DNA from: Paenibacillus sp. FSL R5-0623
GTDB lineage: Bacteria; Bacillota; Bacilli; Paenibacillales; Paenibacillaceae
Length of the DNA: 64,000 nt
Reading direction: 5' to 3'
Assembly (NCBI RefSeq): GCF_037974265.1
Contig: NZ_CP150233.1
Location: forward strand, 5,828,001-5,892,000
Shown here: in pieces, positions 1-64,000 of the stretch
How the letters are laid out: every line of letters starts with the position of its first letter
How positions within the stretch are numbered: the stretch's first letter is position 1
The notes under the pieces: generated by a model
What the model saw: the letters and a program-made list of their open reading frames with translations, nothing else
Databases searched by the model: none
What the model was told of the DNA's origin: nothing
Program-made: the position numbers and the translations under genes

Positions 1-315
1 GATCAGGCATTCTTCTCCCAATCCGATCTTACCGGATAACTGCTCCAGCACCCGAATGTGTTCCGGTTCCGAACGATGCGAGGAGGACATAATGGCAATC
101 TCCTGTGCTGATAGGCCATAGTGACTGGCAATTCCTGCCCGAATACCTGGAATAGCTTGAAAAGGTTTGGCAGATGAGCGAGTGAACGCTCTAAAATGAG
201 GGTCACCAGCCGAGTATACGATTCGGCCATACTCATCCGTAATACTTATGTGTCCGTAGTGGGCGCATTCCATAACGCCTGCACGGTATTCTTTAATTAA
301 CAAGGCACTCTCCAT
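1..315 (-). CDS. Asparaginase II-family protein (5' part, runs off left edge)
   Basis: The 105 N-terminal residues of a gene that continues beyond the left edge. The translation contains YSAGDPHF, RSSAKPFQAIP, HYGLSAQEIA and SSHRSEPEH, a pattern I associate with the asparaginase II family (distinct from the classical AnsA/AnsB fold), whose members are thought to hydrolyse L-asparagine to aspartate and ammonia. The ATG at 313-315 is preceded by AAAGGAGAG at good spacing, so the start is well supported. The gene diverges from the PAP2 phosphatase on the other strand. Substrate cannot be tested on this fragment. Confidence 0.8.
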   Translation of the reverse strand, partial: MESALLIKEYRAGVMECAHYGHISITDEYGRIVYSAGDPHFRAFTRSSAKPFQAIPGIRAGIASHYGLSAQEIAIMSSSHRSEPEHIRVLEQLSGKIGLGEECLI

Positions 316-415
316 GCGAGTTCTCTCCTTTGTGCTCCCGATTTCATCTCTGCTTTGCGTCACGACGCCGCATGGGATATCTTAAATAGTATAGTACAAA
401 AGCGACGTTTTTACA

Positions 416-441
416 GTTTTTTCGACAGGCATTTCGGGTAT
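416..441 (+). promoter_or_regulatory. SigB-type promoter for the PAP2 gene
   Basis: GTTTTT at 416-421, a 14-base spacer and GGGTAT at 436-441, about 50 bases before the PAP2 start. This fits the Bacillus SigB consensus (GTTTaa, 12-15 bases, GGGwAw). It matches the element found before other stress genes in this window. Confidence 0.55.
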
Positions 442-492
442 AGCTTTATCATCTATGTTCATCTACTACAATAACTGAAGGAGAAACTCATT

Positions 493-1194
493 ATGCCGCG
501 CAAAACGTATTCACCAGCCTCATTCAGTTCAAATTCCGGCACGTTATTACGTCCACTCCTCAACTGGGGTTTGGCTGGTCTGGCCCTCAGCGCATCAGTC
601 GTATTCATCCTGGCAGGTCTGGGTGCCTGGTTGGGTGCTGATGTTATTATTCGTCTGGATGATCAAATTCAGCAATTATTTTATCTGAATTCAGTTTCAC
701 GTCTTCATCTATTCCCTTACACTGCATTCATAACCGCACTGGGCTCATTCCAGATCTCTGCTGTGGCTGCAGGAGGTTTTGCTCTTCTTTTCTTCATACA
801 ACGCAGTCCAAGGTTTGTTATATATGGATATGCGCTCACAGGAAGTTTTGCCATGATGTGGGTTCTGAACACGTTATTGAAGGAATTTTTCAGACGAAGC
901 AGACCGGAACTGGATCATCTGCTGGTCGTTCACGGGTACAGCTTTCCCAGCGGACATGCCATGATCTCCATGGGCTTCTACGGCATGCTCTTTGTAATCT
1001 GGGCCATTGAACGACAGCGACATAACTGTTCCGGTGTGTGGCTTCCTGTTCTATGTGGTATCAGTTTTATTTTCTTGATTGGTATCAGCCGGATCATGTT
1101 GGGCGTTCATTATCCTACGGATGTATTTACTGGATTTACTGCTGGATTGGCATGGATCTTCTGCATGGTTAAAGGCATTAAACAAAGCCGCTAA
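493..1194 (+). CDS. PAP2-family membrane phosphatase
   Basis: A 233-residue polytopic membrane protein of the PAP2/type 2 phosphatidic acid phosphatase superfamily. All three catalytic motifs are visible: K-x6-RP in KEFFRRSRP near residue 130, PSGH in the middle, and SR-x5-H-x3-D in SRIMLGVHYPTD near residue 205. About six hydrophobic segments are present. Members remove phosphate from lipid pyrophosphates or phosphatidylglycerophosphate on the outer face of the membrane; the substrate could be undecaprenyl diphosphate or a phospholipid. It has its own SigB-like promoter, suggesting a stress-induced role in envelope lipid recycling. The ATG follows GAAGGAG. Confidence 0.85.
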   Translation: MPRKTYSPASFSSNSGTLLRPLLNWGLAGLALSASVVFILAGLGAWLGADVIIRLDDQIQQLFYLNSVSRLHLFPYTAFITALGSFQISAVAAGGFALLFFIQRSPRFVIYGYALTGSFAMMWVLNTLLKEFFRRSRPELDHLLVVHGYSFPSGHAMISMGFYGMLFVIWAIERQRHNCSGVWLPVLCGISFIFLIGISRIMLGVHYPTDVFTGFTAGLAWIFCMVKGIKQSR

Positions 1195-1240
1195 AGAATG
1201 AATTCCTCTGATTTCCAGTTCATTCATCCTCATCTTTATT

Positions 1241-1265
1241 GTTTCACAGGGTTGCACGGGGTTTA
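1241..1265 (+). promoter_or_regulatory. SigB-type promoter for the GlsB-family gene
   Basis: GTTTCA at 1241-1246, a 13-base spacer and GGTTTA at 1260-1265, some 64 bases before the start at 1329. The same GTTTCA box occurs before rsbV, the GSP17M gene and the DUF1328 gene. Confidence 0.5.
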
Positions 1266-1328
1266 TATACGAAGTAAGCAAACGCGAACAGACAACATCC
1301 TACATCAAGTTTAAAGGAGGCGGTTGTT

Positions 1329-1586
1329 ATGTGGGGCATCATTATCAGCATTGTGATGGCGGTCATCATCGGTTTGATCGGAGATGCACTAGCCGGTCAC
1401 AATATGCCTGGAGGCATCATCGGTGCAATGATTGCCGGATTTGCCGGAGCTTGGCTGGGAGCACTTTTGCTTGGTAACTGGGGACCGGTTATCGGTAACT
1501 TTGCCATTCTTCCTGCCATCATTGGTACAGCGCTCTTTGTTTTCTTGCTGGGGCTTGTGTCCAGACTGCTAAGACAGGCTGCCTGA
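1329..1586 (+). CDS. GlsB/YeaQ/YmgE-family stress membrane protein
   Basis: An 85-residue, almost entirely hydrophobic, glycine-rich protein with three transmembrane segments. The GxxGDxLAG pattern and repeated GGxxGAMIAGFAGAWLG are typical of the transglycosylase-associated (GlsB/YeaQ) family. These small inner-membrane proteins are commonly stress induced; biochemical function is unsettled. The ATG follows AAAGGAGGCGG. It sits behind a SigB-like promoter and in front of a YtxH-family gene on the same strand (65 bases apart), so the two may share a transcript. Confidence 0.85.
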   Translation: MWGIIISIVMAVIIGLIGDALAGHNMPGGIIGAMIAGFAGAWLGALLLGNWGPVIGNFAILPAIIGTALFVFLLGLVSRLLRQAA

Positions 1587-1650
1587 TTCGGGCAACAAGG
1601 TGTTCGGTGTTTCGTATTTGTTTTTTAATTTGAAGAAGGAGTGATTAGAC

Positions 1651-2058
1651 ATGAATAAAGTAGAAGAACAATATCCTGTACAGACGGGTTCGACTTTCGC
1701 CAAAGGAATTTTCATCGGGGGTTTGCTGGGAGCTGCAGCAGCACTACTCTTTGCACCTAAACCGGGACGTGAATTACGTGGTGACCTTTCCGAGAAAGTG
1801 GGCATCGTTACTGACCGCACCAAAGAAGTGGCAACTGTTGTAAGTGACAAAGCCACTGAACTGGCTAAAACGGTCTCTTCCAAAACTTCCGATATTGCAA
1901 AAACGGTAAATCAAGGCCGCAATGATGTCATGGACTCTGTGAGAAAAGCGTCAGCTGATGTCGCTAACGAAGCATCCCGTGCATCGGATGAAGTGGCTGC
2001 CGCTTCCGTTGAAGCGAAGGAAGATGCACGTAAAGAACTTAACTCGACTAGCCTGTAA
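1651..2058 (+). CDS. YtxH-domain general stress protein
   Basis: A 135-residue protein. Residues about 14-36 form a glycine/alanine-rich membrane segment ending in FAPKPGRELR, the hallmark of the YtxH domain. The remainder is a long Ala/Lys/Glu/Thr/Ser-rich helix with repeated TxxVAxxVSxKAxEL units resembling LEA-like or apolipoprotein-like amphipathic repeats. YtxH relatives in Bacillus are members of the SigB general stress regulon. It lies downstream of the GlsB-family gene and ends at a clear terminator. The start has GAAGGAG eight bases upstream. Confidence 0.8.
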   Translation: MNKVEEQYPVQTGSTFAKGIFIGGLLGAAAALLFAPKPGRELRGDLSEKVGIVTDRTKEVATVVSDKATELAKTVSSKTSDIAKTVNQGRNDVMDSVRKASADVANEASRASDEVAAASVEAKEDARKELNSTSL

Positions 2059-2079
2059 GGCGATACAGATCGAGGACCA

Positions 2080-2112
2080 ATAGCCAGCTGCACTTCAGCT
2101 GGCTATTTTTTA
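2080..2112 (+). terminator. Rho-independent terminator after the YtxH gene
   Basis: Inverted repeat TAGCCAGCTG / CAGCTGGCTA with a five-base loop, followed by TTTTTT. It ends the GlsB-YtxH transcript; the next gene starts only 30 bases later. Confidence 0.85.
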
Positions 2113-2141
2113 TCCAATGCGAGTTGAGGAGGACGATTAAT

Positions 2142-2507
2142 ATGAGTAAAGTAACAATCAACGGTAATACTCCAATTACCGGAGGAACACCTACACAGCA
2201 GTATGATACAAGCGAGCATCCTTTTGAATTGCGTCATGAGGTAAAACGATTGAACACCCGTCTGGACCAGATTGCAGACAGTCTGGAGAGAGCACAGATC
2301 AAGGATATTATTGAGAATTACAGCAGCCCCAAGAAGCGGATCATTACTAACTTTACAGCAGGAATGGCAAGAGGACTCGGCCTAACTGTAGGTACCTTTG
2401 TTGTTCTGGGTTTGCTGGCATTCATTCTCAGTCAATTCGTGAATATGCCGATTGTTGGACAATACATTGCTGATTTACTTGGTTACATTGAAGATTACAA
2501 AAACTAA
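2142..2507 (+). CDS. DUF5665-like small membrane protein
   Basis: A 121-residue protein. The N-terminal third is hydrophilic. It is followed by a coiled-coil-like stretch (RHEVKRLNTRLDQIADSLE) and the segment ENYSSPKKRIITNFTAG. The C-terminus holds one or two transmembrane helices. The architecture fits the DUF5665 family of uncharacterised Firmicute membrane proteins. I chose ATG 2142, because GAGGAGG lies 8 bases upstream, over the in-frame TTG at 2124, which overlaps that ribosome binding site. It lies beyond the YtxH terminator; no promoter of its own was recognised. Confidence 0.65.
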   Translation: MSKVTINGNTPITGGTPTQQYDTSEHPFELRHEVKRLNTRLDQIADSLERAQIKDIIENYSSPKKRIITNFTAGMARGLGLTVGTFVVLGLLAFILSQFVNMPIVGQYIADLLGYIEDYKN

Positions 2508-2524
2508 GAGGACTAGCCAATAGG

Positions 2525-3556
2525 CTATCCCCTACGCGTTTCAGTTGCTCCTTTTTTCTCGATCTCTTCAGCGGAAGGCTGTGAAGACTTCACTTTGAGC
2601 AGATCTCCTGTCCAGCCTTTCATCATCAGCCATACATACATGCTGATCATGCTTAAGATAATGACAACAAGGACCAGTACAACTCCCCATGATTTGTCGA
2701 TAAAGGGCAGGTTCTCAAAGTTCATCCCCCATATCGCGCCAGCTGCCGTGGCAGGTATGAACACAGCGGTAACTATGGTTAGCGTCTTCATAATCTCATT
2801 CCCACGAACTCCTGAGATCGCATTATCAATGGAAATTAACGTATCGATCTCTTTCTCGTAATGATTGAACAGACGCTCCATACGTTCCACACGATATTGA
2901 AGCTGTAGAAAGAAACGATTGTCTTTCATCTCACTCAGGTAAGCTTCATGGGCAGCGGCCATGAGTTCCGAGTACGGGATAAACAGATTGCTCCAGTATA
3001 ACAATTCAAATCGGGCAGCGAGAATCTGGTCCATCAAGGTACGTGCATTACGAGACTCCATCTTCCGTTCCAGATCACGCAGGTTCATCTCAAAGTGATC
3101 CATACCCACATGATAGTAATGCAGTATTGCTCGAAAAAGTACGAACATGCCATCCCTCGCCACTGTACATTGTTGCAACATATTTGCACGTTCATCTGTC
3201 TTCATAATACCTCTTGTATTTTCATCCATATTCAAGGTAACCAGGTTGGTGCGATCGACATAAAAGAACATCTGATTATCTTTTCTTTTGTCATCTCTTT
3301 CATTCTTAATCGCGTACAACAAGGAGCCAAATATGACGGGCTCAGTACCATTCACGAAACGGACGGACAGATAATTCGACTCCACTTCCGGAATTTTATC
3401 GAGCCAATACTGCATATCGGGAAAAGACTCTGCCAGCTCCTCCAAGGCATTTTTCATGCTATCCGTTTCAGGTGCAACCCAATCCCACCATTGCCAATGG
3501 TCTGAGCAAGATAACTTGTCGCGACGGGCTTCCAGCTTGATTTGGTTCACAATCAC
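2525..3556 (-). CDS. CorA-family divalent cation transporter
   Basis: About 343 residues with the CorA plan: an acidic, helix-rich cytoplasmic N-terminal domain and two transmembrane helices near the C-terminus. The first helix ends in the signature GMN (WGMNFENLP). CorA proteins form pentameric channels for Mg2+ (some Co2+ or Zn2+). The open frame extends to an ATG at 3616, but that ATG lies inside the upstream sigB terminator hairpin. A GTG at 3554-3556 preceded by AGGAG is the likelier start. The C-terminal tail (AEEIEKKGATETRRG) is hydrophilic. It follows sigB on the same strand but is separated by that terminator. Confidence 0.85.
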   Translation of the reverse strand: MIVNQIKLEARRDKLSCSDHWQWWDWVAPETDSMKNALEELAESFPDMQYWLDKIPEVESNYLSVRFVNGTEPVIFGSLLYAIKNERDDKRKDNQMFFYVDRTNLVTLNMDENTRGIMKTDERANMLQQCTVARDGMFVLFRAILHYYHVGMDHFEMNLRDLERKMESRNARTLMDQILAARFELLYWSNLFIPYSELMAAAHEAYLSEMKDNRFFLQLQYRVERMERLFNHYEKEIDTLISIDNAISGVRGNEIMKTLTIVTAVFIPATAAGAIWGMNFENLPFIDKSWGVVLVLVVIILSMISMYVWLMMKGWTGDLLKVKSSQPSAEEIEKKGATETRRG

Positions 3557-3608
3557 AATATCCACTCCTGCACATATGTTTATTGCATACAACCTTTTTA
3601 ATCCCAAA

Positions 3609-3646
3609 AAGGACACGTATGTATTCCAATGGAATTACGTGTCCTT
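3609..3646 (-). terminator. Terminator of the rsbVW-sigB operon
   Basis: On the minus strand AAGGACACGT pairs with ACGTGTCCTT around an 18-base loop that itself contains ATTCCATTGGAAT. It is followed by TTTTTGGG. It lies 38 bases past the sigB stop codon. Confidence 0.8.
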
Positions 3647-3683
3647 CTCTATGCCGTACTCAACAACATTTGGGTTCCATTTT

Positions 3684-4457
3684 TCATAACATTGAAGCAT
3701 TAGACATGATCTGTTTCAATTTCTCTGTAGCTCGCTTCTGAATCCGAGATACACTCATCTGTGAAACACCAAGCTTCTGGGCAATTGCCCGCTGAGATTG
3801 GCCATCCTGGAATGCTAGAATAAGTACCTGCTGTTCTTGTTCCTTCAATTGTCCCAATGCCTGTTGCAAGTCCATCCGTTTTTCGACCGAATCATAGTCA
3901 TTAACATCTGCACTGATCAGTTCTCCCAATGTTGCTGCACTATCATCCTGAGATAAAGGAGAATCCAGTGATACATAATGGTAACATTCCCGACCAGCCA
4001 GAACTTCAATCGTCTCTTCTGCAGTCAAATCAAGGTATTCAGCAATTTCGTTCACACCGGGTGAGCGCTCCAACTTGACGGTTAACTCATCAATGGCATG
4101 TTGCACAAGGGCTCCCTTTTCCTTAATCCTCCGGGGCACCTGAATATACCAGGATTTGTCACGCAAGTAGTTCTTCATATGACCGATCATGCTCTTCATG
4201 GCATAAGGTTCAAACGGAATACCTAGGTTGATATCGTATTGCTTAAGCAAACGAATCAAAGCCATCTGCCCGGTCTGATACAAGTCTTCGTATAGATCGG
4301 GGCGATTCCGAGCAATTTTACCTGCTGCCATCTTAACCATTGGTTCATATTTACGGATGAGAACTGTTGCAATTTCATTATCTTGGGTCTGCTGGTATTC
4401 CCAGATCAAACCTATAGCTTCAGACATGGACTCTGGGGGAGTCACTTTTTCATTCAT
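3684..4457 (-). CDS. sigB: General stress sigma factor SigB
   Basis: A 257-residue sigma-70 factor of the SigB/SigF/SigG type with no region 1. Region 2 includes DLYQTGQMALIRLLKQYD (core binding) and FEPYAMKSMIGHMKNYLRDKSW (-10 recognition). Region 3 follows, and region 4 is an HTH (GQSQRAIAQKLGVSQMSVSRIQKRA) that would read the -35 element. It overlaps the RsbW gene by four bases (ATGA), the standard translational coupling of a partner-switching operon. Its identity as SigB rather than a sporulation sigma rests on the direct rsbV-rsbW context plus the upstream RsbK/Y/M-like genes. SigB-like promoters occur before stress genes nearby. Confidence 0.9.
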   Translation of the reverse strand: MNEKVTPPESMSEAIGLIWEYQQTQDNEIATVLIRKYEPMVKMAAGKIARNRPDLYEDLYQTGQMALIRLLKQYDINLGIPFEPYAMKSMIGHMKNYLRDKSWYIQVPRRIKEKGALVQHAIDELTVKLERSPGVNEIAEYLDLTAEETIEVLAGRECYHYVSLDSPLSQDDSAATLGELISADVNDYDSVEKRMDLQQALGQLKEQEQQVLILAFQDGQSQRAIAQKLGVSQMSVSRIQKRATEKLKQIMSNASML

Positions 4458-4906
4458 ACTTTCTCCTCACTTCTTGCAAGACGTTTTACGAGTACTACTT
4501 TCGTACCTTTGCCCGTCTCACTTTCCACACTGACATCGTCCATCAAGGCTTGCATCAGGTAGAACCCAAGTCCGCCAATCTGTGCTTCTGTCAGTTCTTT
4601 GTCGTGAAGACCAGCACGTGACACAGCAGGATTCATGTTCTCGAAGCTGGCACCTTCGTCCTTGACAGTAATGGACAATGTTTCGCCTTCCACTTCGAAT
4701 ACAACTTCAACCATGCCACCTTCGTGTGAGTAGGCATACAGTACAGAGTTGTTACAGGCCTCGGATACAGCAACTTTCATATCCTCAATGTCTTCATAAG
4801 AAAATCCCATTTTGGATGCTACCCCATAAAGATTAAGTCTTACAATATCAACGTAATCAGCTGTCGCCGGTAAATTAAGGGTGACTCTTTGAACTTCTGC
4901 ATTCAT
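4454..4906 (-). CDS. rsbW: Anti-sigma-B factor / serine kinase RsbW
   Basis: A 150-residue GHKL-type ATPase. The N-box is in AVSEACNNSVLYAY, the G1 motif in VKDEGASFE, and the G2-like segment in GGLGFYLMQALMDDV. RsbW binds and silences SigB. It also phosphorylates the antagonist RsbV; when RsbV is dephosphorylated, RsbW switches partner and frees SigB. It sits between rsbV (18-base gap) and sigB (4-base overlap), the canonical order. Confidence 0.92.
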   Translation of the reverse strand: MNAEVQRVTLNLPATADYVDIVRLNLYGVASKMGFSYEDIEDMKVAVSEACNNSVLYAYSHEGGMVEVVFEVEGETLSITVKDEGASFENMNPAVSRAGLHDKELTEAQIGGLGFYLMQALMDDVSVESETGKGTKVVLVKRLARSEEKV

Positions 4907-4924
4907 TCCTTTTTCGATCCTTTC

Positions 4925-5263
4925 CTATTGGGAATTCTTCTGTGTGACAAAGAATTTGGCGATGCCCGTCATGTCAAAAAGTTTCTGAATCTGCGCAGGA
5001 ACTTCCTGTACTTCAAAGCGAGCTTCCATTCCATGTCTTGCCTTCAGAACAGATAACAGGATACCAATCCCTGTACTATCGATATACTTCAATTCTTTCA
5101 TGTTAATCACAAGATCCTGTTCCTTGTTATCCACGAGCGGCTCCATCACCAAGCGGAAGTCAGGAGCAACCGACAAATCCAGTTCGCCAGTCAGATACAC
5201 CGTGCACACGCCGTCCTGAGTTTCAGTTCTTGCATTGAATTTTTCATTTTTATTTGTATTCAT
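4925..5263 (-). CDS. rsbV: Anti-anti-sigma factor RsbV (STAS domain)
   Basis: A 112-residue single STAS domain. The conserved phospho-acceptor region YIDSTGIGILL is present around residue 60; the serine there is the expected RsbW target. Dephosphorylation by a PP2C phosphatase, most likely the RsbY-like protein encoded upstream, would let it capture RsbW and release SigB. The start ATG follows GGAGAGAG. A SigB-like promoter 38 bases upstream implies positive autoregulation of rsbV-rsbW-sigB. Confidence 0.92.
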   Translation of the reverse strand: MNTNKNEKFNARTETQDGVCTVYLTGELDLSVAPDFRLVMEPLVDNKEQDLVINMKELKYIDSTGIGILLSVLKARHGMEARFEVQEVPAQIQKLFDMTGIAKFFVTQKNSQ

Positions 5264-5300
5264 TAGACATCTCTCTCCTGATCAATGGTTTCCTTACCTA

Positions 5301-5327
5301 ATAACCCAACTTCAGCACAAGTGAAAC
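5301..5327 (-). promoter_or_regulatory. SigB-type autoregulatory promoter for rsbVW-sigB
   Basis: On the minus strand GTTTCA (5322-5327), a 15-base spacer and GGTTAT (5301-5306) lie in the 86-base gap between the second hybrid kinase and rsbV. Internal SigB promoters before rsbV are the rule in Bacillus. They allow rsbV-rsbW-sigB to be amplified separately from the upstream sensor genes. Confidence 0.6.
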
Positions 5328-5349
5328 AGAAAGGAGTTTGGTAAATGTT

Positions 5350-7026
5350 TCAATTGGCCTGATTCATGGCTGAGGGACCTGGGTCTAACATTTGTCGTTG
5401 TTTCTGAAACTGGGCTATTTTTTGTTTTACATTGCCCATTTTTACCGGTTTACTAATATAATCATCCATGCCGGCAGCAATACAGCGTTGCTGAATACCT
5501 TCCATCACGTTAGCAGTCATCGCTATAATGATTGGCTGATTGGACTGGGACAGGCTCTCTCGAATCCGTCGTGTACATTCCAAACCGTCCATAACAGGCA
5601 TCTGCAGATCCATAAACACATAGTCATAGGGATAACGGCTGCCGTTTACCATATCGAGTGCGCTCTGCCCATCTTCAGCAATGTCTGAGAGCAACCCAAG
5701 CTTACCGAGCATAATCGCCATCAACTTCTGGTTAATCGGATGATCATCCACGATTAATACCGTAGGATATTTATTCTCATTTTTCACATCCGTTGGATTC
5801 TCTTCCCCGTTCCTCTGGACCAGTTCAGTTTCTACATAACGTTTCGCCTGAATTGTGAATACAAACGTTGCTCCCCGTTGCTCTGTTGTATCCAGGTAGA
5901 TCTGTCCACCCATCATTTCAACCAGAGTCTTGCATATTGCCAGTCCTAAGCCAGTTCCACCGTATTTACGTGTCATGGATGTATCCAACTGGGAAAACGG
6001 CTGGAACAGGCGATCCACTTTGTCTGAAGCGATACCTATCCCAGTGTCTTTAACGGCAAACTCCAATGCCATTTGTCCATCCTTTTCTTCCTTAACCGAC
6101 ACGATCAGATACACTCCACCCTGATCGGTAAATTTGATCGCATTTGCAATAAGATTCAAGAGAACCTGACGGAGCCTTGCCATGTCTCCATAGATTAATT
6201 CAGGGACAGAATCTTCCAGGAAATAATCCAGTTCCAGGTTCTTTTTGCCTGCTTCTGCAGCAAACAATCCCAGCACTTCCCGAATACAGGAGACAATTTC
6301 AAAAGGATGCTCTTCAAGTTCCATTTTGCCGGATTCCATCTTGGTAAAATCAAGAATGTCGTTGATGACCGTGACAAGTGCATCTGCGCTGCGACGAACG
6401 ATATCTGCATATTCCTTCTGATCTTCCCTCAGTTCCGTTTCCATCAGCAGATCAACCATGCCGATAACTCCGTTCATCGGTGTACGAATCTCATGACTCA
6501 TCATTGCCAGGAACTCGGTCTTTGCATTGGCTGCAATTTCTGCTTCTTCCTTGGCCTGAATGAGTTGTTGGTTCATTTTCTCCAGTTCCTGTGTCTTCTG
6601 GTGAAGAAGCATGGTCTGTGTCTTCAAACGTTTATTGGTGATAAACATCTCCACAAAGCCCTCGATTTTGGATTTCAAAATCTGAGGAATAAATGGTTTA
6701 ACCATGTAATCAATGGCCCCGGCTGAATATCCGGCAAACAAGTGCTCCGCTTCTCTGCTATTGGCAGAGATGAATATAATCGGCACATCCTTGGACTTGT
6801 CCCGTGCCTTAATTAACTTTGCTGTCTCAATTCCGTCCATTCCAGGCATCTGCACATCGAGAACGATAACCGCAAATTCGTCTTTTAGCAGACAGCGGAG
6901 TGCCTCTTCTCCAGAAGTTGCCTTAACGAGTTTATATTGTTCCGATTCCAGAACTGCTTCAAGAGCAAGCAAGTTCTCAGGGCGGTCATCTACCAATAAT
7001 ATGTGGATTGGTTCATTGAGCCCCAT
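5350..7026 (-). CDS. Hybrid histidine kinase, REC-HisKA-HATPase-REC
   Basis: A 558-residue soluble protein with no transmembrane segment. An N-terminal receiver ([18 protein letters not shown]; phosphoacceptor in [13 protein letters not shown]; lysine in MVKPF) leads through a coiled coil (about 130-165) into HisKA. The phospho-histidine is in [12 protein letters not shown] near residue 176. HATPase_c follows with visible N, G1 and G2 boxes ([16 protein letters not shown]). A second receiver ([30 protein letters not shown]) forms the C-terminus. It lies between the RsbM-like methyltransferase (17-base gap) and rsbV. Inference: an extra phosphorelay input into the SigB switch, since the known B. 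cereus RsbKYM set has only one hybrid kinase. Confidence 0.85.
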
Positions 7027-7042
7027 GGCTAACCCTAACCCC

Positions 7043-7915
7043 CTATTTGATCTTCCGGTATATTTTTTCGGTCCGGTCTAACGGCTCATAGGTATCACTG
7101 AACTCTGTAAAATGTATCGATTCTTTCGACCCCAGAACCAGAATACCAAAGTGGCTCAAGCTCTCATGAAACAGCCCATGCACATGGTTCCGCAGTTCAT
7201 CATTAAAATAAATCATGACATTACGGCAAAAGATAACATTAAACTCGTTAAATGACCGATCCGTTGCCAGGTTGTGCTCGGCGAAAATGATGTTCTTCCG
7301 TAGAAAAGGATGAAATATCACCGAATTGTATTTCGCTGTATAGTACTCGGAGAAGGCTCTGGTACCCCCTGCCTCCAAATAATTTGTAGTAAATAGTTTC
7401 ATTTTTTCAATACCGTATACGCCTTCTTTGGCCTGTTGCAAAGAGCGGTCATTCATATCCGTTGCGTAGATTCTTGCCTTGTCATACAGTCCTTCCTCAT
7501 GCAACATGATGGCCATGGAATAAACTTCCTCGCCCGTAGAGCATCCCGCATGCCATATTCGGATATACGGGTAGGTTCTCAGGATAGGAATAATCTGTTC
7601 CCGAAACATTCGGAAAAGCGAAGGATCTCGAAACATTTCCGTTACAGGGATGGATAAGTTCTGTACAAAACGGTCAAACGCGGAACGGTCATGAAGAACA
7701 CGTTCCTGTAAGCCGGATATGCTCTTAACACCTTCAGCATGTGCATGATGCCAGATTCTTCGTTTCAGGGAGGGCAGTGCATAGTTTCTAAAATCATATC
7801 CATATAAACGGTGCATGCCTTCCAACAGCAACTCAATCTCGATCAGCTCGCGCTCTTCATCTTGCGGCATACGGACCAAATCTGCCCCCGTCTCGGTAGG
7901 TTCCCACGGTGTCAT
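7043..7915 (-). CDS. rsbM: CheR-type methyltransferase, RsbM-like
   Basis: About 290 residues with the CheR plan: an all-alpha N-terminal domain and a SAM-dependent methyltransferase domain ([16 protein letters not shown] binding loop near residue 130; [16 protein letters not shown] near the C-terminus). CheR enzymes methylate glutamates of chemoreceptor-like coiled coils. No CheB or chemotaxis gene is nearby. In the B. cereus group the CheR homologue RsbM methylates the hybrid kinase RsbK and damps SigB activation; the same job is inferred here from the adjacent RsbK-like gene. I prefer ATG 7915, preceded by GGAGAG, over ATG 7936, which has no ribosome binding site. Confidence 0.82.
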
Positions 7916-8001
7916 AAGTTCTCTCCACTTCTTCATTTGTTACTTACGTATTCGTTGTATTGTCTTTCATTACCCAAACAATGAACATACGAATAATGAA
8001 C

Positions 8002-11000
8002 TTACGAATACAGCCATACGCGCATTAAGGATAACAATTGATCTGTCTGGATCGGTTTTTTCACATAATCAGATGCTCCGGCCTCAATACATTTGCCGCG
8101 ATCCTCTTTCATGGCTTTGGCCGTAAGCGCAATAATCGGCAACTTTTCAAACTGCGGGATCTGTCTGATTCGTGTCATCGCTTCATAACCGTCCATCTCT
8201 GGCATCATCATATCCATCAGTACCAGATCAAACTCCGAATTTTTGTCCAAAATCTCCAAAGCCTCTCGTCCGTTCTCAGCAAACGTCACATCCATCCGAT
8301 AGCCTTCAAGAACACTTGAAAGGGCAAATACATTACGAATATCGTCATCTACAAGCAATATTTTCTTGCCTTCAAACAACGTTTCCTTGTTGTGTAGTTT
8401 CTGCAAGATTCGACGCTTATCTTCCGGCAAATTGGCTTCTACCCGATGCAGGAACAATGTAGTTTCATCCAGCAAACGTTCCGGTGACTTCACATCTTTG
8501 ATAATGATGGATTCCGCATATTTGCGCAGCTTCATTTCTTCCTTGGAATCCAGTTCTTTGCCTGTATAAATTATAATCGGCAGATCGTTCAGATATTCAT
8601 CATCGCGAATCTGGTCAAGCAACTCAAACCCGGTCATATCCGTTAACATCAGATCAAGTACCATACAGTCATAACGCTGGCTGTGTAATTCATTCAAAGC
8701 CTCACTACCTGTCGATACAGCGGTGATTGCAACATCATCATGACCAATCAATTCAATAATGGCTTTACGCTGAATTTCATCATCTTCGACGATCAACAGT
8801 CGTTTCAATTGATTCTCGGTATATGATTTGATATGCGAGAATGCTTTATCCAGTGAATCCTTGCTCGAAGGTTTTTTCAGATACGCAATGGCGCCCATCA
8901 TCAGACCTTGCTTCATATCATCAATGACTGAAATCACATGAACCGGAATGTGGCGTGTTGCCGAACTGCTCTTCAGCTCGCCCAGAATGGTCCAACCATC
9001 CATCACCGGCAATTGAATATCCAGGATAATGGCATCCGGCAGATATTGACGTGCCATTTCAAGTCCTTTATCCCCTTGCAGGGCAACAAGTGCTTTGAAG
9101 CCTCTTCCTCTCGCCATATCCATCAAAATATGTGCAAAGTTCACATCATCCTCGATGATGAGGAGGATTTTGTCACTCTCCATGATATTCTCCCGATCAT
9201 CTTCGATCTGCGTGACATCTGGAGTATGGGTAGGAGACAGATCTGTACCCACGCTACGCTCCGGATCAGGAGAGAGAATGGACTGATGACTTGAAAACAT
9301 GGTCCGTGCTTCGATGGACTGTTCATAAAGATCCTCTGAGGAAACAGCCGCTTCTCTTGAAGCACCTTCCTCTGCCAAGGCTTCCTCTTCATGATTATCC
9401 GGCAGGTACAAGGTGAAGCAGCTACCTTCCCCTTCGGATGATTCCACCTGGATTGCGCCACCAAGCAAACGTGCCAGTTCCCTGCTAATGGACAATCCCA
9501 GGCCAGTTCCACCGTATTTCCGACTTGTGGTCCCGTCTACTTGCTGGAACGCTTCAAAGATCAGATCCGTCTTGTCCGATGGAATGCCAATGCCCGTATC
9601 TTTCACACTGAATCCGAGATATTCCTGATTGGTGTTCATATAACCCGGCAGCTCTTCCGGTTTCATCCGTCGTCCAATCAGACTAACCGAACCTCGATTG
9701 GTAAACTTAAATGCGTTCGACAACAAATTCCGTAAAATCTGTTTCACGCGATGACTGTCGGTGTACACCCATTCGGGTAGATCGCTGTCGAAATCGATAT
9801 TCAAGTTCAGTTCCTTTTTATTCGCCATCGGTCCAAAGTTCTGTTGAACAAAGCTGGTCAATTCTTCCATTCGAACTGTCTCATAATTGATATCCATCTT
9901 GCCTGCGTCCACCTTGGACAGATCCAAAATCTCATCAATCATCTTCAGCAGATCCGCGCCCGACATGTAGATGGTTTGCGCATATTCCTGCTGTTTGTCA
10001 GTCAGATTTCCACCCTTGTTCTCCGACAATAACTGGGACAAAATGAGCAGACTGTTCAATGGTGTACGGAGTTCATGTGACATATTCGCTAAAAATTCGG
10101 ACTTGTACTTACTTGTCATCGACAGCTGTGTAGCTTGCTGTTCCAACTGTGTCTTCGTTTTCTCAATTTCGTCATTCTTCTCTTCGACTTCACGAACCTG
10201 CTCTTCAAGCGCCCGCGTCTTGGCAATGAGTTCCGTATTGAAATGCTCCAGTTCTTCCTGCTGACGCTGCAGCAATTCCTCAGATCGTTTAAGCGCCTCT
10301 GTCTGCTCCTCCAGATTCTCATTGGAACGACGAAGTTCTTCTTGCTGTGTCTGCAATTCTTCCGATTGAACCTGCAGTTCCTCAGTCAGTGCCTGGGATT
10401 CACGCAGCAGCTCCTCCACACGCAAACGACGTCGAACGTTGTTCAAAATTACGCCCAGGTTCATAATCAGTTGTGTGAACAACTGCTTGTGAAGTTCATT
10501 GAAACCTTCAAAGGAAGCCACTTCAACTACACCAATCAGTTCATCTTCAAACACGACAGGATAGATCATGATACCCGCAGCACGTGTTGAGCCTGAAGCT
10601 GAACCAATATGAACGTAATCTTCAGGCGTATTTTCCAGAATAATCGGTGTCATATCCAGCGCGGCTTGACCAATCAGGCCTTCACCGATGCGATACATTT
10701 CTTTACCAACATCTTCGTTCTCTTCAAATGCGTATGCACCGTAACGTCTCAATTCGTCGGGATGTTTCTCCTCATCGATCAGATAGACGACACCCAACTG
10801 AGCGCCAAGCACAGGTGTGAACTCACTGATAAACATCTGTGAAATTTGGCGAATAGAGCCAATCCCCCGAAGCAGCTCCGGGACTCTTGCGATGTTCGAA
10901 CTCATCCAGTTTTGATCCTGCTGAGCCTGTACATAAGCCCTCTCGATTTCCAGTTTTTCTTCCAGATCACTGGATACATCTTGGAACACACTGGCAATCT

Positions 11001-11727
11001 GACCAATCTCATCCTTGGATTTGACCTGAATGCGCCGAATGGTTCGATAACGTCCTTTACCAAAGCTGGTAATCATCATAGATACAGTGTTCAGACCCCG
11101 TGTAATACTCGGCAGCACCCACATAATGACACCCAATGCAAGCAACAACCCTGCAATCATGATACTTATCGTGATCTGTACGGCTCTCGTATACGCTGCA
11201 TTAGCGTTCTTGATCTCGGCATCAATCTCTTGGTCCTGATAACGGGAAAGAGCATTCAAACTATCCACAGCTTCTTTTTGCACCGCGAGTCCTGTTGAAT
11301 TGCGGTAGTTATTCGCATCTTCTACCCTGCTTTGGGACATCAGGCTGATCTGTCTCGTTGCATAGGAAGTATAAGCCGTCCACGCAGTATTCACACGATC
11401 CACCAGTTGATGTTCAGGTGCACTGTCTGCTCGGTTTCTTACTTCTACGAGGTTGCGATCGCCTCGATCCTTCATCTCCTTCAGGTCAGCGTCTGCTGCT
11501 GCAGTCGAGTTGTTTGGATTCAATAACAAGTTAGCCAGCACTTTAGCGATATCATTAACCTCTCCGCGTGCAGCAGAAGTGAATCTTACTTTGAGATAAC
11601 GTTCCTGATACATCTGATCTATCTGTTGATTACTGCTGTTCAGCCGTTCATAACTCACAAATGTGAGCACAATCAAAATGGCCATCAGAGCGGTAAAACC
11701 AATCAGCAGTTTATTTCTGATCTTCAT
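8002..11727 (-). CDS. rsbK: Large membrane hybrid sensor kinase with three receivers, RsbK-like
   Basis: A 1241-residue protein. TM1 (about 7-25), an extracytoplasmic four-helix-type sensor (about 30-185) and TM2 (about 188-212) are followed by HAMP, GAF (about 290-430) and a long Gln/Glu-rich coiled coil (about 435-560; EELQVQSEELQTQQEELRRS). HisKA (MSHELRTPLNS near 567) and HATPase_c (DTGIGIP, GGTGLGLSI) come next, then three consecutive receivers (about 870-985, 1000-1115, 1125-1241). Receivers 1 and 3 carry D and K in LDIQLPVMDG/LKKP and MDMMMPEMDG/VKKP; receiver 2 keeps LDLMLTDMTG but ends IIKDV instead of KP. It overlaps the RsbY-like phosphatase gene by four bases. Inference: it senses stress and drives that phosphatase by phosphotransfer; the MCP-like helices are the plausible methylation target of RsbM. 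Confidence 0.85.
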   Translation of the reverse strand: MKIRNKLLIGFTALMAILIVLTFVSYERLNSSNQQIDQMYQERYLKVRFTSAARGEVNDIAKVLANLLLNPNNSTAAADADLKEMKDRGDRNLVEVRNRADSAPEHQLVDRVNTAWTAYTSYATRQISLMSQSRVEDANNYRNSTGLAVQKEAVDSLNALSRYQDQEIDAEIKNANAAYTRAVQITISIMIAGLLLALGVIMWVLPSITRGLNTVSMMITSFGKGRYRTIRRIQVKSKDEIGQIASVFQDVSSDLEEKLEIERAYVQAQQDQNWMSSNIARVPELLRGIGSIRQISQMFISEFTPVLGAQLGVVYLIDEEKHPDELRRYGAYAFEENEDVGKEMYRIGEGLIGQAALDMTPIILENTPEDYVHIGSASGSTRAAGIMIYPVVFEDELIGVVEVASFEGFNELHKQLFTQLIMNLGVILNNVRRRLRVEELLRESQALTEELQVQSEELQTQQEELRRSNENLEEQTEALKRSEELLQRQQEELEHFNTELIAKTRALEEQVREVEEKNDEIEKTKTQLEQQATQLSMTSKYKSEFLANMSHELRTPLNSLLILSQLLSENKGGNLTDKQQEYAQTIYMSGADLLKMIDEILDLSKVDAGKMDINYETVRMEELTSFVQQNFGPMANKKELNLNIDFDSDLPEWVYTDSHRVKQILRNLLSNAFKFTNRGSVSLIGRRMKPEELPGYMNTNQEYLGFSVKDTGIGIPSDKTDLIFEAFQQVDGTTSRKYGGTGLGLSISRELARLLGGAIQVESSEGEGSCFTLYLPDNHEEEALAEEGASREAAVSSEDLYEQSIEARTMFSSHQSILSPDPERSVGTDLSPTHTPDVTQIEDDRENIMESDKILLIIEDDVNFAHILMDMARGRGFKALVALQGDKGLEMARQYLPDAIILDIQLPVMDGWTILGELKSSSATRHIPVHVISVIDDMKQGLMMGAIAYLKKPSSKDSLDKAFSHIKSYTENQLKRLLIVEDDEIQRKAIIELIGHDDVAITAVSTGSEALNELHSQRYDCMVLDLMLTDMTGFELLDQIRDDEYLNDLPIIIYTGKELDSKEEMKLRKYAESIIIKDVKSPERLLDETTLFLHRVEANLPEDKRRILQKLHNKETLFEGKKILLVDDDIRNVFALSSVLEGYRMDVTFAENGREALEILDKNSEFDLVLMDMMMPEMDGYEAMTRIRQIPQFEKLPIIALTAKAMKEDRGKCIEAGASDYVKKPIQTDQLLSLMRVWLYS

Positions 11728-12893
11728 TCATCCCCCGCCCCCTTATCCAAAGTAATCCAGACCAGACATTTATCATCATCCCGCTCCTGGGGAATTTCGT
11801 CGTCAAAAAACATGGCCTGCATGGCAGCTTCATTCCACTGATGTGAGCCGGTCAGTTTTTCAATCAGGAATTCATGTTGTTCCTCCTGCCCGCCCTGAAC
11901 AGCTTCCAATAATCCATCCGTATAGAGTGCAATATGCCCGTCACCCTCGTAATGGATCGTTTGTGGTTCAATATCCATCTTGTCAAATAAACCAACAGGA
12001 CAGCAGACGCTGTCAAATGTGGTGACACTGCCGTCGTTTCGGAAAAATAAAGCAGGTGGATGCCCTGCATTAACATAATCAATGCGCTTCATCCGTGTAT
12101 CAACGACCAGATAAATGGCCGTGAAATAATACTGCACCAATTGTTTTTCCAGATGGAGCTGGTTAAAACGACGGTTCAACTCCTGAATGACCTTCTCTGG
12201 ATCCACATAAGTGGTAACCGTATCTTTCAACACAGACGCAATAAACATGGTAAACAGGGATGAAGATATCCCGTGTCCCATCATGTCGAGCAGCAGTACT
12301 CCGTAACGGCCTTCCCCAAGGGGGTACCAAGAATAGAGATCACCCGCAAGCTCAAAGGATGGTTTATAGATGGCATGCACTTGGAACAACGGGTCCCTAA
12401 TTGCCGGACTTAATACAGCATTTTGGACCATCGCTGCCAACTTAAGCTCATCCTGTATACGTTGATCACGCTCTTTATGCCAATCCTTCTCCTGTTTCAA
12501 ACGAAGTGCGAGTCGAATTCTGGCCATCAGTTCGACTTTATTAATCGGTTTGGTCACATAGTCGGATGCACCTGCATCCAATGCTTCGGCAAGTTTCTTG
12601 GAGTCTCCGATGGCAGTCACCATAATAATCGGTATATCCTTCAGATTCTCAAATTTCTGCACAATACTGCAGGCTTCGATACCGTCCATCTCGGGCATCA
12701 TCATATCTAGCAAAATCAGGTCAATATCCGACGATTTTGGACGAAGTTCGTTGTTTTCCTCCCCAATTCCCAACACTTCAAACATTTCCATGGCGGAACT
12801 CGCCGTTACAATGTCACGATAGTTTTCTTTTTTCAGAATTTCTCGAATGATAATGACATTCGTCGGATTGTCGTCAACAATAAGTATTCTCAT
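11724..12893 (-). CDS. rsbY: Response regulator-PP2C phosphatase, RsbY-like
   Basis: A 389-residue fusion. The N-terminal receiver (residues 1-125; MRILIVDDNPTN, phosphoacceptor in LLDMMMPEMDG, lysine in VTKPI) joins through a helical linker to a SpoIIE/RsbU-type PP2C domain. The PP2C motifs ELAGDLYSW, LLDMMGHGISS, NAGHPPALFF and LYTDGLLEAV supply the metal-binding aspartates. Family knowledge: such proteins dephosphorylate RsbV-P when activated through the receiver. It is the first gene of the minus-strand block and is translationally coupled to the hybrid kinase. The ATG is preceded by AAGGAG. A TATAAT lies at 12956-12961 (minus) without a convincing -35, so the promoter is unresolved. Confidence 0.87.
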   Translation of the reverse strand: MRILIVDDNPTNVIIIREILKKENYRDIVTASSAMEMFEVLGIGEENNELRPKSSDIDLILLDMMMPEMDGIEACSIVQKFENLKDIPIIMVTAIGDSKKLAEALDAGASDYVTKPINKVELMARIRLALRLKQEKDWHKERDQRIQDELKLAAMVQNAVLSPAIRDPLFQVHAIYKPSFELAGDLYSWYPLGEGRYGVLLLDMMGHGISSSLFTMFIASVLKDTVTTYVDPEKVIQELNRRFNQLHLEKQLVQYYFTAIYLVVDTRMKRIDYVNAGHPPALFFRNDGSVTTFDSVCCPVGLFDKMDIEPQTIHYEGDGHIALYTDGLLEAVQGGQEEQHEFLIEKLTGSHQWNEAAMQAMFFDDEIPQERDDDKCLVWITLDKGAGDE

Positions 12894-13046
12894 TGATATC
12901 TCCTTATCTGTGGCGTCCGGGTTTGTCGATTCTTATTAGGTTAATACGAACGTTGATTATACAAATTTTGCATACAAAACGGCAGTAGACATAATAATTC
13001 CTAGTATAACTATAATCGTAAAAACAACAAAACTCTATCAATACGT

Positions 13047-13213
13047 GTTCAAAAAGACCGGTTTTCAGTACCGAGAAGATGGGATAAAGCTAGAAATGGA
13101 GTAGCGGAGTGTAGGGAAAACTACGTGAGCAACGGACATTTCGGCTGAATTCCATATTCGATGCTGATGATGCCGATAGGCATCCTTCGTAATCAAAAGC
13201 GGACTTTATGAAC
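13047..13213. repeat. 167-bp element with 19-bp terminal inverted repeats
   Basis: The ends GTTCAAAAAGACCGGTTTT (left) and, read inward from the right, GTTCATAAAGTCCGCTTTT match at 16 of 19 positions. The interior contains small palindromes (GATGCCGATAGGCATC). There is no coding frame of note. It lies in the 530-base gap between rsbY and the GSP17M gene, upstream of the rsbY promoter region. I recall similar sequence as an interspersed element of Paenibacillus genomes, but cannot confirm that here. It could be MITE-like or a structured intergenic repeat. Confidence 0.55.
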
Positions 13214-13303
13214 ATCCTTTATCAGTAAATAGCACCATCGCAGGGGAAATCCCTCGCTCGTTACCCTGTTTTTGCAGCGTCCTGATCCCGCTTCCAAACT
13301 TGC

Positions 13304-13353
13304 AAAAACATAGATAAGGAATGGGGCTTTCCCCATTCCTTATCTATGTTTTT
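13304..13353 (-). terminator. Long perfect terminator hairpin after the GSP17M gene
   Basis: A perfect 23-base inverted repeat (AAAAACATAGATAAGGAATG.. and its complement) with loop CTTT. The stem ends in A/T runs on both strands, so it can terminate in either direction. It lies 74 bases beyond the stop of the GSP17M gene. Confidence 0.85.
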
Positions 13354-13426
13354 GATTAAGCATTTTACATAAATGATTTAGAAGCTTGTCCATGTTCAGC
13401 AAACTTCAACTTGCAAGTATATCGGG

Positions 13427-13771
13427 TTAATCTTTCTTTTTAGCAATAACGAGTACTTTACCTTTGTCGAGTTCACTCTCGTAGAAGTCCGCTTCCGCTT
13501 CGGTAAAGCCCATCGAAACAATTTTGGCCCGGAGTTCATCACCACGTGAGCGGAACAGATTCGCCAAGGAATCAAATACGCCTTCTTCCTTAATACCAAT
13601 TTCTTTGGCATCTGCTGTATCAGCAATTCGATCTGTACGATCCTTCTCATGGGCGAGAACAAAGATTTGATCAGGAAGGTATCCGGTAATCTGCAATTCT
13701 TTCACCGCTTCTACCGCCTGGACTCCGTTTTCTACCACTTTTGCATAAGCTTGCTCATTGGTTGAATTCAT
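13427..13771 (-). CDS. General stress protein 17M (YflT-domain) family
   Basis: About 114 residues. The segment KVVENGVQAVEAVKELQ, then GYLPDQIFVLAHEKDRTD, and a C-terminal half with DFYESELDKGKVLVIAKKK match the heat-induced stress protein YflT/GSP17M domain. Bacillus members are SigB-dependent; the molecular function is unknown. I prefer ATG 13771, since GAGGAG is 10 bases upstream, over the in-frame GTG at 13780, which is too close to that site. A good SigB-like promoter lies about 50 bases upstream, and a perfect hairpin terminator follows. It is monocistronic. Confidence 0.82.
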   Translation of the reverse strand: MNSTNEQAYAKVVENGVQAVEAVKELQITGYLPDQIFVLAHEKDRTDRIADTADAKEIGIKEEGVFDSLANLFRSRGDELRAKIVSMGFTEAEADFYESELDKGKVLVIAKKKD

Positions 13772-13820
13772 CGTTTCCACTCTCCTCTGATTTAATCTTC
13801 TGTATCGCGCTACTTAGTAT

Positions 13821-13846
13821 ATAACCATACTATATGGGGTTGAAAC
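13821..13846 (-). promoter_or_regulatory. SigB-type promoter for the GSP17M gene
   Basis: On the minus strand GTTTCA (13841-13846), a 14-base spacer and GGTTAT (13821-13826), 50 bases before the chosen start. It is near-identical to the rsbV element. Confidence 0.65.
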
Positions 13847-13865
13847 GATTCGGTAATAACCAATC

Positions 13866-14399
13866 CTAGGAAACTGTATCATCAAAAAGATCAATGCCTT
13901 CAATCTGCTGAGATCCTGACTTCATATATACCTTCAGAGCCTGGTCTCCACGGAGAAACACTTCTCCGTCCTCTGCCACATAATAAGGTTTCCCGAGAGC
14001 ATGATGGATCGCTTCAATATTCATCTCAATTATCTTTCCGTTTAACATGATGTGATTCTCAGATGCATCGATATGCACATATTGAATAACATCCGTATCT
14101 TCACACAAGCCAACCTTCACATCATGAAAGTGATATTCAGGACACCCCAGATAAGGATCTTCCTGTTTATGCCCGGGCTGGCCCTTCTTGGCCAACAAAT
14201 CATCCATAGTGTCATCCAGAGAAATGCCATTCAGAGTCCGAAAATGCTGGAAAGTCTCGGATCGATCAACAGCCAGAGTTACCTCTGACGCCTTCTCTTC
14301 CATTGCCGTCCATTGCATATCGTGAGCAGCGGGTACCGCTGCCGGCTGAACGGAAAAGGGAGAAATTACGCTAAACATCACAAGCAGTAGTTTCATCAT
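13866..14399 (-). CDS. Secreted protein of unknown function
   Basis: About 177 residues beginning with a clear signal peptide (MKLLLVMFSVISPFSVQ, then PAAVPAAHD as a plausible cleavage region). The mature part has alternating DDTMDDLLAKKGQP and HHALGKPYYVAEDGE segments. These look like two copies of a short beta-alpha unit of the SmpA/OmlA-like or DUF4309-like type, but I do not recognise a family with confidence. One mature-part cysteine pair (LGCPEYHF, VGLCEDTD) could form a disulphide. ATG 14399 has AAAGG nine bases upstream; an in-frame GTG lies at 14408. It follows the DUF948 gene by 68 bases on the same strand and may share its SigB-like promoter. Confidence 0.6.
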   Translation of the reverse strand: MMKLLLVMFSVISPFSVQPAAVPAAHDMQWTAMEEKASEVTLAVDRSETFQHFRTLNGISLDDTMDDLLAKKGQPGHKQEDPYLGCPEYHFHDVKVGLCEDTDVIQYVHIDASENHIMLNGKIIEMNIEAIHHALGKPYYVAEDGEVFLRGDQALKVYMKSGSQQIEGIDLFDDTVS

Positions 14400-14467
14400 G
14401 ATTCTCACCCTTTCATCAGGTTCATCACCGCTCTGAAGGCTTCTTCATGGGTTACAAAGCGGTCATG

Positions 14468-14977
14468 TTACTTGCGCATCCGTTGCCATACATTCGCTGC
14501 AAGATCAATATACTTCATCCAGTTTTTCCCGCCCTTAGCTTCACCATTATATGTAGCTTCATAGGATTGCAAGGTACGATCCGTTGATGTAGCAGGAGGT
14601 GCAGTTACATGAACCGATTCAGCATGCTTGGTCTGTTCAGCGTTGTTACGTTTGGTTTGAAATTTCGCCATCAGCGTTGTGGAGACTTGTTTGGCTGCTG
14701 CCGTCACTTCATTCAACACTTCACCCAGATTCTCAACAGATTCCATAACAGGATCAATTTTTTTCATTTTGTGCTGTACATCCACCGTAATATCATTGGC
14801 GTGTCTTACTGTCTGCTTCACTTCATAACTAAGTTCATCAATGGTTTTCTGTACCTCCTGCAATGTCTGTGAGACATTGTCCAAAGAACTTTGAGCGGAT
14901 TTCAAGGTACGAATTAAAAAGAATACCAGTACTGCAAATGCCACTGCAATCAGGGCCACGCTAATTTGATAGATCAT
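14468..14977 (-). CDS. DUF948 (YtxG-like) membrane-anchored coiled-coil protein
   Basis: A 169-residue protein with one N-terminal transmembrane helix (about residues 4-24). A long coiled coil follows (LKSAQSSLDNVSQTLQEVQK, then TIDELSYEV and MESVENLGEVLNEV), then a low-complexity Thr/Ala region and a basic C-terminus (WQRMRK). This is the DUF948/YtxG plan. In Bacillus ytxG sits beside ytxH in the stress regulon; here the YtxH-type gene lies 13 kb away. A SigB-like promoter with GGGTAA lies 48 bases upstream and is divergent from the one serving the DUF1328 gene. Confidence 0.75.
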   Translation of the reverse strand: MIYQISVALIAVAFAVLVFFLIRTLKSAQSSLDNVSQTLQEVQKTIDELSYEVKQTVRHANDITVDVQHKMKKIDPVMESVENLGEVLNEVTAAAKQVSTTLMAKFQTKRNNAEQTKHAESVHVTAPPATSTDRTLQSYEATYNGEAKGGKNWMKYIDLAANVWQRMRK

Positions 14978-15024
14978 AGAAGAACCTCTCTTTCCATATG
15001 TGCATCAGTTTGTTATTGCTATAG

Positions 15025-15050
15025 TTACCCGGCGATTTCCCGGACGAAAC
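15025..15050 (-). promoter_or_regulatory. SigB-type promoter for the DUF948 gene
   Basis: On the minus strand GTTTCG (15045-15050), a 14-base spacer and GGGTAA (15025-15030), a near-consensus SigB site 48 bases before the start. Confidence 0.6.
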
Positions 15051-15099
15051 AATATTATATATCCCTTCATATATGCCTTCGCTTGGAAAAAAAACCAAT

Positions 15100-15125
15100 G
15101 TTTCAAGCGGTTAGCACTCGGTTAA
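15100..15125 (+). promoter_or_regulatory. SigB-type promoter for the DUF1328 gene
   Basis: GTTTCA (15100-15105), a 14-base spacer and GGTTAA (15120-15125), 73 bases before the start at 15198. It lies 50 bases from the divergent DUF948 promoter, so the pair forms a bidirectional stress control region. Confidence 0.5.
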
Positions 15126-15197
15126 AGTTAGACTACACAAGGCGGTGAGGTGAACACAACTCACTCCACAATCAAGTATACGAAAGGATGAATACTT

Positions 15198-15362
15198 ATG
15201 TTGAAATGGTCTGTATTATTTCTAATTATTGCACTGGTAGCTGGTATTTTTGGATTCTTTGGTATCGTTGAAGCAGCTGCTTCAATCGCGAAAGTACTCT
15301 TCTTCATCTTTGTTGTACTGTTCGTAATCTCCCTGATTACGGGACGCAGCCGAATGCGATAA
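15198..15362 (+). CDS. DUF1328 (YtjA-type) small membrane protein
   Basis: A 54-residue protein starting MLKWSVLFLI and ending TGRSRMR. It has two transmembrane helices with a GIFGFFGIVEAAASIAKVLF core, characteristic of the DUF1328/YtjA family. These tiny inner-membrane proteins are widespread and often stress responsive; their function is unknown. An AAGGATG-like ribosome binding site precedes the ATG. A terminator follows 43 bases after the stop. Confidence 0.8.
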   Translation: MLKWSVLFLIIALVAGIFGFFGIVEAAASIAKVLFFIFVVLFVISLITGRSRMR

Positions 15363-15405
15363 CCTCAGGTTCTGATATGACTGAGTGTTTACTAAACGAA
15401 TACAT

Positions 15406-15444
15406 ACAAAAGCCGATCGTGCTACCAAGCCGATTGGCTTTTGT
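15406..15444 (+). terminator. Terminator after the DUF1328 gene
   Basis: ACAAAAGCC pairs with GGCTTTTGT, with an inner CGAT/ATCG-type extension. The stem contains the terminal T run. Confidence 0.65.
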
Positions 15445-15734
15445 GCGTTCAGGCATAGTTCAACTTTTCTATACTATGTATTGCACTCCCTTCTGCTTTA
15501 TTCCAATCCGCTCTCGTATGAATCACAAAAAATCAGGACCTTTTTGAGATAGCCAACCCGGTTTTATCCCACCGAAGTATGATATTAACAGGCTTGCTAT
15601 ATACCCACATATGAGCCAGTTGACACTGGAGAATGCAAGAAAATATTGTTATAATTTGTGATTCATAAGGGTGCTTGCTTGGTTACTTGTAATCAGGACA
15701 ACATTTTACATACCTACCGAGGAGGAAAAACAAA

Positions 15735-16253
15735 ATGAAAAAAATCGTAAGTTTTGCCGCTGCTTTAACGTTGATGGGTTCGATGGCTGCTGCTGCGGGT
15801 GCTGAGGAAGCGGTTACTGGAACGGTGAATCCGGAAAAAGGAACAGAAGCTACAACAACGACAACGACCACAACAACTCCAGCTGTTGAAGTGAACAAAC
15901 CTGCTGTAGAAACAGTAGAAGGTACTGCTGAGACTGTAACAGGTACAACAACAGACACTACAGGTGCAGAAGGTACTTCAACTACAACTGAAACGCCAGC
16001 TACAACTACGGATGACAAAATGTTTGAAGAGCCACTCGTAAAACCAGGCGATGAAGTACTGGCACCAACGATGTTGCTGAACCTTCTGGAGCGCACTTGG
16101 TTCTATGATGCACCTAACGGTAAACCAATCGGTGCATTAGGTTCCCAAGTCATCGATACAACAGGTGAAGTGGTTGATGGATTCGATGGCGGCGAGTGGG
16201 TACAAGTATACACGTGGAAAGGCAAAGCGTGGATCCACGTTGCCATTCAGTAA
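15735..16253 (+). CDS. Secreted Thr-rich protein with C-terminal SH3-like domain
   Basis: A 172-residue protein. The signal peptide is MKKIVSFAAALTLMGSMAAAAGA. Residues about 28-95 are low complexity, dominated by Thr, Glu, Val and Ala, with a run of nine Thr encoded by mixed ACA/ACG/ACC codons. The last 70 residues (LLERTWFYDAPNGKPIGAL, GGEWVQVYTWKGKAWIHV) resemble a bacterial SH3-like cell-wall-binding fold. It is probably an extracellular or wall-associated protein of unknown role. GAGGAGG lies eight to nine bases before the ATG. It is monocistronic with its own terminator. The 370 bases upstream hold the DUF1328 terminator; a TATAAT at 15650 and a TTGACA at 15620 are too far apart to call a promoter. 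Confidence 0.65.
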   Translation: MKKIVSFAAALTLMGSMAAAAGAEEAVTGTVNPEKGTEATTTTTTTTTPAVEVNKPAVETVEGTAETVTGTTTDTTGAEGTSTTTETPATTTDDKMFEEPLVKPGDEVLAPTMLLNLLERTWFYDAPNGKPIGALGSQVIDTTGEVVDGFDGGEWVQVYTWKGKAWIHVAIQ

Positions 16254-16280
16254 CATCGTATAATCGTTCTAATGATAAGT

Positions 16281-16318
16281 AAAGAGGACAGCGCGCACAA
16301 ACGCGGCTGTCCTCTTTT
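16281..16318 (+). terminator. Terminator after the SH3-like secreted protein gene
   Basis: AAAGAGGACAGCGCG and CGCGGCTGTCCTCTTT form a strong stem around a short loop, ending in TTTT. It lies between convergent genes and may serve both strands. Confidence 0.85.
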
Positions 16319-16344
16319 GATTTTCCAAGATGTTCACTCCCTGT

Positions 16345-17232
16345 TCATGAGTTGCTTGTGACTTCTTCCGTCTTTGGCTCCACATGAACATGTACATGCA
16401 TGATGTTATGCGATCGCTTCAACCGCTCTTCAACACGATCACAGATCTGATGTCCTTCAATCAAGCTCAGACCTCCGTCCACTTCAATGACTACATCCAC
16501 AAGTACATGACTGCCATGCACACGTGCCTTCACATCCTTGATCATCTCAACACCAGGAACGCGTGCTACGGAGGATCTGAGATCCGTCAGTTCCTTCTGG
16601 TCAAATCCATCCGTAAGACGATGTGTAGAATCCCGGAAAATCTCCCAAGCCGTCTTGCAGATCAACAGACCTACAGCAATGGCAGCTACTTTATCCAGCC
16701 ATGGAAGTCCAAACTGCGCACCTATAATTCCAATTGCAGCACCTATGCTGACCCAGGCATCCGATCGATTATCTTTCGCCGCAGCCATCAGAGCCTGACT
16801 ATTAATTTGTTTAGCCAGACGGTTATTGTAACGATATACACCTAACATCACCACTGTACAGACTACAGCCACCGCTGCCGCCCACAGATTTGGAGCAACA
16901 AAGGCTCCTTCATACCAGGAGCGAACGGCTTCAACCAATACTTGCAACCCAACCATAGCCATAATAAATGAAGCCACCAAGGCAGCAACCGTCTCCGCTC
17001 TGAAATGACCATAGGCATGATCGGAATCAGGTGGTTTCTGGGAGATCCGAAGCCCAATCAATACAGCAACGGATGCCACAATATCCGTAAGGTTATTAAA
17101 ACCATCGGCCAGCAAGGCGCTGGAAGCAAATAAATATCCACAGATCAGCTTAAAGGCGGACAAGACGAGATAGGCTGCAATACTAACCCAAGCCCCTCGC
17201 TCCCCTTTTCGAATTTCTTCATAAGCGTTCAA
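16345..17232 (-). CDS. Cation diffusion facilitator, probably Mn2+ efflux
   Basis: About 295 residues: six transmembrane helices and a C-terminal cytoplasmic domain ending in a His-rich segment (HNIMHVHVHVEPK). The TM2 site reads NNLTD and the TM5 site DNRSD. The NxxxD/DxxxD pattern is the one described for manganese-exporting CDFs (MntE, MneP, MneS) rather than the HxxxD of zinc exporters, so Mn2+ is the favoured substrate. The DHAYGHFRAE loop is typical of the family. The open frame begins at a GTG at 17244 that abuts AAAGGGG; the TTG at 17230-17232, ten bases from that site, is the more likely start. No metal riboswitch was seen in the 250-base upstream gap. Confidence 0.78.
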   Translation of the reverse strand: MNAYEEIRKGERGAWVSIAAYLVLSAFKLICGYLFASSALLADGFNNLTDIVASVAVLIGLRISQKPPDSDHAYGHFRAETVAALVASFIMAMVGLQVLVEAVRSWYEGAFVAPNLWAAAVAVVCTVVMLGVYRYNNRLAKQINSQALMAAAKDNRSDAWVSIGAAIGIIGAQFGLPWLDKVAAIAVGLLICKTAWEIFRDSTHRLTDGFDQKELTDLRSSVARVPGVEMIKDVKARVHGSHVLVDVVIEVDGGLSLIEGHQICDRVEERLKRSHNIMHVHVHVEPKTEEVTSNS

Positions 17233-17484
17233 ACCGGGCGACACCCCTTTAACGTTTCGTATTACAGTTTTTCCATGTTAACAAATGCGGAGCGTGTGGG
17301 TCTACAGAAACAGTGTTGCCAGGCTGCATTGCTGTAGGCAAGCCGAAACAAAGTTGGCCTCGGTAAAACCAATGGATTTGAGCATTTTATCAGGTTGCCC
17401 TTGTGGGGCTTTTATAAAACGTATAAAATAGGTACATCCCGTCCAATCTGGACGGCTCACTGTAAGACCGGGAGGGAAATAACG

Positions 17485-17673
17485 ATGAGCGAAAATAACG
17501 AACCGAAAAAGGTCAGTTTGCAGGATGCTATACGCCAAAAACTGGCGCAAAAGAAAGAACAAGCAAATTCTGGTAACCAATCCAGCGCCTACTTTGAAGG
17601 CGGACCTAAAGCGATGAAGAGTCAAAACAACAAGAAGCCTAACAACCAACGTCGCCGTACTGGTGGATCTTAG
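17485..17673 (+). CDS. Small basic hypothetical protein
   Basis: A 62-residue hydrophilic protein (MSENNEPKKVSLQDAIRQKL start; QNNKKPNNQRRRTGGS end). It is rich in Lys, Asn, Gln and Arg, with no transmembrane segment. The basic tail suggests nucleic-acid or ribosome association, but I do not recognise a characterised family. The ATG has GGGAGG ten bases upstream; the longer open frame from 17395 lacks a ribosome binding site. A strong terminator follows. Confidence 0.65.
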   Translation: MSENNEPKKVSLQDAIRQKLAQKKEQANSGNQSSAYFEGGPKAMKSQNNKKPNNQRRRTGGS

Positions 17674-17706
17674 GACTTAGAGTCGTAAAGATACACAGTG
17701 CATAAC

Positions 17707-17749
17707 AAAAAGAACCGCAAGCCATTTACAGAGGCTTGCGGTTCTTTTG
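17707..17749 (+). terminator. Bidirectional terminator between the small basic protein and ABC-F genes
   Basis: AAAAGAACCGCAAGCC pairs with GGCTTGCGGTTCTTTT around a nine-base loop. A and T runs flank both sides, and the neighbouring genes are convergent. Confidence 0.85.
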
Positions 17750-17786
17750 TGTCTATATGCATAATGTGCCGTAGATGATGCTTAGT

Positions 17787-19412
17787 TTAAGCTTCTACCG
17801 GATACATTTTATTGCGCAGTTCTTTGATTTCATCACTTTCCAGATATTCGTCATAGCTCATTTGGCGATCAATGATGCCATTCGGCGTAATTTCGATAAT
17901 CCGGTTAGCAATGGTTTGAATGAACTGATGGTCATGAGATGTAAACAGCATGGTGCCGTCAAAATCAATCATACCATTGTTCAGCGCTGTAATGGATTCG
18001 AGATCCAAGTGGTTCGTAGGCTCATCCAGAATCAATGCGTTCGCACCAGTCTGCATCATTTTCGCTAGCATACAGCGAACTTTCTCGCCCCCGGAGAGTA
18101 CACTTGCCTTTTTCAAGGATTCCTCACCTGAGAACAACATACGTCCCAAGAATCCACGCAGATACGTTTCATCCTGATCTTTGGAATATTGACGGAGCCA
18201 ATCCACAAGAGTCATGTCCACACCGTCAAAATATTTGGAGTTGTCTTTTGGGAAATAAGCTTGAGTTGTAGTTACACCCCAAGTGTATTCGCCGCTATCC
18301 AATTCCGTTTCACCCATAAGAATATCAAACAAGAGTGACTTGGCATTCCCATTCGGGCCAACAAATGCAATTTTATCCCCTTTGTTCACGACAAAGCTGA
18401 TATCATTCAGCATGTTTACACCATCAATGGATTTGCTGATACGATCTACGGTCAACAATTGTTTACCGGCTTCACGCTCAGGTTTGAAGTTGATAAACGG
18501 ATATTTACGGTTCGATGGACGAAGGTCATCCAGCGTGATTTTGTCGAGTTGTTTCTTCCGGGAAGTTGCCTGTTTCGATTTCGAGGCGTTCGCAGAGAAA
18601 CGTTGGATAAAGGCTTGAAGCTCTTTAATCTTCTCTTCTTTTTTCTTGTTGGCATCACGTTGCAACGCAAGTGCCAATTGGCTGGATTCATACCAGAAGT
18701 CATAGTTACCTACGTACAACTGAATTTTACCAAAGTCGATATCCGCAATGTGCGTACATACTTTGTTCAGGAAGTGACGGTCATGGGATACCACAATAAC
18801 AGTACCTTCATAGTCCATCAAGAAGTTCTCCAGCCATTGAATGGATTCGAGATCCAAGTGGTTGGTAGGCTCATCGAGCAACAGGTTGTTTGGACGACCA
18901 AACAATGCTTGTGCAAGCAGGACACGAACTTTTTCGTTACCACTTAGTTCATTCATTTTCTTATCGTGCATGTCACGGTCGATACCCAGACCGATCAGGA
19001 GTGCCGCTGCATCCGGCTCAGCATCCCAGCCATTGAGCTCCGCAAATTCACCTTCAAGCTCACCTGCACGCAGGCCGTCTTCTTCTGTGAAGTCCGCTTT
19101 GGCATACAGCGTATCTTTTTCTTTCATAATGGCATAGAGACGACTATGACCCATAATTACCGTTTCGAGAACCGGATACTCATCATATTCAAAGTGGTTT
19201 TGCTTCAAAACGGCCATACGTTCGCCCGGGGTGATGTGCACCTCTCCCGAGTTGGATTCAATTTCACCGGACAAAATTTTCAAGAATGTTGATTTACCGG
19301 CTCCATTGGCGCCGATGAGGCCGTAACAGTTTCCTGGTGTGAATTTGATATTTACATCTTCAAAAAGTGCACGTTTTCCGTAGCGGAGCGTGATGCCGCT
19401 TGTACTGATCAT
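17787..19412 (-). CDS. ABC-F family ATPase (YkpA/YbiT-like)
   Basis: About 541 residues with two nucleotide-binding domains and no membrane segments. Domain 1 has Walker A GANGAGKST, signature LSGNEKVR and Walker B LLLDEPTNHLD. The linker between domains is charged (KKKEEKIKELQAF). Domain 2 has a degenerate Walker A GPNGNAKSL, signature LSGGEKVR and Walker B LILDEPTNHLD. ABC-F proteins act on the ribosome, in translation regulation or antibiotic protection. The overall sequence resembles the YkpA/YbiT branch, where atypical second P-loops are known, so I read this as housekeeping rather than a resistance factor. ATG 19412 is preceded by AAAGGA; the ATG at 19424 overlaps that site. Confidence 0.85.
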   Translation of the reverse strand: MISTSGITLRYGKRALFEDVNIKFTPGNCYGLIGANGAGKSTFLKILSGEIESNSGEVHITPGERMAVLKQNHFEYDEYPVLETVIMGHSRLYAIMKEKDTLYAKADFTEEDGLRAGELEGEFAELNGWDAEPDAAALLIGLGIDRDMHDKKMNELSGNEKVRVLLAQALFGRPNNLLLDEPTNHLDLESIQWLENFLMDYEGTVIVVSHDRHFLNKVCTHIADIDFGKIQLYVGNYDFWYESSQLALALQRDANKKKEEKIKELQAFIQRFSANASKSKQATSRKKQLDKITLDDLRPSNRKYPFINFKPEREAGKQLLTVDRISKSIDGVNMLNDISFVVNKGDKIAFVGPNGNAKSLLFDILMGETELDSGEYTWGVTTTQAYFPKDNSKYFDGVDMTLVDWLRQYSKDQDETYLRGFLGRMLFSGEESLKKASVLSGGEKVRCMLAKMMQTGANALILDEPTNHLDLESITALNNGMIDFDGTMLFTSHDHQFIQTIANRIIEITPNGIIDRQMSYDEYLESDEIKELRNKMYPVEA

Positions 19413-19518
19413 TAAGCATACCATCCTTTATTGGTTAATCTGCATACTGCATGAATAGCAAGTTGCGTAAATCATGGATTCAATATCCCGATGCCTATTC
19501 TGGCACCATATTATAACA

Positions 19519-19556
19519 CAAAAAAGCGGCAAATTCGAAAATTGGCCGCTTTTTAC
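19519..19556 (-). terminator. Terminator after the MBL hydrolase gene
   Basis: On the minus strand AAAAAGCGGC-CAATTT pairs with AAATT-GCCGCTTTTT and runs into TTTTTT. A TATAAT follows immediately on the same strand and may belong to the ABC-F promoter. Confidence 0.75.
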
Positions 19557-19627
19557 TTATTAAAGATTTGGTAAATACACTGTTCATGCAGGCATATCCC
19601 TACATTAACATATTTGGCTCACTTTTG

Positions 19628-20674
19628 TTAGCCCTGTTTACCTTCCTCGTGGTGAATGCGGAGTGTTTCGCCATGACCAAGCACCCGAATCCGCTCTTTA
19701 CCAATGCCTAAACGTTCACGTTCAACTTCCAGCCGATCCAGCGCTTCCTTGGGCGTATCATCCGCCAGCTTGAATGTGCCGTAATGCATTGGCACCATGA
19801 GCTGTGAGCCAGATTCAACAAACCCCTGCAGCGCTTCTTCGGGTGTCACATGCTGAGAAGTCATGAACCATTCCGGATCGTAGGCACCGATGGGCATCAG
19901 GGTAACCCCAATGTCAAAGCGTTCTCCAATTGTTTTGAAACCCTGAAAGTAACCTGTATCACCCACAAAATACAACACAGGCGGACCGCCTGATGTTTTG
20001 GATGTATCGTTCTTCCCTGATTCCGTGGATGATTCATGCTGATTGTTCGTTGTTGCAGCACTTTCCGCTGCTGAAGTCGTTGCCGGATGGTTCGATTCCA
20101 ATACATAACCGCCCCAATGGGACGTATTGGTATCAAATAACGTTCGGCGCGTCCAGTGCTGTGCAGGGACAAAGGTTATTTTGACTCCGCCAAGAGTCAT
20201 ATGATCCCACCATTTCATCTCCTGGCATCGATGGAATCCTTTGCGAATCATCTTGCGTTTCAGTCCATCGGGTACGATGAGCAACGTCTTGGCTGTAATC
20301 AGCTTACGCAAGGAAGCCAGATGCAGATGATCATAGTGGGAATGGGATATCAGAATCACATCCAAAGGTGGAATATCCTGAATCGGAATGCCGGGGGCAC
20401 CGAGCCTTCGTTGAAATCCCATTTTTTCGGCCCACACCGGGTCAGTCACGATGTTTAATCCATAATATTGAATGAAAAACGTGGAGTGACCAATCCAGGT
20501 AATACTTGTGTCATCCCGGTTGGCATGCAGATAATCCAGTTCAGGCGGGTGTTTGGGCACGGTGTAGGAGTAGTCCTTCACTTTATTCCGCCGCTGCTCC
20601 CTCCATTGTTTGAATTCCTTCAGCGTTTTGTCCGTACTTACATTATCGATATTGTTATAACGGATTTTCGGCAT
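19628..20674 (-). CDS. MBL-fold metallohydrolase (UlaG/NAPE-PLD-like)
   Basis: A 348-residue metallo-beta-lactamase-fold enzyme. Motifs include WIGHSTFFIQ, the metal-binding HSHYDHL near residue 112, PAQHWT near 175, FVGDTGYF near 238 and a final PMHYGTF. The DPVWAEK and WGGYV segments fit the cytoplasmic branch related to UlaG and NAPE-phospholipase D. The substrate is unknown. Between the HWGGYVLESN strand and PPVLYFVGD there is an insert of about 35 residues made of Ser, Thr, Ala, Asn and Glu, likely a surface loop. The start is well placed behind GGAGGAGGG. Confidence 0.8.
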   Translation of the reverse strand: MPKIRYNNIDNVSTDKTLKEFKQWREQRRNKVKDYSYTVPKHPPELDYLHANRDDTSITWIGHSTFFIQYYGLNIVTDPVWAEKMGFQRRLGAPGIPIQDIPPLDVILISHSHYDHLHLASLRKLITAKTLLIVPDGLKRKMIRKGFHRCQEMKWWDHMTLGGVKITFVPAQHWTRRTLFDTNTSHWGGYVLESNHPATTSAAESAATTNNQHESSTESGKNDTSKTSGGPPVLYFVGDTGYFQGFKTIGERFDIGVTLMPIGAYDPEWFMTSQHVTPEEALQGFVESGSQLMVPMHYGTFKLADDTPKEALDRLEVERERLGIGKERIRVLGHGETLRIHHEEGKQG

Positions 20675-20741
20675 GAAAGGGCCCTCCTCCCTTCCTCATT
20701 TCTTAACAAGAGATTACCCCAAACTGGAATGGACGTACCAA

Positions 20742-20951
20742 TCAATCCTTTGGGTTCTTATATACGGCCAGATATACAAACAGAAAGACAATAGCAGCCG
20801 CAATGATCAATGGAGGGGCGTACATAATGGTGAATGTCTCAAAAAAGCTCAATCCGGTTATACCGGGTATCCCCGTGACTCCCTCAGTAGATAGTGGATC
20901 AAGCAAGGGAGTCATGAGTAAGAACATGTTTGGGTGCATGAACAGACTCAT
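20742..20951 (-). CDS. CydS-like small subunit of cytochrome bd oxidase
   Basis: Up to 69 residues. The C-terminal half, FFETFTIMYAPPLIIAAAI, then a single transmembrane helix and KNPKD, resembles CydS, the third subunit seen in the Geobacillus cytochrome bd structure. That protein is about 33 residues and has a similar FLIMYAP start. The ATG at 20949-20951 overlaps the cydB stop (ATGA), indicating translational coupling. A TTG at 20850-20852 would instead give 36 residues, close to the CydS length, but lacks a good ribosome binding site. If the coupled start is used, the protein carries a 33-residue N-terminal extension rich in Met, Leu, Gly and Thr. Confidence 0.65.
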   Translation of the reverse strand: MSLFMHPNMFLLMTPLLDPLSTEGVTGIPGITGLSFFETFTIMYAPPLIIAAAIVFLFVYLAVYKNPKD

Positions 20952-21982
20952 CCTTTCTTTTTACCAGAATTACCGCGCACATAATTGGCATCAAACAGGA
21001 ACAGCTTCATAATCAGCACAAGCGAAGGAATGAGCACGAGTAACCCCAGACTAAACGCTGTAATGAGCGCAATCCCCATCGTGCGATTCGTAAAGCCGTC
21101 GTAAATATTGATGTAAGGATACAGAATGTACGGAAGGTGGGATCGCCCGTAACCATACCAGGCAAAGGCAAACTGAAGCATGACAGCAACAAAACACCAA
21201 CCTAGATATTTACTTTTCCACACCAGCGACACGGCAATGACAAAACAAATAAACGAAGCGATGAACATCCACGAAATATTCACCATCTGCTCAAAGTGTT
21301 CGGGATTCTGTTTGTTAATCTGCAGAAAAGCCAGAAAGCTTGCAAAAATGGTAGGCAAACTCCAGAGCAGCGCGTACTCTCGAAGCACCTCATATGCTGG
21401 CTCATCCCCCGCCCGTTTTGCATAATAAGATAGAAACATCGCCGAGATGTACAGCACACTAACCAGTGCAAGCAAAACAACCGACCAGGTATAGGGATTC
21501 GTCAAAAATTCACGCCAGCGAAAAAACACCTGATCGCCCACCTCTTCAATGATCCCGCCTTCGGATATCGCCAAAATGGTGGAAAATACAGCCGGAATCA
21601 ACAATCCCGTCGCCCCGTACAATGCCATGTAGATCCGGCTGTTCTGCCCATGGTTGCCATAGGTATTGTAGGCGTAATACACACCCCGGATGGCAAGCAG
21701 TACAATGGCCAGGGAACCCGGAACCAGTAAAGCCGTCCCGTAATAAAAGGCGCTGTCCGGATAAAATCCGACCAGTCCAACCACAAAAAAGATCAAAAAC
21801 ACATTCGTCACTTCCCACACGGGAGACAGGTAGCGCTGAATGATGTTATGAATTTTGTTCTCATGCCCGGTCAAAATGCTATAAAAGCTGAAGAACCCGG
21901 CGCCAAAATCAATCGAAGCAACGATCAGGTAACCGAACAAAAACGTCCACAATATTGCGATGCCTGCAATTTCGAAACTCAA
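20948..21982 (-). CDS. cydB: Cytochrome bd quinol oxidase subunit II
   Basis: A 344-residue integral membrane protein with about eight to nine helices. The N-terminal segment AGIAILWTFLFGYLIVASIDFGAG matches the CydB start, where the DFGAG motif is conserved. CydB pairs with CydA to form the quinol-oxidising, oxygen-reducing terminal oxidase of the cytoplasmic membrane. It is coupled to cydA upstream and to the CydS-like gene downstream, each by a four-base ATGA overlap, so the three form a tight unit. The C-terminus is basic (VRGNSGKKKG). Confidence 0.9.
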   Translation of the reverse strand: MSFEIAGIAILWTFLFGYLIVASIDFGAGFFSFYSILTGHENKIHNIIQRYLSPVWEVTNVFLIFFVVGLVGFYPDSAFYYGTALLVPGSLAIVLLAIRGVYYAYNTYGNHGQNSRIYMALYGATGLLIPAVFSTILAISEGGIIEEVGDQVFFRWREFLTNPYTWSVVLLALVSVLYISAMFLSYYAKRAGDEPAYEVLREYALLWSLPTIFASFLAFLQINKQNPEHFEQMVNISWMFIASFICFVIAVSLVWKSKYLGWCFVAVMLQFAFAWYGYGRSHLPYILYPYINIYDGFTNRTMGIALITAFSLGLLVLIPSLVLIMKLFLFDANYVRGNSGKKKG

Positions 21983-23325
21983 TGCACGATCCCTCCTTCA
22001 AGCCCCAGAGACTCTAGTTCCTTCTCTGCTTCCTTGTTACGGAACAGCTTGCTGAGTACCCGAATGCACGAGAAACACAGGATCAGATACAGCAAGATGA
22101 ACAACACTAACATCCATCCTACCGAAGTTGACGTCGTGGCTGCTTCCGCCACCTTCATATATCCGCGTAAGATCCAAGGCTGCCTGCCAACTTCAGCGAA
22201 CATCCACCCCAGCTCGATGGCAATCATGGCCAGTGGCCCCAGCAAAACAATGCCGAGTAGCAGCCATTTGGGGTATGGCTTGCGCCCTGGTAACCACCGA
22301 CGCAGTACATATAATACAGGAATCATAAGAATGATCACTCCGGTTGTGACTTTCAGGTCGAACATATAGTGAATAGACAATGGTGGCCTCAGATCCGCAG
22401 GATACTCTTCGAGACCTTTCACTTCCGTATCGGGACGATTACCTGCCAAAATGCTAAGCGCATAGGGAATCTCAATCGCATATTTCACCTCATTGTTTTC
22501 ATCCAAAATCCCCCCATAGACGAGCGGTGCCTCTTTCATCGTCTTGAAATGCCATTCTGCGGCAGCCAGCTTCTCTGGCTGATATTTCGCCAGGAACTTA
22601 CCGGAGGAATCGCCGATCATGACGGTACTGATAGCAAATACGAGAGCAGATACCGTCGTGAGTTTCAGTGCTTTTTTGTAATACACATGATCCCGTCCCC
22701 GAAGCAAACTGAAGGCGGCTATCCCCGCCAGGATACCTGCACTCAAGGTGTAGGATGAGGCGAGTACATGGGACACTTTGGTTGGCGTTGCCGGATTCAA
22801 CATGGCAGCAATCGGATGAATGTCCTTCATAATGCCATTAATCAGGGTGAATCCCTGAGGCTGGTTCATGAAGGAGTTCACCGTTGTAATGAAGATCGCA
22901 GATGCAGATGAGCCGAGAGCTACCGGAATCAACAGCAGCATATGCGTATATTTCTTTTTGAAACGATCCCACGTATAGAGGTAAATCCCAAGAAAGATCG
23001 CCTCTACAAAAAAGGCAAACGTCTCCATGAACAGCGGCAGGGCGATTGCCTGACCCGCTACCCGCATAAACATCGGCCACAGCAGACTGAGCTGTAATCC
23101 GATCGAGGTGCCTGTAACGACACCAACAGCAACGGTTATGACAAAACCTCGTGCCCATCGGCGTGCCAGCAAGGTGTAATGCATATCATTGGTTCGGAGT
23201 CCTCGCCACTCGGCCAAGGCAATCATAAGTGGAACACCTACACCAATAGAGGCAAAAATAATGTGCACAAACAAGGTAAGGCCGGTTAGTATCCGGCTGA
23301 GCAGAACAGGATCCAGGGATGACAT
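21979..23325 (-). CDS. cydA: Cytochrome bd quinol oxidase subunit I
   Basis: A 448-residue membrane protein. It has the N-terminal LSRILTGLTLFVHIIFASIG region with the haem-ligand histidine, and METFAFFVEAIFLGIYLY. A short Q-loop follows (no long insertion), then the GRQPWILRG signature before the C-terminal helices. The length and short Q-loop place it with the CydA type found in Firmicutes and cyanide-insensitive oxidases. It works under low oxygen or stress as a non-proton-pumping oxidase. The start follows GAGGAGTG. A 34-residue membrane ORF lies immediately upstream on the same strand. No CydC/CydD assembly genes are in the window. Confidence 0.92.
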   Translation of the reverse strand: MSSLDPVLLSRILTGLTLFVHIIFASIGVGVPLMIALAEWRGLRTNDMHYTLLARRWARGFVITVAVGVVTGTSIGLQLSLLWPMFMRVAGQAIALPLFMETFAFFVEAIFLGIYLYTWDRFKKKYTHMLLLIPVALGSSASAIFITTVNSFMNQPQGFTLINGIMKDIHPIAAMLNPATPTKVSHVLASSYTLSAGILAGIAAFSLLRGRDHVYYKKALKLTTVSALVFAISTVMIGDSSGKFLAKYQPEKLAAAEWHFKTMKEAPLVYGGILDENNEVKYAIEIPYALSILAGNRPDTEVKGLEEYPADLRPPLSIHYMFDLKVTTGVIILMIPVLYVLRRWLPGRKPYPKWLLLGIVLLGPLAMIAIELGWMFAEVGRQPWILRGYMKVAEAATTSTSVGWMLVLFILLYLILCFSCIRVLSKLFRNKEAEKELESLGLEGGIVH

Positions 23326-23389
23326 GGTTACACTCCTCTTTCACATAATCGTTATGTACGACAGCAGTTACACTGCATGAACATGTATC

Positions 23390-23494
23390 TCAATAACTCA
23401 TGATTCGGATGATGCTCTTCACAACGGCATACAGCACAACCACAGCTGCAACCAGACAGACGATGATGAGTGTTTTCTCTTGTTTACGGAACAT
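23390..23494 (-). CDS. 34-residue membrane peptide upstream of cydA
   Basis: Reads MFRKQEKTLIIVCLVAAVVV, then LYAVVKSIIRIMSY and stop: a basic N-terminus, one transmembrane helix and a basic C-terminus. It has a strong ribosome binding site (AAAGGAGGACGG, 7-10 bases before the ATG) and lies 64 bases upstream of cydA on the same strand. The position suggests a small oxidase subunit or assembly peptide (compare CydX, CydS, CbdX), but the sequence does not resemble those I know. Confidence 0.55.
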   Translation of the reverse strand: MFRKQEKTLIIVCLVAAVVVLYAVVKSIIRIMSY

Positions 23495-23589
23495 ATACCT
23501 GCCGTCCTCCTTTTGCATGGGATGCAAATTATGGCTCTATAGACAGTTTGCAAAAGAAGTTGTTTTTTTATCCGGGGAAATTGAAAAAC

Positions 23590-23638
23590 AAAAAAGGCCT
23601 TTCCCCTTATCACGCTCACACGTTGAAGGGAAAAGGCT
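23590..23638 (-). terminator. Terminator after the PAS histidine kinase gene
   Basis: On the minus strand AGCCTTTTCCCTT pairs with AAGGGGAAAGGCCT around a 16-base loop, followed by TTTTTTG. Confidence 0.75.
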
Positions 23639-23709
23639 CTATCCGTAGGTCTCGTACATAAACATTATTCATAAAAAAGTGAAATACATTTCTTCATCCA
23701 TCAATAAAT

Positions 23710-26556
23710 TCACACCAAGACGTCCTGTTTGGGCAGTCGAACCTTGAACGTACTTCCTTTGTCCGGTGCAGATATAAAAGTCAGCGTACCCTTGTGATCC
23801 TCTATAATTTTACGGGAAATGTACAACCCGATTCCTGTTCCACCAATCTGCCGATGATCCGAATTATCAACCCGATAGAATTTGTTGAACAGCATGTCCT
23901 TCTCTTGCTCCGCAATACCAATTCCGTAGTCACGCACATCAAGACATAACCATTCCTCTTCTTCCCATAACGTAACATCAATACGATCAGCTCCCGGAGA
24001 ATACTTGACTGCATTGCCCACCAGATTATGCAGAACCTGAACCATCCTGTTCTGGTCAGCATAAGCAAAGAAGTCTCCATTAAACGTATGCACGTAGATC
24101 CGTTGGGCAGACTTCATATTCCACTGTTCGGCAACCCCTTCTACCAATTCAACCAGCGGTACATATGTCATGTGGTAAGTCATACCTTCGTTGTCGAGGC
24201 GCTGAATATCGAGTACATCATCGAGCAAACTGCTCAGCCGCTTGCCCTCCGAAGAGATGGTCTGCATGAATTCCCGCTGTTGAGCTGCCGGAAGGTCATA
24301 CATCATCATTAATTCCACATATCCCATAATGGTGGCTACAGGCGTTCGAAGCTCATGAGATACCACACTGATGAGCTCATTTTTCATCCGATCCAGCCGT
24401 TCTTCTCCTGTCCGGTCACGGAACACCAGCAGAAACCCATGGTTTTTACCCGGGACATCCATCTGCTTCATGTACAAGGAAAATACACTTTTATCCACAT
24501 TATTGAATATAAATTCGGTCTCGATAAACGCCGTTTCTCCATTCAGGAATGCTCTCGTCTGTTCCATCAGATTGAAGTTGTCCGTTAATACCATCGTATC
24601 AATCGCCTGCGCCAAATCTTCAATGGATCTGCCCATAAAATCACCCAAACCAAACATCTCTTCTATCCTTCGGTTGACGATGGTTATAGTCCCTGATCGA
24701 TCAGACATCACGAGCCCTTCCCGTACGGATTCAATGAATTGCTCACTGATATCTCGCTGTTCCTGAATGGCAATCTTCTCATTGAACAACTCCGAGTTCA
24801 GCTTCTCCAGCGCAAGGGCATGACGTACACGATCTTCTTCTGCTCTGGTCCGCTCGGTAATATCCTTAATGAATAGATTATATAATGTCTCATTTTTGCC
24901 CAACTGGATCTCAACAATTTTGTACTCGATCGGAAATACGGAACCATCCCGTCGGATACCTGAAATTTCTTCAACAATGGTGTATCTTTTACCTTCAACA
25001 TATTCAAATCGCTCCAGCAAATTCTTGATCTCACTGCAGCTGGCCCCTTGAAAAAGAGATGGTGCTTCCTTGTGCAGGATCACTTCTTCCCGAAGCAATC
25101 CAAACATTCTTTCGGCCTCCGGATTAAACTCAACGATGATTCCATTCGAGTCTACAGCGATAATCGCATCTATTGACGATTCAATAATTGCACGTTTGAC
25201 TTCTTCACTATTCTTGAGTTCCTTGGTCCGCTCTATGACCCTGTCCTCCAGAGTTAACTTATCGTGACGAATCTGTTCGAATTGTTCCAGCAGTACATCA
25301 GCCATTTTACGCAAATTACCAATAAGAATCTGTACTTCAGTTACATGGCTCGTTGGCCACTCCATCTTCCCATTTCGAAACAGCAACCTCGGAAGAGAAC
25401 CTGTCATTCTGGTTAGTCTTAAGAGTGGACTAACGACCTTACTGCTCAGAGGAGCCGCTACAATCATGGAAGCCACGATGATGAGGAACAGGTATTGCAA
25501 TGTGGTAAGATAGATCGATTCTATTCGAGGATAATACTTGGTTGAGCTGGTCTCAATGAATACCCGATAAGGTGTTACAGCTGTCATCTCCGCTTCATAG
25601 ATGAAAGATGCCTGTTTCCAGTGATTCAATACAGCACTGTAATGGATATTTGCGGAACTTAACAGAAAGAGGTTCTCCGTTGATTTCAGAAGACGGAATC
25701 TGTCCATGTCCAGGTAATCGCCTGCTTGAAGTGTATTCAATCCAGAAGCGACGACTGTATCATTCCGATCCAGCAGAATCACATTCACACCCAGTAGATG
25801 ATGATAACGCGCCATATTCTGATCCATATTCTCGGAGGTTACATACTCTTCATCAATGTCCTGAACAACCGCAGTCGCTGCATATTTCATATCACGTAAT
25901 ATGGCATCATTCATTTGACCCAATTGTCTGCGGCTATCTGCGGATAACAGTACCAGAGAAACAAATACCACAAAGGCGACTACGTATTTAAACGCAATTC
26001 TTGTTAGTGGAATGGTTCCCATGCGTTTTGATTTGTGTTCACCCGTGGTGATCCAAAAATCAACTACAATTCCCGCAATCAGCGCATTCACCATACCAAT
26101 CACAGCAACATACATATACTCATACTTCATATCGTCTATATTTAAACCCAACATAAAATGCCCGGCATAGATAACAGGAAGTAACATCACTACCCAAAAG
26201 ACAGCATTAGCCTTGATTAAGCTGCCATTCTTCCAACGGATCTGCCAAACGAGCATCCAGATTAATTCCATGAAGTGGGCAAGCATGACAGTTAAATTGT
26301 GCGGCACAAAGCCGACAACGGTGGTATTTAACAGATAGATGACTGTAAGGGTGACAAAACCATAGATGGCCCCATGCAAACGAAGAGCGATGAGTGCTGC
26401 TGCGCTGCCAACCATAAACTGCACGCCATAGAATAAGGTAAGTGGAAAAATAGTACTTAGTGAGCCAAGAATGATCAGTATGCTGGTTCCAAACCAGGGT
26501 ATCCTTAGCTTCAGCACGACCCACTCCAGCAGCTGTTTTGCCTTTATAAGATCCAT
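23710..26556 (-). CDS. Multi-TM PAS sensor histidine kinase
   Basis: About 948 residues. The N-terminus carries roughly six transmembrane helices (residues 20-215). An extracytoplasmic region (about 220-360) and another helix (about 362-385) follow, then a HAMP-like stretch and two PAS domains. PAS 1 begins at IIESSIDAIIAVDSNGIIVEFN near 475; PAS 2 at FIESVREGLVMSDRSGTITIVN near 625. HisKA (SVVSHELRTPVATIMGYVEL) and HATPase_c (RDYGIGIA, GGTGIGLYI) end the protein. It is divergent from an OmpR-type regulator 340 bases away, its presumed partner. I prefer the ATG at 26556, behind GAGGG, over the TTG at 26562. Signal unknown; the polytopic N-terminus plus PAS may sense a membrane or redox state, and cydAB lies downstream. 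Confidence 0.82.
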   Translation of the reverse strand: MDLIKAKQLLEWVVLKLRIPWFGTSILIILGSLSTIFPLTLFYGVQFMVGSAAALIALRLHGAIYGFVTLTVIYLLNTTVVGFVPHNLTVMLAHFMELIWMLVWQIRWKNGSLIKANAVFWVVMLLPVIYAGHFMLGLNIDDMKYEYMYVAVIGMVNALIAGIVVDFWITTGEHKSKRMGTIPLTRIAFKYVVAFVVFVSLVLLSADSRRQLGQMNDAILRDMKYAATAVVQDIDEEYVTSENMDQNMARYHHLLGVNVILLDRNDTVVASGLNTLQAGDYLDMDRFRLLKSTENLFLLSSANIHYSAVLNHWKQASFIYEAEMTAVTPYRVFIETSSTKYYPRIESIYLTTLQYLFLIIVASMIVAAPLSSKVVSPLLRLTRMTGSLPRLLFRNGKMEWPTSHVTEVQILIGNLRKMADVLLEQFEQIRHDKLTLEDRVIERTKELKNSEEVKRAIIESSIDAIIAVDSNGIIVEFNPEAERMFGLLREEVILHKEAPSLFQGASCSEIKNLLERFEYVEGKRYTIVEEISGIRRDGSVFPIEYKIVEIQLGKNETLYNLFIKDITERTRAEEDRVRHALALEKLNSELFNEKIAIQEQRDISEQFIESVREGLVMSDRSGTITIVNRRIEEMFGLGDFMGRSIEDLAQAIDTMVLTDNFNLMEQTRAFLNGETAFIETEFIFNNVDKSVFSLYMKQMDVPGKNHGFLLVFRDRTGEERLDRMKNELISVVSHELRTPVATIMGYVELMMMYDLPAAQQREFMQTISSEGKRLSSLLDDVLDIQRLDNEGMTYHMTYVPLVELVEGVAEQWNMKSAQRIYVHTFNGDFFAYADQNRMVQVLHNLVGNAVKYSPGADRIDVTLWEEEEWLCLDVRDYGIGIAEQEKDMLFNKFYRVDNSDHRQIGGTGIGLYISRKIIEDHKGTLTFISAPDKGSTFKVRLPKQDVLV

Positions 26557-26901
26557 AAGCAATTGCCCTCATGGATCATTTTTTCTTCTGTTTTCAACAA
26601 CAACGTTGGTTCCCCCTATAAACTTAAGCGGATACAATCTTACTTTTTTCCCCTCAAATCGTTCTGATCCATTATACTGTAATTAGTACTTGGTGTAGCT
26701 TTGGGAAATTTTGATTGATCGGCAACCAAACTGCATTCATGCTAGAATATTGAAGTTCATTTCAAAAACTTATTTTTTTCTCTACATATACATCCTATAT
26801 TTTGGGATAGAAACATTAAAAAATTTGCGGCATTTATTCGCAATTCACCTTGTTTTTTTAGCATTTTCTTAACATATTATTTTCACCAGGAGTGTGACCC
26901 T

Positions 26902-27600
26902 ATGACTATCAAAGTACTTCTTATAGAAGATGAGAAAAATCTGGCCGACATGATTGCTTTCTTTCTTGAGGAGGAAGGATACATCACTGAACGGGTTCAT
27001 CATGCCCGCGAGGCACTTCAACTGTTTCCACAATTCCAGCCGGATATTGTTGTAACGGATCTCATGCTTCCTGAAATGGATGGAAATGATCTCGTAGAAG
27101 CCTTTCGCCAGCACTCCACTGTGCCCATTCTGATGATCTCGGCAAGCACCATGCTGAATGATCGACTTCGCGCATTGCATAATGGTGCGGATGACTTTCT
27201 GTGCAAACCATTTAGTTTGAAAGAGTTGGATGCCCGGATTAAAGCACTGCTGCGAAGATCAATCATTTCCTATAAGGATAAACCGGTAAAAGAAGACAAG
27301 CAGGCAGAGGTTACTGGACATGTGAATGTGAATGAGTACAGAAGAACTCTCTTTGTGGATGGTGTTGAAATCGAGGTCACTCATATTGAGTTTGAGATTA
27401 TGAAGGAATTGTACCGCAATCCGGGTAAAGTGTTTACACGCAATGAACTGATGGATCGCATCAAAGGCTCCGAACGCGCCTATCTGGATCGTACCATTGA
27501 TGTTCACATCTCAAGTCTGCGTAAAAAAATAGAGCCTGACCCCAAGAACCCACGTTATATTAAGACGGTTTGGGGAACAGGCTATAAATATGTGATCTAA
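26902..27600 (+). CDS. OmpR/PhoB-family response regulator
   Basis: A 232-residue two-domain regulator. The receiver (1-120) starts KVLLIEDEKNLADMI, with the phosphoacceptor in VVTDLMLPEMDG and the conserved lysine in FLCKPFSLKEL. A winged-helix DNA-binding domain follows (about 135-232), with THIEFEIMKELYRNPGKVFTR and the recognition part DRTIDVHISSLRKKIEPDP and WGTGYKY. The start follows AGGAG. The divergent membrane PAS kinase is the obvious cognate kinase. The 340-base divergent intergenic region is AT-rich; I could not fix a promoter or operator in it. Confidence 0.88.
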   Translation: MTIKVLLIEDEKNLADMIAFFLEEEGYITERVHHAREALQLFPQFQPDIVVTDLMLPEMDGNDLVEAFRQHSTVPILMISASTMLNDRLRALHNGADDFLCKPFSLKELDARIKALLRRSIISYKDKPVKEDKQAEVTGHVNVNEYRRTLFVDGVEIEVTHIEFEIMKELYRNPGKVFTRNELMDRIKGSERAYLDRTIDVHISSLRKKIEPDPKNPRYIKTVWGTGYKYVI

Positions 27601-27647
27601 TAGGACCGTAACGCTTGAAGTTAAAAACCCTCTGCCATATCCCTCTT

Positions 27648-28067
27648 TTATCTCATGGATAAGATGGGCGGTATGGCTATTTCTGATTTATGGACAGACG
27701 ACAAATGTAACCAATTTTCTATATCCTTGATTAGTTGATCCGGCTCATGCTCATTCCAGAGAATCATCTTCATCTCACCTGTACCTGTAATCTGTTGAAG
27801 GTGACGCTTCCGAATAAGGGATTTGAAATCCGTAATGACCAGTAACGGAAGTTGTGGCATAAAAGCCCGAATGGCATTTGCTGCTGACACCGCTTCTTCG
27901 GCAACCTGATAATCAACAATACAGTAACGGGCGTTTTCCCAACTTCCACGATGTGTTTCTATCGCAGAACCAGATGCTGAGTCCTCAAACCAGTTCCTGA
28001 ACAATTGAATAATATTCTCATATGTAATACGACGTTTTCCATCCGAGAGCACGGTAATGGGTTCCAT
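27648..28067 (-). CDS. Hypothetical protein, possible degenerate receiver fold
   Basis: A 139-residue soluble protein. I recognise no family. The alternation of strands and helices (ARYCIVDYQVAEEAV, LPLLVITDFKSL, MKMILWNEHEPDQLIKDI) is receiver-like: an acidic residue after the third strand, T after the fourth and an acidic loop after the fifth. The acidic pocket and KP motif of a true receiver are absent. The start is well supported by GGAGG nine bases before the ATG. It is tail-to-tail with the OmpR-type regulator gene, 47 bases apart. Confidence 0.5.
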   Translation of the reverse strand: MEPITVLSDGKRRITYENIIQLFRNWFEDSASGSAIETHRGSWENARYCIVDYQVAEEAVSAANAIRAFMPQLPLLVITDFKSLIRKRHLQQITGTGEMKMILWNEHEPDQLIKDIENWLHLSSVHKSEIAIPPILSMR

Positions 28068-28309
28068 AGGTATAACCTCCAGTTGATTCTTATCTTTATT
28101 GTGCCAATTTTCGTTTAAAAATGTTTGTGCGTGAACATGAAAGAAGTGTTAACAAATTTCGTACTTCTTCACATTAAGTGTTAGACAATTCCCCTTCACT
28201 TCTGTATGATTTCGCAGATTCCTCACATTGATGTAAAATAGAGAAATACCCGTGTGATTTAATTTACGGGAAGTTATAGATGAATCTGGTACTATAGGAG
28301 GTTACATTG

Positions 28310-29452
28310 ATGAATATTGTTTCCATTGAACCAACACCGAGTCCAAATACGATGATGTTACATCTCGATGAACGTCTGGAGGACGGAATTCGCAAAACAT
28401 ATACACTGGACAACGAACGATCTGCTCCGGCGTTCATTCGCCAGATGCTTCATATTCCCGGTGTAAAGAGTGTGTTCCACACAACAGACTTTGTAGCACT
28501 TGATCGTAAAGGGAATGCCGACTGGTCCGTTATCTTGGGTGAAGTCCAAAATCGCCTTGGACAGCAAGGTATCGATCTGGACTGGATAGAATCTGAAGAT
28601 GGTTCAGGCGAGCACTTCGGAGAAGCACAGGTATTTGTACAATTCTTCCGAGGCGTACCGATGCAAATTAGGGTCAAGGCCGGGGTCAAGGAAGAACGAA
28701 TCTCGTTGTCAGATCGTTTTGTCAAAGCCGTAACAGAAGTCGCCAGTGCGACGATGATCAAAGAACGCAAACTGAGTGATTACGGTGTTCGATATGGTGA
28801 ATTGCCTGATATTGCACGTGAAGTCGAGCAGGAATTGGAAGCCGCTTACCCGCCGGAACGATTGGAGCAGGTCATCAAACAGGCCATTGAACATGGTACC
28901 AAATCCGAAGAGTTCGTCGAGCGCCGCCGTGAATTGGATGGAGCCGAACTTGAAGAGGCTCTGCGAAACGAGGACTGGAATGTTCGCTATGCGGCATTTG
29001 ACGGCATGGAGCCTACGACAGAAAGACTGCCTCTCGTAGCCCATGCCTTGCATGACAACAAAATGCAGATTCGCCGCTTGGCTGTCGTATACCTGGGTGA
29101 CATTCGTACACCGGAAGCGATGGAATTGCTGTATGAAGCGCTTCAGGACAGTTCTCCTGCGGTACGCCGGACTGCCGGGGATACCTTGTCTGATATCGGT
29201 GACCCTGCCGCAACCCCAGCCATGACAGCCACTTTATCCGATAAAAGTAAACTTGTACGCTGGCGTGCAGCACGTTTTCTCTATGAGGTCGGAACTGAAG
29301 AAGCAGAGCAAGCGTTGAGAGTGGCAGCCGATGATCCTGAATTTGAAGTCAGCCTGCAGGCCAAGATGGCTCTGGAGCGGATCGAATCGGGCGAACAGGC
29401 CGCTGGAACGGTATGGCAGCAGATGGCTGGTCGTAACAAAAAAGAGGAATAG
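28310..29452 (+). CDS. CvfC/YpgR-family protein (NifU-N-like plus HEAT repeats)
   Basis: About 380 residues. The N-terminus (MNIVSIEPTPSPNTMMLHL; FIRQMLHIPGVKSVFHTTDF) matches the scaffold-protein Nfu/NifU N-terminal fold. The middle is a conserved domain (VFVQFFRGVPMQIRVK). The C-terminal part holds PBS-lyase/HEAT-type repeats (WNVRYAAFDGM; MQIRRLAVVYLGDIRTPEAM; SPAVRRTAGDTLSDIGDP; KLVRWRAARFLYEVGTEEAE). This is the plan of the conserved virulence factor C family (YpgR in Bacillus). Its biochemical role is unclear; a link to Fe-S or translation-related physiology is inferred from domains only. ATG 28310 has AGGAGG eight bases upstream; the TTG at 28307 is less likely. Confidence 0.82.
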   Translation: MNIVSIEPTPSPNTMMLHLDERLEDGIRKTYTLDNERSAPAFIRQMLHIPGVKSVFHTTDFVALDRKGNADWSVILGEVQNRLGQQGIDLDWIESEDGSGEHFGEAQVFVQFFRGVPMQIRVKAGVKEERISLSDRFVKAVTEVASATMIKERKLSDYGVRYGELPDIAREVEQELEAAYPPERLEQVIKQAIEHGTKSEEFVERRRELDGAELEEALRNEDWNVRYAAFDGMEPTTERLPLVAHALHDNKMQIRRLAVVYLGDIRTPEAMELLYEALQDSSPAVRRTAGDTLSDIGDPAATPAMTATLSDKSKLVRWRAARFLYEVGTEEAEQALRVAADDPEFEVSLQAKMALERIESGEQAAGTVWQQMAGRNKKEE

Positions 29453-29599
29453 TCGTCTCGCAGACCTCACATCCAACAATTGTTATTGCACTGGAAAACC
29501 ATGCGCGTTATACTGATTGTCTGTTTACTAAACAGGACACACGGTATTAAGTTGTGTTGTTCATAATTTCATAGACAATAGATACACCTCATCCATTGA

Positions 29600-29765
29600 T
29601 GGTGAGGTAGAGGTCGCGGGTGCGATCAGTATGCTGATGGAGGCGCTAAGGAGCCGCTTATGAGATCAGCCGAAAGGTGTACCCGCCGAAGCTTGCTGGA
29701 CGTTCCTTATACGGTCCGGTGAGCTGGGGCTGCTGTCGAAAGGCGCAGAACTGTCACGGAAGCAC
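29600..29765 (+). ncRNA. Lysine riboswitch (L box)
   Basis: The order of conserved L-box blocks is present: GAGGTAGAGGTCGCG near 29602, AGTA near 29628, GGAGGCGCTAAGGAGCCG, GCCGAAAGGTG near 29671, CGCCGAAGC near 29687, GGGCTGCTGTCGAAAGGC near 29727 and ACTGTCACGGA near 29750. L-boxes fold around lysine and usually shut off downstream genes by terminator formation. A terminator hairpin follows at 29847, ahead of a LysP-type permease, which fits lysine-repressed uptake. Confidence 0.88.
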
Positions 29766-29846
29766 ATTTCCTTTATATAAAGGTATGAATTCTTCTGTGT
29801 TGAGCTATCTTAATCATCTGGACATGGTGCGGACATTGAAATATTA

Positions 29847-29876
29847 AAGACCGCAGGCTGATGCCTGTGGTCTTTT
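29847..29876 (+). terminator. Riboswitch-controlled terminator before lysP
   Basis: AAAGACCGCAGGC, loop TGAT, GCCTGTGGTCTTT, then TTG: a strong hairpin about 80 bases after the L box and 56 bases before the permease start. It is the expression platform expected for a transcriptional OFF switch. Confidence 0.85.
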
Positions 29877-29931
29877 TGTTTATGAATTCAAGTATCGCAA
29901 ACATCAGTATATCGAATGAAGGAGTGTTTCC

Positions 29932-31428
29932 ATGCAAGACCGCAGTAACCCAACAACAACAACAACAACAACAACTGGACCTTCCCTGAAAAAAGGATTA
30001 CGCGCACGCCATATGACGATGATCGCCCTCGGTGGCTCGATTGGTACCGGGCTGTTTCTCGCAAGTGGTACCGCCATCTCAACCGCAGGCCCTGGTGGAG
30101 CATTAATTGCCTATGTGGCCGTTGGCATCATGGTTTATTTCCTAATGACCAGCCTTGGTGAGCTTGCTACCTTTATGCCGGACTCCGGTTCATTTAATAC
30201 GTATGCCGCACGTTTTGTCGATCCTGCTCTCGGGTTCGCCATGGGCTGGAACTTCTGGTACAACTGGGCGGTAACTATTGCAGCAGAGCTTGCTGCCGCT
30301 ACTGTACTCATTAAATACTGGTTCCCTGACAGTTCGTCCATGTTATGGAGCTTATTATTCCTCGTGCTGATCTTTTCCTTGAACGTGTTGTCCGTTAAAG
30401 GCTATGGAGAGTCCGAGTACTGGTTCGCCATTATCAAAGTCGCTACTGTTATCATCTTCCTGGCCGTTGGTGTGCTCATGATCTTTGGTATTATGGGCGG
30501 AGAAGCGGTTGGTTTCAGTAACTTCACCATCGGTGATGCGCCCATCCATGGCGGATTCTTCGCCGTGTTAGGCGTATTCATGGCTGCGGGATTTTCATTC
30601 CAAGGTACCGAGCTTATCGGGGTAGCCGCCGGTGAAAGTGAAAACCCGCGCGAAAATGTACCTCGTGCAATTCGTCAGGTATTTTGGCGCATTCTGATTT
30701 TTTACATTTTGGCGATTACCGTAATCAGTTTGATCATCCCGTATACGCATCCGAATCTGCTCAAAGGTGATCTGGAAAATATCGGTGTCAGCCCGTTCAC
30801 ACTGGTGTTTGAGAAAGCTGGACTCGCCATTGCAGCTTCCGTGATGAATGCCGTTATTCTGACTTCTGTACTCTCTGCCGGTAACTCAGGCATGTACGCT
30901 TCAAGTCGGGTTCTCTATGCCCTTGCCCGTGACGGTAAAGCCCCTCGTTTCCTGGGCAAGCTGAACAAAAAAGGCATTCCAATGAATGCACTTTTGCTTA
31001 CAACAGCCGTTGGTATGTTAGCATTCCTTGCCTCCCTGTTCGGCGATGGGATTGTGTACACCTGGTTGCTGAATGCATCCGGTATGTGTGGTTTCATCAC
31101 TTGGCTAGGTATCGCTATCAGTCATTATCGCTTCCGTCGTGCATACGTTGCACAAGGCAGGGATCTGAGCGATTTGCCTTACCGTGCACGCTGGTTCCCG
31201 TTTGGGCCCATCTTTGCTTTTGTCCTGTGTATCATCGTGATCATCGGACAGAATTATCAGGCATTCACGGGTGATCAGATCGACTGGAGTGGAGCCATCG
31301 TTGCCTACCTGAGCGTACCCCTGTTCCTGGTGTTGTGGCTTGGTTACAAATGGATCAAAAAGACCAAAGTGGTGCCGCTGCAGGAATGTGATTTCACACC
31401 TACTGATTCACCAAGTGACAAGCACTAA
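29932..31428 (+). CDS. lysP: Lysine-specific amino acid permease
   Basis: A 498-residue APC-superfamily transporter with twelve transmembrane helices. The hallmark GGSIGTGLFLASGTAISTAGP occupies TM1. FSFQGTELIGVAAGESENPR is in the TM6 region, and SAGNSGMYASSRVLYALARDG follows later. The sequence belongs to the amino-acid permease group that includes LysP; the upstream L-box riboswitch fixes lysine as the probable substrate. The cytoplasmic N-terminus carries eight consecutive Thr encoded by an (ACA)n tract. GAAGGAG precedes the ATG. Downstream is a terminator at 31517. Confidence 0.88.
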   Translation: MQDRSNPTTTTTTTTGPSLKKGLRARHMTMIALGGSIGTGLFLASGTAISTAGPGGALIAYVAVGIMVYFLMTSLGELATFMPDSGSFNTYAARFVDPALGFAMGWNFWYNWAVTIAAELAAATVLIKYWFPDSSSMLWSLLFLVLIFSLNVLSVKGYGESEYWFAIIKVATVIIFLAVGVLMIFGIMGGEAVGFSNFTIGDAPIHGGFFAVLGVFMAAGFSFQGTELIGVAAGESENPRENVPRAIRQVFWRILIFYILAITVISLIIPYTHPNLLKGDLENIGVSPFTLVFEKAGLAIAASVMNAVILTSVLSAGNSGMYASSRVLYALARDGKAPRFLGKLNKKGIPMNALLLTTAVGMLAFLASLFGDGIVYTWLLNASGMCGFITWLGIAISHYRFRRAYVAQGRDLSDLPYRARWFPFGPIFAFVLCIIVIIGQNYQAFTGDQIDWSGAIVAYLSVPLFLVLWLGYKWIKKTKVVPLQECDFTPTDSPSDKH

Positions 31429-31516
31429 CGAAGAATCACGCTATTTCTGTCCTCTACGTTCTCATGTAAATGGTTAGTTCAACTTATACAACGATACAAT
31501 CTGACACCATATAATA

Positions 31517-31569
31517 AAACCTCCCCGTGGCGTTGCAGTCTTCCTACTGTAGCGAAAAGGGGAGGTTTT
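31517..31569 (+). terminator. Terminator after lysP
   Basis: AAAACCTCCCC pairs with GGGGAGGTTTT across a 31-base loop that has its own pairing (CTGCAACGCC-like and TGCAGTC). It is followed by TTTTG. Confidence 0.75.
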
Positions 31570-31697
31570 GTGTTGGATCGGCTCCCCCTTTGAACATTTC
31601 TGTACGTCCTTTCGTCCCTGTCCATATTTTGTATAGATCCGTAAGTAGAATAGAGAAGGGTATACTATTTTTCTTGGACAACGGGAGTTGATGTATA

Positions 31698-32339
31698 ATG
31701 AAAAAATTCTCTATTCTGCTCGTTCTACTGGGCATCCTGATCATCAGCTTTCCTTTCCTGCGGGAAACGTATTATGACTGGCAGCAAACCCGTGTCATGA
31801 ACGATCTGGAGCAGTTGCAAAATGGCTTGTCTAAACTTAATCACTCCTTTGAACAAGGCATACAGGATGCAGCTTCTGCCGAGCCAACTACTGACAATAC
31901 AGGTACAGTGCAAGAGGACTCCTCGGATACGTTGGGGGTGCTATCGATTGACAAGATTGATGTCCGCTTACCCATTCTGGAGGGTGCAACGGAGGACAAC
32001 ATGAAGGTAGCTGCAACCCATCTTGTCGAAACCACTAGGATCGGGAACAATGGTAATGCTGCCATAGCCGCTCATCGTGCCCACAAAAAAGGACGACTGT
32101 TCAATCGTCTGGGAGAACTCCAGATTGGCGATTCAATGGAAGTCACCCTGGCAGATCGAACAATTATCCAGTACAAGGTAGATCATATATCCGTTGTGGA
32201 GCCAACTGACTTATCTGTGCTGGAGGATCCCGGGCTTGGACAGGTCCTTACCTTGATTACCTGTGATCCACTCGTCAATCCAACACATCGCCTAATTGTA
32301 AGAGCTATTGCAGTGAATCCGAATGTTACGGAGACCTGA
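31698..32339 (+). CDS. Class D sortase
   Basis: A 213-residue protein with an N-terminal signal-anchor helix (ILLVLLGILIISFPFL). A linker follows, then a sortase catalytic domain from about residue 80 (LGVLSIDKIDVRLPILEG). The catalytic histidine is in AAIAAHRAHKKG near 124, the cysteine in TLITCDPL near 190 and the arginine in HRLIVRA near 203. TLxTCDP and the short length indicate class D. Sortases cleave an LPXTG-like motif between T and G and link the protein to peptidoglycan. The convergent neighbour encodes an LPQTG adhesin, the likely substrate. The start is behind GGGAG. Confidence 0.88.
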   Translation: MKKFSILLVLLGILIISFPFLRETYYDWQQTRVMNDLEQLQNGLSKLNHSFEQGIQDAASAEPTTDNTGTVQEDSSDTLGVLSIDKIDVRLPILEGATEDNMKVAATHLVETTRIGNNGNAAIAAHRAHKKGRLFNRLGELQIGDSMEVTLADRTIIQYKVDHISVVEPTDLSVLEDPGLGQVLTLITCDPLVNPTHRLIVRAIAVNPNVTET

Positions 32340-32360
32340 TCCTCCCTAAATATCACCAAA

Positions 32361-32426
32361 AAATACCCTCTAGCATATTCACACGTCGACGCTAAGTCTT
32401 CGTAGTGATTGCTAGAGGGTATTTCT
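32361..32426. terminator. Shared bidirectional terminator between sortase and adhesin genes
   Basis: AAATACCCTCTAGCA pairs with TGCTAGAGGGTATTT across a 36-base loop. T/A runs on both sides allow termination of both convergent genes. Confidence 0.8.
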
Positions 32427-32465
32427 ATCTACACAAGATGAATCTTAGATACTGCGTTTTTCGAT

Positions 32466-35400
32466 CTAGCGTTGAAGCTGTTGTCTGCGGCGGAAGTACA
32501 TGAATCCCGCGCTACCTAGCGCTATCAGCATCATACCCACAGCAGTGTAAGCCAATGTGCTCTCTTCACCTGTTTGTGGCAGCATTCCCTGAGATCCAAG
32601 ATTTCCGTTTGGCTGTGATGCAGAATTTCCATTGCCCTGTGATCCATCTGTATCCGTTCCAGCAGGAGGTGCAAGTGCACCATCCCCATCCGGTGCATCA
32701 GTATCCCCAACTGGAGGTGCAGTGTCGTCACCGTTGAAAACGCCTGGTGTCGTTGGGACTACCCCGGAATCTTCATCTGTCGGACTTTGGGTTCCTCCCC
32801 CAGACTCTGTAGGTTCAGTAACAACAGTGCCTGGGATAGACGTTCCTGGTGTTTCCGGTTCCGGTGTTGTTGGTTTATCCGGATCTGGCGGCGTTACCCC
32901 CGTATTAGGTGTTCCCGGATTATAAGGTCCACTAGACCCACCACCCGATACCGGGATAGCCTGATTTGTTTTTTCCACAACTACGGCTTCGGTTTGTATG
33001 TTCGTAATTTCAAATGGTACTGGTGTTGTTTCCAACATGTATCCGTTGGGCGCTTTTATTTCAACCAACTGATATTTATTGATATCCAAGTCTTCAAGTA
33101 CAATTTCACCTTGTTGATTGGTTGTCAATGTAGCTTCATCCAGACCTGTTACCTTGCGGAACTCCCAATTCCCATTTGCATCCATTAATGCAGTTTGGGC
33201 CCGTAATTCAAACACAGCTCCTTGCAGGTGCTGTGTTCTACCCGCATTGGTTTTAATCAATTTCACGGAACGATCATTTTTTTTATTTTCTATGGTCAAT
33301 TGGGTTTCCGGGCTGATAATAGATACAAGGGTCTCCGGCTGTTCAATAACAAAGCCTTCTGCCTTGGTCTCTACCAATGTATATGGACCATAGTCCAAAC
33401 CGTCGAATTCAATGACCCCATTGAGGTCGGTTACTTTTGTATCGATGACAATGTTGGAACGATCACGCAATTCGAATTCAATTCCGCTTAATACGGACTG
33501 ATCCTTGGCATTTACTTTGGTAACGACAAGTGTACCACCCGTCCCCATTGCATTAGACTTCGTCAATGTAATAATCTCCGTCTGATTCTCTACAATCGTG
33601 AACGGAATTGGTGTAGCATCCAACTGATAAAACTCGGGTGCCACGACTTCTACCAATTCATAATCTCCTGGTAACAGTCCCCCTTTGGCGATCTTTCCAT
33701 CTTCCCCTGTCGTTAACTCATCGATTTTCTCTCGCGTAGCGCCGTCCTTGGCGTACAATTCGAAAGTTGCACCGTTAAGTGTCTTGGAGGAGTCCACCGC
33801 ATCTACCTTGATTAATTCAAAGCCTTGGCGAATCTTTTTATTTTCAATTTCAAAAGTGATATCCGCATCCTTAAATTCAATCGTTTTACCTGAGGCAGAG
33901 CCATATTCAGGATCAACCAAGTACCCTGCCGGTGCAGATAATTCTTTTAACTTATAAGGTACACCGTTGGTTAGATTGTTTAATCGATAGTTTCTGGAGC
34001 TTTCAACCACACCATTCTCGTCCGTTGGTTTCAATGTTTCCAGAAGCGTAGTTCCAGACGCATTATAGATTGCAAATATTGCACCCTCCAGCGGAACTCC
34101 TGTATCACTGACTTTGTGAATTCTGATTTTGCCCAGACCTGTAGAGGCTCCTCCACCTGCTCCAGCCAAGGAAACTTTGATTCCCGACTGATTACCTTCT
34201 CCGATTACCGAGGAAGATTGGCCTGCAAATTCAACCTTATTCTCAATTCGGGCGCCATGATCGGCATTAATATAAGACTGATATTCCAAAATGAATGCAG
34301 TATGGATATCTTTCTTGAAGGTGAAGGTAAATGTATTGCCCTCCACGTCCAATTCATAATCAGCCGGATCAACAAGTCCAGCTTTGGTAGATACATTGCC
34401 TGAATTGTTGGCAGGTAAATTGGTTGCATATAATTTCAATGAATCAGCCAATAAAATCTGGTTCTCTGACATGGTATCTGTTAATTGATTACCCGCAGGA
34501 ATGAAAGATTGACTTGGATTGATATTTACCGTCCATGATGCTTTATCCGTTGTACCTTCTTGCTTTCCTGTTTTGTGCACGTATACACCACCGTTGGCAG
34601 GTGTAACACTAGCTGATCTATTAAATCGTATTGCACCACCCTCACCATCCGTCAGAACAGCCTGGTTGGCATAAGCGCCTACGACAGAATATGGTCCATC
34701 CAGACTTGTTTGGTACTGAATGCGATAAGCCATTTTGCCCATGTTACCCAGATCCAAGACAAAACCTTTACCGTCCGGGTTCAGTTGGAATTGATCAGGT
34801 GTGAGTGGTACCTCGCTACCTACAGCAGTAACATTATTAGCTCCCTGTAACTCTAACTCATGAACTTTCAATGAACCGTCTACGAAAGATTGGTCTCCAG
34901 TGTAGGCATCCTTAAGGATTGCATCCTGAATATCAAACAAATTGTAGTTTACATCGATTGTCCAGGTGATCTTTTTATCTTTGGCGCTATATTCACCCTT
35001 TTTGTTACCATTTTGAATCGTGTAGTCCTGCGGTTTGACCGCAGCAGATTTTGTAATCGTAGTCTGTTTTACATCAGACTCTTCCCAATCGATCTTGGCC
35101 GAGTTGCGATATTCATCATTCGTTGGCATACCCGCTGTGGGATCGAAGCTTGTCTTATAAGTAATAACATGCTCCGTACTGAGCGTTACGCCGTCCTTCA
35201 AGCGAAGTGAGAATCCTTTTTCATACGTTGGATCAGCCGGGTCTGGAGTCAGTTCAAAGTCGTCCTTGTTAACACCACTCACTTGAAGACTACCCGGAAT
35301 CAGTTTCATATGTCTGCCTTCGTAATTATCGGTGATGACGATATCCGTCATGTCCTGCAAATCATGATTCAAAACCATCTGCCATTCAATTTCTTTTGTG

Positions 35401-36980
35401 TTGAAGTTTTCACTTTTTACACTCTTTGCAAAAATGACTTCCTGAATGTCTCTTCGGCCTGTTTTGGAAGTACCATCATACATGTTCACTGTGTTCGTAA
35501 TGGTGTCGTTTGTATAAACACGATGAATGGATTGTGTATCATATTCAATCTCATAGGCCTTTGTAATATCGTTCTTAAAATGTAATCTGAAGCCATCATC
35601 GAACCCTGTACCGATCGCTTCGAGTGTGTATTCATTTGGATTGATCAGTGTTCTGTTCGAAGCCGCTCCACTTGCATTAATGTCCACTTGATACACTTTG
35701 ACGGAATTGTTGATCAGTTGCTGTTTTGCCGTATCAAAGCGGTCTTCAATCCATGCATTCGTTTGCATGATTTCTTGCTGATTGTAGTTATATTGCACTT
35801 TCCATGTGATCGTCTGCGTCACCGGATCATACGTACTATCTTGCCCTGACTTGTTCAAAGGCTCATTAAAACTCACACGAACTCGACCAATATCTGTTTC
35901 GTTGTGCTCGCTCTGATCTGTTGTAAGCGCAACCTGATTTTGATACTCCACGTTGGTGAACGGAGCAGTGGTTGGTGCTTTAACACTTGTCGTATAGGTT
36001 ACACGATAGGCCTTATCTGTATCTCCCAATTGAATTGGAAACTCTGATTCTGTGCGAACCCCTGGACCTTCTTTAACAGATCCATTCAATTGCACTTCCA
36101 ATTCGCGAATTTCGATATTGCCCTTGAGCTCTAGCTCTGCCGGGAACGTGTCTGCAAGAACAGCATTTTTCATAGCCTTCTCGCCTTGGTTAAAATCTAC
36201 GGTCCATTTAATTTCATCCGAGTTGAAGTTGTTTTTGTTTGCTGTTCCCGATTTCTTTAACTTATCTATGGCTGTGTTGGCAAAATGCACATCAATGATG
36301 CCCTGCCCTACGGAACTAAAGTCTATCTGTTGTTTCAAACCATCTTCCATCTTGCTCTCATCGAACTTAATCCACACGTAGAAGTTGCCTTCCAGTTTTG
36401 CATGCTCGATCAGTTCATTAAAGGTAAAGATGATTGTGCCATCTGGATTCACCACATACTCCCCTACACCGCCATCCAGATTACCCTTAAGCTGTGATCC
36501 GATGATGAATTTATCGGGCAAGTTAAAGGTGAACGTAGAGCCATCGCTGTAGTTGTGGTTGTCATCTGCAAGTCCCCATGCAAAGACTACAGCCACCTCA
36601 TCCTGAATGCGTGGTCGAATATCCTCGATTTTATCTCCTTTGACTTCAATCGTGCCATTCCCGTTGTCTTCTGGTGCCTGATTGTACATCTGCACACTGG
36701 TAATCAATTGATCTGTAATTACCGGACCTGCAGCTGCCACTGCTAAACTGCTCTGGTTGAGGTTTCCCTCCCCCTCTTCTTCCGGAGTGGCAGCAACGTC
36801 AACGTTGTTGACCTCTTCCGAACCTGCCAAACCTTCTTCTGACGCTGTATCGCTGATTGCACTGGCTGGCAAATTAGTTAATTCATCCTGAGCATGCATT
36901 GTTGGTGTAAATATCCAACCCTGCATCATTTGCGTGACCAGTAACAGAGCAATGATCACTATGCTCACTTTTTTCCTCAT
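32466..36980 (-). CDS. Large LPXTG cell-wall adhesin with collagen-binding-type and Cna-B (SpaA) domains
   Basis: About 1504 residues. A signal peptide (MRKKVSIVIIALLLV..) is followed by a long region (about 90-940) of repeated adhesin/collagen-binding-type Ig folds. Their recurring signature is (I/W)xW-V-x-(F/Y/N)-N with ITDNYEG-like D-x-(F/Y) ends, e.g. EIKWTVDFNQ, TITWKVQYN, EIEWQMVLNHD, KITWTIDVNYN and KASWTVNINPS. Four SpaA/Cna-B domains follow (starting about 953, 1056, 1153, 1243; e.g. GLGKIRIHKVSDTGVPLEGA). A Pro/Gly/Thr linker, LPQTG near residue 1470, a transmembrane helix and FRRRQQLQR form the sorting signal. Such proteins form stalks that bind host or matrix polymers, often with isopeptide bonds. 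The in-frame ATG at 36980 is 11 bases from GGAGG; the ATG at 36989 is too close. Confidence 0.88.
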   Translation of the reverse strand: MRKKVSIVIIALLLVTQMMQGWIFTPTMHAQDELTNLPASAISDTASEEGLAGSEEVNNVDVAATPEEEGEGNLNQSSLAVAAAGPVITDQLITSVQMYNQAPEDNGNGTIEVKGDKIEDIRPRIQDEVAVVFAWGLADDNHNYSDGSTFTFNLPDKFIIGSQLKGNLDGGVGEYVVNPDGTIIFTFNELIEHAKLEGNFYVWIKFDESKMEDGLKQQIDFSSVGQGIIDVHFANTAIDKLKKSGTANKNNFNSDEIKWTVDFNQGEKAMKNAVLADTFPAELELKGNIEIRELEVQLNGSVKEGPGVRTESEFPIQLGDTDKAYRVTYTTSVKAPTTAPFTNVEYQNQVALTTDQSEHNETDIGRVRVSFNEPLNKSGQDSTYDPVTQTITWKVQYNYNQQEIMQTNAWIEDRFDTAKQQLINNSVKVYQVDINASGAASNRTLINPNEYTLEAIGTGFDDGFRLHFKNDITKAYEIEYDTQSIHRVYTNDTITNTVNMYDGTSKTGRRDIQEVIFAKSVKSENFNTKEIEWQMVLNHDLQDMTDIVITDNYEGRHMKLIPGSLQVSGVNKDDFELTPDPADPTYEKGFSLRLKDGVTLSTEHVITYKTSFDPTAGMPTNDEYRNSAKIDWEESDVKQTTITKSAAVKPQDYTIQNGNKKGEYSAKDKKITWTIDVNYNLFDIQDAILKDAYTGDQSFVDGSLKVHELELQGANNVTAVGSEVPLTPDQFQLNPDGKGFVLDLGNMGKMAYRIQYQTSLDGPYSVVGAYANQAVLTDGEGGAIRFNRSASVTPANGGVYVHKTGKQEGTTDKASWTVNINPSQSFIPAGNQLTDTMSENQILLADSLKLYATNLPANNSGNVSTKAGLVDPADYELDVEGNTFTFTFKKDIHTAFILEYQSYINADHGARIENKVEFAGQSSSVIGEGNQSGIKVSLAGAGGGASTGLGKIRIHKVSDTGVPLEGAIFAIYNASGTTLLETLKPTDENGVVESSRNYRLNNLTNGVPYKLKELSAPAGYLVDPEYGSASGKTIEFKDADITFEIENKKIRQGFELIKVDAVDSSKTLNGATFELYAKDGATREKIDELTTGEDGKIAKGGLLPGDYELVEVVAPEFYQLDATPIPFTIVENQTEIITLTKSNAMGTGGTLVVTKVNAKDQSVLSGIEFELRDRSNIVIDTKVTDLNGVIEFDGLDYGPYTLVETKAEGFVIEQPETLVSIISPETQLTIENKKNDRSVKLIKTNAGRTQHLQGAVFELRAQTALMDANGNWEFRKVTGLDEATLTTNQQGEIVLEDLDINKYQLVEIKAPNGYMLETTPVPFEITNIQTEAVVVEKTNQAIPVSGGGSSGPYNPGTPNTGVTPPDPDKPTTPEPETPGTSIPGTVVTEPTESGGGTQSPTDEDSGVVPTTPGVFNGDDTAPPVGDTDAPDGDGALAPPAGTDTDGSQGNGNSASQPNGNLGSQGMLPQTGEESTLAYTAVGMMLIALGSAGFMYFRRRQQLQR

Positions 36981-37076
36981 TGTTTGCATATCCTCCTCGT
37001 ACGTAGTGTTGGCATACGCCGAAGATTAGAATAGCAAAGCGACATATACAAAAAATAGACAACCCTAAATTGAACA

Positions 37077-37109
37077 CAAAAAAGGATACTCCTCAATCGA
37101 AGCATCCTG
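37077..37109 (-). terminator. Weak terminator after the transglutaminase-like gene
   Basis: On the minus strand AGGATGCTTC and GAGGAGTATCCT pair imperfectly, followed by TTTTTTG. Confidence 0.45.
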
Positions 37110-37121
37110 TTCAAACGGTTG

Positions 37122-38249
37122 TTATAGTGTCCAGTTAATTTTGACGCGCAGATCCGTAGTACCTTCCATTTTGGACACATAATAAGATATCGATTCCATG
37201 CCAAGCTGGTACAAATCCTGCAAATCTTCAATCAGTCCAGCCTCCGTACCCTTGTACCTGAATGTCAGCGAGGTTCCGCCTTCCTTCAGCTTACTCTGAA
37301 CTTTGGTCTTCAGCGCAGCATGGCCTTTAACAGCATCCTGTTCATCATACAGGGAATAGTCGAGAGCATGGTACAGCTTCTGATAGGCTGCCTTTTTGCT
37401 ATCTCCAGCCTTCACCAGCTTCAGTAAAGCTTCCCGATACGGGGCTGGCGCAGCGGGGTACTTGCTTTTGCCTGTCCAGATATGGTCACGCGCCATCTCA
37501 TCATCACTCAGCATATAATAACTGTGGCTCACCTTACCTTTGCGGTCAGGGGTAGGATCATCCCAGGTTGTGTCCATATGGTACCACTTGCCGTCCAGGT
37601 TCACGATATTCCAGGCATGAAGCTGCCCGCCCGCTGTACCTTCCACAATCCGGTTATCGATACCTACTCGCTCCAGCATCCGATATGCCAGCAGTGAATA
37701 TCCCTGACAGACGGTACTGCCTGTAACAAGCCCGTCATAAGCCGTATATTTCTTCAGAGAGGTATCGTAGGAAAGGTTAAGCACAATCCAGTCATGAATG
37801 ACCTTGACCTTCTCATGATCCGTCATGCCGGGTTTGATGATTTCTTTCAACACGTTTGTGACTTTACGATTCACATAATCGGTCTGCTCCTTGGTCTCCC
37901 GATAGGAGAGCGTCACATGCACCTCGGCCGACACATTGGAGCCTTTATAATTGAATGCATAACTTTTAACGGTATATTGGATATAAGGGTCACTCTTCAT
38001 TGCCTCATCGATGGAGGTTTGTAATTGTTTTTTGAGGCCTTTCACATTGCCTTTGTATGTAAAAACAAGTTCCTCCGTTCGCTGTGACATTGCGGTAAGC
38101 AAGGTCTGACGCAAATCTGTTGCCGTGGATATATCTGATGTCCCTGATGCAGCATACAGTTGATCCAGATCAACCGTACGTGGTAACGCTACAGCAATCA
38201 GACAGCCTGCCAGCAGTATGGTGATAATTCGTTTCCCGTTCTTACCCAT
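37122..38249 (-). CDS. Secreted transglutaminase-like protein
   Basis: A 375-residue protein with an N-terminal signal peptide or anchor (IITILLAGCLIAVAL). The transglutaminase core has a Cys-His-Asp triad: Cys in VCQGYSLLAYRML near residue 182, His in LHAWNIVNLDGKWYHMD near 213, and Asp in DTTWDDP. A YLQ-type segment YYMLSDDEMARDH follows. Regions before and after the core (LVFTYKGN.. and LTFRYKGTEAGLIEDLQ) look like a duplicated accessory domain. The family can act as peptidase or cross-linker on the cell surface. It stands between the LPXTG adhesin and the SLH protein on the same strand, with terminators between, so it is probably transcribed alone. Confidence 0.8.
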   Translation of the reverse strand: MGKNGKRIITILLAGCLIAVALPRTVDLDQLYAASGTSDISTATDLRQTLLTAMSQRTEELVFTYKGNVKGLKKQLQTSIDEAMKSDPYIQYTVKSYAFNYKGSNVSAEVHVTLSYRETKEQTDYVNRKVTNVLKEIIKPGMTDHEKVKVIHDWIVLNLSYDTSLKKYTAYDGLVTGSTVCQGYSLLAYRMLERVGIDNRIVEGTAGGQLHAWNIVNLDGKWYHMDTTWDDPTPDRKGKVSHSYYMLSDDEMARDHIWTGKSKYPAAPAPYREALLKLVKAGDSKKAAYQKLYHALDYSLYDEQDAVKGHAALKTKVQSKLKEGGTSLTFRYKGTEAGLIEDLQDLYQLGMESISYYVSKMEGTTDLRVKINWTL

Positions 38250-38341
38250 GAAAGGAACCCACCCTTCTTTGCAAAGTTCTCACGCCCTATTGTATCACAA
38301 AAGGCTCTGTCGTCATTCTTCTAGTTTTGTCAAAGCAAATC

Positions 38342-38371
38342 AAAAGAGACCTTCTATGGAAGGTCCCTTTG
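38342..38371 (-). terminator. Terminator after the SLH-domain gene
   Basis: GGGACCTTCCATAGAAGGTCTC on the minus strand, followed by TTTTG. It is a compact GC-rich hairpin 80 bases past the stop codon. Confidence 0.65.
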
Positions 38372-38450
38372 ATCTTCAGTTCAATCAATCACGATAACCC
38401 GTTATTTTCATCCTATGATTCGCTTGGGCATGATATGTGTGATTCCTCGT

Positions 38451-40844
38451 CTAATACAGGCGATTACCACTCATAAACGTATCTGTTTTACCTTGAAGCT
38501 TCGCCAGCCGTTCCAATACCTGTGACGCTTCAGCTACCGTCACTTTTCGTGCAGGCATGAATCGTCCTTCAATCGAAGGAAGCAATCCCAGCTTCAGACT
38601 CAGGGAAACCGCTCCCTTACTTGTAATGGCACTGGCATCCGCAATGTTGGGAAGATCCGATGGCAACGTATAGAATCCGGCCAGCTTCTCATAGCGTAAA
38701 ATACGTACAAGCAGCACTGCCAATTCTTCACGTGTCATCTCTTCCTGCGGATTCAAATTCTGTTCAGGGTCCGCTCCGGCAAGCCAGCGCTGATCGATTA
38801 ATGCCCGAACTGCCTTATAATACGGGCTGTCAGGTGTCACATCAGCGTATAACTTGTCATCTCCGTCCCCACTGTAGTACAGATCCATATTTGGATTAAT
38901 CGCTCTTGCCAGATAGTTAAACCAATCTCCTCGGGTGATCACACGATCCGGGAATACGCGTCCCTGCTCATCAGCAAGCAATACGCCATGCTGTGTCATA
39001 TTGCGTAGAGCTGCTTCGGCGACATGACCGGAAATATCCGTAGGATCCGCCTTGGTTGCAGAGCTTGTATCCCCGTATAACAACATCCATTTTCCTGTGT
39101 TAGCATCCAGCACTTCATAGTTGCCATAGATCGAATTTTCATCTCGTGTAGGCATATAAGCTAGGTTAACTCCCACCGGGATGACTTCACCGCTGTTCAT
39201 ACCCCATCCACCGTAACGAGAGTACGCCAGAACCAGCTTGAACTCTTTCAGATAGATTGCCTTTGCCTCTTCGTAACTAATGGCTGGCTCTTTCTCTGCT
39301 GGCAGTTGTTCAGGCGTTGCGGCAATACGTGTATAGAATTCGTTAATCGTTCCGTTGTTCAGCACCTGTACTTGTGCCGTATCATCCTTAACCGGAATTC
39401 CGTTCAGATAACGCTGGAACATAAAGGTACGCGCATCATCTACCTCAATAACGTTAGATAGGCGGAACTGTTCCGTTGCATCTGGAACTAGCGCAATGAC
39501 CGTGTCCATCGCCAGTTTCTCAGCCTGCTTTCGGGTTACCCCTTTGCCTGCCTTCTCTTCAGTTGTCTTCTCCTGCTCCATCTGTGGTCCCATTCGTTGC
39601 ATCATCGTATAACTGTAGATCTGTCCAGTAACTGCATCTACCTGTGCTGAGATATCCCGCATGAACATATAGGACATATTGGCACTTCGATCGCTCCAGC
39701 TCAGACTCCATACCTGATTGTTCGGGCTTGCATATAATCCCTTGCTTAACTGGCTGTGCTCCAGCTTGTAACCCTTGGGAATATCAAAGTTCGTAGCCAC
39801 CCGATTGGCGGCCTGCTGTACATTTAACCTCGTACCATTGGCTGGGACAAAAGGCGTTACATCGCCTTTCAGCTTCGTATCCTGCTGCAAAGAGTCTTCA
39901 TCTACAGCTTTACCGGTTAATGTATTAATCCGTTCCAACGTATTGGCTTCAATCGGAACGATACTGATAGTCTTTGGTGTGTAGCCAAGATAATACTGCT
40001 GACCTTGTTTGGAAGACAGACGATCTTTGGAGATATAGGCCAGCTCCACATCAAACTGTTCTTCAAACTGCTGTCTCGCCTTCTCTTCCGAAGCTGCCGG
40101 TTTCGATGAAGGATACTTAGCTGAGGTAGTACCTCGTGAGTAACCTGTCACCAAACCACTTTCATCCACATTTATGTAGACTGTCTCTGCGTCAGATAAT
40201 AACCCGTCATGCTTCAACTGGTAACCGTATCGATACTCTGTTCTGCCGAATAATGACTGTTGTTCAATAGAAGAATACAGATCTCCAAGCGGAGCATACT
40301 CTGTATCTTTCAGACCTGGAATCGCTTGGTACAACAGGTTCACGGCCTTCTCTTCGGCTTCAGCTTTGGTTAGCTTAACATCCGATGCCGTGACATATTT
40401 ATCCATGACATCCGACGGCAAATGTACACTTAACACTTCCCCTGTGCCTGCATGTACGGTTGCATTGAATCCTGACGTATGATTGCCTTGCGTAATCTGG
40501 AATCCGATCTCCCATGCCTTGTAGTCTGGCGGTGGATAAGAATTAGGTGAATCGAATCGTGCAGATGAGATCGTTGCTTTCTTTAACAAAGGAAATAGCT
40601 TCAGTATATTTTCACTGGCTTGCCTGGATGAGATTTTCGCTCCCTCGGGCACGTCATTGCTCGTTGCGTCTAGTTGTTCATTTTCCCCCGTTGTCGCTTC
40701 AGTCAACTGTTCTGCTTGCGCGGCTGATGCACTGCCTGCAAAACCTGGTGTTTGCGAAGCAAGTAACAGTGTTGCCATCGCTGCCGTTGCAGCTTTGGCT
40801 GTGAACATTTTGAAACGTACATTAAACTTCCAATTCAAACTCAA
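38451..40844 (-). CDS. Secreted YcdB/PepSY-type protein with three SLH domains
   Basis: About 797 residues. A signal peptide (AATAAMATLLLASQTPGFAGSASAA) is followed by several YcdB/YcdC-PepSY-like units (e.g. KAWEIGFQITQGNHTSGFNATVHAGTGEV; VWSLSWSDRS; ISYEEAKAIYLKEF). The last 190 residues are three S-layer homology domains (VFPDRVITRGDWFNYLARAI; YADVTPDSPYYKAVRALID; FMPARKVTVAEASQVLERL). These anchor the protein non-covalently to pyruvylated wall polymer. PepSY units are thought to inhibit or modulate peptidases. The frame opens with an ATG at 40874, but GGGAGAGG seven bases before the TTG at 40842-40844 makes TTG the likely start. Confidence 0.82.
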   Translation of the reverse strand: MSLNWKFNVRFKMFTAKAATAAMATLLLASQTPGFAGSASAAQAEQLTEATTGENEQLDATSNDVPEGAKISSRQASENILKLFPLLKKATISSARFDSPNSYPPPDYKAWEIGFQITQGNHTSGFNATVHAGTGEVLSVHLPSDVMDKYVTASDVKLTKAEAEEKAVNLLYQAIPGLKDTEYAPLGDLYSSIEQQSLFGRTEYRYGYQLKHDGLLSDAETVYINVDESGLVTGYSRGTTSAKYPSSKPAASEEKARQQFEEQFDVELAYISKDRLSSKQGQQYYLGYTPKTISIVPIEANTLERINTLTGKAVDEDSLQQDTKLKGDVTPFVPANGTRLNVQQAANRVATNFDIPKGYKLEHSQLSKGLYASPNNQVWSLSWSDRSANMSYMFMRDISAQVDAVTGQIYSYTMMQRMGPQMEQEKTTEEKAGKGVTRKQAEKLAMDTVIALVPDATEQFRLSNVIEVDDARTFMFQRYLNGIPVKDDTAQVQVLNNGTINEFYTRIAATPEQLPAEKEPAISYEEAKAIYLKEFKLVLAYSRYGGWGMNSGEVIPVGVNLAYMPTRDENSIYGNYEVLDANTGKWMLLYGDTSSATKADPTDISGHVAEAALRNMTQHGVLLADEQGRVFPDRVITRGDWFNYLARAINPNMDLYYSGDGDDKLYADVTPDSPYYKAVRALIDQRWLAGADPEQNLNPQEEMTREELAVLLVRILRYEKLAGFYTLPSDLPNIADASAITSKGAVSLSLKLGLLPSIEGRFMPARKVTVAEASQVLERLAKLQGKTDTFMSGNRLY

Positions 40845-41001
40845 ATCTGGACCTCTCCCTTCAATTTCATACAAAGATGCATAGCAAATAACCTCGCATG
40901 AATATTGCCAGTCTATCCTATGATACCATAAGCTTCCTTTTTAATGCTCATTTTCGGGGCAATTTTACAAATGTGAATTTCTGCATATTGTTCATAACAG
41001 C

Positions 41002-41027
41002 AAAAAAACGCCAACGACGTTGGCGTT
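41002..41027 (-). terminator. Terminator after the membrane-anchored hydrolase gene
   Basis: On the minus strand GAACGCCAACG/CGTTGGCGTT is a near-perfect compact hairpin followed by TTTTTTG. Confidence 0.85.
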
Positions 41028-41072
41028 CTCTCTGTTAGCCTGCACTCTTATGTAGGCCTGATTTTACCTGGT

Positions 41073-41999
41073 TTAACTGCTCGCAATAGTGGAATCGTTC
41101 GACTTTGACCGACCTTGGACATGAACTTGCAAGAATGGAATAACGGTATCCCAGAAGGCGGGGTCTTCCTCGGAACAACTGTGTCCTCCGCTGTTGACCC
41201 ATAGATGTTCTACAGGTGGATCAGCTTTGGACATAAAATATTCAAGCTCACTCGGGGGAATAAAGTTGTCGCCCTTGGAGTGCACCATAAGCATTGGCAG
41301 TTGCACTCCCCTGCGCCGTTCATTGAGCATCATCACCGGTTCACGCTGACGATAGGATTTCAGAGATTCACCAAGCCGCCAGAACCAGATTCTCGGAATT
41401 AACTGGGCCAGTGGAAACAAGGGCAGACGCCGGCGTCTCAGCTCTGAACTGACGATTACCTCAAATTGCGAAGGCATCGAGTCCGTAATCACTGCTGATA
41501 CAGGAATCCCCTCCGTCACTGCAAGAATCGTACCCAGTCCCCCCAAAGAATGTCCAAGTACTCCGATGGCATCCGGATCGATCTCCGGTCGTGCGGTCGT
41601 ATACTGCAATGCCGCCAGCAAATCATCCCTGAACAAATAGGCAGATGCAGCACGAACCGGATCACTGGCCCCGTGGCTGCGAACATCATACATAAACAGG
41701 GCATATCCTGCTTCCCAGATCGGCCGTGCATAACGAAGAACACGGGAGCGATTGGAGCCCCAGCCATGGGCAATAATAACGAGCGGCCATGGCTTCGGAA
41801 TGTCCGCTCTGGCCGGTATGAACCAGCCATGCACGCGACCACCCCCACTGTCAAAGGTCACATCCTCAAATGGCATTGGGGGTGTTAGTGTGATTGGAAT
41901 CTTCTTAGGTGTCTGGCTCTTTACCGCTGCCTTCCATAATCCACCTGCCGTTACTGCGGCCACGGCGAGCATGCCGCCTATCATTGTTTTAGCTTTCAC
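41073..41999 (-). CDS. Alpha/beta hydrolase with N-terminal membrane anchor
   Basis: About 308 residues. A hydrophobic N-terminus (TMIGGMLAVAAVTAGGLW) suggests a signal anchor. The alpha/beta-hydrolase core has the oxyanion motif IIAHGWGSNR, the nucleophile elbow GHSLGGLG near residue 150, the acid residue in VHSKGDNFIPP and the histidine in NSGGHSCSE. It resembles the BAAT/peptidase S9-like esterase group; the substrate is unknown. The longer frame begins at 42074, but GGAGAGGAGA eight bases before the GTG at 41997-41999 indicates that start (MKAKTMIGG). Confidence 0.78.
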   Translation of the reverse strand: MKAKTMIGGMLAVAAVTAGGLWKAAVKSQTPKKIPITLTPPMPFEDVTFDSGGGRVHGWFIPARADIPKPWPLVIIAHGWGSNRSRVLRYARPIWEAGYALFMYDVRSHGASDPVRAASAYLFRDDLLAALQYTTARPEIDPDAIGVLGHSLGGLGTILAVTEGIPVSAVITDSMPSQFEVIVSSELRRRRLPLFPLAQLIPRIWFWRLGESLKSYRQREPVMMLNERRRGVQLPMLMVHSKGDNFIPPSELEYFMSKADPPVEHLWVNSGGHSCSEEDPAFWDTVIPFLQVHVQGRSKSNDSTIASS

Positions 42000-42168
42000 A
42001 GGGCATCTCTCCTCTCCGAATTCTGGCATACATCCATCATAAAACAATAGAGTGAACGGCACGTTAAACGACATGGGTTTTTATGATAAAGATTGATCCA
42101 ACAACTAATTTAAAGGAACCATCATATATATACCCAAATATACATATCCTTCATCTGACGTTAAAATT

Positions 42169-42795
42169 TTAGGCTTTAGCTGCTTCCACAAATCTTCTTG
42201 CACATGCTGCAAGCTGCTCATGATCTCCTGCTACAAGAGCTTCTCGTGGTAAAAGTGCACTTCCCAGACCCACTGCAGCAGCGCCTGCTGCATAATAATC
42301 AGCAATATTCTCCAGTGTGGCACCACCTGTTGCCAGCAGTGGTATATGATTCAGTGGAGCTTTGATCTCCCGCAGATACGGTATGCCCAGACTCGCCATC
42401 GGAAACAGCTTTACAACTCGTGCTCCCGCTTCATGGGCAGCGACAATCTCCGTAGGTGTCATGGCTCCAGGCCAGATCTCGACACCATGTTCTACAGCAT
42501 ATTCAATCACAGACAGATCGACATTGGGAGACACCAGAAATTGTGCTCCTGCAGCAACTGCTTCCTTCGCCATCTGCACATTCAGTACCGTACCCGCTCC
42601 AACAAAAGCCTTTCCTTCATGCCGCCCACGCCAGTCTGCAATAATATCATGTGCTCCAGGTGTGTTCAGTGTGACTTCCATCAGTCGGATTCCACCACCT
42701 GTCATACCTTGTCCAGCTGTTACTGCCGCTTCACGGCTTATACCGCGTACAATCGCGACCAGCCTCGACTCCAATAGAACTTCTGTCAGATTCAT
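42169..42795 (-). CDS. eda: KHG/KDPG aldolase
   Basis: About 208 residues, a class I TIM-barrel aldolase. The catalytic glutamate lies in RLMEVTLNTP near residue 40, and the Schiff-base lysine in RVVKLFPM near 120. VAIVRG, GAGTVLN and ATGGATLENI are the other family signatures. It splits 2-keto-3-deoxy-6-phosphogluconate into pyruvate and glyceraldehyde 3-phosphate, the last step of hexuronate and pectin breakdown. The kdu genes at 59-62 kb in this window feed that pathway. ATG 42795 follows AAGGGG nine bases away; a longer frame from 42837 lacks a ribosome binding site. KDG kinase is not in the window. Confidence 0.9.
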   Translation of the reverse strand: MNLTEVLLESRLVAIVRGISREAAVTAGQGMTGGGIRLMEVTLNTPGAHDIIADWRGRHEGKAFVGAGTVLNVQMAKEAVAAGAQFLVSPNVDLSVIEYAVEHGVEIWPGAMTPTEIVAAHEAGARVVKLFPMASLGIPYLREIKAPLNHIPLLATGGATLENIADYYAAGAAAVGLGSALLPREALVAGDHEQLAACARRFVEAAKA

Positions 42796-42967
42796 ATCCA
42801 GTTCCCCTTGCTTCATCAATTCGTCAGCCGAAGACATATAATCATGTTTACCGCTTTTCCGTTATTCATTATTGTAAAGCATATCCTCTCCTAGATGAAA
42901 TACATTAATCCATTTTTCAATGTGAATGCGTCTGTCACCAACTCTATGATGTACTTTTATCACAATG

Positions 42968-43024
42968 CAAAAAACCTCTCCATGGAACATGGGCTGATTC
43001 ACCCATTCAATTCCACGAAAGAGG
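42968..43024 (-). terminator. Terminator after the two glycosyltransferase genes
   Basis: On the minus strand CCTCTTTCGTGGAA pairs with TTCCATGGAGAGG around an inner TGGG/CCCA stem, followed by TTTTTTGC. Confidence 0.75.
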
Positions 43025-43044
43025 CTGCATTTCGACTGAAAATA

Positions 43045-45177
43045 CTAAGCGTTTTCCAATACGTTATCCTTCTCCAAATCTTTAAAGTATCGATCGTTAT
43101 ATAACATGCTCGGATGTGTTGGATGATAGGCAAGTGCGATATCATTATGTTCCCGGGCCTTGGCGCGGTTCCCCATCCGGTCATAACACACACATAGTTG
43201 CAGATGCGGCATCCAGGTCCAGGCTGCTTCATTCAGCACTACCATAGGATCATCAGGACGTACAGCACAAGTCGCCTGTTCGTACCAGAACAGGGCCTTG
43301 CGATAATCTTCACGGTCGGCAAAATAACCACCCAATCGACAGCAAATCTCGGCTCTTGGCAAATCATAGGCAAATGATCGGAACAACGCCGTGACTTCCT
43401 GCTCGGGACGTTCAAGTGCAGCTTCACAATCCGCAATTTTCTGGCAAGCAGCAATCTGATCTTCCACCCAGCCCAGTCCGGTATCCAAAAACTTCTCATA
43501 GTAATTTACCGCATCCTCATGTTGTCCGTGGTCCTTCAGTTCATTACCGAAATAGTACAAGTCACGCGGCCCGAATTCCTCTCCGGCCTGTTCCCTTTTG
43601 CGATAGATTCGCAGATTCCGATCGGTATACTCCTTATCTTTCTTGTGGGTAACCGCGATATCACTATGAAGCAGATTGCCCGCTACAGCCAGATATTCAT
43701 GCACCGCACCAATCCAGCGAAATTGCCGATCCCGACGGACCAGACGATTCCGGCGCAGGCTGTAGGCTACCTTGCCATCTGCTGTGAATGACAGGTTGTA
43801 ATCCATCGTGACACTATCAACATCCGGGTCCAGCGAACGTTTCAAGGCGATCATTTTCGTCCGATCTTCCGGTTCGAACACATCGTCGGCATCCAGCCAA
43901 AGAATATATTCACTCTTTGCCTGATCGAAGGCATAGTTGCGTGCTGCTGCAAAGTCATCCACCCATTCAAAATCAACGATACGATCCGTATATCTGGAAG
44001 CAATCTGACGGGTACGATCCGTCGAACCGGTATCCACGATTACAATCTCATCGGTAATACCGTTGACCGAGTCCAGACATCTGGCGAGGGAAGCTTCTTC
44101 ATTTTTCACAATCATACACAGGGTAATACTGATCGTCTCCTCACCTCGTCTCGCCCTGCGGTTAAAAGCGGAAACCCCCGGCAGTTCGGACAATCGATAG
44201 ATGTGGTACGCAGGGAAATGAGTATCGACGAACAAACGAAAACCCATTGCCTGAGCACGAATGCAGAAATGACGATCTTCGCCCCAGAAGGATACATTGG
44301 GAATCTGGTCATATGAAACTCCTGCTGCCAGAACATTTTTGCGAATAAGGGTACAAGCCCCTAGCCCTCCAACTTCATAACAACCCGGGATCCGCAGTTG
44401 ATTCAGAAATGCAGTCGTTTGCGTACCCTCGTCCTCCGCCTTGGTTCCGTCTAATGTTTTGCCACCGCGGCGATACAAAGCATACTCATCTTGCAGCCAT
44501 ACCTGTGGCATTTCCCTGGCATCCGGCTGCCAGCGGGTCCAAAAGATATTGGATACAATGTCTTTCCCACTCGATACAAGTTGCTCCAGCGTCCGCGGAT
44601 GCAGCACCAAGTCAGAATCAATCAGGAAAACCGCATCGTAGTGGTTGTCGCGTGCATATTGCAATATGCGATTTTTTAAACCGGCTACACGCCAAATCTG
44701 CTCATCCTGCCAATAGTGTCCTCCCTCATCCTTGGTGTACACCCCTTTGTTGTCAGGACTACCGCTGCCATGTTCATCTGCTTGAATAACCGTCCCTTCA
44801 TGCTGAAGCACAAATTCACTTAATATATTCGATGCGGCTTCTTCCACGTTATCGTCTACAAACAGATAATCCGTCTTCACTGTTGTTCGTTCAAGTGCAT
44901 GCAGAGAATCCAGAAATTCACGGAGCACCGGAGTTGTCTGGCGAACCGGGCTGGCGATCAGTATTCTTTCTTGCTCAAGCGCTTCAAGATTTTCCGATTG
45001 GCGGGTTTCTTGTGATTTAGTAGAACCTCTGGACGGTCGATGATTATTCTGGCTCTCTTTCTGATTCTCATTTTCGCTCTCATGTTGCTTCTCATTCTGA
45101 TTCTCTTTCTCATGTGAATTCAGCTCTTTTTGAGGTTGGGATTCTTCTTGCGATTTGCGTAACGGGTCTTTCTTCAA
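43045..45177 (-). CDS. Two-domain glycosyltransferase with C-terminal TPR-like region
   Basis: About 710 residues. The first 65 residues are low complexity (Glu, Gln, Asn, Lys, Ser). Residues about 70-320 form a GT-A domain (ERILIASPVRQTTPVLREFL; DAVFLIDSDLVLHPRTLEQL; SFWGEDRHFCIRA). Residues about 330-560 are a family 2 glycosyltransferase (ISITLCMIVKNEEASLARCL, VDTGSTDRT, LWLDADDVF, RWIGAVHEYL). The C-terminal 150 residues look like TPR helices (DAVNYYEKFLDTGLGW; KALFWYEQATCA). Such proteins glycosylate surface or secreted proteins and polymers. I choose the TTG at 45175-45177 (GGGGGAG eight bases upstream) over an ATG at 45210 that overlaps the upstream gene. It follows a second glycosyltransferase by 20 bases. 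Confidence 0.8.
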   Translation of the reverse strand: MKKDPLRKSQEESQPQKELNSHEKENQNEKQHESENENQKESQNNHRPSRGSTKSQETRQSENLEALEQERILIASPVRQTTPVLREFLDSLHALERTTVKTDYLFVDDNVEEAASNILSEFVLQHEGTVIQADEHGSGSPDNKGVYTKDEGGHYWQDEQIWRVAGLKNRILQYARDNHYDAVFLIDSDLVLHPRTLEQLVSSGKDIVSNIFWTRWQPDAREMPQVWLQDEYALYRRGGKTLDGTKAEDEGTQTTAFLNQLRIPGCYEVGGLGACTLIRKNVLAAGVSYDQIPNVSFWGEDRHFCIRAQAMGFRLFVDTHFPAYHIYRLSELPGVSAFNRRARRGEETISITLCMIVKNEEASLARCLDSVNGITDEIVIVDTGSTDRTRQIASRYTDRIVDFEWVDDFAAARNYAFDQAKSEYILWLDADDVFEPEDRTKMIALKRSLDPDVDSVTMDYNLSFTADGKVAYSLRRNRLVRRDRQFRWIGAVHEYLAVAGNLLHSDIAVTHKKDKEYTDRNLRIYRKREQAGEEFGPRDLYYFGNELKDHGQHEDAVNYYEKFLDTGLGWVEDQIAACQKIADCEAALERPEQEVTALFRSFAYDLPRAEICCRLGGYFADREDYRKALFWYEQATCAVRPDDPMVVLNEAAWTWMPHLQLCVCYDRMGNRAKAREHNDIALAYHPTHPSMLYNDRYFKDLEKDNVLENA

Positions 45178-45197
45178 CGTGCTCACTCCCCCTCTCC

Positions 45198-45914
45198 TTA
45201 ATCGAACCATGCCAACAGTCGTGGCTCTTGATCCAATATCGATTCATACTGCTCCTTCCAACCGTATCTTGCTTCAGGGTCCAGTGCTTGATAGCGTTCA
45301 TATTTGCGGATGCGGTCTTCTTCCCGCGCCCAACCATAGTGCTTCACCCGGGGAGCATGACATCCATAGGACCAATGCTGGATCGTTAACGGAAAACGAC
45401 CGCAATGCTGGGGGGTCTCCTTCCATTCATAGTTCATCCCCGGGTGATAACGAATCAGAAATGGCCGATAATAGGCATGCGCCTGCCAGAACTCATCTTC
45501 CCGGTAATGCGTCTCACTCCACATATCAAACAATCTGAAATAGATCGCATCTTCATTGCCACTGAGCAGCAGATCCCGTACCAACCCAAAGTCACTGGTT
45601 AGAATCTCATCCGCATCCAGATTCAAAATCCACTCCGGATCGGTTGCCACCGTCTCTTCCCATTGTTGTTTTCTCAGGCTTACCTCGTCTGCAAAACGTG
45701 AAGCAGCGTTCTCCACTAATACGAGTGGAATACCGTCCAGAAGTTCCCTGCACAGCGCGACCGTTCCATCCGTGCTTCCGTCATCAATGATTACTGCGCG
45801 ATCAATCCAGGGACGATGTCTCTCCAGTGCCTGCCTGAGATAACGATTCTCTTCATTACGAACGATCATCGACAAGGTAATATGTGGTCTTCCATGTTCC
45901 TCATGTCCATCCAA
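45198..45914 (-). CDS. Family 2 glycosyltransferase
   Basis: A 238-residue GT-A enzyme. ITLSMIVRNEENRYLRQAL opens the nucleotide-sugar fold; IIDDGSTDGT and ILNLDADEIL supply the Asp-rich donor and metal site. YEWKETPQHCGRF and HYGWAREEDRIRKYERY follow. The C-terminal WAREED..K-Y pattern is shared with small GT2 proteins of Bacilli. The start is a TTG at 45914 with GGGGGTG just upstream. It is immediately upstream of, and probably co-transcribed with, the two-domain glycosyltransferase. Acceptor and sugar are unknown; no polysaccharide polymerase or exporter is adjacent. Confidence 0.82.
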   Translation of the reverse strand: MDGHEEHGRPHITLSMIVRNEENRYLRQALERHRPWIDRAVIIDDGSTDGTVALCRELLDGIPLVLVENAASRFADEVSLRKQQWEETVATDPEWILNLDADEILTSDFGLVRDLLLSGNEDAIYFRLFDMWSETHYREDEFWQAHAYYRPFLIRYHPGMNYEWKETPQHCGRFPLTIQHWSYGCHAPRVKHYGWAREEDRIRKYERYQALDPEARYGWKEQYESILDQEPRLLAWFD

Positions 45915-46067
45915 AGCTTCACCCCCATGCTCAAGCTTCTACCTATTAAAATGTCCGACACACGATGCCTGGACGAATCACAATCCTCTATTTCCAATCT
46001 ATGCAGGGCCGGAATGCGGATATGCAGGCCAAGTAAACCTTTCATGGGGTTAATCTTGATGAACGAC

Positions 46068-46098
46068 AAAGAAGCACCCGCCTTCGCGGATGCTTTTA
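46068..46098 (-). terminator. Terminator after xylB
   Basis: AAGCATCCGC GAAG GCGGGTGCTT on the minus strand, followed by CTTTG. It lies 38 bases beyond the xylB stop. Confidence 0.65.
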
Positions 46099-46135
46099 AG
46101 TGTAATCACAAGATTAATGTAGTGAAATAAATGAA

Positions 46136-47629
46136 TTAACGGTATTCAGCCAAACGATCATTGAGACTACGTGTCTGTCCATAGACTTCCTGGTACAGTG
46201 CAAACAGTCCATCATAGACGGCAACCGTTTCCGGGTTCGGCTCATAGGACTTCGCTGGACGAATAAACGCTGTTGCACATTCTTGCATAGTCGGGAACCA
46301 GCCGGAACCATAGGCAGCCAGCATTGCTGCACCCATCGCAGGACCTTGTTCGCTCTCCAGCTTCACAATCGTGGCGTTAAAGACATCAGCCTGCATTTGC
46401 AACCAAGCTTCGTTCTTGGCACCGCCACCAATGGAGATGACTTCATTGACGGTTTTGCCTGCACCTCGCAGAATATCAATGGACTCGCGCAGCGAGAAGG
46501 TAATGCCCTCCATCACCGCACGTCCAAAGTGCTCCAGCTTATGTCCTGCATCCATACCCATGAAGCTACCACGGATATTCGCATCCGGATGAGGTGTACG
46601 CTCCCCAACGATATATGGTGTGAACAACAATCCGTTGCTGCCCGCCGGAACCTGATCAATGCCCTGCAAGAGCACATCAAACGATTTGTCCGCTGCAAAC
46701 GTATCCTTAAACCAGGACAGGCTATATCCTGCGGCAAGTGTTACACCCATAATATAGAAGGCATCTTTCTCCCCGTGATTGAAAAAGTGCACTTTGCCTT
46801 CGAAATCGAGATCTTTACGCTCTTCGTAGGAAAGCACAACCCCGGACGTTCCGATGCTGCACATCGTCTGTCCTTCACTCAGAATACCTGCGCCAATGGC
46901 ACCGCAAGCATTATCCGCACCACCTGCGTATACTTTCGTCGCAGCCGTCAGACCCGTTTGATCCGCAATCTCAGGTAGCAACGTGCCCACTTCCTCAAAC
47001 GATTCCACAAGACGTGGACATAGGGAGATTGGTAGCTCGAATGCTTCTGCAATCTCTTTGCTCCACTGCTTGCCTGCAACGTCCAGCAGCAAAGTTCCCG
47101 CTGCATCGGAATAATCCATAGCATAATCACCCGTCAGGCGATAACGCACATAGTCTTTTGGCAACAGGAACAAGGATGCTTGCTGTAACAATTCAGGCTC
47201 GTTCTCCTGAACCCACAGAATTTTTGGCAAGGTGAAGCCTTCCAGTGCACGGTTCCGGGCAATACTTAACAGCTTGCCGTCCAGTACTTTTTCGATCCGG
47301 CGGCACTGCGCCGTAGTACGTGTATCGTTCCACAAGATTGCATTTCGCAGCGGTTTACCTTCTGCATCCACCATGACCAGTCCGTGCATCTGACCGGAGA
47401 AGCTCAATCCCTCGATTTCCGAAGGCTGCACGCCAGACACTTCCAGCAACTTGCGCAAGGAAACAATGGTCTGCTCTACCCAATCTTCGGGATTTTGTTC
47501 GCTGTATCCGGCCTTGGGCTGGTACAACGGGTATGCCTCGGATGCTTCAAATGCCACTTTACCTTCACGATTGACCAACACGGTTTTGACCGCACTGGTT
47601 CCCAGATCGACGCCGATTACGTAACTCAT
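46136..47629 (-). CDS. xylB: Xylulokinase
   Basis: A 497-residue FGGY-family sugar kinase. The ATP-binding phosphate-1 motif GVDLGTSAVKTVLV is at the N-terminus. SFSGQMHGLVMVD carries the xylulose-contacting region, VYAGGADNACGAIGAG the catalytic Asp segment, and ISIGGGAKNEAWLQMQADV the C-terminal ATP site. It phosphorylates D-xylulose to xylulose 5-phosphate for the pentose phosphate pathway. It follows xylA on the same strand, but a 690-base gap containing the xylA terminator and two copies of a 140-bp repeat separates them. Transcription of xylB may therefore depend on read-through or a promoter inside the gap. GAGGAG precedes the ATG. Confidence 0.93.
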   Translation of the reverse strand: MSYVIGVDLGTSAVKTVLVNREGKVAFEASEAYPLYQPKAGYSEQNPEDWVEQTIVSLRKLLEVSGVQPSEIEGLSFSGQMHGLVMVDAEGKPLRNAILWNDTRTTAQCRRIEKVLDGKLLSIARNRALEGFTLPKILWVQENEPELLQQASLFLLPKDYVRYRLTGDYAMDYSDAAGTLLLDVAGKQWSKEIAEAFELPISLCPRLVESFEEVGTLLPEIADQTGLTAATKVYAGGADNACGAIGAGILSEGQTMCSIGTSGVVLSYEERKDLDFEGKVHFFNHGEKDAFYIMGVTLAAGYSLSWFKDTFAADKSFDVLLQGIDQVPAGSNGLLFTPYIVGERTPHPDANIRGSFMGMDAGHKLEHFGRAVMEGITFSLRESIDILRGAGKTVNEVISIGGGAKNEAWLQMQADVFNATIVKLESEQGPAMGAAMLAAYGSGWFPTMQECATAFIRPAKSYEPNPETVAVYDGLFALYQEVYGQTRSLNDRLAEYR

Positions 47630-47688
47630 AGGTTAACTCCTCTCGTTTATCACAGGTTATATCCACGAAAGATCCAAGTACGCATGAA

Positions 47689-47828
47689 AGTCACTCCGTG
47701 ATCAGAAAACCCTTGGATCGCCGTTACCCCCAGATTTCCTTTATACCCCTTAGCAAGGGTGAAATCCGGGGATAAATGCGACCGCTTTGCTTCCTCGGGT
47801 CCTTTCTGCTCACTCCGTTTTGCATGCA
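47689..47828. repeat. 140-bp repeat, copy 1 (xylB-xylA gap)
   Basis: Starts GTCACTCCGTGATCAGAAAA and ends TGCATGCA. It is about 95% identical to the second copy 258 bases away. The interior folds as CCCCnGATTTCC with GGAAATC-like pairing, plus GGGGATAAATGCGACC and CTCGGGTCC. No coding function is evident. Confidence 0.85.
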
Positions 47829-47946
47829 TGATACTGGACACACATGGATATGAAACGTGTAAAATATACTCGTTCTTATAACAGAAAGATTGATCCAATG
47901 ACCTTGATTCGTCATTGGTTATAAATGAAACCTTGATGCTCATGTG

Positions 47947-48085
47947 GTCACTCCGTGATCAGAAAACCCTCGTATCGCCGTTACCCCCGGATTTCCTTTA
48001 ATCCCTTTAGCAAGGGTGAAATCCGGGGATAAATGCGACCGCTTTGCTTCCTCGGGTCCTTTCTGCTCACTTCGTTCTGCATGCA
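47947..48085. repeat. 140-bp repeat, copy 2 (xylB-xylA gap)
   Basis: Same orientation as copy 1, with a handful of substitutions and one length difference. In this copy CCCCGGATTTC (47985-47995) and GAAATCCGGGG (48018-48028) form a perfect 11-base stem enclosing a second stem CCCTT/AAGGG. This suggests a structured RNA or mobile repeat. It lies 57 bases from the xylA terminator. Confidence 0.85.
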
Positions 48086-48142
48086 CCATCTTAAAGAAAC
48101 ATTTATATCAAAAATCTAAAAAATAGCGTTGTTTGTTTAATC

Positions 48143-48185
48143 AAAAAACCGTCCCCGTCTTCCCAAGGGAAAGTCGGGGACGGTC
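48143..48185 (-). terminator. Terminator after xylA
   Basis: On the minus strand ACCGTCCCCGAC pairs with GACGGGGACGGT around a loop containing TTTCCCTTGGGAA, then TTTTTTG. It is a strong hairpin between xylA and the repeats, 137 bases past the xylA stop. Confidence 0.85.
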
Positions 48186-48321
48186 CGAATGTCATGCTTG
48201 TTCAGGCGTTCCATGGTACAAGCTAATCTTGTGCATAGGCAAGCTTGGATACTAATGTCCAACACATATGAGTTGAGTAACCATCGGTGGTCGACGTACA
48301 CCAACCCTGCCTAATCCGCTA

Positions 48322-49638
48322 TTAGTCAGCCAGAATGTACTGGTTAAGTTGTGCTCTCAGCAATTCCTGACGTCCGGATTGGTTTTTGCGTGGGCTTTCG
48401 TTGTTCAACGCGTACTCAGCAAGGGAAGCCAGTGTTGCTTTACCTGCAACCACATCTGCACCAATACCTTCGCTGAAGCTGCTGTAACGTTTTTCGATGA
48501 AGTCATCGAATACGCGATCTTCAATCAACTTCGCTGCTACTTTCAGACCTTTTGCATACGTGTCCATACCTGCGATGTGTGCCAGGAACAGATCGTCTGC
48601 TTCGAAGGAACCACGACGTACTTTCGCGTCAAAGTTCACACCACCACGTCCGATACCGCCGTTTTTCAATACTTCATACATTGTCAACGTAGCATCGTAC
48701 ATATCAACCGGGAACTCGTCCGTATCCCAACCGATCAACATATCGCCTTGGTTCGCATCAAGGGAACCGAGCATGCCGTTTGTACGAGCAACACGGATTT
48801 CGTGATCAAATGTATGACCAGCCAGTGTAGCATGGTTTGCTTCCAGGTTGAGTTTGAAGTGTTTGTCCAAACCGTATTTTTGCAAGAAAGCAATGGAAGT
48901 TGCTGCATCATAATCATATTGGTGTTTCGTTGGCTCTTTTGGTTTAGGCTCGATCAGGAATTGTGCATCAAAGCCAATTTCCTTCGCATAGTCTACAGCC
49001 ATGTGGAACATGCGAGCAATGTTATCTTGCTCCAGTTGCATGTCTGTGTTCAGCAATGTGTCGTAACCTTCACGACCGCCCCAGAATACATAGTTTTCAG
49101 CGCCCAGACGTTTACCCACTTCCAGACCTTTTTTGATCTGTGCTGCAGCGTGAGCATACACGTCTGCGTTACAAGTGGAAGCTGCACCAAACATGAAGCG
49201 TGGGTTCGAGAACATGTTTGCCGTGTTCCAGAGCAGTTTTTTGCCGCTGGATTTCATATGATCTTCAATCAGATCAACGATTGTATCAATGTTGCTGTAG
49301 AACTCGCGCAGGTTGTTGCCTTCTGGTGCGATGTCCACATCGTGGAAACAGAAGAACGGGAGATTCATTTTTTCCAAAAATTCAAATGCCGCTTCCACGC
49401 GTACTTTCGCGAGGTCCAGACCCGAGTATTTATCCCACGAACGAACAGCTGTCTCCGCACCGAACGGGTCACTGCCGCCTGCAGTTAATGTATGCCAGTA
49501 AGCCATGCCGAAACGGAAATGTTCCTCCATCGATTTGCCGGCTACCACTTCTTCCGGATTATAATGTTTAAAAGCAAAAGGATTCTTGGAATCTTTACCT
49601 TCAAATGCAATTTTATTAACGGATTCAAAATAGGCCAT
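48322..49638 (-). CDS. xylA: Xylose isomerase
   Basis: A 438-residue class II xylose isomerase. [13 protein letters not shown] carries the catalytic histidine near residue 100. [30 protein letters not shown] and [16 protein letters not shown] supply the two-metal site and catalytic acids. [15 protein letters not shown] lies toward the C-terminus. It interconverts D-xylose and D-xylulose. The ATG follows GGAGG ten bases upstream. Expression should be controlled by XylR through the palindrome at 49701-49731 and by CcpA through the cre-like site at 49666-49679. An antisense open frame of 379 codons opposite it is a codon-bias shadow. Confidence 0.96.
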
Positions 49639-49665
49639 GTGTAAAATGCCTCCTCAATAGTTTTA

Positions 49666-49679
49666 AGAAATCGTTTACA
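49666..49679 (-). promoter_or_regulatory. cre-like site (CcpA) in the xylA leader
   Basis: On the minus strand TGTAAACGATTTCT matches the catabolite-responsive-element consensus TGWAANCGNTNWCA at 13 of 14 positions. It sits just downstream of the predicted xylA -10 box, a position suited to repression. Confidence 0.6.
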
Positions 49680-49684
49680 CCGTT

Positions 49685-49713
49685 ATCCTATCACATCGAA
49701 TTTACTTTGTCTA
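49685..49713 (-). promoter_or_regulatory. Predicted xylA promoter
   Basis: On the minus strand TAGACA (49708-49713), a 17-base spacer and TAGGAT (49685-49690). The -35 box lies inside the XylR palindrome. Confidence 0.5.
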
Positions 49714-49731
49714 TTGGTTAAACAAAGTAAA
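49701..49731. promoter_or_regulatory. XylR operator (xylO-like palindrome)
   Basis: TTTACTTTGT and ACAAAGTAAA are perfect 10-base arms separated by 11 bases. It lies between divergent xylA and xylR and overlaps the xylA -35 box. The arms resemble the AGTTTGTT/AACAAACT type of xyl operators in Bacillus. Confidence 0.7.
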
Positions 49732-49836
49732 ATAAAATTGTTTTTTACATGTTTGTTTACGCTATAATAGTCGAATAACTTGTTTCGGATGTGGGTCAGA
49801 ACCCTTTTATCAGAAGAATAGGAGTGCCTTAACCAT

Positions 49837-51003
49837 ATGAAAATTACCGGAGACCAGATGCTGGTCAAAAAAATAAACAAGTCGATCGTTCTGGATACGA
49901 TCCGGCGCCATGCCCCTCTTTCTCGCGCACGCGTGTCCGAGGTTACGGGGCTGAACAAAGCAACGGTATCCAATCTGGTTGCTGATCTGATCAGTGATGA
50001 CCTGGTGCAGGAGATTGGCCCTGGTGAATCCAGCGGCGGACGTAAACCACTCATGCTGCTGTTTCGAGGGACATCAGGCTATGCAGTCGGTTTGGAACTC
50101 AGTGTGACTCATTTGAAAGGCGTGCTTACAGATCTGGAAGGACATATCATTACAGAGTACGCAGTGACCTTGGAACATCATGATGTGTCCTCTGTACTGG
50201 AGCAATTGAAATTGGCAGCAAAGCAGCTCATTGAAGAAGCTCCTGCTTCCCCTCATGGAGTCATTGGTATTGGCATCGGGGTGCCCGGCATGGTGGATGA
50301 GGCAGGAACGATCCTGTTTGCACCCAACTTGGGGTGGGAGAAGGTAGCTCTGCGCTCGATGCTTGAAGAAGAATTTGAACTGCCTGTAACGATCGATAAT
50401 GAAGCCAATGCGGGTGCCCATGGAGAGCTGAATTTTGGGGCAGGTATCGGTGTCCGTCACATGATCTACATCAGTGCAGGCATGGGGATTGGTTCAGGCA
50501 TCATGGTAGATGGTGAATTATACAAAGGCGCGTGGGGCTACGCAGGGGAAACAGGCCATATGTCCATTGAAGCTGAAGGTCTGCCCTGCTCCTGTGGTAA
50601 TCGTGGTTGCTGGGAGTTATACGCATCGGAAAAAGCCTACGAGCACCCGAATCATCAGCTAAAATTACCTGCCCATACTACACGCGAGCTTATTCATTAT
50701 GCCGAGCAAGGCCACGAGGCTGTTCAGGAATTATACAACACGATTGGGCGCAAACTGGGGATTGGCATTACCAATATTGTTAACAGTTTCAACCCGGAAC
50801 GTATTATCATTGGCGGTCCGCTCTCTGAAGCAGGTCCCTGGATTGAAACAGCGTTAAAACAAGTTGTCGAGGAACGTACATTACCTTACCACCGCCGCAG
50901 TTTGCAGATTGAGTGGGCAGCTCTAGGCAGCCGTTCCACCCGCGTTGGTGCCGCTTACTCTGCGATATCCCAGTTTTTAGGAAAAATCAGGGTGTCTGTC
51001 TAA
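49837..51003 (+). CDS. xylR: Xylose repressor XylR (ROK family)
   Basis: A 388-residue protein. An N-terminal winged HTH (SRARVSEVTGLNKATVSNLV, residues about 28-50) joins a ROK sugar-kinase-like domain: VGIGIGVPGMVDEAGTI, then DNEANAGAHGELNFG and GMGIGSGIMVDGELYKGAWG. The zinc-binding signature HMSIEAEGLPCSCGNRGCWE is intact. XylR binds xylO without xylose and is released by xylose. It is divergent from xylA, with a TATAAT at about 49768 ahead of it. The long ROK form agrees with family length. Confidence 0.93.
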   Translation: MKITGDQMLVKKINKSIVLDTIRRHAPLSRARVSEVTGLNKATVSNLVADLISDDLVQEIGPGESSGGRKPLMLLFRGTSGYAVGLELSVTHLKGVLTDLEGHIITEYAVTLEHHDVSSVLEQLKLAAKQLIEEAPASPHGVIGIGIGVPGMVDEAGTILFAPNLGWEKVALRSMLEEEFELPVTIDNEANAGAHGELNFGAGIGVRHMIYISAGMGIGSGIMVDGELYKGAWGYAGETGHMSIEAEGLPCSCGNRGCWELYASEKAYEHPNHQLKLPAHTTRELIHYAEQGHEAVQELYNTIGRKLGIGITNIVNSFNPERIIIGGPLSEAGPWIETALKQVVEERTLPYHRRSLQIEWAALGSRSTRVGAAYSAISQFLGKIRVSV

Positions 51004-51149
51004 TAACAGATGAAAATTGACATCATTTCGCCCCATTTCCTCCCTTTTTGTTAAAGAAATCCAGATGTATAATGGGGTTATGTGATTTTTGTCATGGCTG
51101 TGTGAATCAAGCTGTGTTAATTCCGATAACGAAACGGAGTGAAAAAAGC

Positions 51150-51347
51150 GTGACCTACGTGGATACTTCAGATATCTCGGCGCAAATGTTTGTCACCGTA
51201 CTCCTGTTCCTGATTGTGCTTGCGCCTTTGTTCAGCCTTGGCATACTCCGATTGTTCCAGAGCAAAAAGAAGGCTGGTTTCATGTACATGCTGTCAGGAT
51301 TGCTGGTGTATGTTGTATTTCAGACTTTCATGAGTATTTTTTTCTAG
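51150..51347 (+). CDS. Small two-helix membrane protein
   Basis: About 65 residues with two transmembrane helices (AQMFVTVLLFLIVLAPLFSLGIL and FMYMLSGLLVYVVFQTF) separated by a basic loop (LFQSKKKAG). No family is recognised. The GTG at 51150 is preceded by CGGAG ten bases away; a longer frame from 51048 has no ribosome binding site and an unlikely Cys-rich N-terminus. A terminator follows at 51371. It stands alone, downstream of xylR and on the same strand. Confidence 0.6.
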   Translation: MTYVDTSDISAQMFVTVLLFLIVLAPLFSLGILRLFQSKKKAGFMYMLSGLLVYVVFQTFMSIFF

Positions 51348-51370
51348 ATCATATTCTGCGTTTGCACAAA

Positions 51371-51399
51371 AAACCGTACCCTTCCGGGTACGGTTCTTT
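51371..51399 (+). terminator. Terminator after the small membrane protein gene
   Basis: AACCGTACCC TTCC GGGTACGGTT followed by CTTTC; a compact GC-rich hairpin. Confidence 0.8.
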
Positions 51400-51486
51400 C
51401 TATATCCTAACGGCTCGCGAAAACCGGAATTACATATGAATCGAAAATTTCTTTCAACACATGACGATTCAGATAATCAGCCTGAT

Positions 51487-51717
51487 TTAAGCGTCCAATG
51501 CTTTGGCAAATTGAGTTTTGTTCATACCCAGAATCCGGTGTTCACCAATTACAGTCAATGGCACGGCACGTACGCCCATGTCCCATACTTGTTGTGCATA
51601 TTCATCGCTAGTTTCGATGTTACGCTCTTCATAAGAGATACCTTTGTCAGCCAGGAATGTTTTTACGGATTTGCAGTTCGGGCAGTTCGTCGATGTATAT
51701 ACAATTACGTTTTCCAT
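51487..51717 (-). CDS. Glutaredoxin-family protein
   Basis: A 76-residue thioredoxin-fold protein with active site CPNC in VYTSTNCPNCKSVKTFL and the cis-proline segment RAVPLTVIGEH. Similar in size to NrdH/YtnI-like glutaredoxins, which take electrons from thioredoxin reductase where glutathione is absent, as in Bacilli. It lies 62 bases downstream of trxB on the same strand, which supports a shared transcript and a functional pairing. Confidence 0.85.
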   Translation of the reverse strand: MENVIVYTSTNCPNCKSVKTFLADKGISYEERNIETSDEYAQQVWDMGVRAVPLTVIGEHRILGMNKTQFAKALDA

Positions 51718-51779
51718 GTTTAATTCACCTCATATGGTTTTATATTAATCTATAGTTTGGTTGAAAACAGCTCATTCTA

Positions 51780-52721
51780 TTACAGAACAACGGCGCTGTG
51801 TTCCAAGCTTTCAATGTATTTCTCTGTGTCCATGGCAGCCATACATCCGCTACCTGCAGCTGTAATCGCTTGTTTGTAACGTGTATCCTGTACGTCACCA
51901 CATGCGAACACGCCTGGGATGTTTGTCTCGGATGTACCTGGTGTAGTCAGGATATAACCATGTTCGTCCGTCGTGATCTGTCCGCCAAGGAAACCAGTGT
52001 TTGGTGTGTGACCGATCGCTACGAATACGCCGCTTGCCGGAATCACTTCTTCTTCACCTGTTTCGTTGTTCAACACTTTCAGTCCGGTTACGCCGTTGTC
52101 GCCAGCAAGTACTTCGAGTGGTGTACGGTTCAGAGCCATTTCTACTTTTTCGTTGCTGCGTGCACGATCCTGCATGATTTTGGAGCCACGCAGTTCTTCA
52201 CGACGGTGTACCAGCGTTACTTTGGAACCGAAACGGGACAGGAAGCTTGCTTCCTCCAGAGCAGAGTCACCACCGCCGATAACGATGATTTCTTTGTTAC
52301 GGAAGAAGAATCCATCACATGTTGCACATGTGCTGACACCGCGGCCCACATTTGTTTCTTCGCCAGGAATACCGAGGTATTTAGCAGATGCGCCTGTAGA
52401 CAGGATCAATGTTTCCGATACGAGTTCACCCATACCTTCAACTTGAATCTTGAATGGACGCTCGCTCATGTCGATGTTGTTCACCCAGCCTGTGCGGAAT
52501 TCAGCACCGAAGCGCTCAGCTTGTTTACGCATGTTGTCCATCAGTTCAGGACCCATAATCCCATCAGGGAAACCTGGGAAGTTCTCCACTTCAGTCGTTG
52601 TTGTCAGTTGGCCACCAGGTTGTGGTCCTTCAATAACGAGTGGGTTCAAGTTGGCACGTGCCAGATAGATTGCTGCTGTCAGCCCTGCAGGGCCTGTTCC
52701 AATAATAATTGATTTATACAT
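51780..52721 (-). CDS. trxB: Thioredoxin reductase
   Basis: About 313 residues. The FAD-binding motif IIGTGPAGLTAAIY is at the N-terminus, the redox-active CATC in STCATCDGFFF near residue 135, the NADPH-binding IGGGDSALEEASFL near 155, and the second FAD motif GVFACGDV near 280. It reduces thioredoxin with NADPH. ATG 52721 follows GGGGGAGG; the longer frame to 52790 adds a poor leader. It is divergent from a ZIP transporter and upstream of the glutaredoxin gene. Confidence 0.95.
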   Translation of the reverse strand: MYKSIIIGTGPAGLTAAIYLARANLNPLVIEGPQPGGQLTTTTEVENFPGFPDGIMGPELMDNMRKQAERFGAEFRTGWVNNIDMSERPFKIQVEGMGELVSETLILSTGASAKYLGIPGEETNVGRGVSTCATCDGFFFRNKEIIVIGGGDSALEEASFLSRFGSKVTLVHRREELRGSKIMQDRARSNEKVEMALNRTPLEVLAGDNGVTGLKVLNNETGEEEVIPASGVFVAIGHTPNTGFLGGQITTDEHGYILTTPGTSETNIPGVFACGDVQDTRYKQAITAAGSGCMAAMDTEKYIESLEHSAVVL

Positions 52722-52977
52722 GTATAGTTCCTCCCCCGGGTTCTGCAAAAAGGTTAGGCCCTCGAGCATCAAAAGCTTAGGCTTTTGCATACACTAGAAC
52801 GAAAAGCCCACATCATGTCCACAAGTCCTGCCTGCGAAATGAGAATTGTCCTATGCAGAAACGGAATTCTAATTTATAATCATTCTAATCTGTTGTTCAT
52901 TATGATCTCTTTTATGTACGGTGTCAATGCTCGGCAGCGATTATGAAGAAGTCTTCATCAGGAGGGAAAATGGAAGC

Positions 52978-53709
52978 ATGAACGATGCACTCATTGGCAG
53001 TTTTATATCAGCCATGTCTACCGGCCTAGGGGCCGTACCGATTTTATTTATGCGCAAAATATCACACCGTCTGCGTGATATCTTGCTGGCCTACGCTGCA
53101 GGTATTATGACCTCGGCTTCAGTGTATAACCTCATTCCGGAAGCACTTGGCCAATCAAATCTTTTTGTACTCGCATTTGGTATTTTGCTTGGTAGCCTGG
53201 TTCTACTGGTGCTGGAAATGAAGATTCCACACGTCGATCTGGAGAATCCCGAGAAAATGCCTTTTAAAATTGAAACCAAAGCTTTCATGATTATTGCAGC
53301 CATCACCATGCATAACCTGCCGGAAGGGTTATCCGTTGGCGTCAGCTATGCAAGCTCGGATGAGAACCTGGGCAATCTCATTGCCTTTTCCATCGGATTG
53401 CAGAATGCGCCGGAAGGATTTCTGGTGGCCCTTTTCTTAGTAAATCAGAACATTGGCCGCTTCAAAGCGCTGGGTATTGCCACCCTAACCGGAGCGGTAG
53501 AGATTATTACAGCTATGATTGGTTACACTTTGAGCAGTCTCGTAGCTGGTCTTGTCCCTTATGGTCTGGCCTTTGCAGCCGGTGCGATGATGTTCATTGT
53601 TTATAAGGAACTTATCCCTGAGAGTCACGGCGATGGTAATGCACGTGTGGCGACAATGTCTTTTTTGCTCGGGCTCATCACGATGATTGGTCTGACCGAA
53701 CTGTTTTAA
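52978..53709 (+). CDS. ZIP-family metal transporter
   Basis: A 243-residue protein with about eight transmembrane helices. TM4 carries HNLPEGLSVGV and TM5 carries QNAPEGFLVAL, the paired metal-site motifs of the ZIP (ZupT/GufA) family. ELIPESHG near the C-terminus is also typical. It imports Zn2+, Fe2+ or Mn2+; specificity cannot be read here. The ATG at 52978 has AGGAGG 12 bases upstream; the longer frame from 52921 adds a charged leader. A terminator follows directly. Confidence 0.85.
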   Translation: MNDALIGSFISAMSTGLGAVPILFMRKISHRLRDILLAYAAGIMTSASVYNLIPEALGQSNLFVLAFGILLGSLVLLVLEMKIPHVDLENPEKMPFKIETKAFMIIAAITMHNLPEGLSVGVSYASSDENLGNLIAFSIGLQNAPEGFLVALFLVNQNIGRFKALGIATLTGAVEIITAMIGYTLSSLVAGLVPYGLAFAAGAMMFIVYKELIPESHGDGNARVATMSFLLGLITMIGLTELF

Positions 53710-53719
53710 TTGAAGACTA

Positions 53720-53763
53720 AAGAACCCGAGCGAACAGTCCAAGACTGTCGACCGGGTTCTTTG
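53720..53763 (+). terminator. Terminator after the ZIP transporter gene
   Basis: AAAGAACCCG-GACAGTC stems pair with GACTGTC-CGGGTTCTTT; a long interrupted hairpin with T run, between convergent genes. Confidence 0.8.
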
Positions 53764-53832
53764 TTTAGCCACAAATGAAGATTCCATGAAATTACTGGCA
53801 TCGTCTGTCAGAGGTATTGCGCCCTCTCCTGA

Positions 53833-54642
53833 TCAGGATTGGATGAAACGAATCAGTTCCGAATTGAATTTTTCCAATTCATCATAGAATGCACCATGAC
53901 CGCTCTCTTCAAAAGCAATCAGTTGAGACGAAGCGATGCCTTGGTGCATCTTCTCGGCGAACTCAAACGGGCAGATCTCATCTTTTTTCCCGTGCAAAAT
54001 GGCTGTTGGCACCTGAATCGAACTCAGGTCACCTCGCAAGTCCTCATCCCGCAACGCAATTGCACTGCGAATGGTACCATAAGATGAAGCCTCCATGCCA
54101 AGCGCGTGGAACCAATCCATGAATGGCTGGCTGTGTTTCTTCGCGAAGAACATGCCGCCAAACGTCTCCAGTAACTTCGGACGATCTGCAAAGATCGGCT
54201 CAATGATCTGCTCGTTCAGCTGCTCTGGAGTCAATCCATACGGATAACCTTCACGCTGTGTGAACACAGGTGCTGCCGCAGATAACAAGGCCAGCTTGGA
54301 GACACCATGTCCCTTATGGCGAGCCATGTAATGTACTGCGATCGCTCCACCCATGGAGAACCCTGCAAGTACCGCATCTGTTAGTTCCAGATCATCAATA
54401 ACGGCACGAACATCGTCTGCCATGCGATCATAATCATATCCTGTGGAAGGTTTATCCGATAAGCCATATCCTCTAAAATCTATCGCGATGGCACGAATGC
54501 CATGGTTGGGCAGTACATTCAACTGATATTCAAACATTTTATAATTGACAGGCCAGCCATGCAAAAAGACAACCGGGGTGCCTTCGCCAATATCTTCAAC
54601 ATATACTTTTACATTTGGTTCAACTTGTACATAACGTCCCAT
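53833..54642 (-). CDS. Alpha/beta hydrolase (haloperoxidase/esterase type)
   Basis: A 269-residue soluble hydrolase. The oxyanion motif is VVFLHGWPVN, and DFRGYGLSDKP follows. The nucleophile is in LAGFSMGGAIAVHY near residue 95, the acid in LHGKKDEICPFE near 212 and the histidine in EESGHGAFYDE near 246. It resembles non-haem haloperoxidase/esterase relatives. The substrate is unknown. GGGAGC-like sequence precedes the ATG. It stands alone between the ZIP gene and the P-type ATPase gene. Confidence 0.82.
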   Translation of the reverse strand: MGRYVQVEPNVKVYVEDIGEGTPVVFLHGWPVNYKMFEYQLNVLPNHGIRAIAIDFRGYGLSDKPSTGYDYDRMADDVRAVIDDLELTDAVLAGFSMGGAIAVHYMARHKGHGVSKLALLSAAAPVFTQREGYPYGLTPEQLNEQIIEPIFADRPKLLETFGGMFFAKKHSQPFMDWFHALGMEASSYGTIRSAIALRDEDLRGDLSSIQVPTAILHGKKDEICPFEFAEKMHQGIASSQLIAFEESGHGAFYDELEKFNSELIRFIQS

Positions 54643-54774
54643 ATTTCACAGCTCCCTTTATCCTCGAATCGTCTCTTCGAATCATTACCCACTGACCCAA
54701 GGTTCAAACGTAAGCGTTCAATGAGCCGCATACTACCTGCGAAACCAGTTAGCCATTTTCCTCTTCAAATCTCA

Positions 54775-56787
54775 TTACCGCAGCAGCCTAAGCCCATTCA
54801 GAATAACCAGAATTGTACTGCCCTCATGACCTACCACACCCAAAGGCAGTGCGACATCCTGGAGGAAGTTACCCGCAATTAAGGCCAGAATAACGGTGAT
54901 GGCAAAACACATATTCTGTTTCACCGTATGCTGAGCTCGACGAGCCTGCCCAATCACCCAAGCGATCTCTTCAATGTTATCGTTCATCAATACTGCATCA
55001 GCGACCTCCAGTGCAGTCCCGCTGCCAGACAATCCCATCCCCATACCCACAGTAGCTGCTGCAAGTGCCGGTGCATCATTGACACCATCCCCTACCATTA
55101 ACACAGGACCATACTGTTTGCGGAGCGCCTGAACCTGCTTCACTTTATCTTCAGGCAGCAAACCTGCATAGACCATGCTTACTCCAGTTTCACGCGCAAT
55201 TACAGAAGCTGATCTGGCTCGATCTCCTGTTAACATGGCAACTTTTATGCCCATCGCTTCAAGCTTTTTCACTGCAGCTGCTGCCTGTGGCCGTACCGTG
55301 TCCCGCATCGCGATCAGCCCGACTAATTCACCATCAGCCATAACAGCGGATACGGTTTTTCCCTCCCCTTCAAGACGAGAGCATACATCGCCCCACTCAG
55401 AAGATACCTTCACAGGGTTAACATCATGTTCATCTGGATCAACGTTGCTGCCTGTCATCTTCTCTGACTGCATTGATCCCAGTATATCTGTTTTGCCAAT
55501 GCTCCAGACCACATCGTTCACAGTTCCTTCGATGCCCCAGCCTGTTAGAGCCTGTACGTGTTCCGCTTCCTGAAGTGTAATGTTCTCCTTGTTCGCCTGA
55601 TCTACGATGGCACGAGCCAAAGGATGCATCGAGAGGTTCTCAATGGCTGCTACCGCACCTAACAACTTGGCGCGATCTACATTCTCAGCTGTAATAATAT
55701 CGGTGACTTGCGGGGTGCCCATGGTCAATGTACCTGTTTTGTCAAAAGCCACGACCCGCGTGCGAGCCATATTCTCCATATGGGCACCACCTTTGAAGAG
55801 AATGCCACGACGTGCACTGCTGGACATCGCGGACAGCATGACAGGCATGATCGAAGACACCAATGCACAAGGTGAAGCAACAACCAGAAACACCATCGCT
55901 TTATAAAATGCCTCATTCCATGTCCACCCAAGCAACAGTGGAGTTCCTGCGATCACAAGTAAGGTCACCCCTACAACAATACGTGCGTAAATTCCTTCAA
56001 ACCGCTCCATAAAACGCTGGGAATCCGGCACTTCTGCCTGCGCTTCTTCCACCATTTTAATGATTTTGCCAAACAGTGACCCTTCAGCCGATTTTGTAAC
56101 CTCTACGTATAAGGCACCCTGCCCGTTTACCGTACCTGCATAGACTTCATCCCCCGCAACTTTGTCCACAGGCAGGGATTCTCCGGTGATGGACGACTGA
56201 TTGATAAAAGAACTCCCCCGGTACACGACACCATCTGCTGGGATGAGTTCTCCCGGTTTGACCAACAGCAGATCACCCGGCTGCAGATCATCAATAGCCA
56301 CAAGGTTCATCTGTCCATCCTCAATTCGCAGTGCAGTCTCCGGCTTCAGCGCGAGCAACGATGAGATATCCTTATGACTGCGCTCTGTCGCATAACTTTC
56401 CAACGCACCACTGAGTGCAAAAATAAAGATCAGCATCGCGCCTTCATTCCAGTAACCAATGGCTGCTGCCCCAAGGGATGCGGCAATCATCAGCAGGTTT
56501 ACATCCAGATCACGGTCCTTGACCAGTGTCTCGATGCCTTCCTTCGCTTTGGTCCAACCGCCAACGGCATACGCCACAATGTAGAGCATGATGGACAAAG
56601 TCCCGAAATACGGTGCAGTTCCCCAGGCAATCAGCATCAACAGCCCGCTGCCCAATGCTGATTGCATCTCTTTATTCTGTATCATGGCTCGAAAATCAGG
56701 CTTCTTGCCCTGATTGGGGCCTGGTGTTTGGGATGAGCATTGTTCTGCTTGTTTCTGTCTGTGTAAAGATTGATGTATCGCTTGCAT
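54775..56787 (-). CDS. Heavy-metal P-type ATPase, ZosA/CadA-like
   Basis: About 670 residues, a P1B ATPase without an N-terminal metal-binding HMA domain. The N-terminus is hydrophilic (QKQAEQCSSQTPGPNQGKK). Motifs: TGESLPV (actuator), SPCALV in the metal-site helix, phosphorylation loop DKTGTLT, SMHPLARAI (HP motif), and GDGVNDAPALA. SPC with no HMA domain recalls ZosA of Bacillus, a zinc importer induced by peroxide through PerR; CadA-type efflux is the alternative. A Fur/PerR-like box and a 31-base palindrome lie in its upstream region, supporting metal or peroxide control. I prefer ATG 56787 to the GTG at 56796. Confidence 0.85.
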   Translation of the reverse strand: MQAIHQSLHRQKQAEQCSSQTPGPNQGKKPDFRAMIQNKEMQSALGSGLLMLIAWGTAPYFGTLSIMLYIVAYAVGGWTKAKEGIETLVKDRDLDVNLLMIAASLGAAAIGYWNEGAMLIFIFALSGALESYATERSHKDISSLLALKPETALRIEDGQMNLVAIDDLQPGDLLLVKPGELIPADGVVYRGSSFINQSSITGESLPVDKVAGDEVYAGTVNGQGALYVEVTKSAEGSLFGKIIKMVEEAQAEVPDSQRFMERFEGIYARIVVGVTLLVIAGTPLLLGWTWNEAFYKAMVFLVVASPCALVSSIMPVMLSAMSSSARRGILFKGGAHMENMARTRVVAFDKTGTLTMGTPQVTDIITAENVDRAKLLGAVAAIENLSMHPLARAIVDQANKENITLQEAEHVQALTGWGIEGTVNDVVWSIGKTDILGSMQSEKMTGSNVDPDEHDVNPVKVSSEWGDVCSRLEGEGKTVSAVMADGELVGLIAMRDTVRPQAAAAVKKLEAMGIKVAMLTGDRARSASVIARETGVSMVYAGLLPEDKVKQVQALRKQYGPVLMVGDGVNDAPALAAATVGMGMGLSGSGTALEVADAVLMNDNIEEIAWVIGQARRAQHTVKQNMCFAITVILALIAGNFLQDVALPLGVVGHEGSTILVILNGLRLLR

Positions 56788-56903
56788 ATGAATCACGTTC
56801 CTTTCGATGGTAGTTTTGCGGATAGTGAATGTGCTCCAGTTCCGCTTCCAGAAATGAAGTTGTATTGAGAATGAGAGCCATTGTTAATGCCCTAAAAATG
56901 ACA

Positions 56904-56934
56904 CATGCTGCTGCGGGAGTCCCGCAGCAGCATG
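56904..56934. repeat. Perfect 31-bp palindrome in the P-type ATPase leader
   Basis: CATGCTGCTGCGGGA and its exact complement flank a single G. It lies between the Fur-like box and the ATPase start, so on the minus strand it would be a stable hairpin in the 5' untranslated RNA. No T run long enough for a classical terminator follows. Confidence 0.75.
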
Positions 56935-56966
56935 GTTTTGTGAATGATTTTGCAATAATCTCGAAT

Positions 56967-56985
56967 GAGAATGATAATCATTTTT
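56967..56985. promoter_or_regulatory. Fur/PerR-family box upstream of the P-type ATPase
   Basis: GAGAATGATAATCATTTTT matches the 19-base Fur consensus GATAATGATAATCATTATC at about 15 positions, with the TGATAATCA core exact. Fur, Zur and PerR boxes of Bacilli are similar, so the regulator is not fixed. It is 180 bases upstream of the ATPase start. Confidence 0.6.
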
Positions 56986-57098
56986 GTGCTTATGCAATTA
57001 TTTTTACCCAATACAACTTTTAATCAGTATATGCCCGCAGTCCTCATTTGTAAATGGCCTTTTTTCGATGGTTACTCATAAATCCGTATTCAAAAAGA

Positions 57099-57131
57099 CA
57101 AAAAACCGCTGTCCCGGAGGACAACGGCTTT
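57099..57131 (-). terminator. Terminator after metY
   Basis: On the minus strand AGCCGTTGTCC TCC GGGACAGCGG followed by TTTTTTG. It lies 77 bases past the stop. Confidence 0.8.
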
Positions 57132-57207
57132 AACCATCTATTGATATTCATATAACCTGTTTATGGCAGATCGCTTAAGTGATTGTTACACATCCACCCA
57201 ATGCCAT

Positions 57208-58662
<1,455 letters not shown>

Positions 58663-58680
58663 TTATCGATTTCTGTACCA

Positions 58681-58710
58681 AAAAAACCTTTGCCCTCGCA
58701 AAGGTTTTTC
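58681..58710. terminator. Bidirectional terminator before metY and after the epimerase gene
   Basis: AAAAACCTTTGC CCTC GCAAAGGTTTTT; it ends the minus-strand epimerase transcript. Its A and T flanks are symmetrical. Confidence 0.8.
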
Positions 58711-58753
58711 AGCTACTTTGGCTTCGGTATGCAATACCTCATCCTGGGTTGGG

Positions 58754-59599
58754 TTAGACCCGAACTGCACTCCATACTTCACGCAAATGTTTGGCCGCAG
58801 GTACAGCTTCCTCCGCAGTTACGCCTTCAAGTGAAATATCAATATGTGGCTTGTACGTTTTTAGCAATTCAAAAAATAACGGGTAATCCAGTATACCTGC
58901 CCCAGGTACCGGATTAAACTTCTCTCCCTGTGCATCAAAGGCTACATCTTTGGCATGGATTACAATCATGCGCTGATACAGCGATTCCATCACCTCGCGC
59001 AAGAAAGCCCCTTGATCTGCTGCATGTGGTTGTTTGATCAGATTACACGGGTCGAAAAGCATCCCAAGATTCGATGAAGGAATCTCTTCAAACAAACGTG
59101 TCATATGTTCATGGGTATGAAGGGTATGTGTGGACACAGGCTCAATCGCCGCATGCACACCCCATTTCTCCGCTTCCTCAGCCAACTCCTCAACCGTTTC
59201 TTTCAGCACACTCCACGCCTTCTCTTCATATCCATCCGGATGTGTATCCTGATAGGTGTCCAAGCTCCCGGTCTCCGTTGCTACCATGCTGCAACCAAAA
59301 TCCCGGGCATAACGCAGATGCTCCTTGAATCGATCAATGTCCGCACGCCTTGTTACCGGATCAGGGTCAATCGGATTAATATAACAGCCCAGTACCGCAA
59401 TCTTCACCCCGCGCTGTGCAAATTGATCTCCAATCTCATTTGCCAGTCCAGGGCTGAGCTTGCCATTCGATGAGTCCACATCTGATAATGCTTTGGCCAG
59501 CGCCAGCTGTACGGAATTAAATCCGTTATCAGCAATCGTCTGCGCAAGCTGTGCTGTAGGCTGTTTGCCAAATGTATGTGCCAGAATACCAAGTTTCAT
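58754..59599 (-). CDS. Sugar phosphate isomerase/epimerase (xylose isomerase-like TIM barrel)
   Basis: A 281-residue TIM-barrel protein of the AP endonuclease family 2 fold. MKLGILAHTFGKQP opens the barrel. Metal ligands are probably in the segments VATETGSLDTY, AAIEPVSTHTLHT, LGMLFDPCNLI, MIVIHAKDVAF and DISLEGVTAEE. Members isomerise or epimerise free or phosphorylated sugars. It is the last gene of the kduI-regulator-kduD-epimerase run on the minus strand, 37 bases after kduD, so a role in uronate or pectin sugar handling is inferred. The exact reaction is unknown. Confidence 0.78.
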   Translation of the reverse strand: MKLGILAHTFGKQPTAQLAQTIADNGFNSVQLALAKALSDVDSSNGKLSPGLANEIGDQFAQRGVKIAVLGCYINPIDPDPVTRRADIDRFKEHLRYARDFGCSMVATETGSLDTYQDTHPDGYEEKAWSVLKETVEELAEEAEKWGVHAAIEPVSTHTLHTHEHMTRLFEEIPSSNLGMLFDPCNLIKQPHAADQGAFLREVMESLYQRMIVIHAKDVAFDAQGEKFNPVPGAGILDYPLFFELLKTYKPHIDISLEGVTAEEAVPAAKHLREVWSAVRV

Positions 59600-59636
59600 C
59601 TCACTGCCTCCTTATGCTAATCCGATTATCAAGTGA

Positions 59637-60389
59637 TTAACGTGCCATCCAGCCGCCATCGACATTCAGCACATGACCATTCAGATAATCCGAAGCGGCA
59701 GATGCCAGAAAGACAACCGGGCCTTTCAGATCTTCAGGTGTTCCCCAACGCCCAGCAGGAATACGGGCTGTAATATCCCGGTACCGATTCTCGTCCGCAC
59801 GGATCTGGGTAGTATTATCAGTTTCCATATAACCAGGTGCGATACCGTTAATCTGGATTCCCTTCCCTGCCCATTCATTGGCGAGTGCTTTGGTTAAACC
59901 GGCAACGCCATGTTTACTGGCTGTATACCCTGGCACATTGATCCCACCTTGATAGGACAACATGGATGCAATATTAATGATTTTGCCACTTCCGCGTTCA
60001 ATCATATGCCTACCTGCCAATTGGCTTAGGAAAAATACAGTGTTCAGGTTCAGACCAATTACATCATGCCAGTCCTGCCCTGCATGATCAACCGCAGGTG
60101 TGCGACGAATGATTCCGGCATTGTTGACGAGAATGTCAATTCTGCCCTGGAACGCAAGCGCCTGTTCGAACACTGCCGACAACTCATCTTCACGACTTAA
60201 ATCCGCTTCAATCACATAAGCTTTGCGTCCGAGTGCTTCAATGGCACTTGCCGTTGCCGCAGGCTTGGAATAAGAGATCAGCACCACATCAGCACCTGCT
60301 TCTGCCAAACCAATGGCCATCCCTTGTCCAAGTCCTCCCGAGGTACCTGTTACCAGTGCAACTTGTCCGCTTAAATCAAATGGGTTCAT
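59637..60389 (-). CDS. kduD: 2-dehydro-3-deoxy-D-gluconate 5-dehydrogenase
   Basis: A 250-residue short-chain dehydrogenase. NAD binding is by TGTSGGLGQGMAIGL near residue 15, with NNAGII near 90. The catalytic Ser-Tyr-Lys set is in INIASMLSYQGG and VPGYTASKHGVAGL. PGYMETDNTTQIR and the final DGGWMAR are characteristic of KduD. It interconverts 3-deoxy-D-glycero-2,5-hexodiulosonate and KDG in pectin and hexuronate catabolism. Its partner kduI lies 920 bases upstream on the same strand, with a DeoR-type regulator between them. Confidence 0.88.
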   Translation of the reverse strand: MNPFDLSGQVALVTGTSGGLGQGMAIGLAEAGADVVLISYSKPAATASAIEALGRKAYVIEADLSREDELSAVFEQALAFQGRIDILVNNAGIIRRTPAVDHAGQDWHDVIGLNLNTVFFLSQLAGRHMIERGSGKIINIASMLSYQGGINVPGYTASKHGVAGLTKALANEWAGKGIQINGIAPGYMETDNTTQIRADENRYRDITARIPAGRWGTPEDLKGPVVFLASAASDYLNGHVLNVDGGWMAR

Positions 60390-60466
60390 GAATGATTCCT
60401 CCGCATGGTTTTGATATGCAATCCGTAGAGCCTTCCGTTCTTTAATCCCATGAATAATGAATGAGG

Positions 60467-61228
60467 TTAACTTTGATAATCCACTGTGACACCGCTCTGC
60501 TCGTATAAGGCAACCGTCTCTTCATCCAAACGACTATCGCTGATAATGTAGTCCAGTTCCGAACACTGGGCGAAAGTTCGCAGTGCAAATTGTCCGAATT
60601 TATAATGATCCACAACGCCGTATACTTGCTGCGAGGCAGATATCATTGCTTTTTTTAAAGGAACCAGATCTCCCGTGTATATGGATAATCCAAATTCCGG
60701 ATGAAGGGCTGTCGTGGATATAAAGGCTTTATGAATGTTAAGACTGGAGATAAACGCAGCCGTATCATCCCCAACCAACATATTCCGAACACGAGCCCCA
60801 CCAGGCACAACCAGTCGCACTTGCTCCTTCCTGGTCAGCTCCGCAATAATGAACAGGTCATTGGTCACCACCGTCAGCGGTTGATTATCGAGACGTTTGG
60901 CCATCTCCAGCGTGGTGCTACCACCATCGAGAGCAACGATATCTCCAGGTCGAATGTAAGCAAGGGCACGTTCAGCAATCTCCGTCTTCTCCAGATGATG
61001 TTTCTCGGTAACTCCACGGCTATTCAAGATGCCATACTGGTCATTCTGAGCCAGCATAGCACCACCATGGACACGTACGAGCAGTCCCATACTCTCCAAC
61101 TTGTCGAGATCCTCTCGCACTGTTTTCCCAGTCACCTGCAGCAACTCACTCAGATCACTGACGGTTACTTCCTGGCGTCCCAGCAGAGCCTCCATAATTT
61201 TTTCATGTCTTTTCAATGGATTCATCAT
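60467..61228 (-). CDS. DeoR/GlpR-family transcription regulator
   Basis: About 253 residues. The N-terminal DeoR HTH reads RHEKIMEALLGRQEVTVSDL, then SELLQVTGKTVREDLDKLE and VRVHGGAML. The C-terminal DeoRC sugar-phosphate sensor domain includes DIVALDGGSTTLEMAK, TVVTNDLFI and VVPGGARVRN. Such proteins repress sugar catabolic genes and release on a phosphorylated intermediate. Its position between kduI and kduD makes those genes the likely targets, with KDG or KDPG-type effectors as inference. The ATG at 61228 follows AGGAAG; an in-frame TTG at 61234 overlaps it. Confidence 0.87.
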   Translation of the reverse strand: MMNPLKRHEKIMEALLGRQEVTVSDLSELLQVTGKTVREDLDKLESMGLLVRVHGGAMLAQNDQYGILNSRGVTEKHHLEKTEIAERALAYIRPGDIVALDGGSTTLEMAKRLDNQPLTVVTNDLFIIAELTRKEQVRLVVPGGARVRNMLVGDDTAAFISSLNIHKAFISTTALHPEFGLSIYTGDLVPLKKAMISASQQVYGVVDHYKFGQFALRTFAQCSELDYIISDSRLDEETVALYEQSGVTVDYQS

Positions 61229-61312
61229 AATCAACTTCCTATACTACCTGAGTCAAATGAATGAGTGTTCTAGTGTCTACCCTGTCAAATTAACTCAGAC
61301 ATCTGTAATTTA

Positions 61313-62152
61313 TTATTTCAGGTCTTTCATCGCTACGCCGTCCATATCTTCGAACGTCTGGTTCTCCCCAGCCATCGCCCAACAGAAGGTGTAATTGCTT
61401 GTACCTACACCACTGTGAATGGACCAGCTTGGGGAAATGATCGCCTGGCGATCACGTACAACCAGATGGCGTGTTTCGTTTGGCTCACCCATCATATGGA
61501 ATACAACACCGTCTTCAGGCAAGTTCCAGTACAAGTATACTTCGGAACGGCGGTTATGGGTATGTGCAGGCATCGTGTTCCACATGTTACCCTTGTCGAG
61601 TTCGGTAATGCCCATCACCAACTGACAACTCTGAATTCCACCTTCTCCTTGGTGAATGTAACGATAGATCGTACGCTCATTGGAAGTTTCGATGCTGCCC
61701 AGATGATTCGGCTGAGCTTGTTCTTGTGTTGCTTTTACTGTTGGATAGGTGTGGTGAGCCGGTGTGGATACAAAATAGAATTGGGCAGGTTGAGCCTTGT
61801 CACTGCTCGTGAACACAACTTCCTTCACCCCTCTACCGATGTAGAGACATTCCTTCGCTCCAATCTCATAACCTTGTCCATCCGCTGTCACTGTTCCGTG
61901 ACCACCTACATTAATGATACCGATTTCACGACGCTCCAGGAAAAAGTTCGTTCCGATATCTTTCAGGTTCACTTCAAGGGTAATGTCCTTGCTCTCAGGT
62001 ACAGCCGTTCCCACAATATAACGATCCACATGAGAATACACCGTTACCAATTCATCGGTTGCAAACAGTTGCTCCATCAAAAATTCCTCACGCAGGCGAG
62101 ATGTATCATACGTTTTCACTTCATTGGGATGTGCAGCATAACGATTTTCCAT
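61313..62152 (-). CDS. kduI: 5-dehydro-4-deoxy-D-glucuronate isomerase
   Basis: A 279-residue cupin-like enzyme. The zinc ligands lie in MPAHTHNRRSEVYLYW (His-Thr-His and Glu) and in the downstream IHSGVGTSNYTFCWAM segment. FFLERREIGIINVGG and ECLYIGRGVKEVVF are also family landmarks. It isomerises 4-deoxy-L-threo-5-hexosulose uronate, the product of unsaturated galacturonate from pectate lyase digestion. It is the first gene of the kdu run. The ATG has GAAAGGAATGG upstream. No operator could be defined in the 80-base gap to the DeoR gene. Confidence 0.92.
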   Translation of the reverse strand: MENRYAAHPNEVKTYDTSRLREEFLMEQLFATDELVTVYSHVDRYIVGTAVPESKDITLEVNLKDIGTNFFLERREIGIINVGGHGTVTADGQGYEIGAKECLYIGRGVKEVVFTSSDKAQPAQFYFVSTPAHHTYPTVKATQEQAQPNHLGSIETSNERTIYRYIHQGEGGIQSCQLVMGITELDKGNMWNTMPAHTHNRRSEVYLYWNLPEDGVVFHMMGEPNETRHLVVRDRQAIISPSWSIHSGVGTSNYTFCWAMAGENQTFEDMDGVAMKDLK

Positions 62153-62332
62153 TATTAATCCATTCCTTTCGTCATTTAAATTAGTTGAGATAGAGTTTGA
62201 TAATGTTCATATAAGTTCATTTTAGTTCATTATGTATCTTTTGTGTACCCTTATTTTCGAAAAAAGAATTTTCTGCGATAAAACATTTATGATTCTAACT
62301 GTCTATGGATTACCAATCGTGGATCGGAGTAC

Positions 62333-62434
62333 CTACTCCTCCCAAGAAAATGGTAGCGGAATCGGCAGTAACAGTCCAAGTACTGCAATAACGGCTGCCA
62401 TAATCGCAGTAAACATCATATCTTTAATCTTCAC
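62333..62434 (-). pseudogene. BioY N-terminal fragment
   Basis: A 33-codon frame reading MKIKDMMFTAIMAAVIAVLG, then LLLPIPLPFSWEE and stop. Family knowledge: BioY (the S-component of the biotin ECF transporter) begins K-x-R/K-D-M..TALFAAL..V-G-x-xPPIPIPF and is about 190 residues. The frame stops right after the PIPLPF motif, and no frame downstream continues the family. The GTG start follows GGGGG. It is read as a decayed 5' remnant; a genuine short peptide is the alternative. Confidence 0.5.
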
Positions 62435-62506
62435 AACAAGGCCCCCAATATGAATTAGTTGTTAATTACGCATTTTTTATGCTGAGTTTTTCCCAAGTCT
62501 TATGTA

Positions 62507-63094
62507 CTACTGTAATAAGAGAACCTTCCCCTCGATACCCGATTCAGCCGCTGCAATAGCCTGTTGTACATTCGTTAGGTCATAAGTCGCCCCAATGTTT
62601 GCCATGACAAGTCTCCCTGCTCTGACCAGCTCCATTACCTCATGAAATACCTGTTCCCAGCGTTCCACCCAATGTTTTAACCAGAAAAGTTTCACATGAA
62701 CTTGTGTTCCCCGGGTTGCTTCATGCCATAACGGTGTGATCCCCGAAAGTAGTCCTACACTGATGACCGTACCATTTGGCTTAAGGCAGCTCACCAACTG
62801 TTCCCCGTCTGTCCCTCCAATACAATCCAAGACACGACGCCCCAACATTTGATTGGATACTCCCAATCCTACTGCTTCTACTATCCCTATACCCTCAAAC
62901 CCGGGAACAGCTGGTAATTGGGTACGATGCGGGTAAGCTCCTCGAACAGGAATAATATCGGAGGGATTAATAGGCCGAGCATACATCCTCACTGCTAATT
63001 CACCGGGGCCAGGGGGTATCACATCTTTTTCTTCCATACATAACACTTCACTTGGTTCGCCAAAACGATAATAACGGATTACCCTTGCTTTCAT
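62507..63094 (-). pseudogene. Zinc-independent quinone/alcohol oxidoreductase with internal deletion
   Basis: 195 residues in one open frame. Residues 1-88 are the N-terminal GroES-like part of an MDR-family quinone oxidoreductase (INPSDIIPVRGAYPHRTQLP; GFEGIGIVEAVG; LGRRVL). The frame then jumps to a C-terminal part (DCIGGTDGEQLVSCLKPNGT; VGLLSGI; YDLTNVQQAIAAAESGIEGK). Family members are about 320-330 residues. The missing 120-odd residues include the NADP-binding Rossmann segment, so the product should lack cofactor binding. The frame stays open, so the deletion was in frame and may be recent, or the product is retained. Confidence 0.7.
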
Positions 63095-63257
63095 TGGTAC
63101 ATCTCCTAAAATAATTTTGCTAAAATTGCTCTAACTAAAATATTGAATATATTGACAGAGTGAATAACAATAATATCACTGGAAAATTATTTCATAAACC
63201 ACTTATTAAGATATAATACAACTTTTCTTCATTAAAATATGCGATAACTTCAGCTTA

Positions 63258-63306
63258 GAAAAAAAGAGCCCCACAACCTTGAATACCAAGGTCGTGAAGC
63301 TCTTTC
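63258..63306 (-). terminator. Terminator after cyoD
   Basis: On the minus strand AAAGAGCTTCACGACCTTGG and CCAAGG-like arms (CAAGGTTGTGGGGCTCTTT) form a long stem, followed by TTTTTTC. It lies ten bases past the cyoD stop. Confidence 0.85.
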
Positions 63307-63316
63307 ATCATATCAA

Positions 63317-63646
63317 TTAATGTGCAACAGCATTGTTAAGCATAATCCAGATCGAACCAATTACGATGGTCATCATAATCAGTAATCCAAAAATAAGGGC
63401 CATGACATTCCAGCGTGGTTTCTCTGTTTCACGGATATGCATGAAGAAGAAGAGTTGAACCACAAACTGAAGTGCTGCCGTGCCAAGAACAACAATGAGT
63501 GTTCCTGTTCTTTCCATCATATCATTGAGAACCACCACAAGTGGAATGATTGTCAGAACGACGGACAGGATGAAGCCGATGACATAAGACTTCAGTGAAC
63601 CATGTTGCTCATGACCGTGGGAATCATGTGAGTTGTGCTCTGACAT
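63317..63646 (-). CDS. cyoD: Cytochrome o-type quinol oxidase subunit IV
   Basis: A 109-residue protein with a His-rich N-terminus (SEHNSHDSHGHEQHGSLKSY) and three transmembrane helices (FILSVVLTIIPLVVVLN; VVLGTAALQFVVQLFFFMHI; LIFGLLIMMTIVIGSIW). This is the CyoD/QoxD subunit of a haem-copper quinol oxidase, needed for assembly of the Cu-B centre. It begins directly after the cyoC stop codon and ends the operon at a strong terminator. Confidence 0.9.
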   Translation of the reverse strand: MSEHNSHDSHGHEQHGSLKSYVIGFILSVVLTIIPLVVVLNDMMERTGTLIVVLGTAALQFVVQLFFFMHIRETEKPRWNVMALIFGLLIMMTIVIGSIWIMLNNAVAH

Positions 63647-64000
63647 CTACATCACCCCCATGAGATAGACGATCGACAGGAGGAAAATCCATACGACGTC
63701 CAAGAAGTGCCAGTACAAGCTGATGACGTTGATTTTACCGCGAGTAACATCGGTAATACCACGTTTTTTCAGTTGTAACATAAGTCCAATCATCCAGATC
63801 AGACCGAGCGATACGTGAAGTCCGTGAGTTCCCACAAGGGTGAAGAATGCGCCAGAAGCAGCACTCGTTGTAAAGCTGAACCCTTCGTGAATCAACTCAA
63901 TAAACTCATATACTTCCAGTGCGATAAAGCTTGCACCCAGAACGGCTGTAACAGCCAGCCAACTGATTAATTGTTTTACTTTGCCTTGATTCATCGCCAG
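63647..64000 (-). CDS. cyoC: Cytochrome o-type quinol oxidase subunit III (3' part, runs off right edge)
   Basis: 117 C-terminal residues of a gene entering from the right edge; the frame is open to the last base. Helices WLAVTAVLGASFIALEVYEF, ASGAFFTLVGTHGLHVSLGL and the final ISLYWHFLDVVWIFLLSIVY are the subunit III signature. It is the third subunit of the proton-pumping quinol oxidase. Its stop (TAG) abuts the cyoD start. Presence of both bd and bo/aa3-type oxidases in the window implies branched aerobic respiration. Confidence 0.9.
   Translation of the reverse strand: MAMNQGKVKQLISWLAVTAVLGASFIALEVYEFIELIHEGFSFTTSAASGAFFTLVGTHGLHVSLGLIWMIGLMLQLKKRGITDVTRGKINVISLYWHFLDVVWIFLLSIVYLMGVM

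Follow-up and report, generated by a model that had tools for sequence, protein, structure and literature searches.

What does a second hybrid kinase contribute to a locus that already carries an RsbK-type route to the sigma factor SigB? The window analysed here, a 64,000-nucleotide stretch from Paenibacillus sp. FSL R5-0623, encodes the kinase RsbK, the phosphatase RsbY, the methyltransferase RsbM and an RsbV-RsbW-SigB partner switch, and an additional kinase that we call HK2. The first-pass annotation of this DNA had left open whether HK2 feeds or drains the phosphate flow to RsbY. Based on sequence comparisons and a predicted structure, we lean slightly towards the reading that HK2 is a second-tier kinase: RsbK would phosphorylate its N-terminal receiver, and the HK2 core would act on RsbY, freeing SigB.

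Organization of the locus

Open reading frame and domain searches of the window place seven genes in the order rsbY-rsbK-rsbM-HK2-rsbV-rsbW-sigB (Table 1). The coordinates and domain matches agree with the genes, domains, position and strand described in the first-pass annotation. All seven lie on the minus strand, unlike the rsb genes of B. cereus, which are mixed in orientation. Neighboring genes overlap by 4 nt (rsbY/rsbK and rsbW/sigB) or are separated by 65 (rsbK/rsbM), 16 (rsbM/HK2), 86 (HK2/rsbV) and 18 nt (rsbV/rsbW). The description of a contiguous block with small gaps and overlaps therefore holds for the genes, but the block probably comprises two transcription units rather than one, because a sigma-B-like promoter separates HK2 from rsbV. 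A promoter of this type is present ahead of rsbV in 15 of 38 relatives, and none was found before rsbY within the window.

Table 1. Features of the sigB block and its upstream neighbor (window coordinates)
Feature	Position	Strand	Description
rsbY	11724..12893	-	REC + PP2C (SpoIIE) phosphatase, 389 aa; domain match
rsbK	8002..11727	-	membrane hybrid kinase, 4HB sensor-GAF-S-helix-HisKA-HATPase-REC1-REC2-REC3, 1241 aa
RsbK S-helix	10108..10410	-	residues 440-540; alignment; putative RsbM target region, as in B. cereus
RsbK DHp (HisKA)	9901..10104	-	domain match
RsbK REC3	8026..8361	-	domain match and residue check
rsbM	7043..7936	-	CheR-type methyltransferase, 297 aa
HK2	5350..7026	-	REC-HisKA-HATPase-REC, 558 aa
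HK2 N-terminal receiver	6664..7002	-	D13, D14, D57, K110; proposed RsbK target
HK2 kinase core	5845..6525	-	HisKA (H178) + HATPase
HK2 C-terminal receiver	5422..5766	-	domain match
sigma-B-like promoter, GTTTCA-N14/15-GGGTTAT	5301..5327	-	64 nt before rsbV; motif match
rsbV	4925..5263	-	STAS anti-anti-sigma factor, S63
rsbW	4454..4906	-	anti-sigma kinase; NCBIfam NF003144 passed, TIGR01924 not
sigB	3684..4457	-	SigB/SigF/SigG-family sigma factor, 257 aa
YflT-domain stress gene, upstream of block	13427..13771	-	own sigma-B-like promoter at 13821-13846

The downstream genes have the features of a partner switch, with a phosphorylatable serine in RsbV, an N-box in the RsbW kinase and a sigma factor gene in the overlapping operon. 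The sigma factor scores 201.8 bits against the cut-off of 315 for the curated SigB equivalog (NCBIfam TIGR02941) and 203.6 bits against 234.35 for the SigBFG subfamily model. Because the TIGR02941 score is under the cut-off, the name SigB, which the first-pass annotation had given without reserve, leans on the partner genes and synteny.

The absence of stressosome and RsbU genes, first noted for the window, holds across the 6.97-Mb genome as far as PF01740 and PF07228 searches show: neither RsbR/RsbS STAS proteins nor an RsbU-type phosphatase was found. PF07228 matched RsbY, an 864-residue frame similar in size to SpoIIE, and, weakly, a frame whose start resembles that of PrpC; RsbY was the only RsbU/RsbP-like phosphatase found by this search. 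STAS matches to PF01740 comprised RsbV, a 119-residue protein (similar in size to SpoIIAA) and three proteins of 485-609 residues, two of which resemble SulP permeases in their first residues. A domain search found no HPt domain in the block, and the three Hpt matches in the genome all lie outside it, in open frames of 574-1083 residues. At a related locus (L026), a 337-aa PAS protein was rejected as RsbP, as its domains are PAS-GGDEF. RsbQP is reported in Paenibacillus in the accessible text of PMC9847131, whereas the present genome lacks a separate RsbP-like phosphatase.

Conservation of RsbK, RsbY, RsbM and HK2

The domain sets and the intact, conserved active-site residues support the assignment of RsbK, RsbY and RsbM. 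Domain matches and alignment give RsbK a membrane sensor, a GAF domain, a coiled S-helix, HisKA/HATPase domains and a C-terminal REC; it differs from B. cereus RsbK in its sensor, which matches 4HB_MCP and not CHASE3, and in having three C-terminal receivers rather than one. H551 and the REC3 residues are intact in 26 of 26 aligned sequences; REC1 and REC2 are missing from some relatives or degenerate there. The RsbK DHp has the highest mean identity of the domains measured in the block (85%, 29 loci); the S-helix averages 72%. The acceptor D63 and the metal-binding Asp of RsbY are intact, and its active-site residues are kept in 25 of 25 loci. A second RsbK-like kinase, unlinked to the block, is encoded in the same genome and counts against a series of two kinases.

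RsbM is a CheR-type methyltransferase linked to rsbK; the genome contains one further CheR match. Of the 116 genomes in the same family that carry SigB, 108 also have RsbM. The distance between SigB and RsbM, compared in 100 of these 108 (8 were left out), is at most 4 kb in 96, 5.6 kb in 2, and unlinked in 2. HK2 is a disfavoured target of RsbM, as HK2 occurs in six of the eight genomes without RsbM and RsbK in none. In B. cereus, the substrate region of RsbM is the RsbK S-helix (PMC4574943, accessible text).

HK2 matches kinase and receiver domains only, with no match to a membrane or other sensor domain, and its active-site residues are intact and conserved in the alignment; its best NCBIfam match, BarA, falls below the cut-off. 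Mean identities across 29 loci are 81% for the HK2 N-terminal receiver (N-receiver), 78% for RsbK REC3, 71% for the RsbY REC and 56% for the HK2 C-terminal receiver, making the N-receiver the best conserved receiver in the block. Six of the 27 aligned orthologues lack the C-terminal receiver. In an AlphaFold2 model (pTM 0.36), residues 114-195 form one long helix joining the N-receiver to the DHp. HK2 and RsbK differ in sequence inside the DHp segment associated with partner choice. In three related loci (L024, L026, L074), HK2 contains an insertion that on visual inspection resembles a PAS domain. We found no description of HK2 (REC-kinase-REC) in the literature within reach, outside of which lay one key survey on RsbK homologues. 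This survey, De Been et al. 2011, reportedly covers gene context as well and might mention a neighboring kinase.

Distribution of the HK2 N-receiver

A search of 299 Bacilli genomes (E<=8e-42) gave 46 N-receiver matches among the at most 13 candidates scored per genome. Even with different outputs behind the receiver, 44 of the 46 adjoin RsbM or an RsbK-type kinase: by coordinates, 36 directly adjoin RsbM, one (L116) adjoins RsbK within an RsbK-RsbM cluster, and seven adjoin their own RsbK-type kinase in loci without RsbM or RsbY. The exceptions are L145 and L146. The alpha-1 sequence of the receiver is largely preserved while the output domain varies. Among the 18 RsbK-RsbM-HK2 loci whose fetched stretch contains no RsbY, 14 have KinA-like kinases, 3 BarA-like kinases and 1 a GGDEF-EAL-LuxR protein; the KinA-like label is taken from a motif, and the BarA-like label also draws on the below-cut-off match of HK2. 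Two loci count against a series of kinases: in L117 the N-receiver persists where only an RsbK fragment matches, and in L113 RsbK is split over two frames.

RsbK, RsbM and RsbY occur without HK2 in nine Bacilli loci, and in one Cohnella an RsbK-type kinase adjoins rsbY while an RsbK-RsbM-HK2 set lies at another place. Because of these arrangements, RsbK-type kinases are probably able to serve RsbY directly.

HK2 as a Paenibacillus-only addition was rejected, since RsbK-linked HK2 matches occur outside Paenibacillales. Among the best 80 matches of a scan seeded with HK2, 16 of 53 loci outside Paenibacillales gave a single HK2 alignment spanning the N-receiver, and an RsbK-type kinase is found in 13 of these 16 loci compared to 0 of the 37 others (several contigs are short). 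HK2 presence in L001-L079 is biased by this seed; the RsbM- and SigB-anchored searches are free of the bias. Sets of an RsbK-type kinase, CheR and a REC-kinase occur in Bacteroidota and other phyla, and no sigB was found in the fetched loci carrying them. In 13 such loci an RsbK-type kinase accompanies an HK2-homologous REC-HK(-REC) protein, nine of them with CheR. Like the window's set, L021 and L028 have partner cores that cluster with HK2 (98/80); unlike it, L028 and L042, the two loci examined for this feature, have CheB adjoining CheR, and no RsbY-RsbV-SigB set was found in the 13. We found no published name for sets of a multi-receiver kinase, CheR (and CheB) and a REC-kinase. Because HK2-containing sets occur in other phyla, it is the B. 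cereus-like loci that look like the deviating ones, lacking HK2, and the earlier statement that this locus gains a second kinase probably has the direction wrong.

Natural losses and a fusion in relatives

We inspected the sigB or RsbM locus in 23 of 246 order-level genomes (L131-L133, L153-L172). In all eight SigB-positive family genomes without RsbM, rsbK is also missing at the locus, and no full RsbK-type kinase was found elsewhere among up to 82 candidates scored per genome. An HK2 core nevertheless adjoins rsbY in six of the eight, between rsbY and rsbV. Five of these six cores, all from one genus and possibly the result of one event, have no N-receiver but keep intact H, N and G boxes. 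RsbW is present in all reduced loci. The N-receiver retained in G506 despite RsbK loss counts against a serial arrangement, as do L154 and L158, where rsbY is retained but no kinase is linked to it. The shortened cores are altered in the DHp partner segment and form a long branch in the core tree, which includes four of the five and carries a long-branch warning for the L119 and L039 HK2. This change could mean that HK2 came to target RsbY only once RsbK had gone.

In two further loci (L159, L160), the single kinase beside rsbY joins an RsbK-like sensor half (38-39% identity to RsbK) to an HK2-clade core (58-61% identity to HK2 versus 37-39% to RsbK; tree support 99/97 and 100/93). The core tree and segment comparison rejected them as plain RsbK-only loci; no RsbM match or N-receiver was found for either. 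RsbK loss in P. arenosi (L022) was rejected, as an RsbK-type kinase lies unlinked on another contig. Because RsbK-less loci keep an HK2 core beside rsbY, mostly without the N-receiver, and a fusion kinase occurs there as well, feeding, with HK2 below RsbK, is favoured over draining.

Discussion

We infer the phosphotransfer steps, the methylation and the sign of the HK2 effect as follows. Stress would alter the membrane/GAF sensor of RsbK, which RsbM would otherwise keep down by methylating the S-helix, as in B. cereus. Active RsbK would pass phosphate from H551 to D57 of the HK2 N-receiver, whose state would set the activity of the HK2 core through the long predicted helix. The core would then act on the RsbY receiver, most simply by phosphorylation; RsbY would dephosphorylate RsbV, RsbV would trap RsbW, and SigB would be set free to increase rsbVW-sigB expression from the promoter that separates HK2 from rsbV. 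Direct transfer from RsbK to RsbY, as in B. cereus, may run alongside.

Alternatively, RsbK may phosphorylate RsbY directly and, separately, the HK2 N-receiver, with HK2 driving another target such that the stress signal leaves the SigB route. The KinA-like and GGDEF-EAL outputs in the 18 loci beside RsbK-RsbM, the nine loci without HK2 and the difference between the two DHp domains are all consistent with such branching. We nevertheless consider it rather unlikely, given that six of the eight genomes that lost RsbK and RsbM retain HK2 between rsbY and rsbV and that the RsbK-sensor/HK2-core fusion adjoins rsbY.

These reduced loci also bear on a draining role, in which HK2 would work chiefly as a phosphatase or sink for phosphate, whose receivers would take RsbK phosphate and whose core would strip RsbY, setting a threshold or ending the response. 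Many HisKA kinases also act as phosphatases, and HK2 brings two extra receivers to a block with no HPt. In B. cereus, RsbK is inhibited by its C-terminal REC (PMC4574943, accessible text). However, a pure phosphatase in the six RsbK-less loci would have no linked kinase opposing it, the shortened cores keep their motifs, and the C-terminal receiver is often absent, making this role improbable. Still less probable is that HK2 senses a cytoplasmic signal of its own and converges on RsbY without a link to RsbK. Its intact kinase motifs, lack of a membrane domain match, position beside rsbV and the PAS-like insertions in three relatives would fit, but the window's HK2 matches kinase and receiver domains alone, the N-receiver keeps company with RsbM or RsbK-type kinases almost throughout, and it is missing in five of six HK2 genes without RsbK at family sigB loci.

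Having the whole route in one block, as the first-pass annotation pointed out, is shared with B. cereus, where rsbV, rsbW, sigB, rsbY, rsbM and rsbK lie within one cluster (bc1002-bc1008; PMC9912610, accessible text). The two also share a GAF/S-helix hybrid kinase, a REC-PP2C RsbY, RsbM and the RsbV-RsbW-SigB switch (PMC4574943, PMC9912610); HK2 between rsbM and rsbV sets the window apart. The genes rsbK, rsbY and rsbM have been recorded in Paenibacillus, from two genomes, and RsbKY/RsbM modules are also listed for B. coagulans (PMC9847131); the accessible part of that account gives neither HK2 nor gene order for Paenibacillus. A precedent for a sensor kinase phosphorylating another kinase is SagS of Pseudomonas aeruginosa, a membrane hybrid kinase whose target in the two-component system BfiSR is BfiS; the proteins and output differ, and the accessible text of PMC5976881 does not describe a partner-switching sigma factor.

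RsbK-like kinases have been reported in 10 phyla (PMC4574943, citing other work), and, as far as that and related accounts go, only the B. cereus output has been worked out. We tentatively suggest, at somewhat lower confidence than the second-tier role of HK2, that RsbK-type kinases signal via an adaptor receiver of their own, represented by the HK2 N-receiver family, which in evolution has been fused to BarA-like kinases, to KinA-like kinases with a possible input to the sporulation relay, and to c-di-GMP enzymes. The result in Paenibacillaceae would be an RsbK-HK2-RsbY cascade in which methylation controls only the top tier. The N-receiver offers a testable rule for the partner of RsbK, with natural deletions and fusions available in relatives. 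If the proposal is true, a general stress sigma factor would lie downstream of two serial kinases, and in other Bacilli a similar sensor may feed into the control of sporulation or c-di-GMP.

The seven-gene block and its known relatives

Gene positions and Pfam domains confirm that rsbY, rsbK, rsbM, HK2, rsbV, rsbW and sigB lie on one strand, as the first-pass annotation had proposed. RsbW exceeds the NCBIfam cut-off for NF003144 and falls below that for TIGR01924; because the sigma factor is below the curated NCBIfam SigB cut-off, it is named SigB by its partners.

Genes of the block in order of transcription (window positions)
Order	Gene	Position	Strand	Domains (Pfam)
1	rsbY	12893-11724	-	REC-SpoIIE phosphatase
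2	rsbK	11727-8002	-	4HB_MCP-GAF-HisKA-HATPase + three REC
3	rsbM	7936-7043	-	CheR_N-CheR
4	HK2	7026-5350	-	REC-HisKA-HATPase, two REC in all
5	rsbV	5263-4925	-	STAS
6	rsbW	4906-4454	-	HATPase_c_2
7	sigB	4457-3684	-	Sigma-70 regions 2, 3 and 4

A YflT-domain stress gene sits upstream of the block. Proteins with YflT, DUF948, YtxH and DUF5665 domains, which resemble general stress genes, are encoded nearby (1651-2507 and 13427-14977). Elsewhere in the window, a lysine riboswitch (29600-29815, 97.5 bits) lies immediately 5' of an ORF (29932-31428) that by eye is amino-acid-permease-like.

According to the portions of the sources available, the RsbK/Y/M set and rsbVW-sigB share one cluster in B. 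cereus (PMC9912610), and Paenibacillus has been reported to carry rsbKY and rsbM (PMC9847131). The B. cereus RsbK has a single, inhibitory receiver (PMC4574943), whereas the window's RsbK has three. No description of HK2 was found in the accessible parts of the literature on RsbK, RsbY, RsbM, Paenibacillus, CheR and hybrid kinases, including PMC7522486, PMC10950880 and PMC5976881; de Been et al. 2011 was outside this coverage. As far as this search reached, the second kinase is undescribed, and the core around it is already known.

The motif GTTTMA-N13-15-GGGTTA, which we take to reflect the sigma-B consensus, has a single occurrence in the window against 0.03 expected, 64 nt 5' of rsbV; a looser pattern occurs twice (expected 0.05), the second time before the YflT gene. 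Among 38 loci of relatives, 15 have GTTTMA-N13-15-GGGT(T)A in the 200 nt preceding rsbV (in 13 of these the second element is GGGTTA, at -60 to -66) and 23 do not; from its frequency in the rest of these loci, 0.0036 per locus would be expected. For the region ahead of rsbY, another loosened scan gave nothing in the window and weak hits in 2 of 25 relatives. Given a motif before rsbV and none before rsbY, the block probably splits into two transcription units, one with the sensor genes and the other an autoregulated rsbVW-sigB. One sister genus has the motif in front of rsbY instead of rsbV in its six reduced loci.

The rest of the genome

The genome (one contig, 6.97 Mb, 99.99% complete) yielded three SpoIIE-family phosphatases: RsbY, an 864-residue frame presumably of SpoIIE size, and a weak match whose first residues we take to be PrpC-like. 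The five STAS matches were RsbV, a 119-residue protein (of SpoIIAA size, we assume) and three proteins 485-609 residues long; the first residues of two of these are presumably SulP permease-like. These searches revealed no RsbU/RsbP-like phosphatase other than RsbY and no stressosome, so the reported absence of both RsbU and a stressosome extends from the window to the whole genome. There are two CheR matches and three Hpt matches, the latter within frames of 574 to 1083 residues. A second, 919-aa RsbK-like kinase (L180:8576-11335; G000:C1 about 3933075-3935834) has S-helix repeats, an RsbK-type DHp and, in its C-terminal part, a match to the last RsbK receiver. No RsbM, RsbY or HK2 was seen beside it in a 19-kb stretch; this kinase could be a further input to the SigB route.

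Conservation of HK2 and its association with RsbK

An HK2-seeded scan of genome contigs (best 80 kept, so that HK2 presence is biased by the seed) gave 79 loci, 26 from Paenibacillales. All seven genes stand in identical order in 23 of these 26, 19 of them compact; in four (L018, L019, L020, L024) HK2 and rsbV are about 2.5 to 4.5 kb apart. In L022 no rsbK is linked, and L026 and L074 keep rsbK-rsbM-HK2 side by side, their rsbY and sigB lying elsewhere. Two RsbV-RsbW pairs occur in Gorillibacterium (L024:15803-19653), and two SigB-RsbW sets lie close together in L161. All 27 HK2 sequences share residues D13, D14, D57, K110, H178 and N295, and 6 of the 27 have no C-receiver. In RsbK, every one of the 26 sequences keeps an intact REC3; a few lack REC1 and REC2 or carry them in degenerate form. 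Mean pairwise identity across 29 loci is 85% for the RsbK DHp, 81% for the HK2 N-receiver, 78% for RsbK REC3, 77% for the HK2 DHp, 72% and 70% for RsbK REC1 and REC2, and 71% for the RsbY receiver; the HK2 C-receiver averages 56% in the 22 loci that have it.

Outside Paenibacillales (53 of the 79 loci), 16 loci align to HK2 in one piece through the N-receiver. An RsbK-type kinase is present in 13 of them, nine with a CheR match, and absent from L035, L038 and L041; it was found in none of the remaining 37. In both Bacteroidota loci checked, CheB methylesterase adjoins CheR. These neighborhoods argue that the partnership of HK2 with RsbK is old.

Among 299 Bacilli genomes, 46 were RsbM-positive (weakest match 6e-89). 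Of 22 loci read, 12 have RsbM-HK2 and RsbK with no RsbY in the stretch (L113 and L117, whose RsbK is described below, are counted here), nine have RsbK-RsbM but lack HK2 and encode RsbY on the other strand, and one locus, belonging to the window's family, has every component. The N-receiver search (up to 13 candidates scored per genome) gave 46 matches at E 8e-42 or better, the next only at 9e-25. Thirty-six directly adjoin RsbM and one (L116) adjoins RsbK of an RsbK-RsbM cluster. Four genomes of the window's family hold second copies, seven in all; each copy adjoins an RsbK-type kinase of its own, and its locus contains neither RsbM nor RsbY. L146 follows rsbY on a 6-kb contig, and L145 is alone.

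Several individual loci deserve mention. RsbK matches in two overlapping frames in L113:10367-13704 and only as a fragment at about 9065-9450 in L117; both loci retain RsbM and the N-receiver protein, and either error or decay could explain the RsbK matches. At L138:2593-8301, adjoining a REC-kinase, lies an RsbK-type kinase of 1902 aa that combines ten HAMP matches with GAF and three receivers. Two RsbM matches (G398:C17:150716-151603 and G416:C1:3964122-3965006) are nearly full length with one in-frame TAG each, for which a sequencing error or a recent loss may account.

Natural losses, a natural fusion and the probable position of HK2

Among 246 genomes of the order, 203 have SigB and 207 RsbM; in the window's family (120 genomes) the counts are 116 with SigB, 108 with SigB and RsbM, and eight with SigB only. 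All eight SigB-only loci were read, and none has rsbK or rsbM. G506 keeps rsbY, HK2 (N-receiver and core, no C-receiver) and rsbVW-sigB. Five genomes of one sister genus keep rsbY, an HK2 reduced to its core (255 to 308 aa, in which the H, N, D and G boxes are retained) and rsbVW-sigB. Other members of that genus have RsbM, among them G166 with the full block. G364, also of this genus, is one of the eight and has rsbY and rsbVW-sigB, nothing more. In G428, rsbY is convergent to rsbVW-sigB. A search for RsbK elsewhere (E 1e-60, up to 82 candidates scored per genome) found none in G428 and, in the other seven, only kinases of 486 to 496 residues that match part of the query at 49-50% identity; the window's own genome and G166 have kinases of this type as well. 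Judging from these loci, the HK2 core can remain next to RsbY where RsbK is absent, and such cores often lack the N-receiver.

Two further genomes, G457 and G461, have rsbY, one kinase and rsbVW-sigB, with one additional gene separating kinase and rsbV in L159 and no RsbM match at E 1e-40. The first half of this kinase resembles RsbK (38 to 39% identity); the core shares 58 to 61% identity with HK2 and 37 to 39% with RsbK. In a tree of 69 cores, with RsbK-type (100/99) and HK2-type (99/97, of the order) clades, both fusion kinases fall inside the HK2 clade, grouped with the HK2 of L168 (100/93). Because the fusion is common to both genomes, assembly error is unlikely. By eye, the seam comes after part of the RsbK S-helix and ahead of the HK2 linker, so a single deletion from rsbK through rsbM into HK2 could have produced it. 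The fusion suggests that an RsbK sensor can couple directly to the HK2 core.

Based on the losses, the fusion and the neighbors of the N-receiver across Bacilli, the simplest reading is a series that would run from RsbK to the HK2 N-receiver, from there to the HK2 core, and on to RsbY. An AlphaFold2 monomer model (mean pLDDT 77.9, pTM 0.36) predicts one helix from residue 114 to 195, which fits a receiver steering the kinase. Some observations run counter to a series. In nine Bacilli loci and one Cohnella, an RsbK-RsbY pair stands without HK2, and direct RsbK-to-RsbY transfer may therefore also run. The shortened HK2 cores are altered within DHp, which may reflect re-aiming after RsbK loss. 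The N-receiver is retained in G506, and in L117 beside a broken RsbK; RsbY is retained without any linked kinase in two loci. The additional kinase of the first-pass annotation is present, within a core set that was already known, and HK2 appears to be a conserved tier, probably between RsbK and RsbY.

One receiver, changing outputs

Eighteen RsbK-RsbM-HK2 loci lack RsbY in the stretch: the 12 RsbM-anchored loci and L026, L074, L164, L166, L170 and L172. Behind the N-receiver, 14 carry outputs that we take to be KinA-like, three presumably BarA-like ones, and one (L116) PAS-GGDEF-EAL-LuxR. The alpha-1 sequence of the N-receiver varies little despite these differing outputs, and the RsbK DHp is near constant across output groups, the pattern expected if the N-receiver is the cognate receiver of RsbK. 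A fusion of the N-receiver to PAS-PAS and a KinA-like kinase adjoins RsbK-RsbM in L110, L114, L119 and loci like them. Such fusions are a possible entry of an RsbK-type sensor into the sporulation phosphorelay. In L116:3718-6174, the N-receiver (start shortened as read), fused to PAS-GGDEF-EAL-LuxR, adjoins RsbK-RsbM; this fusion would hand an RsbK-type sensor a c-di-GMP output.
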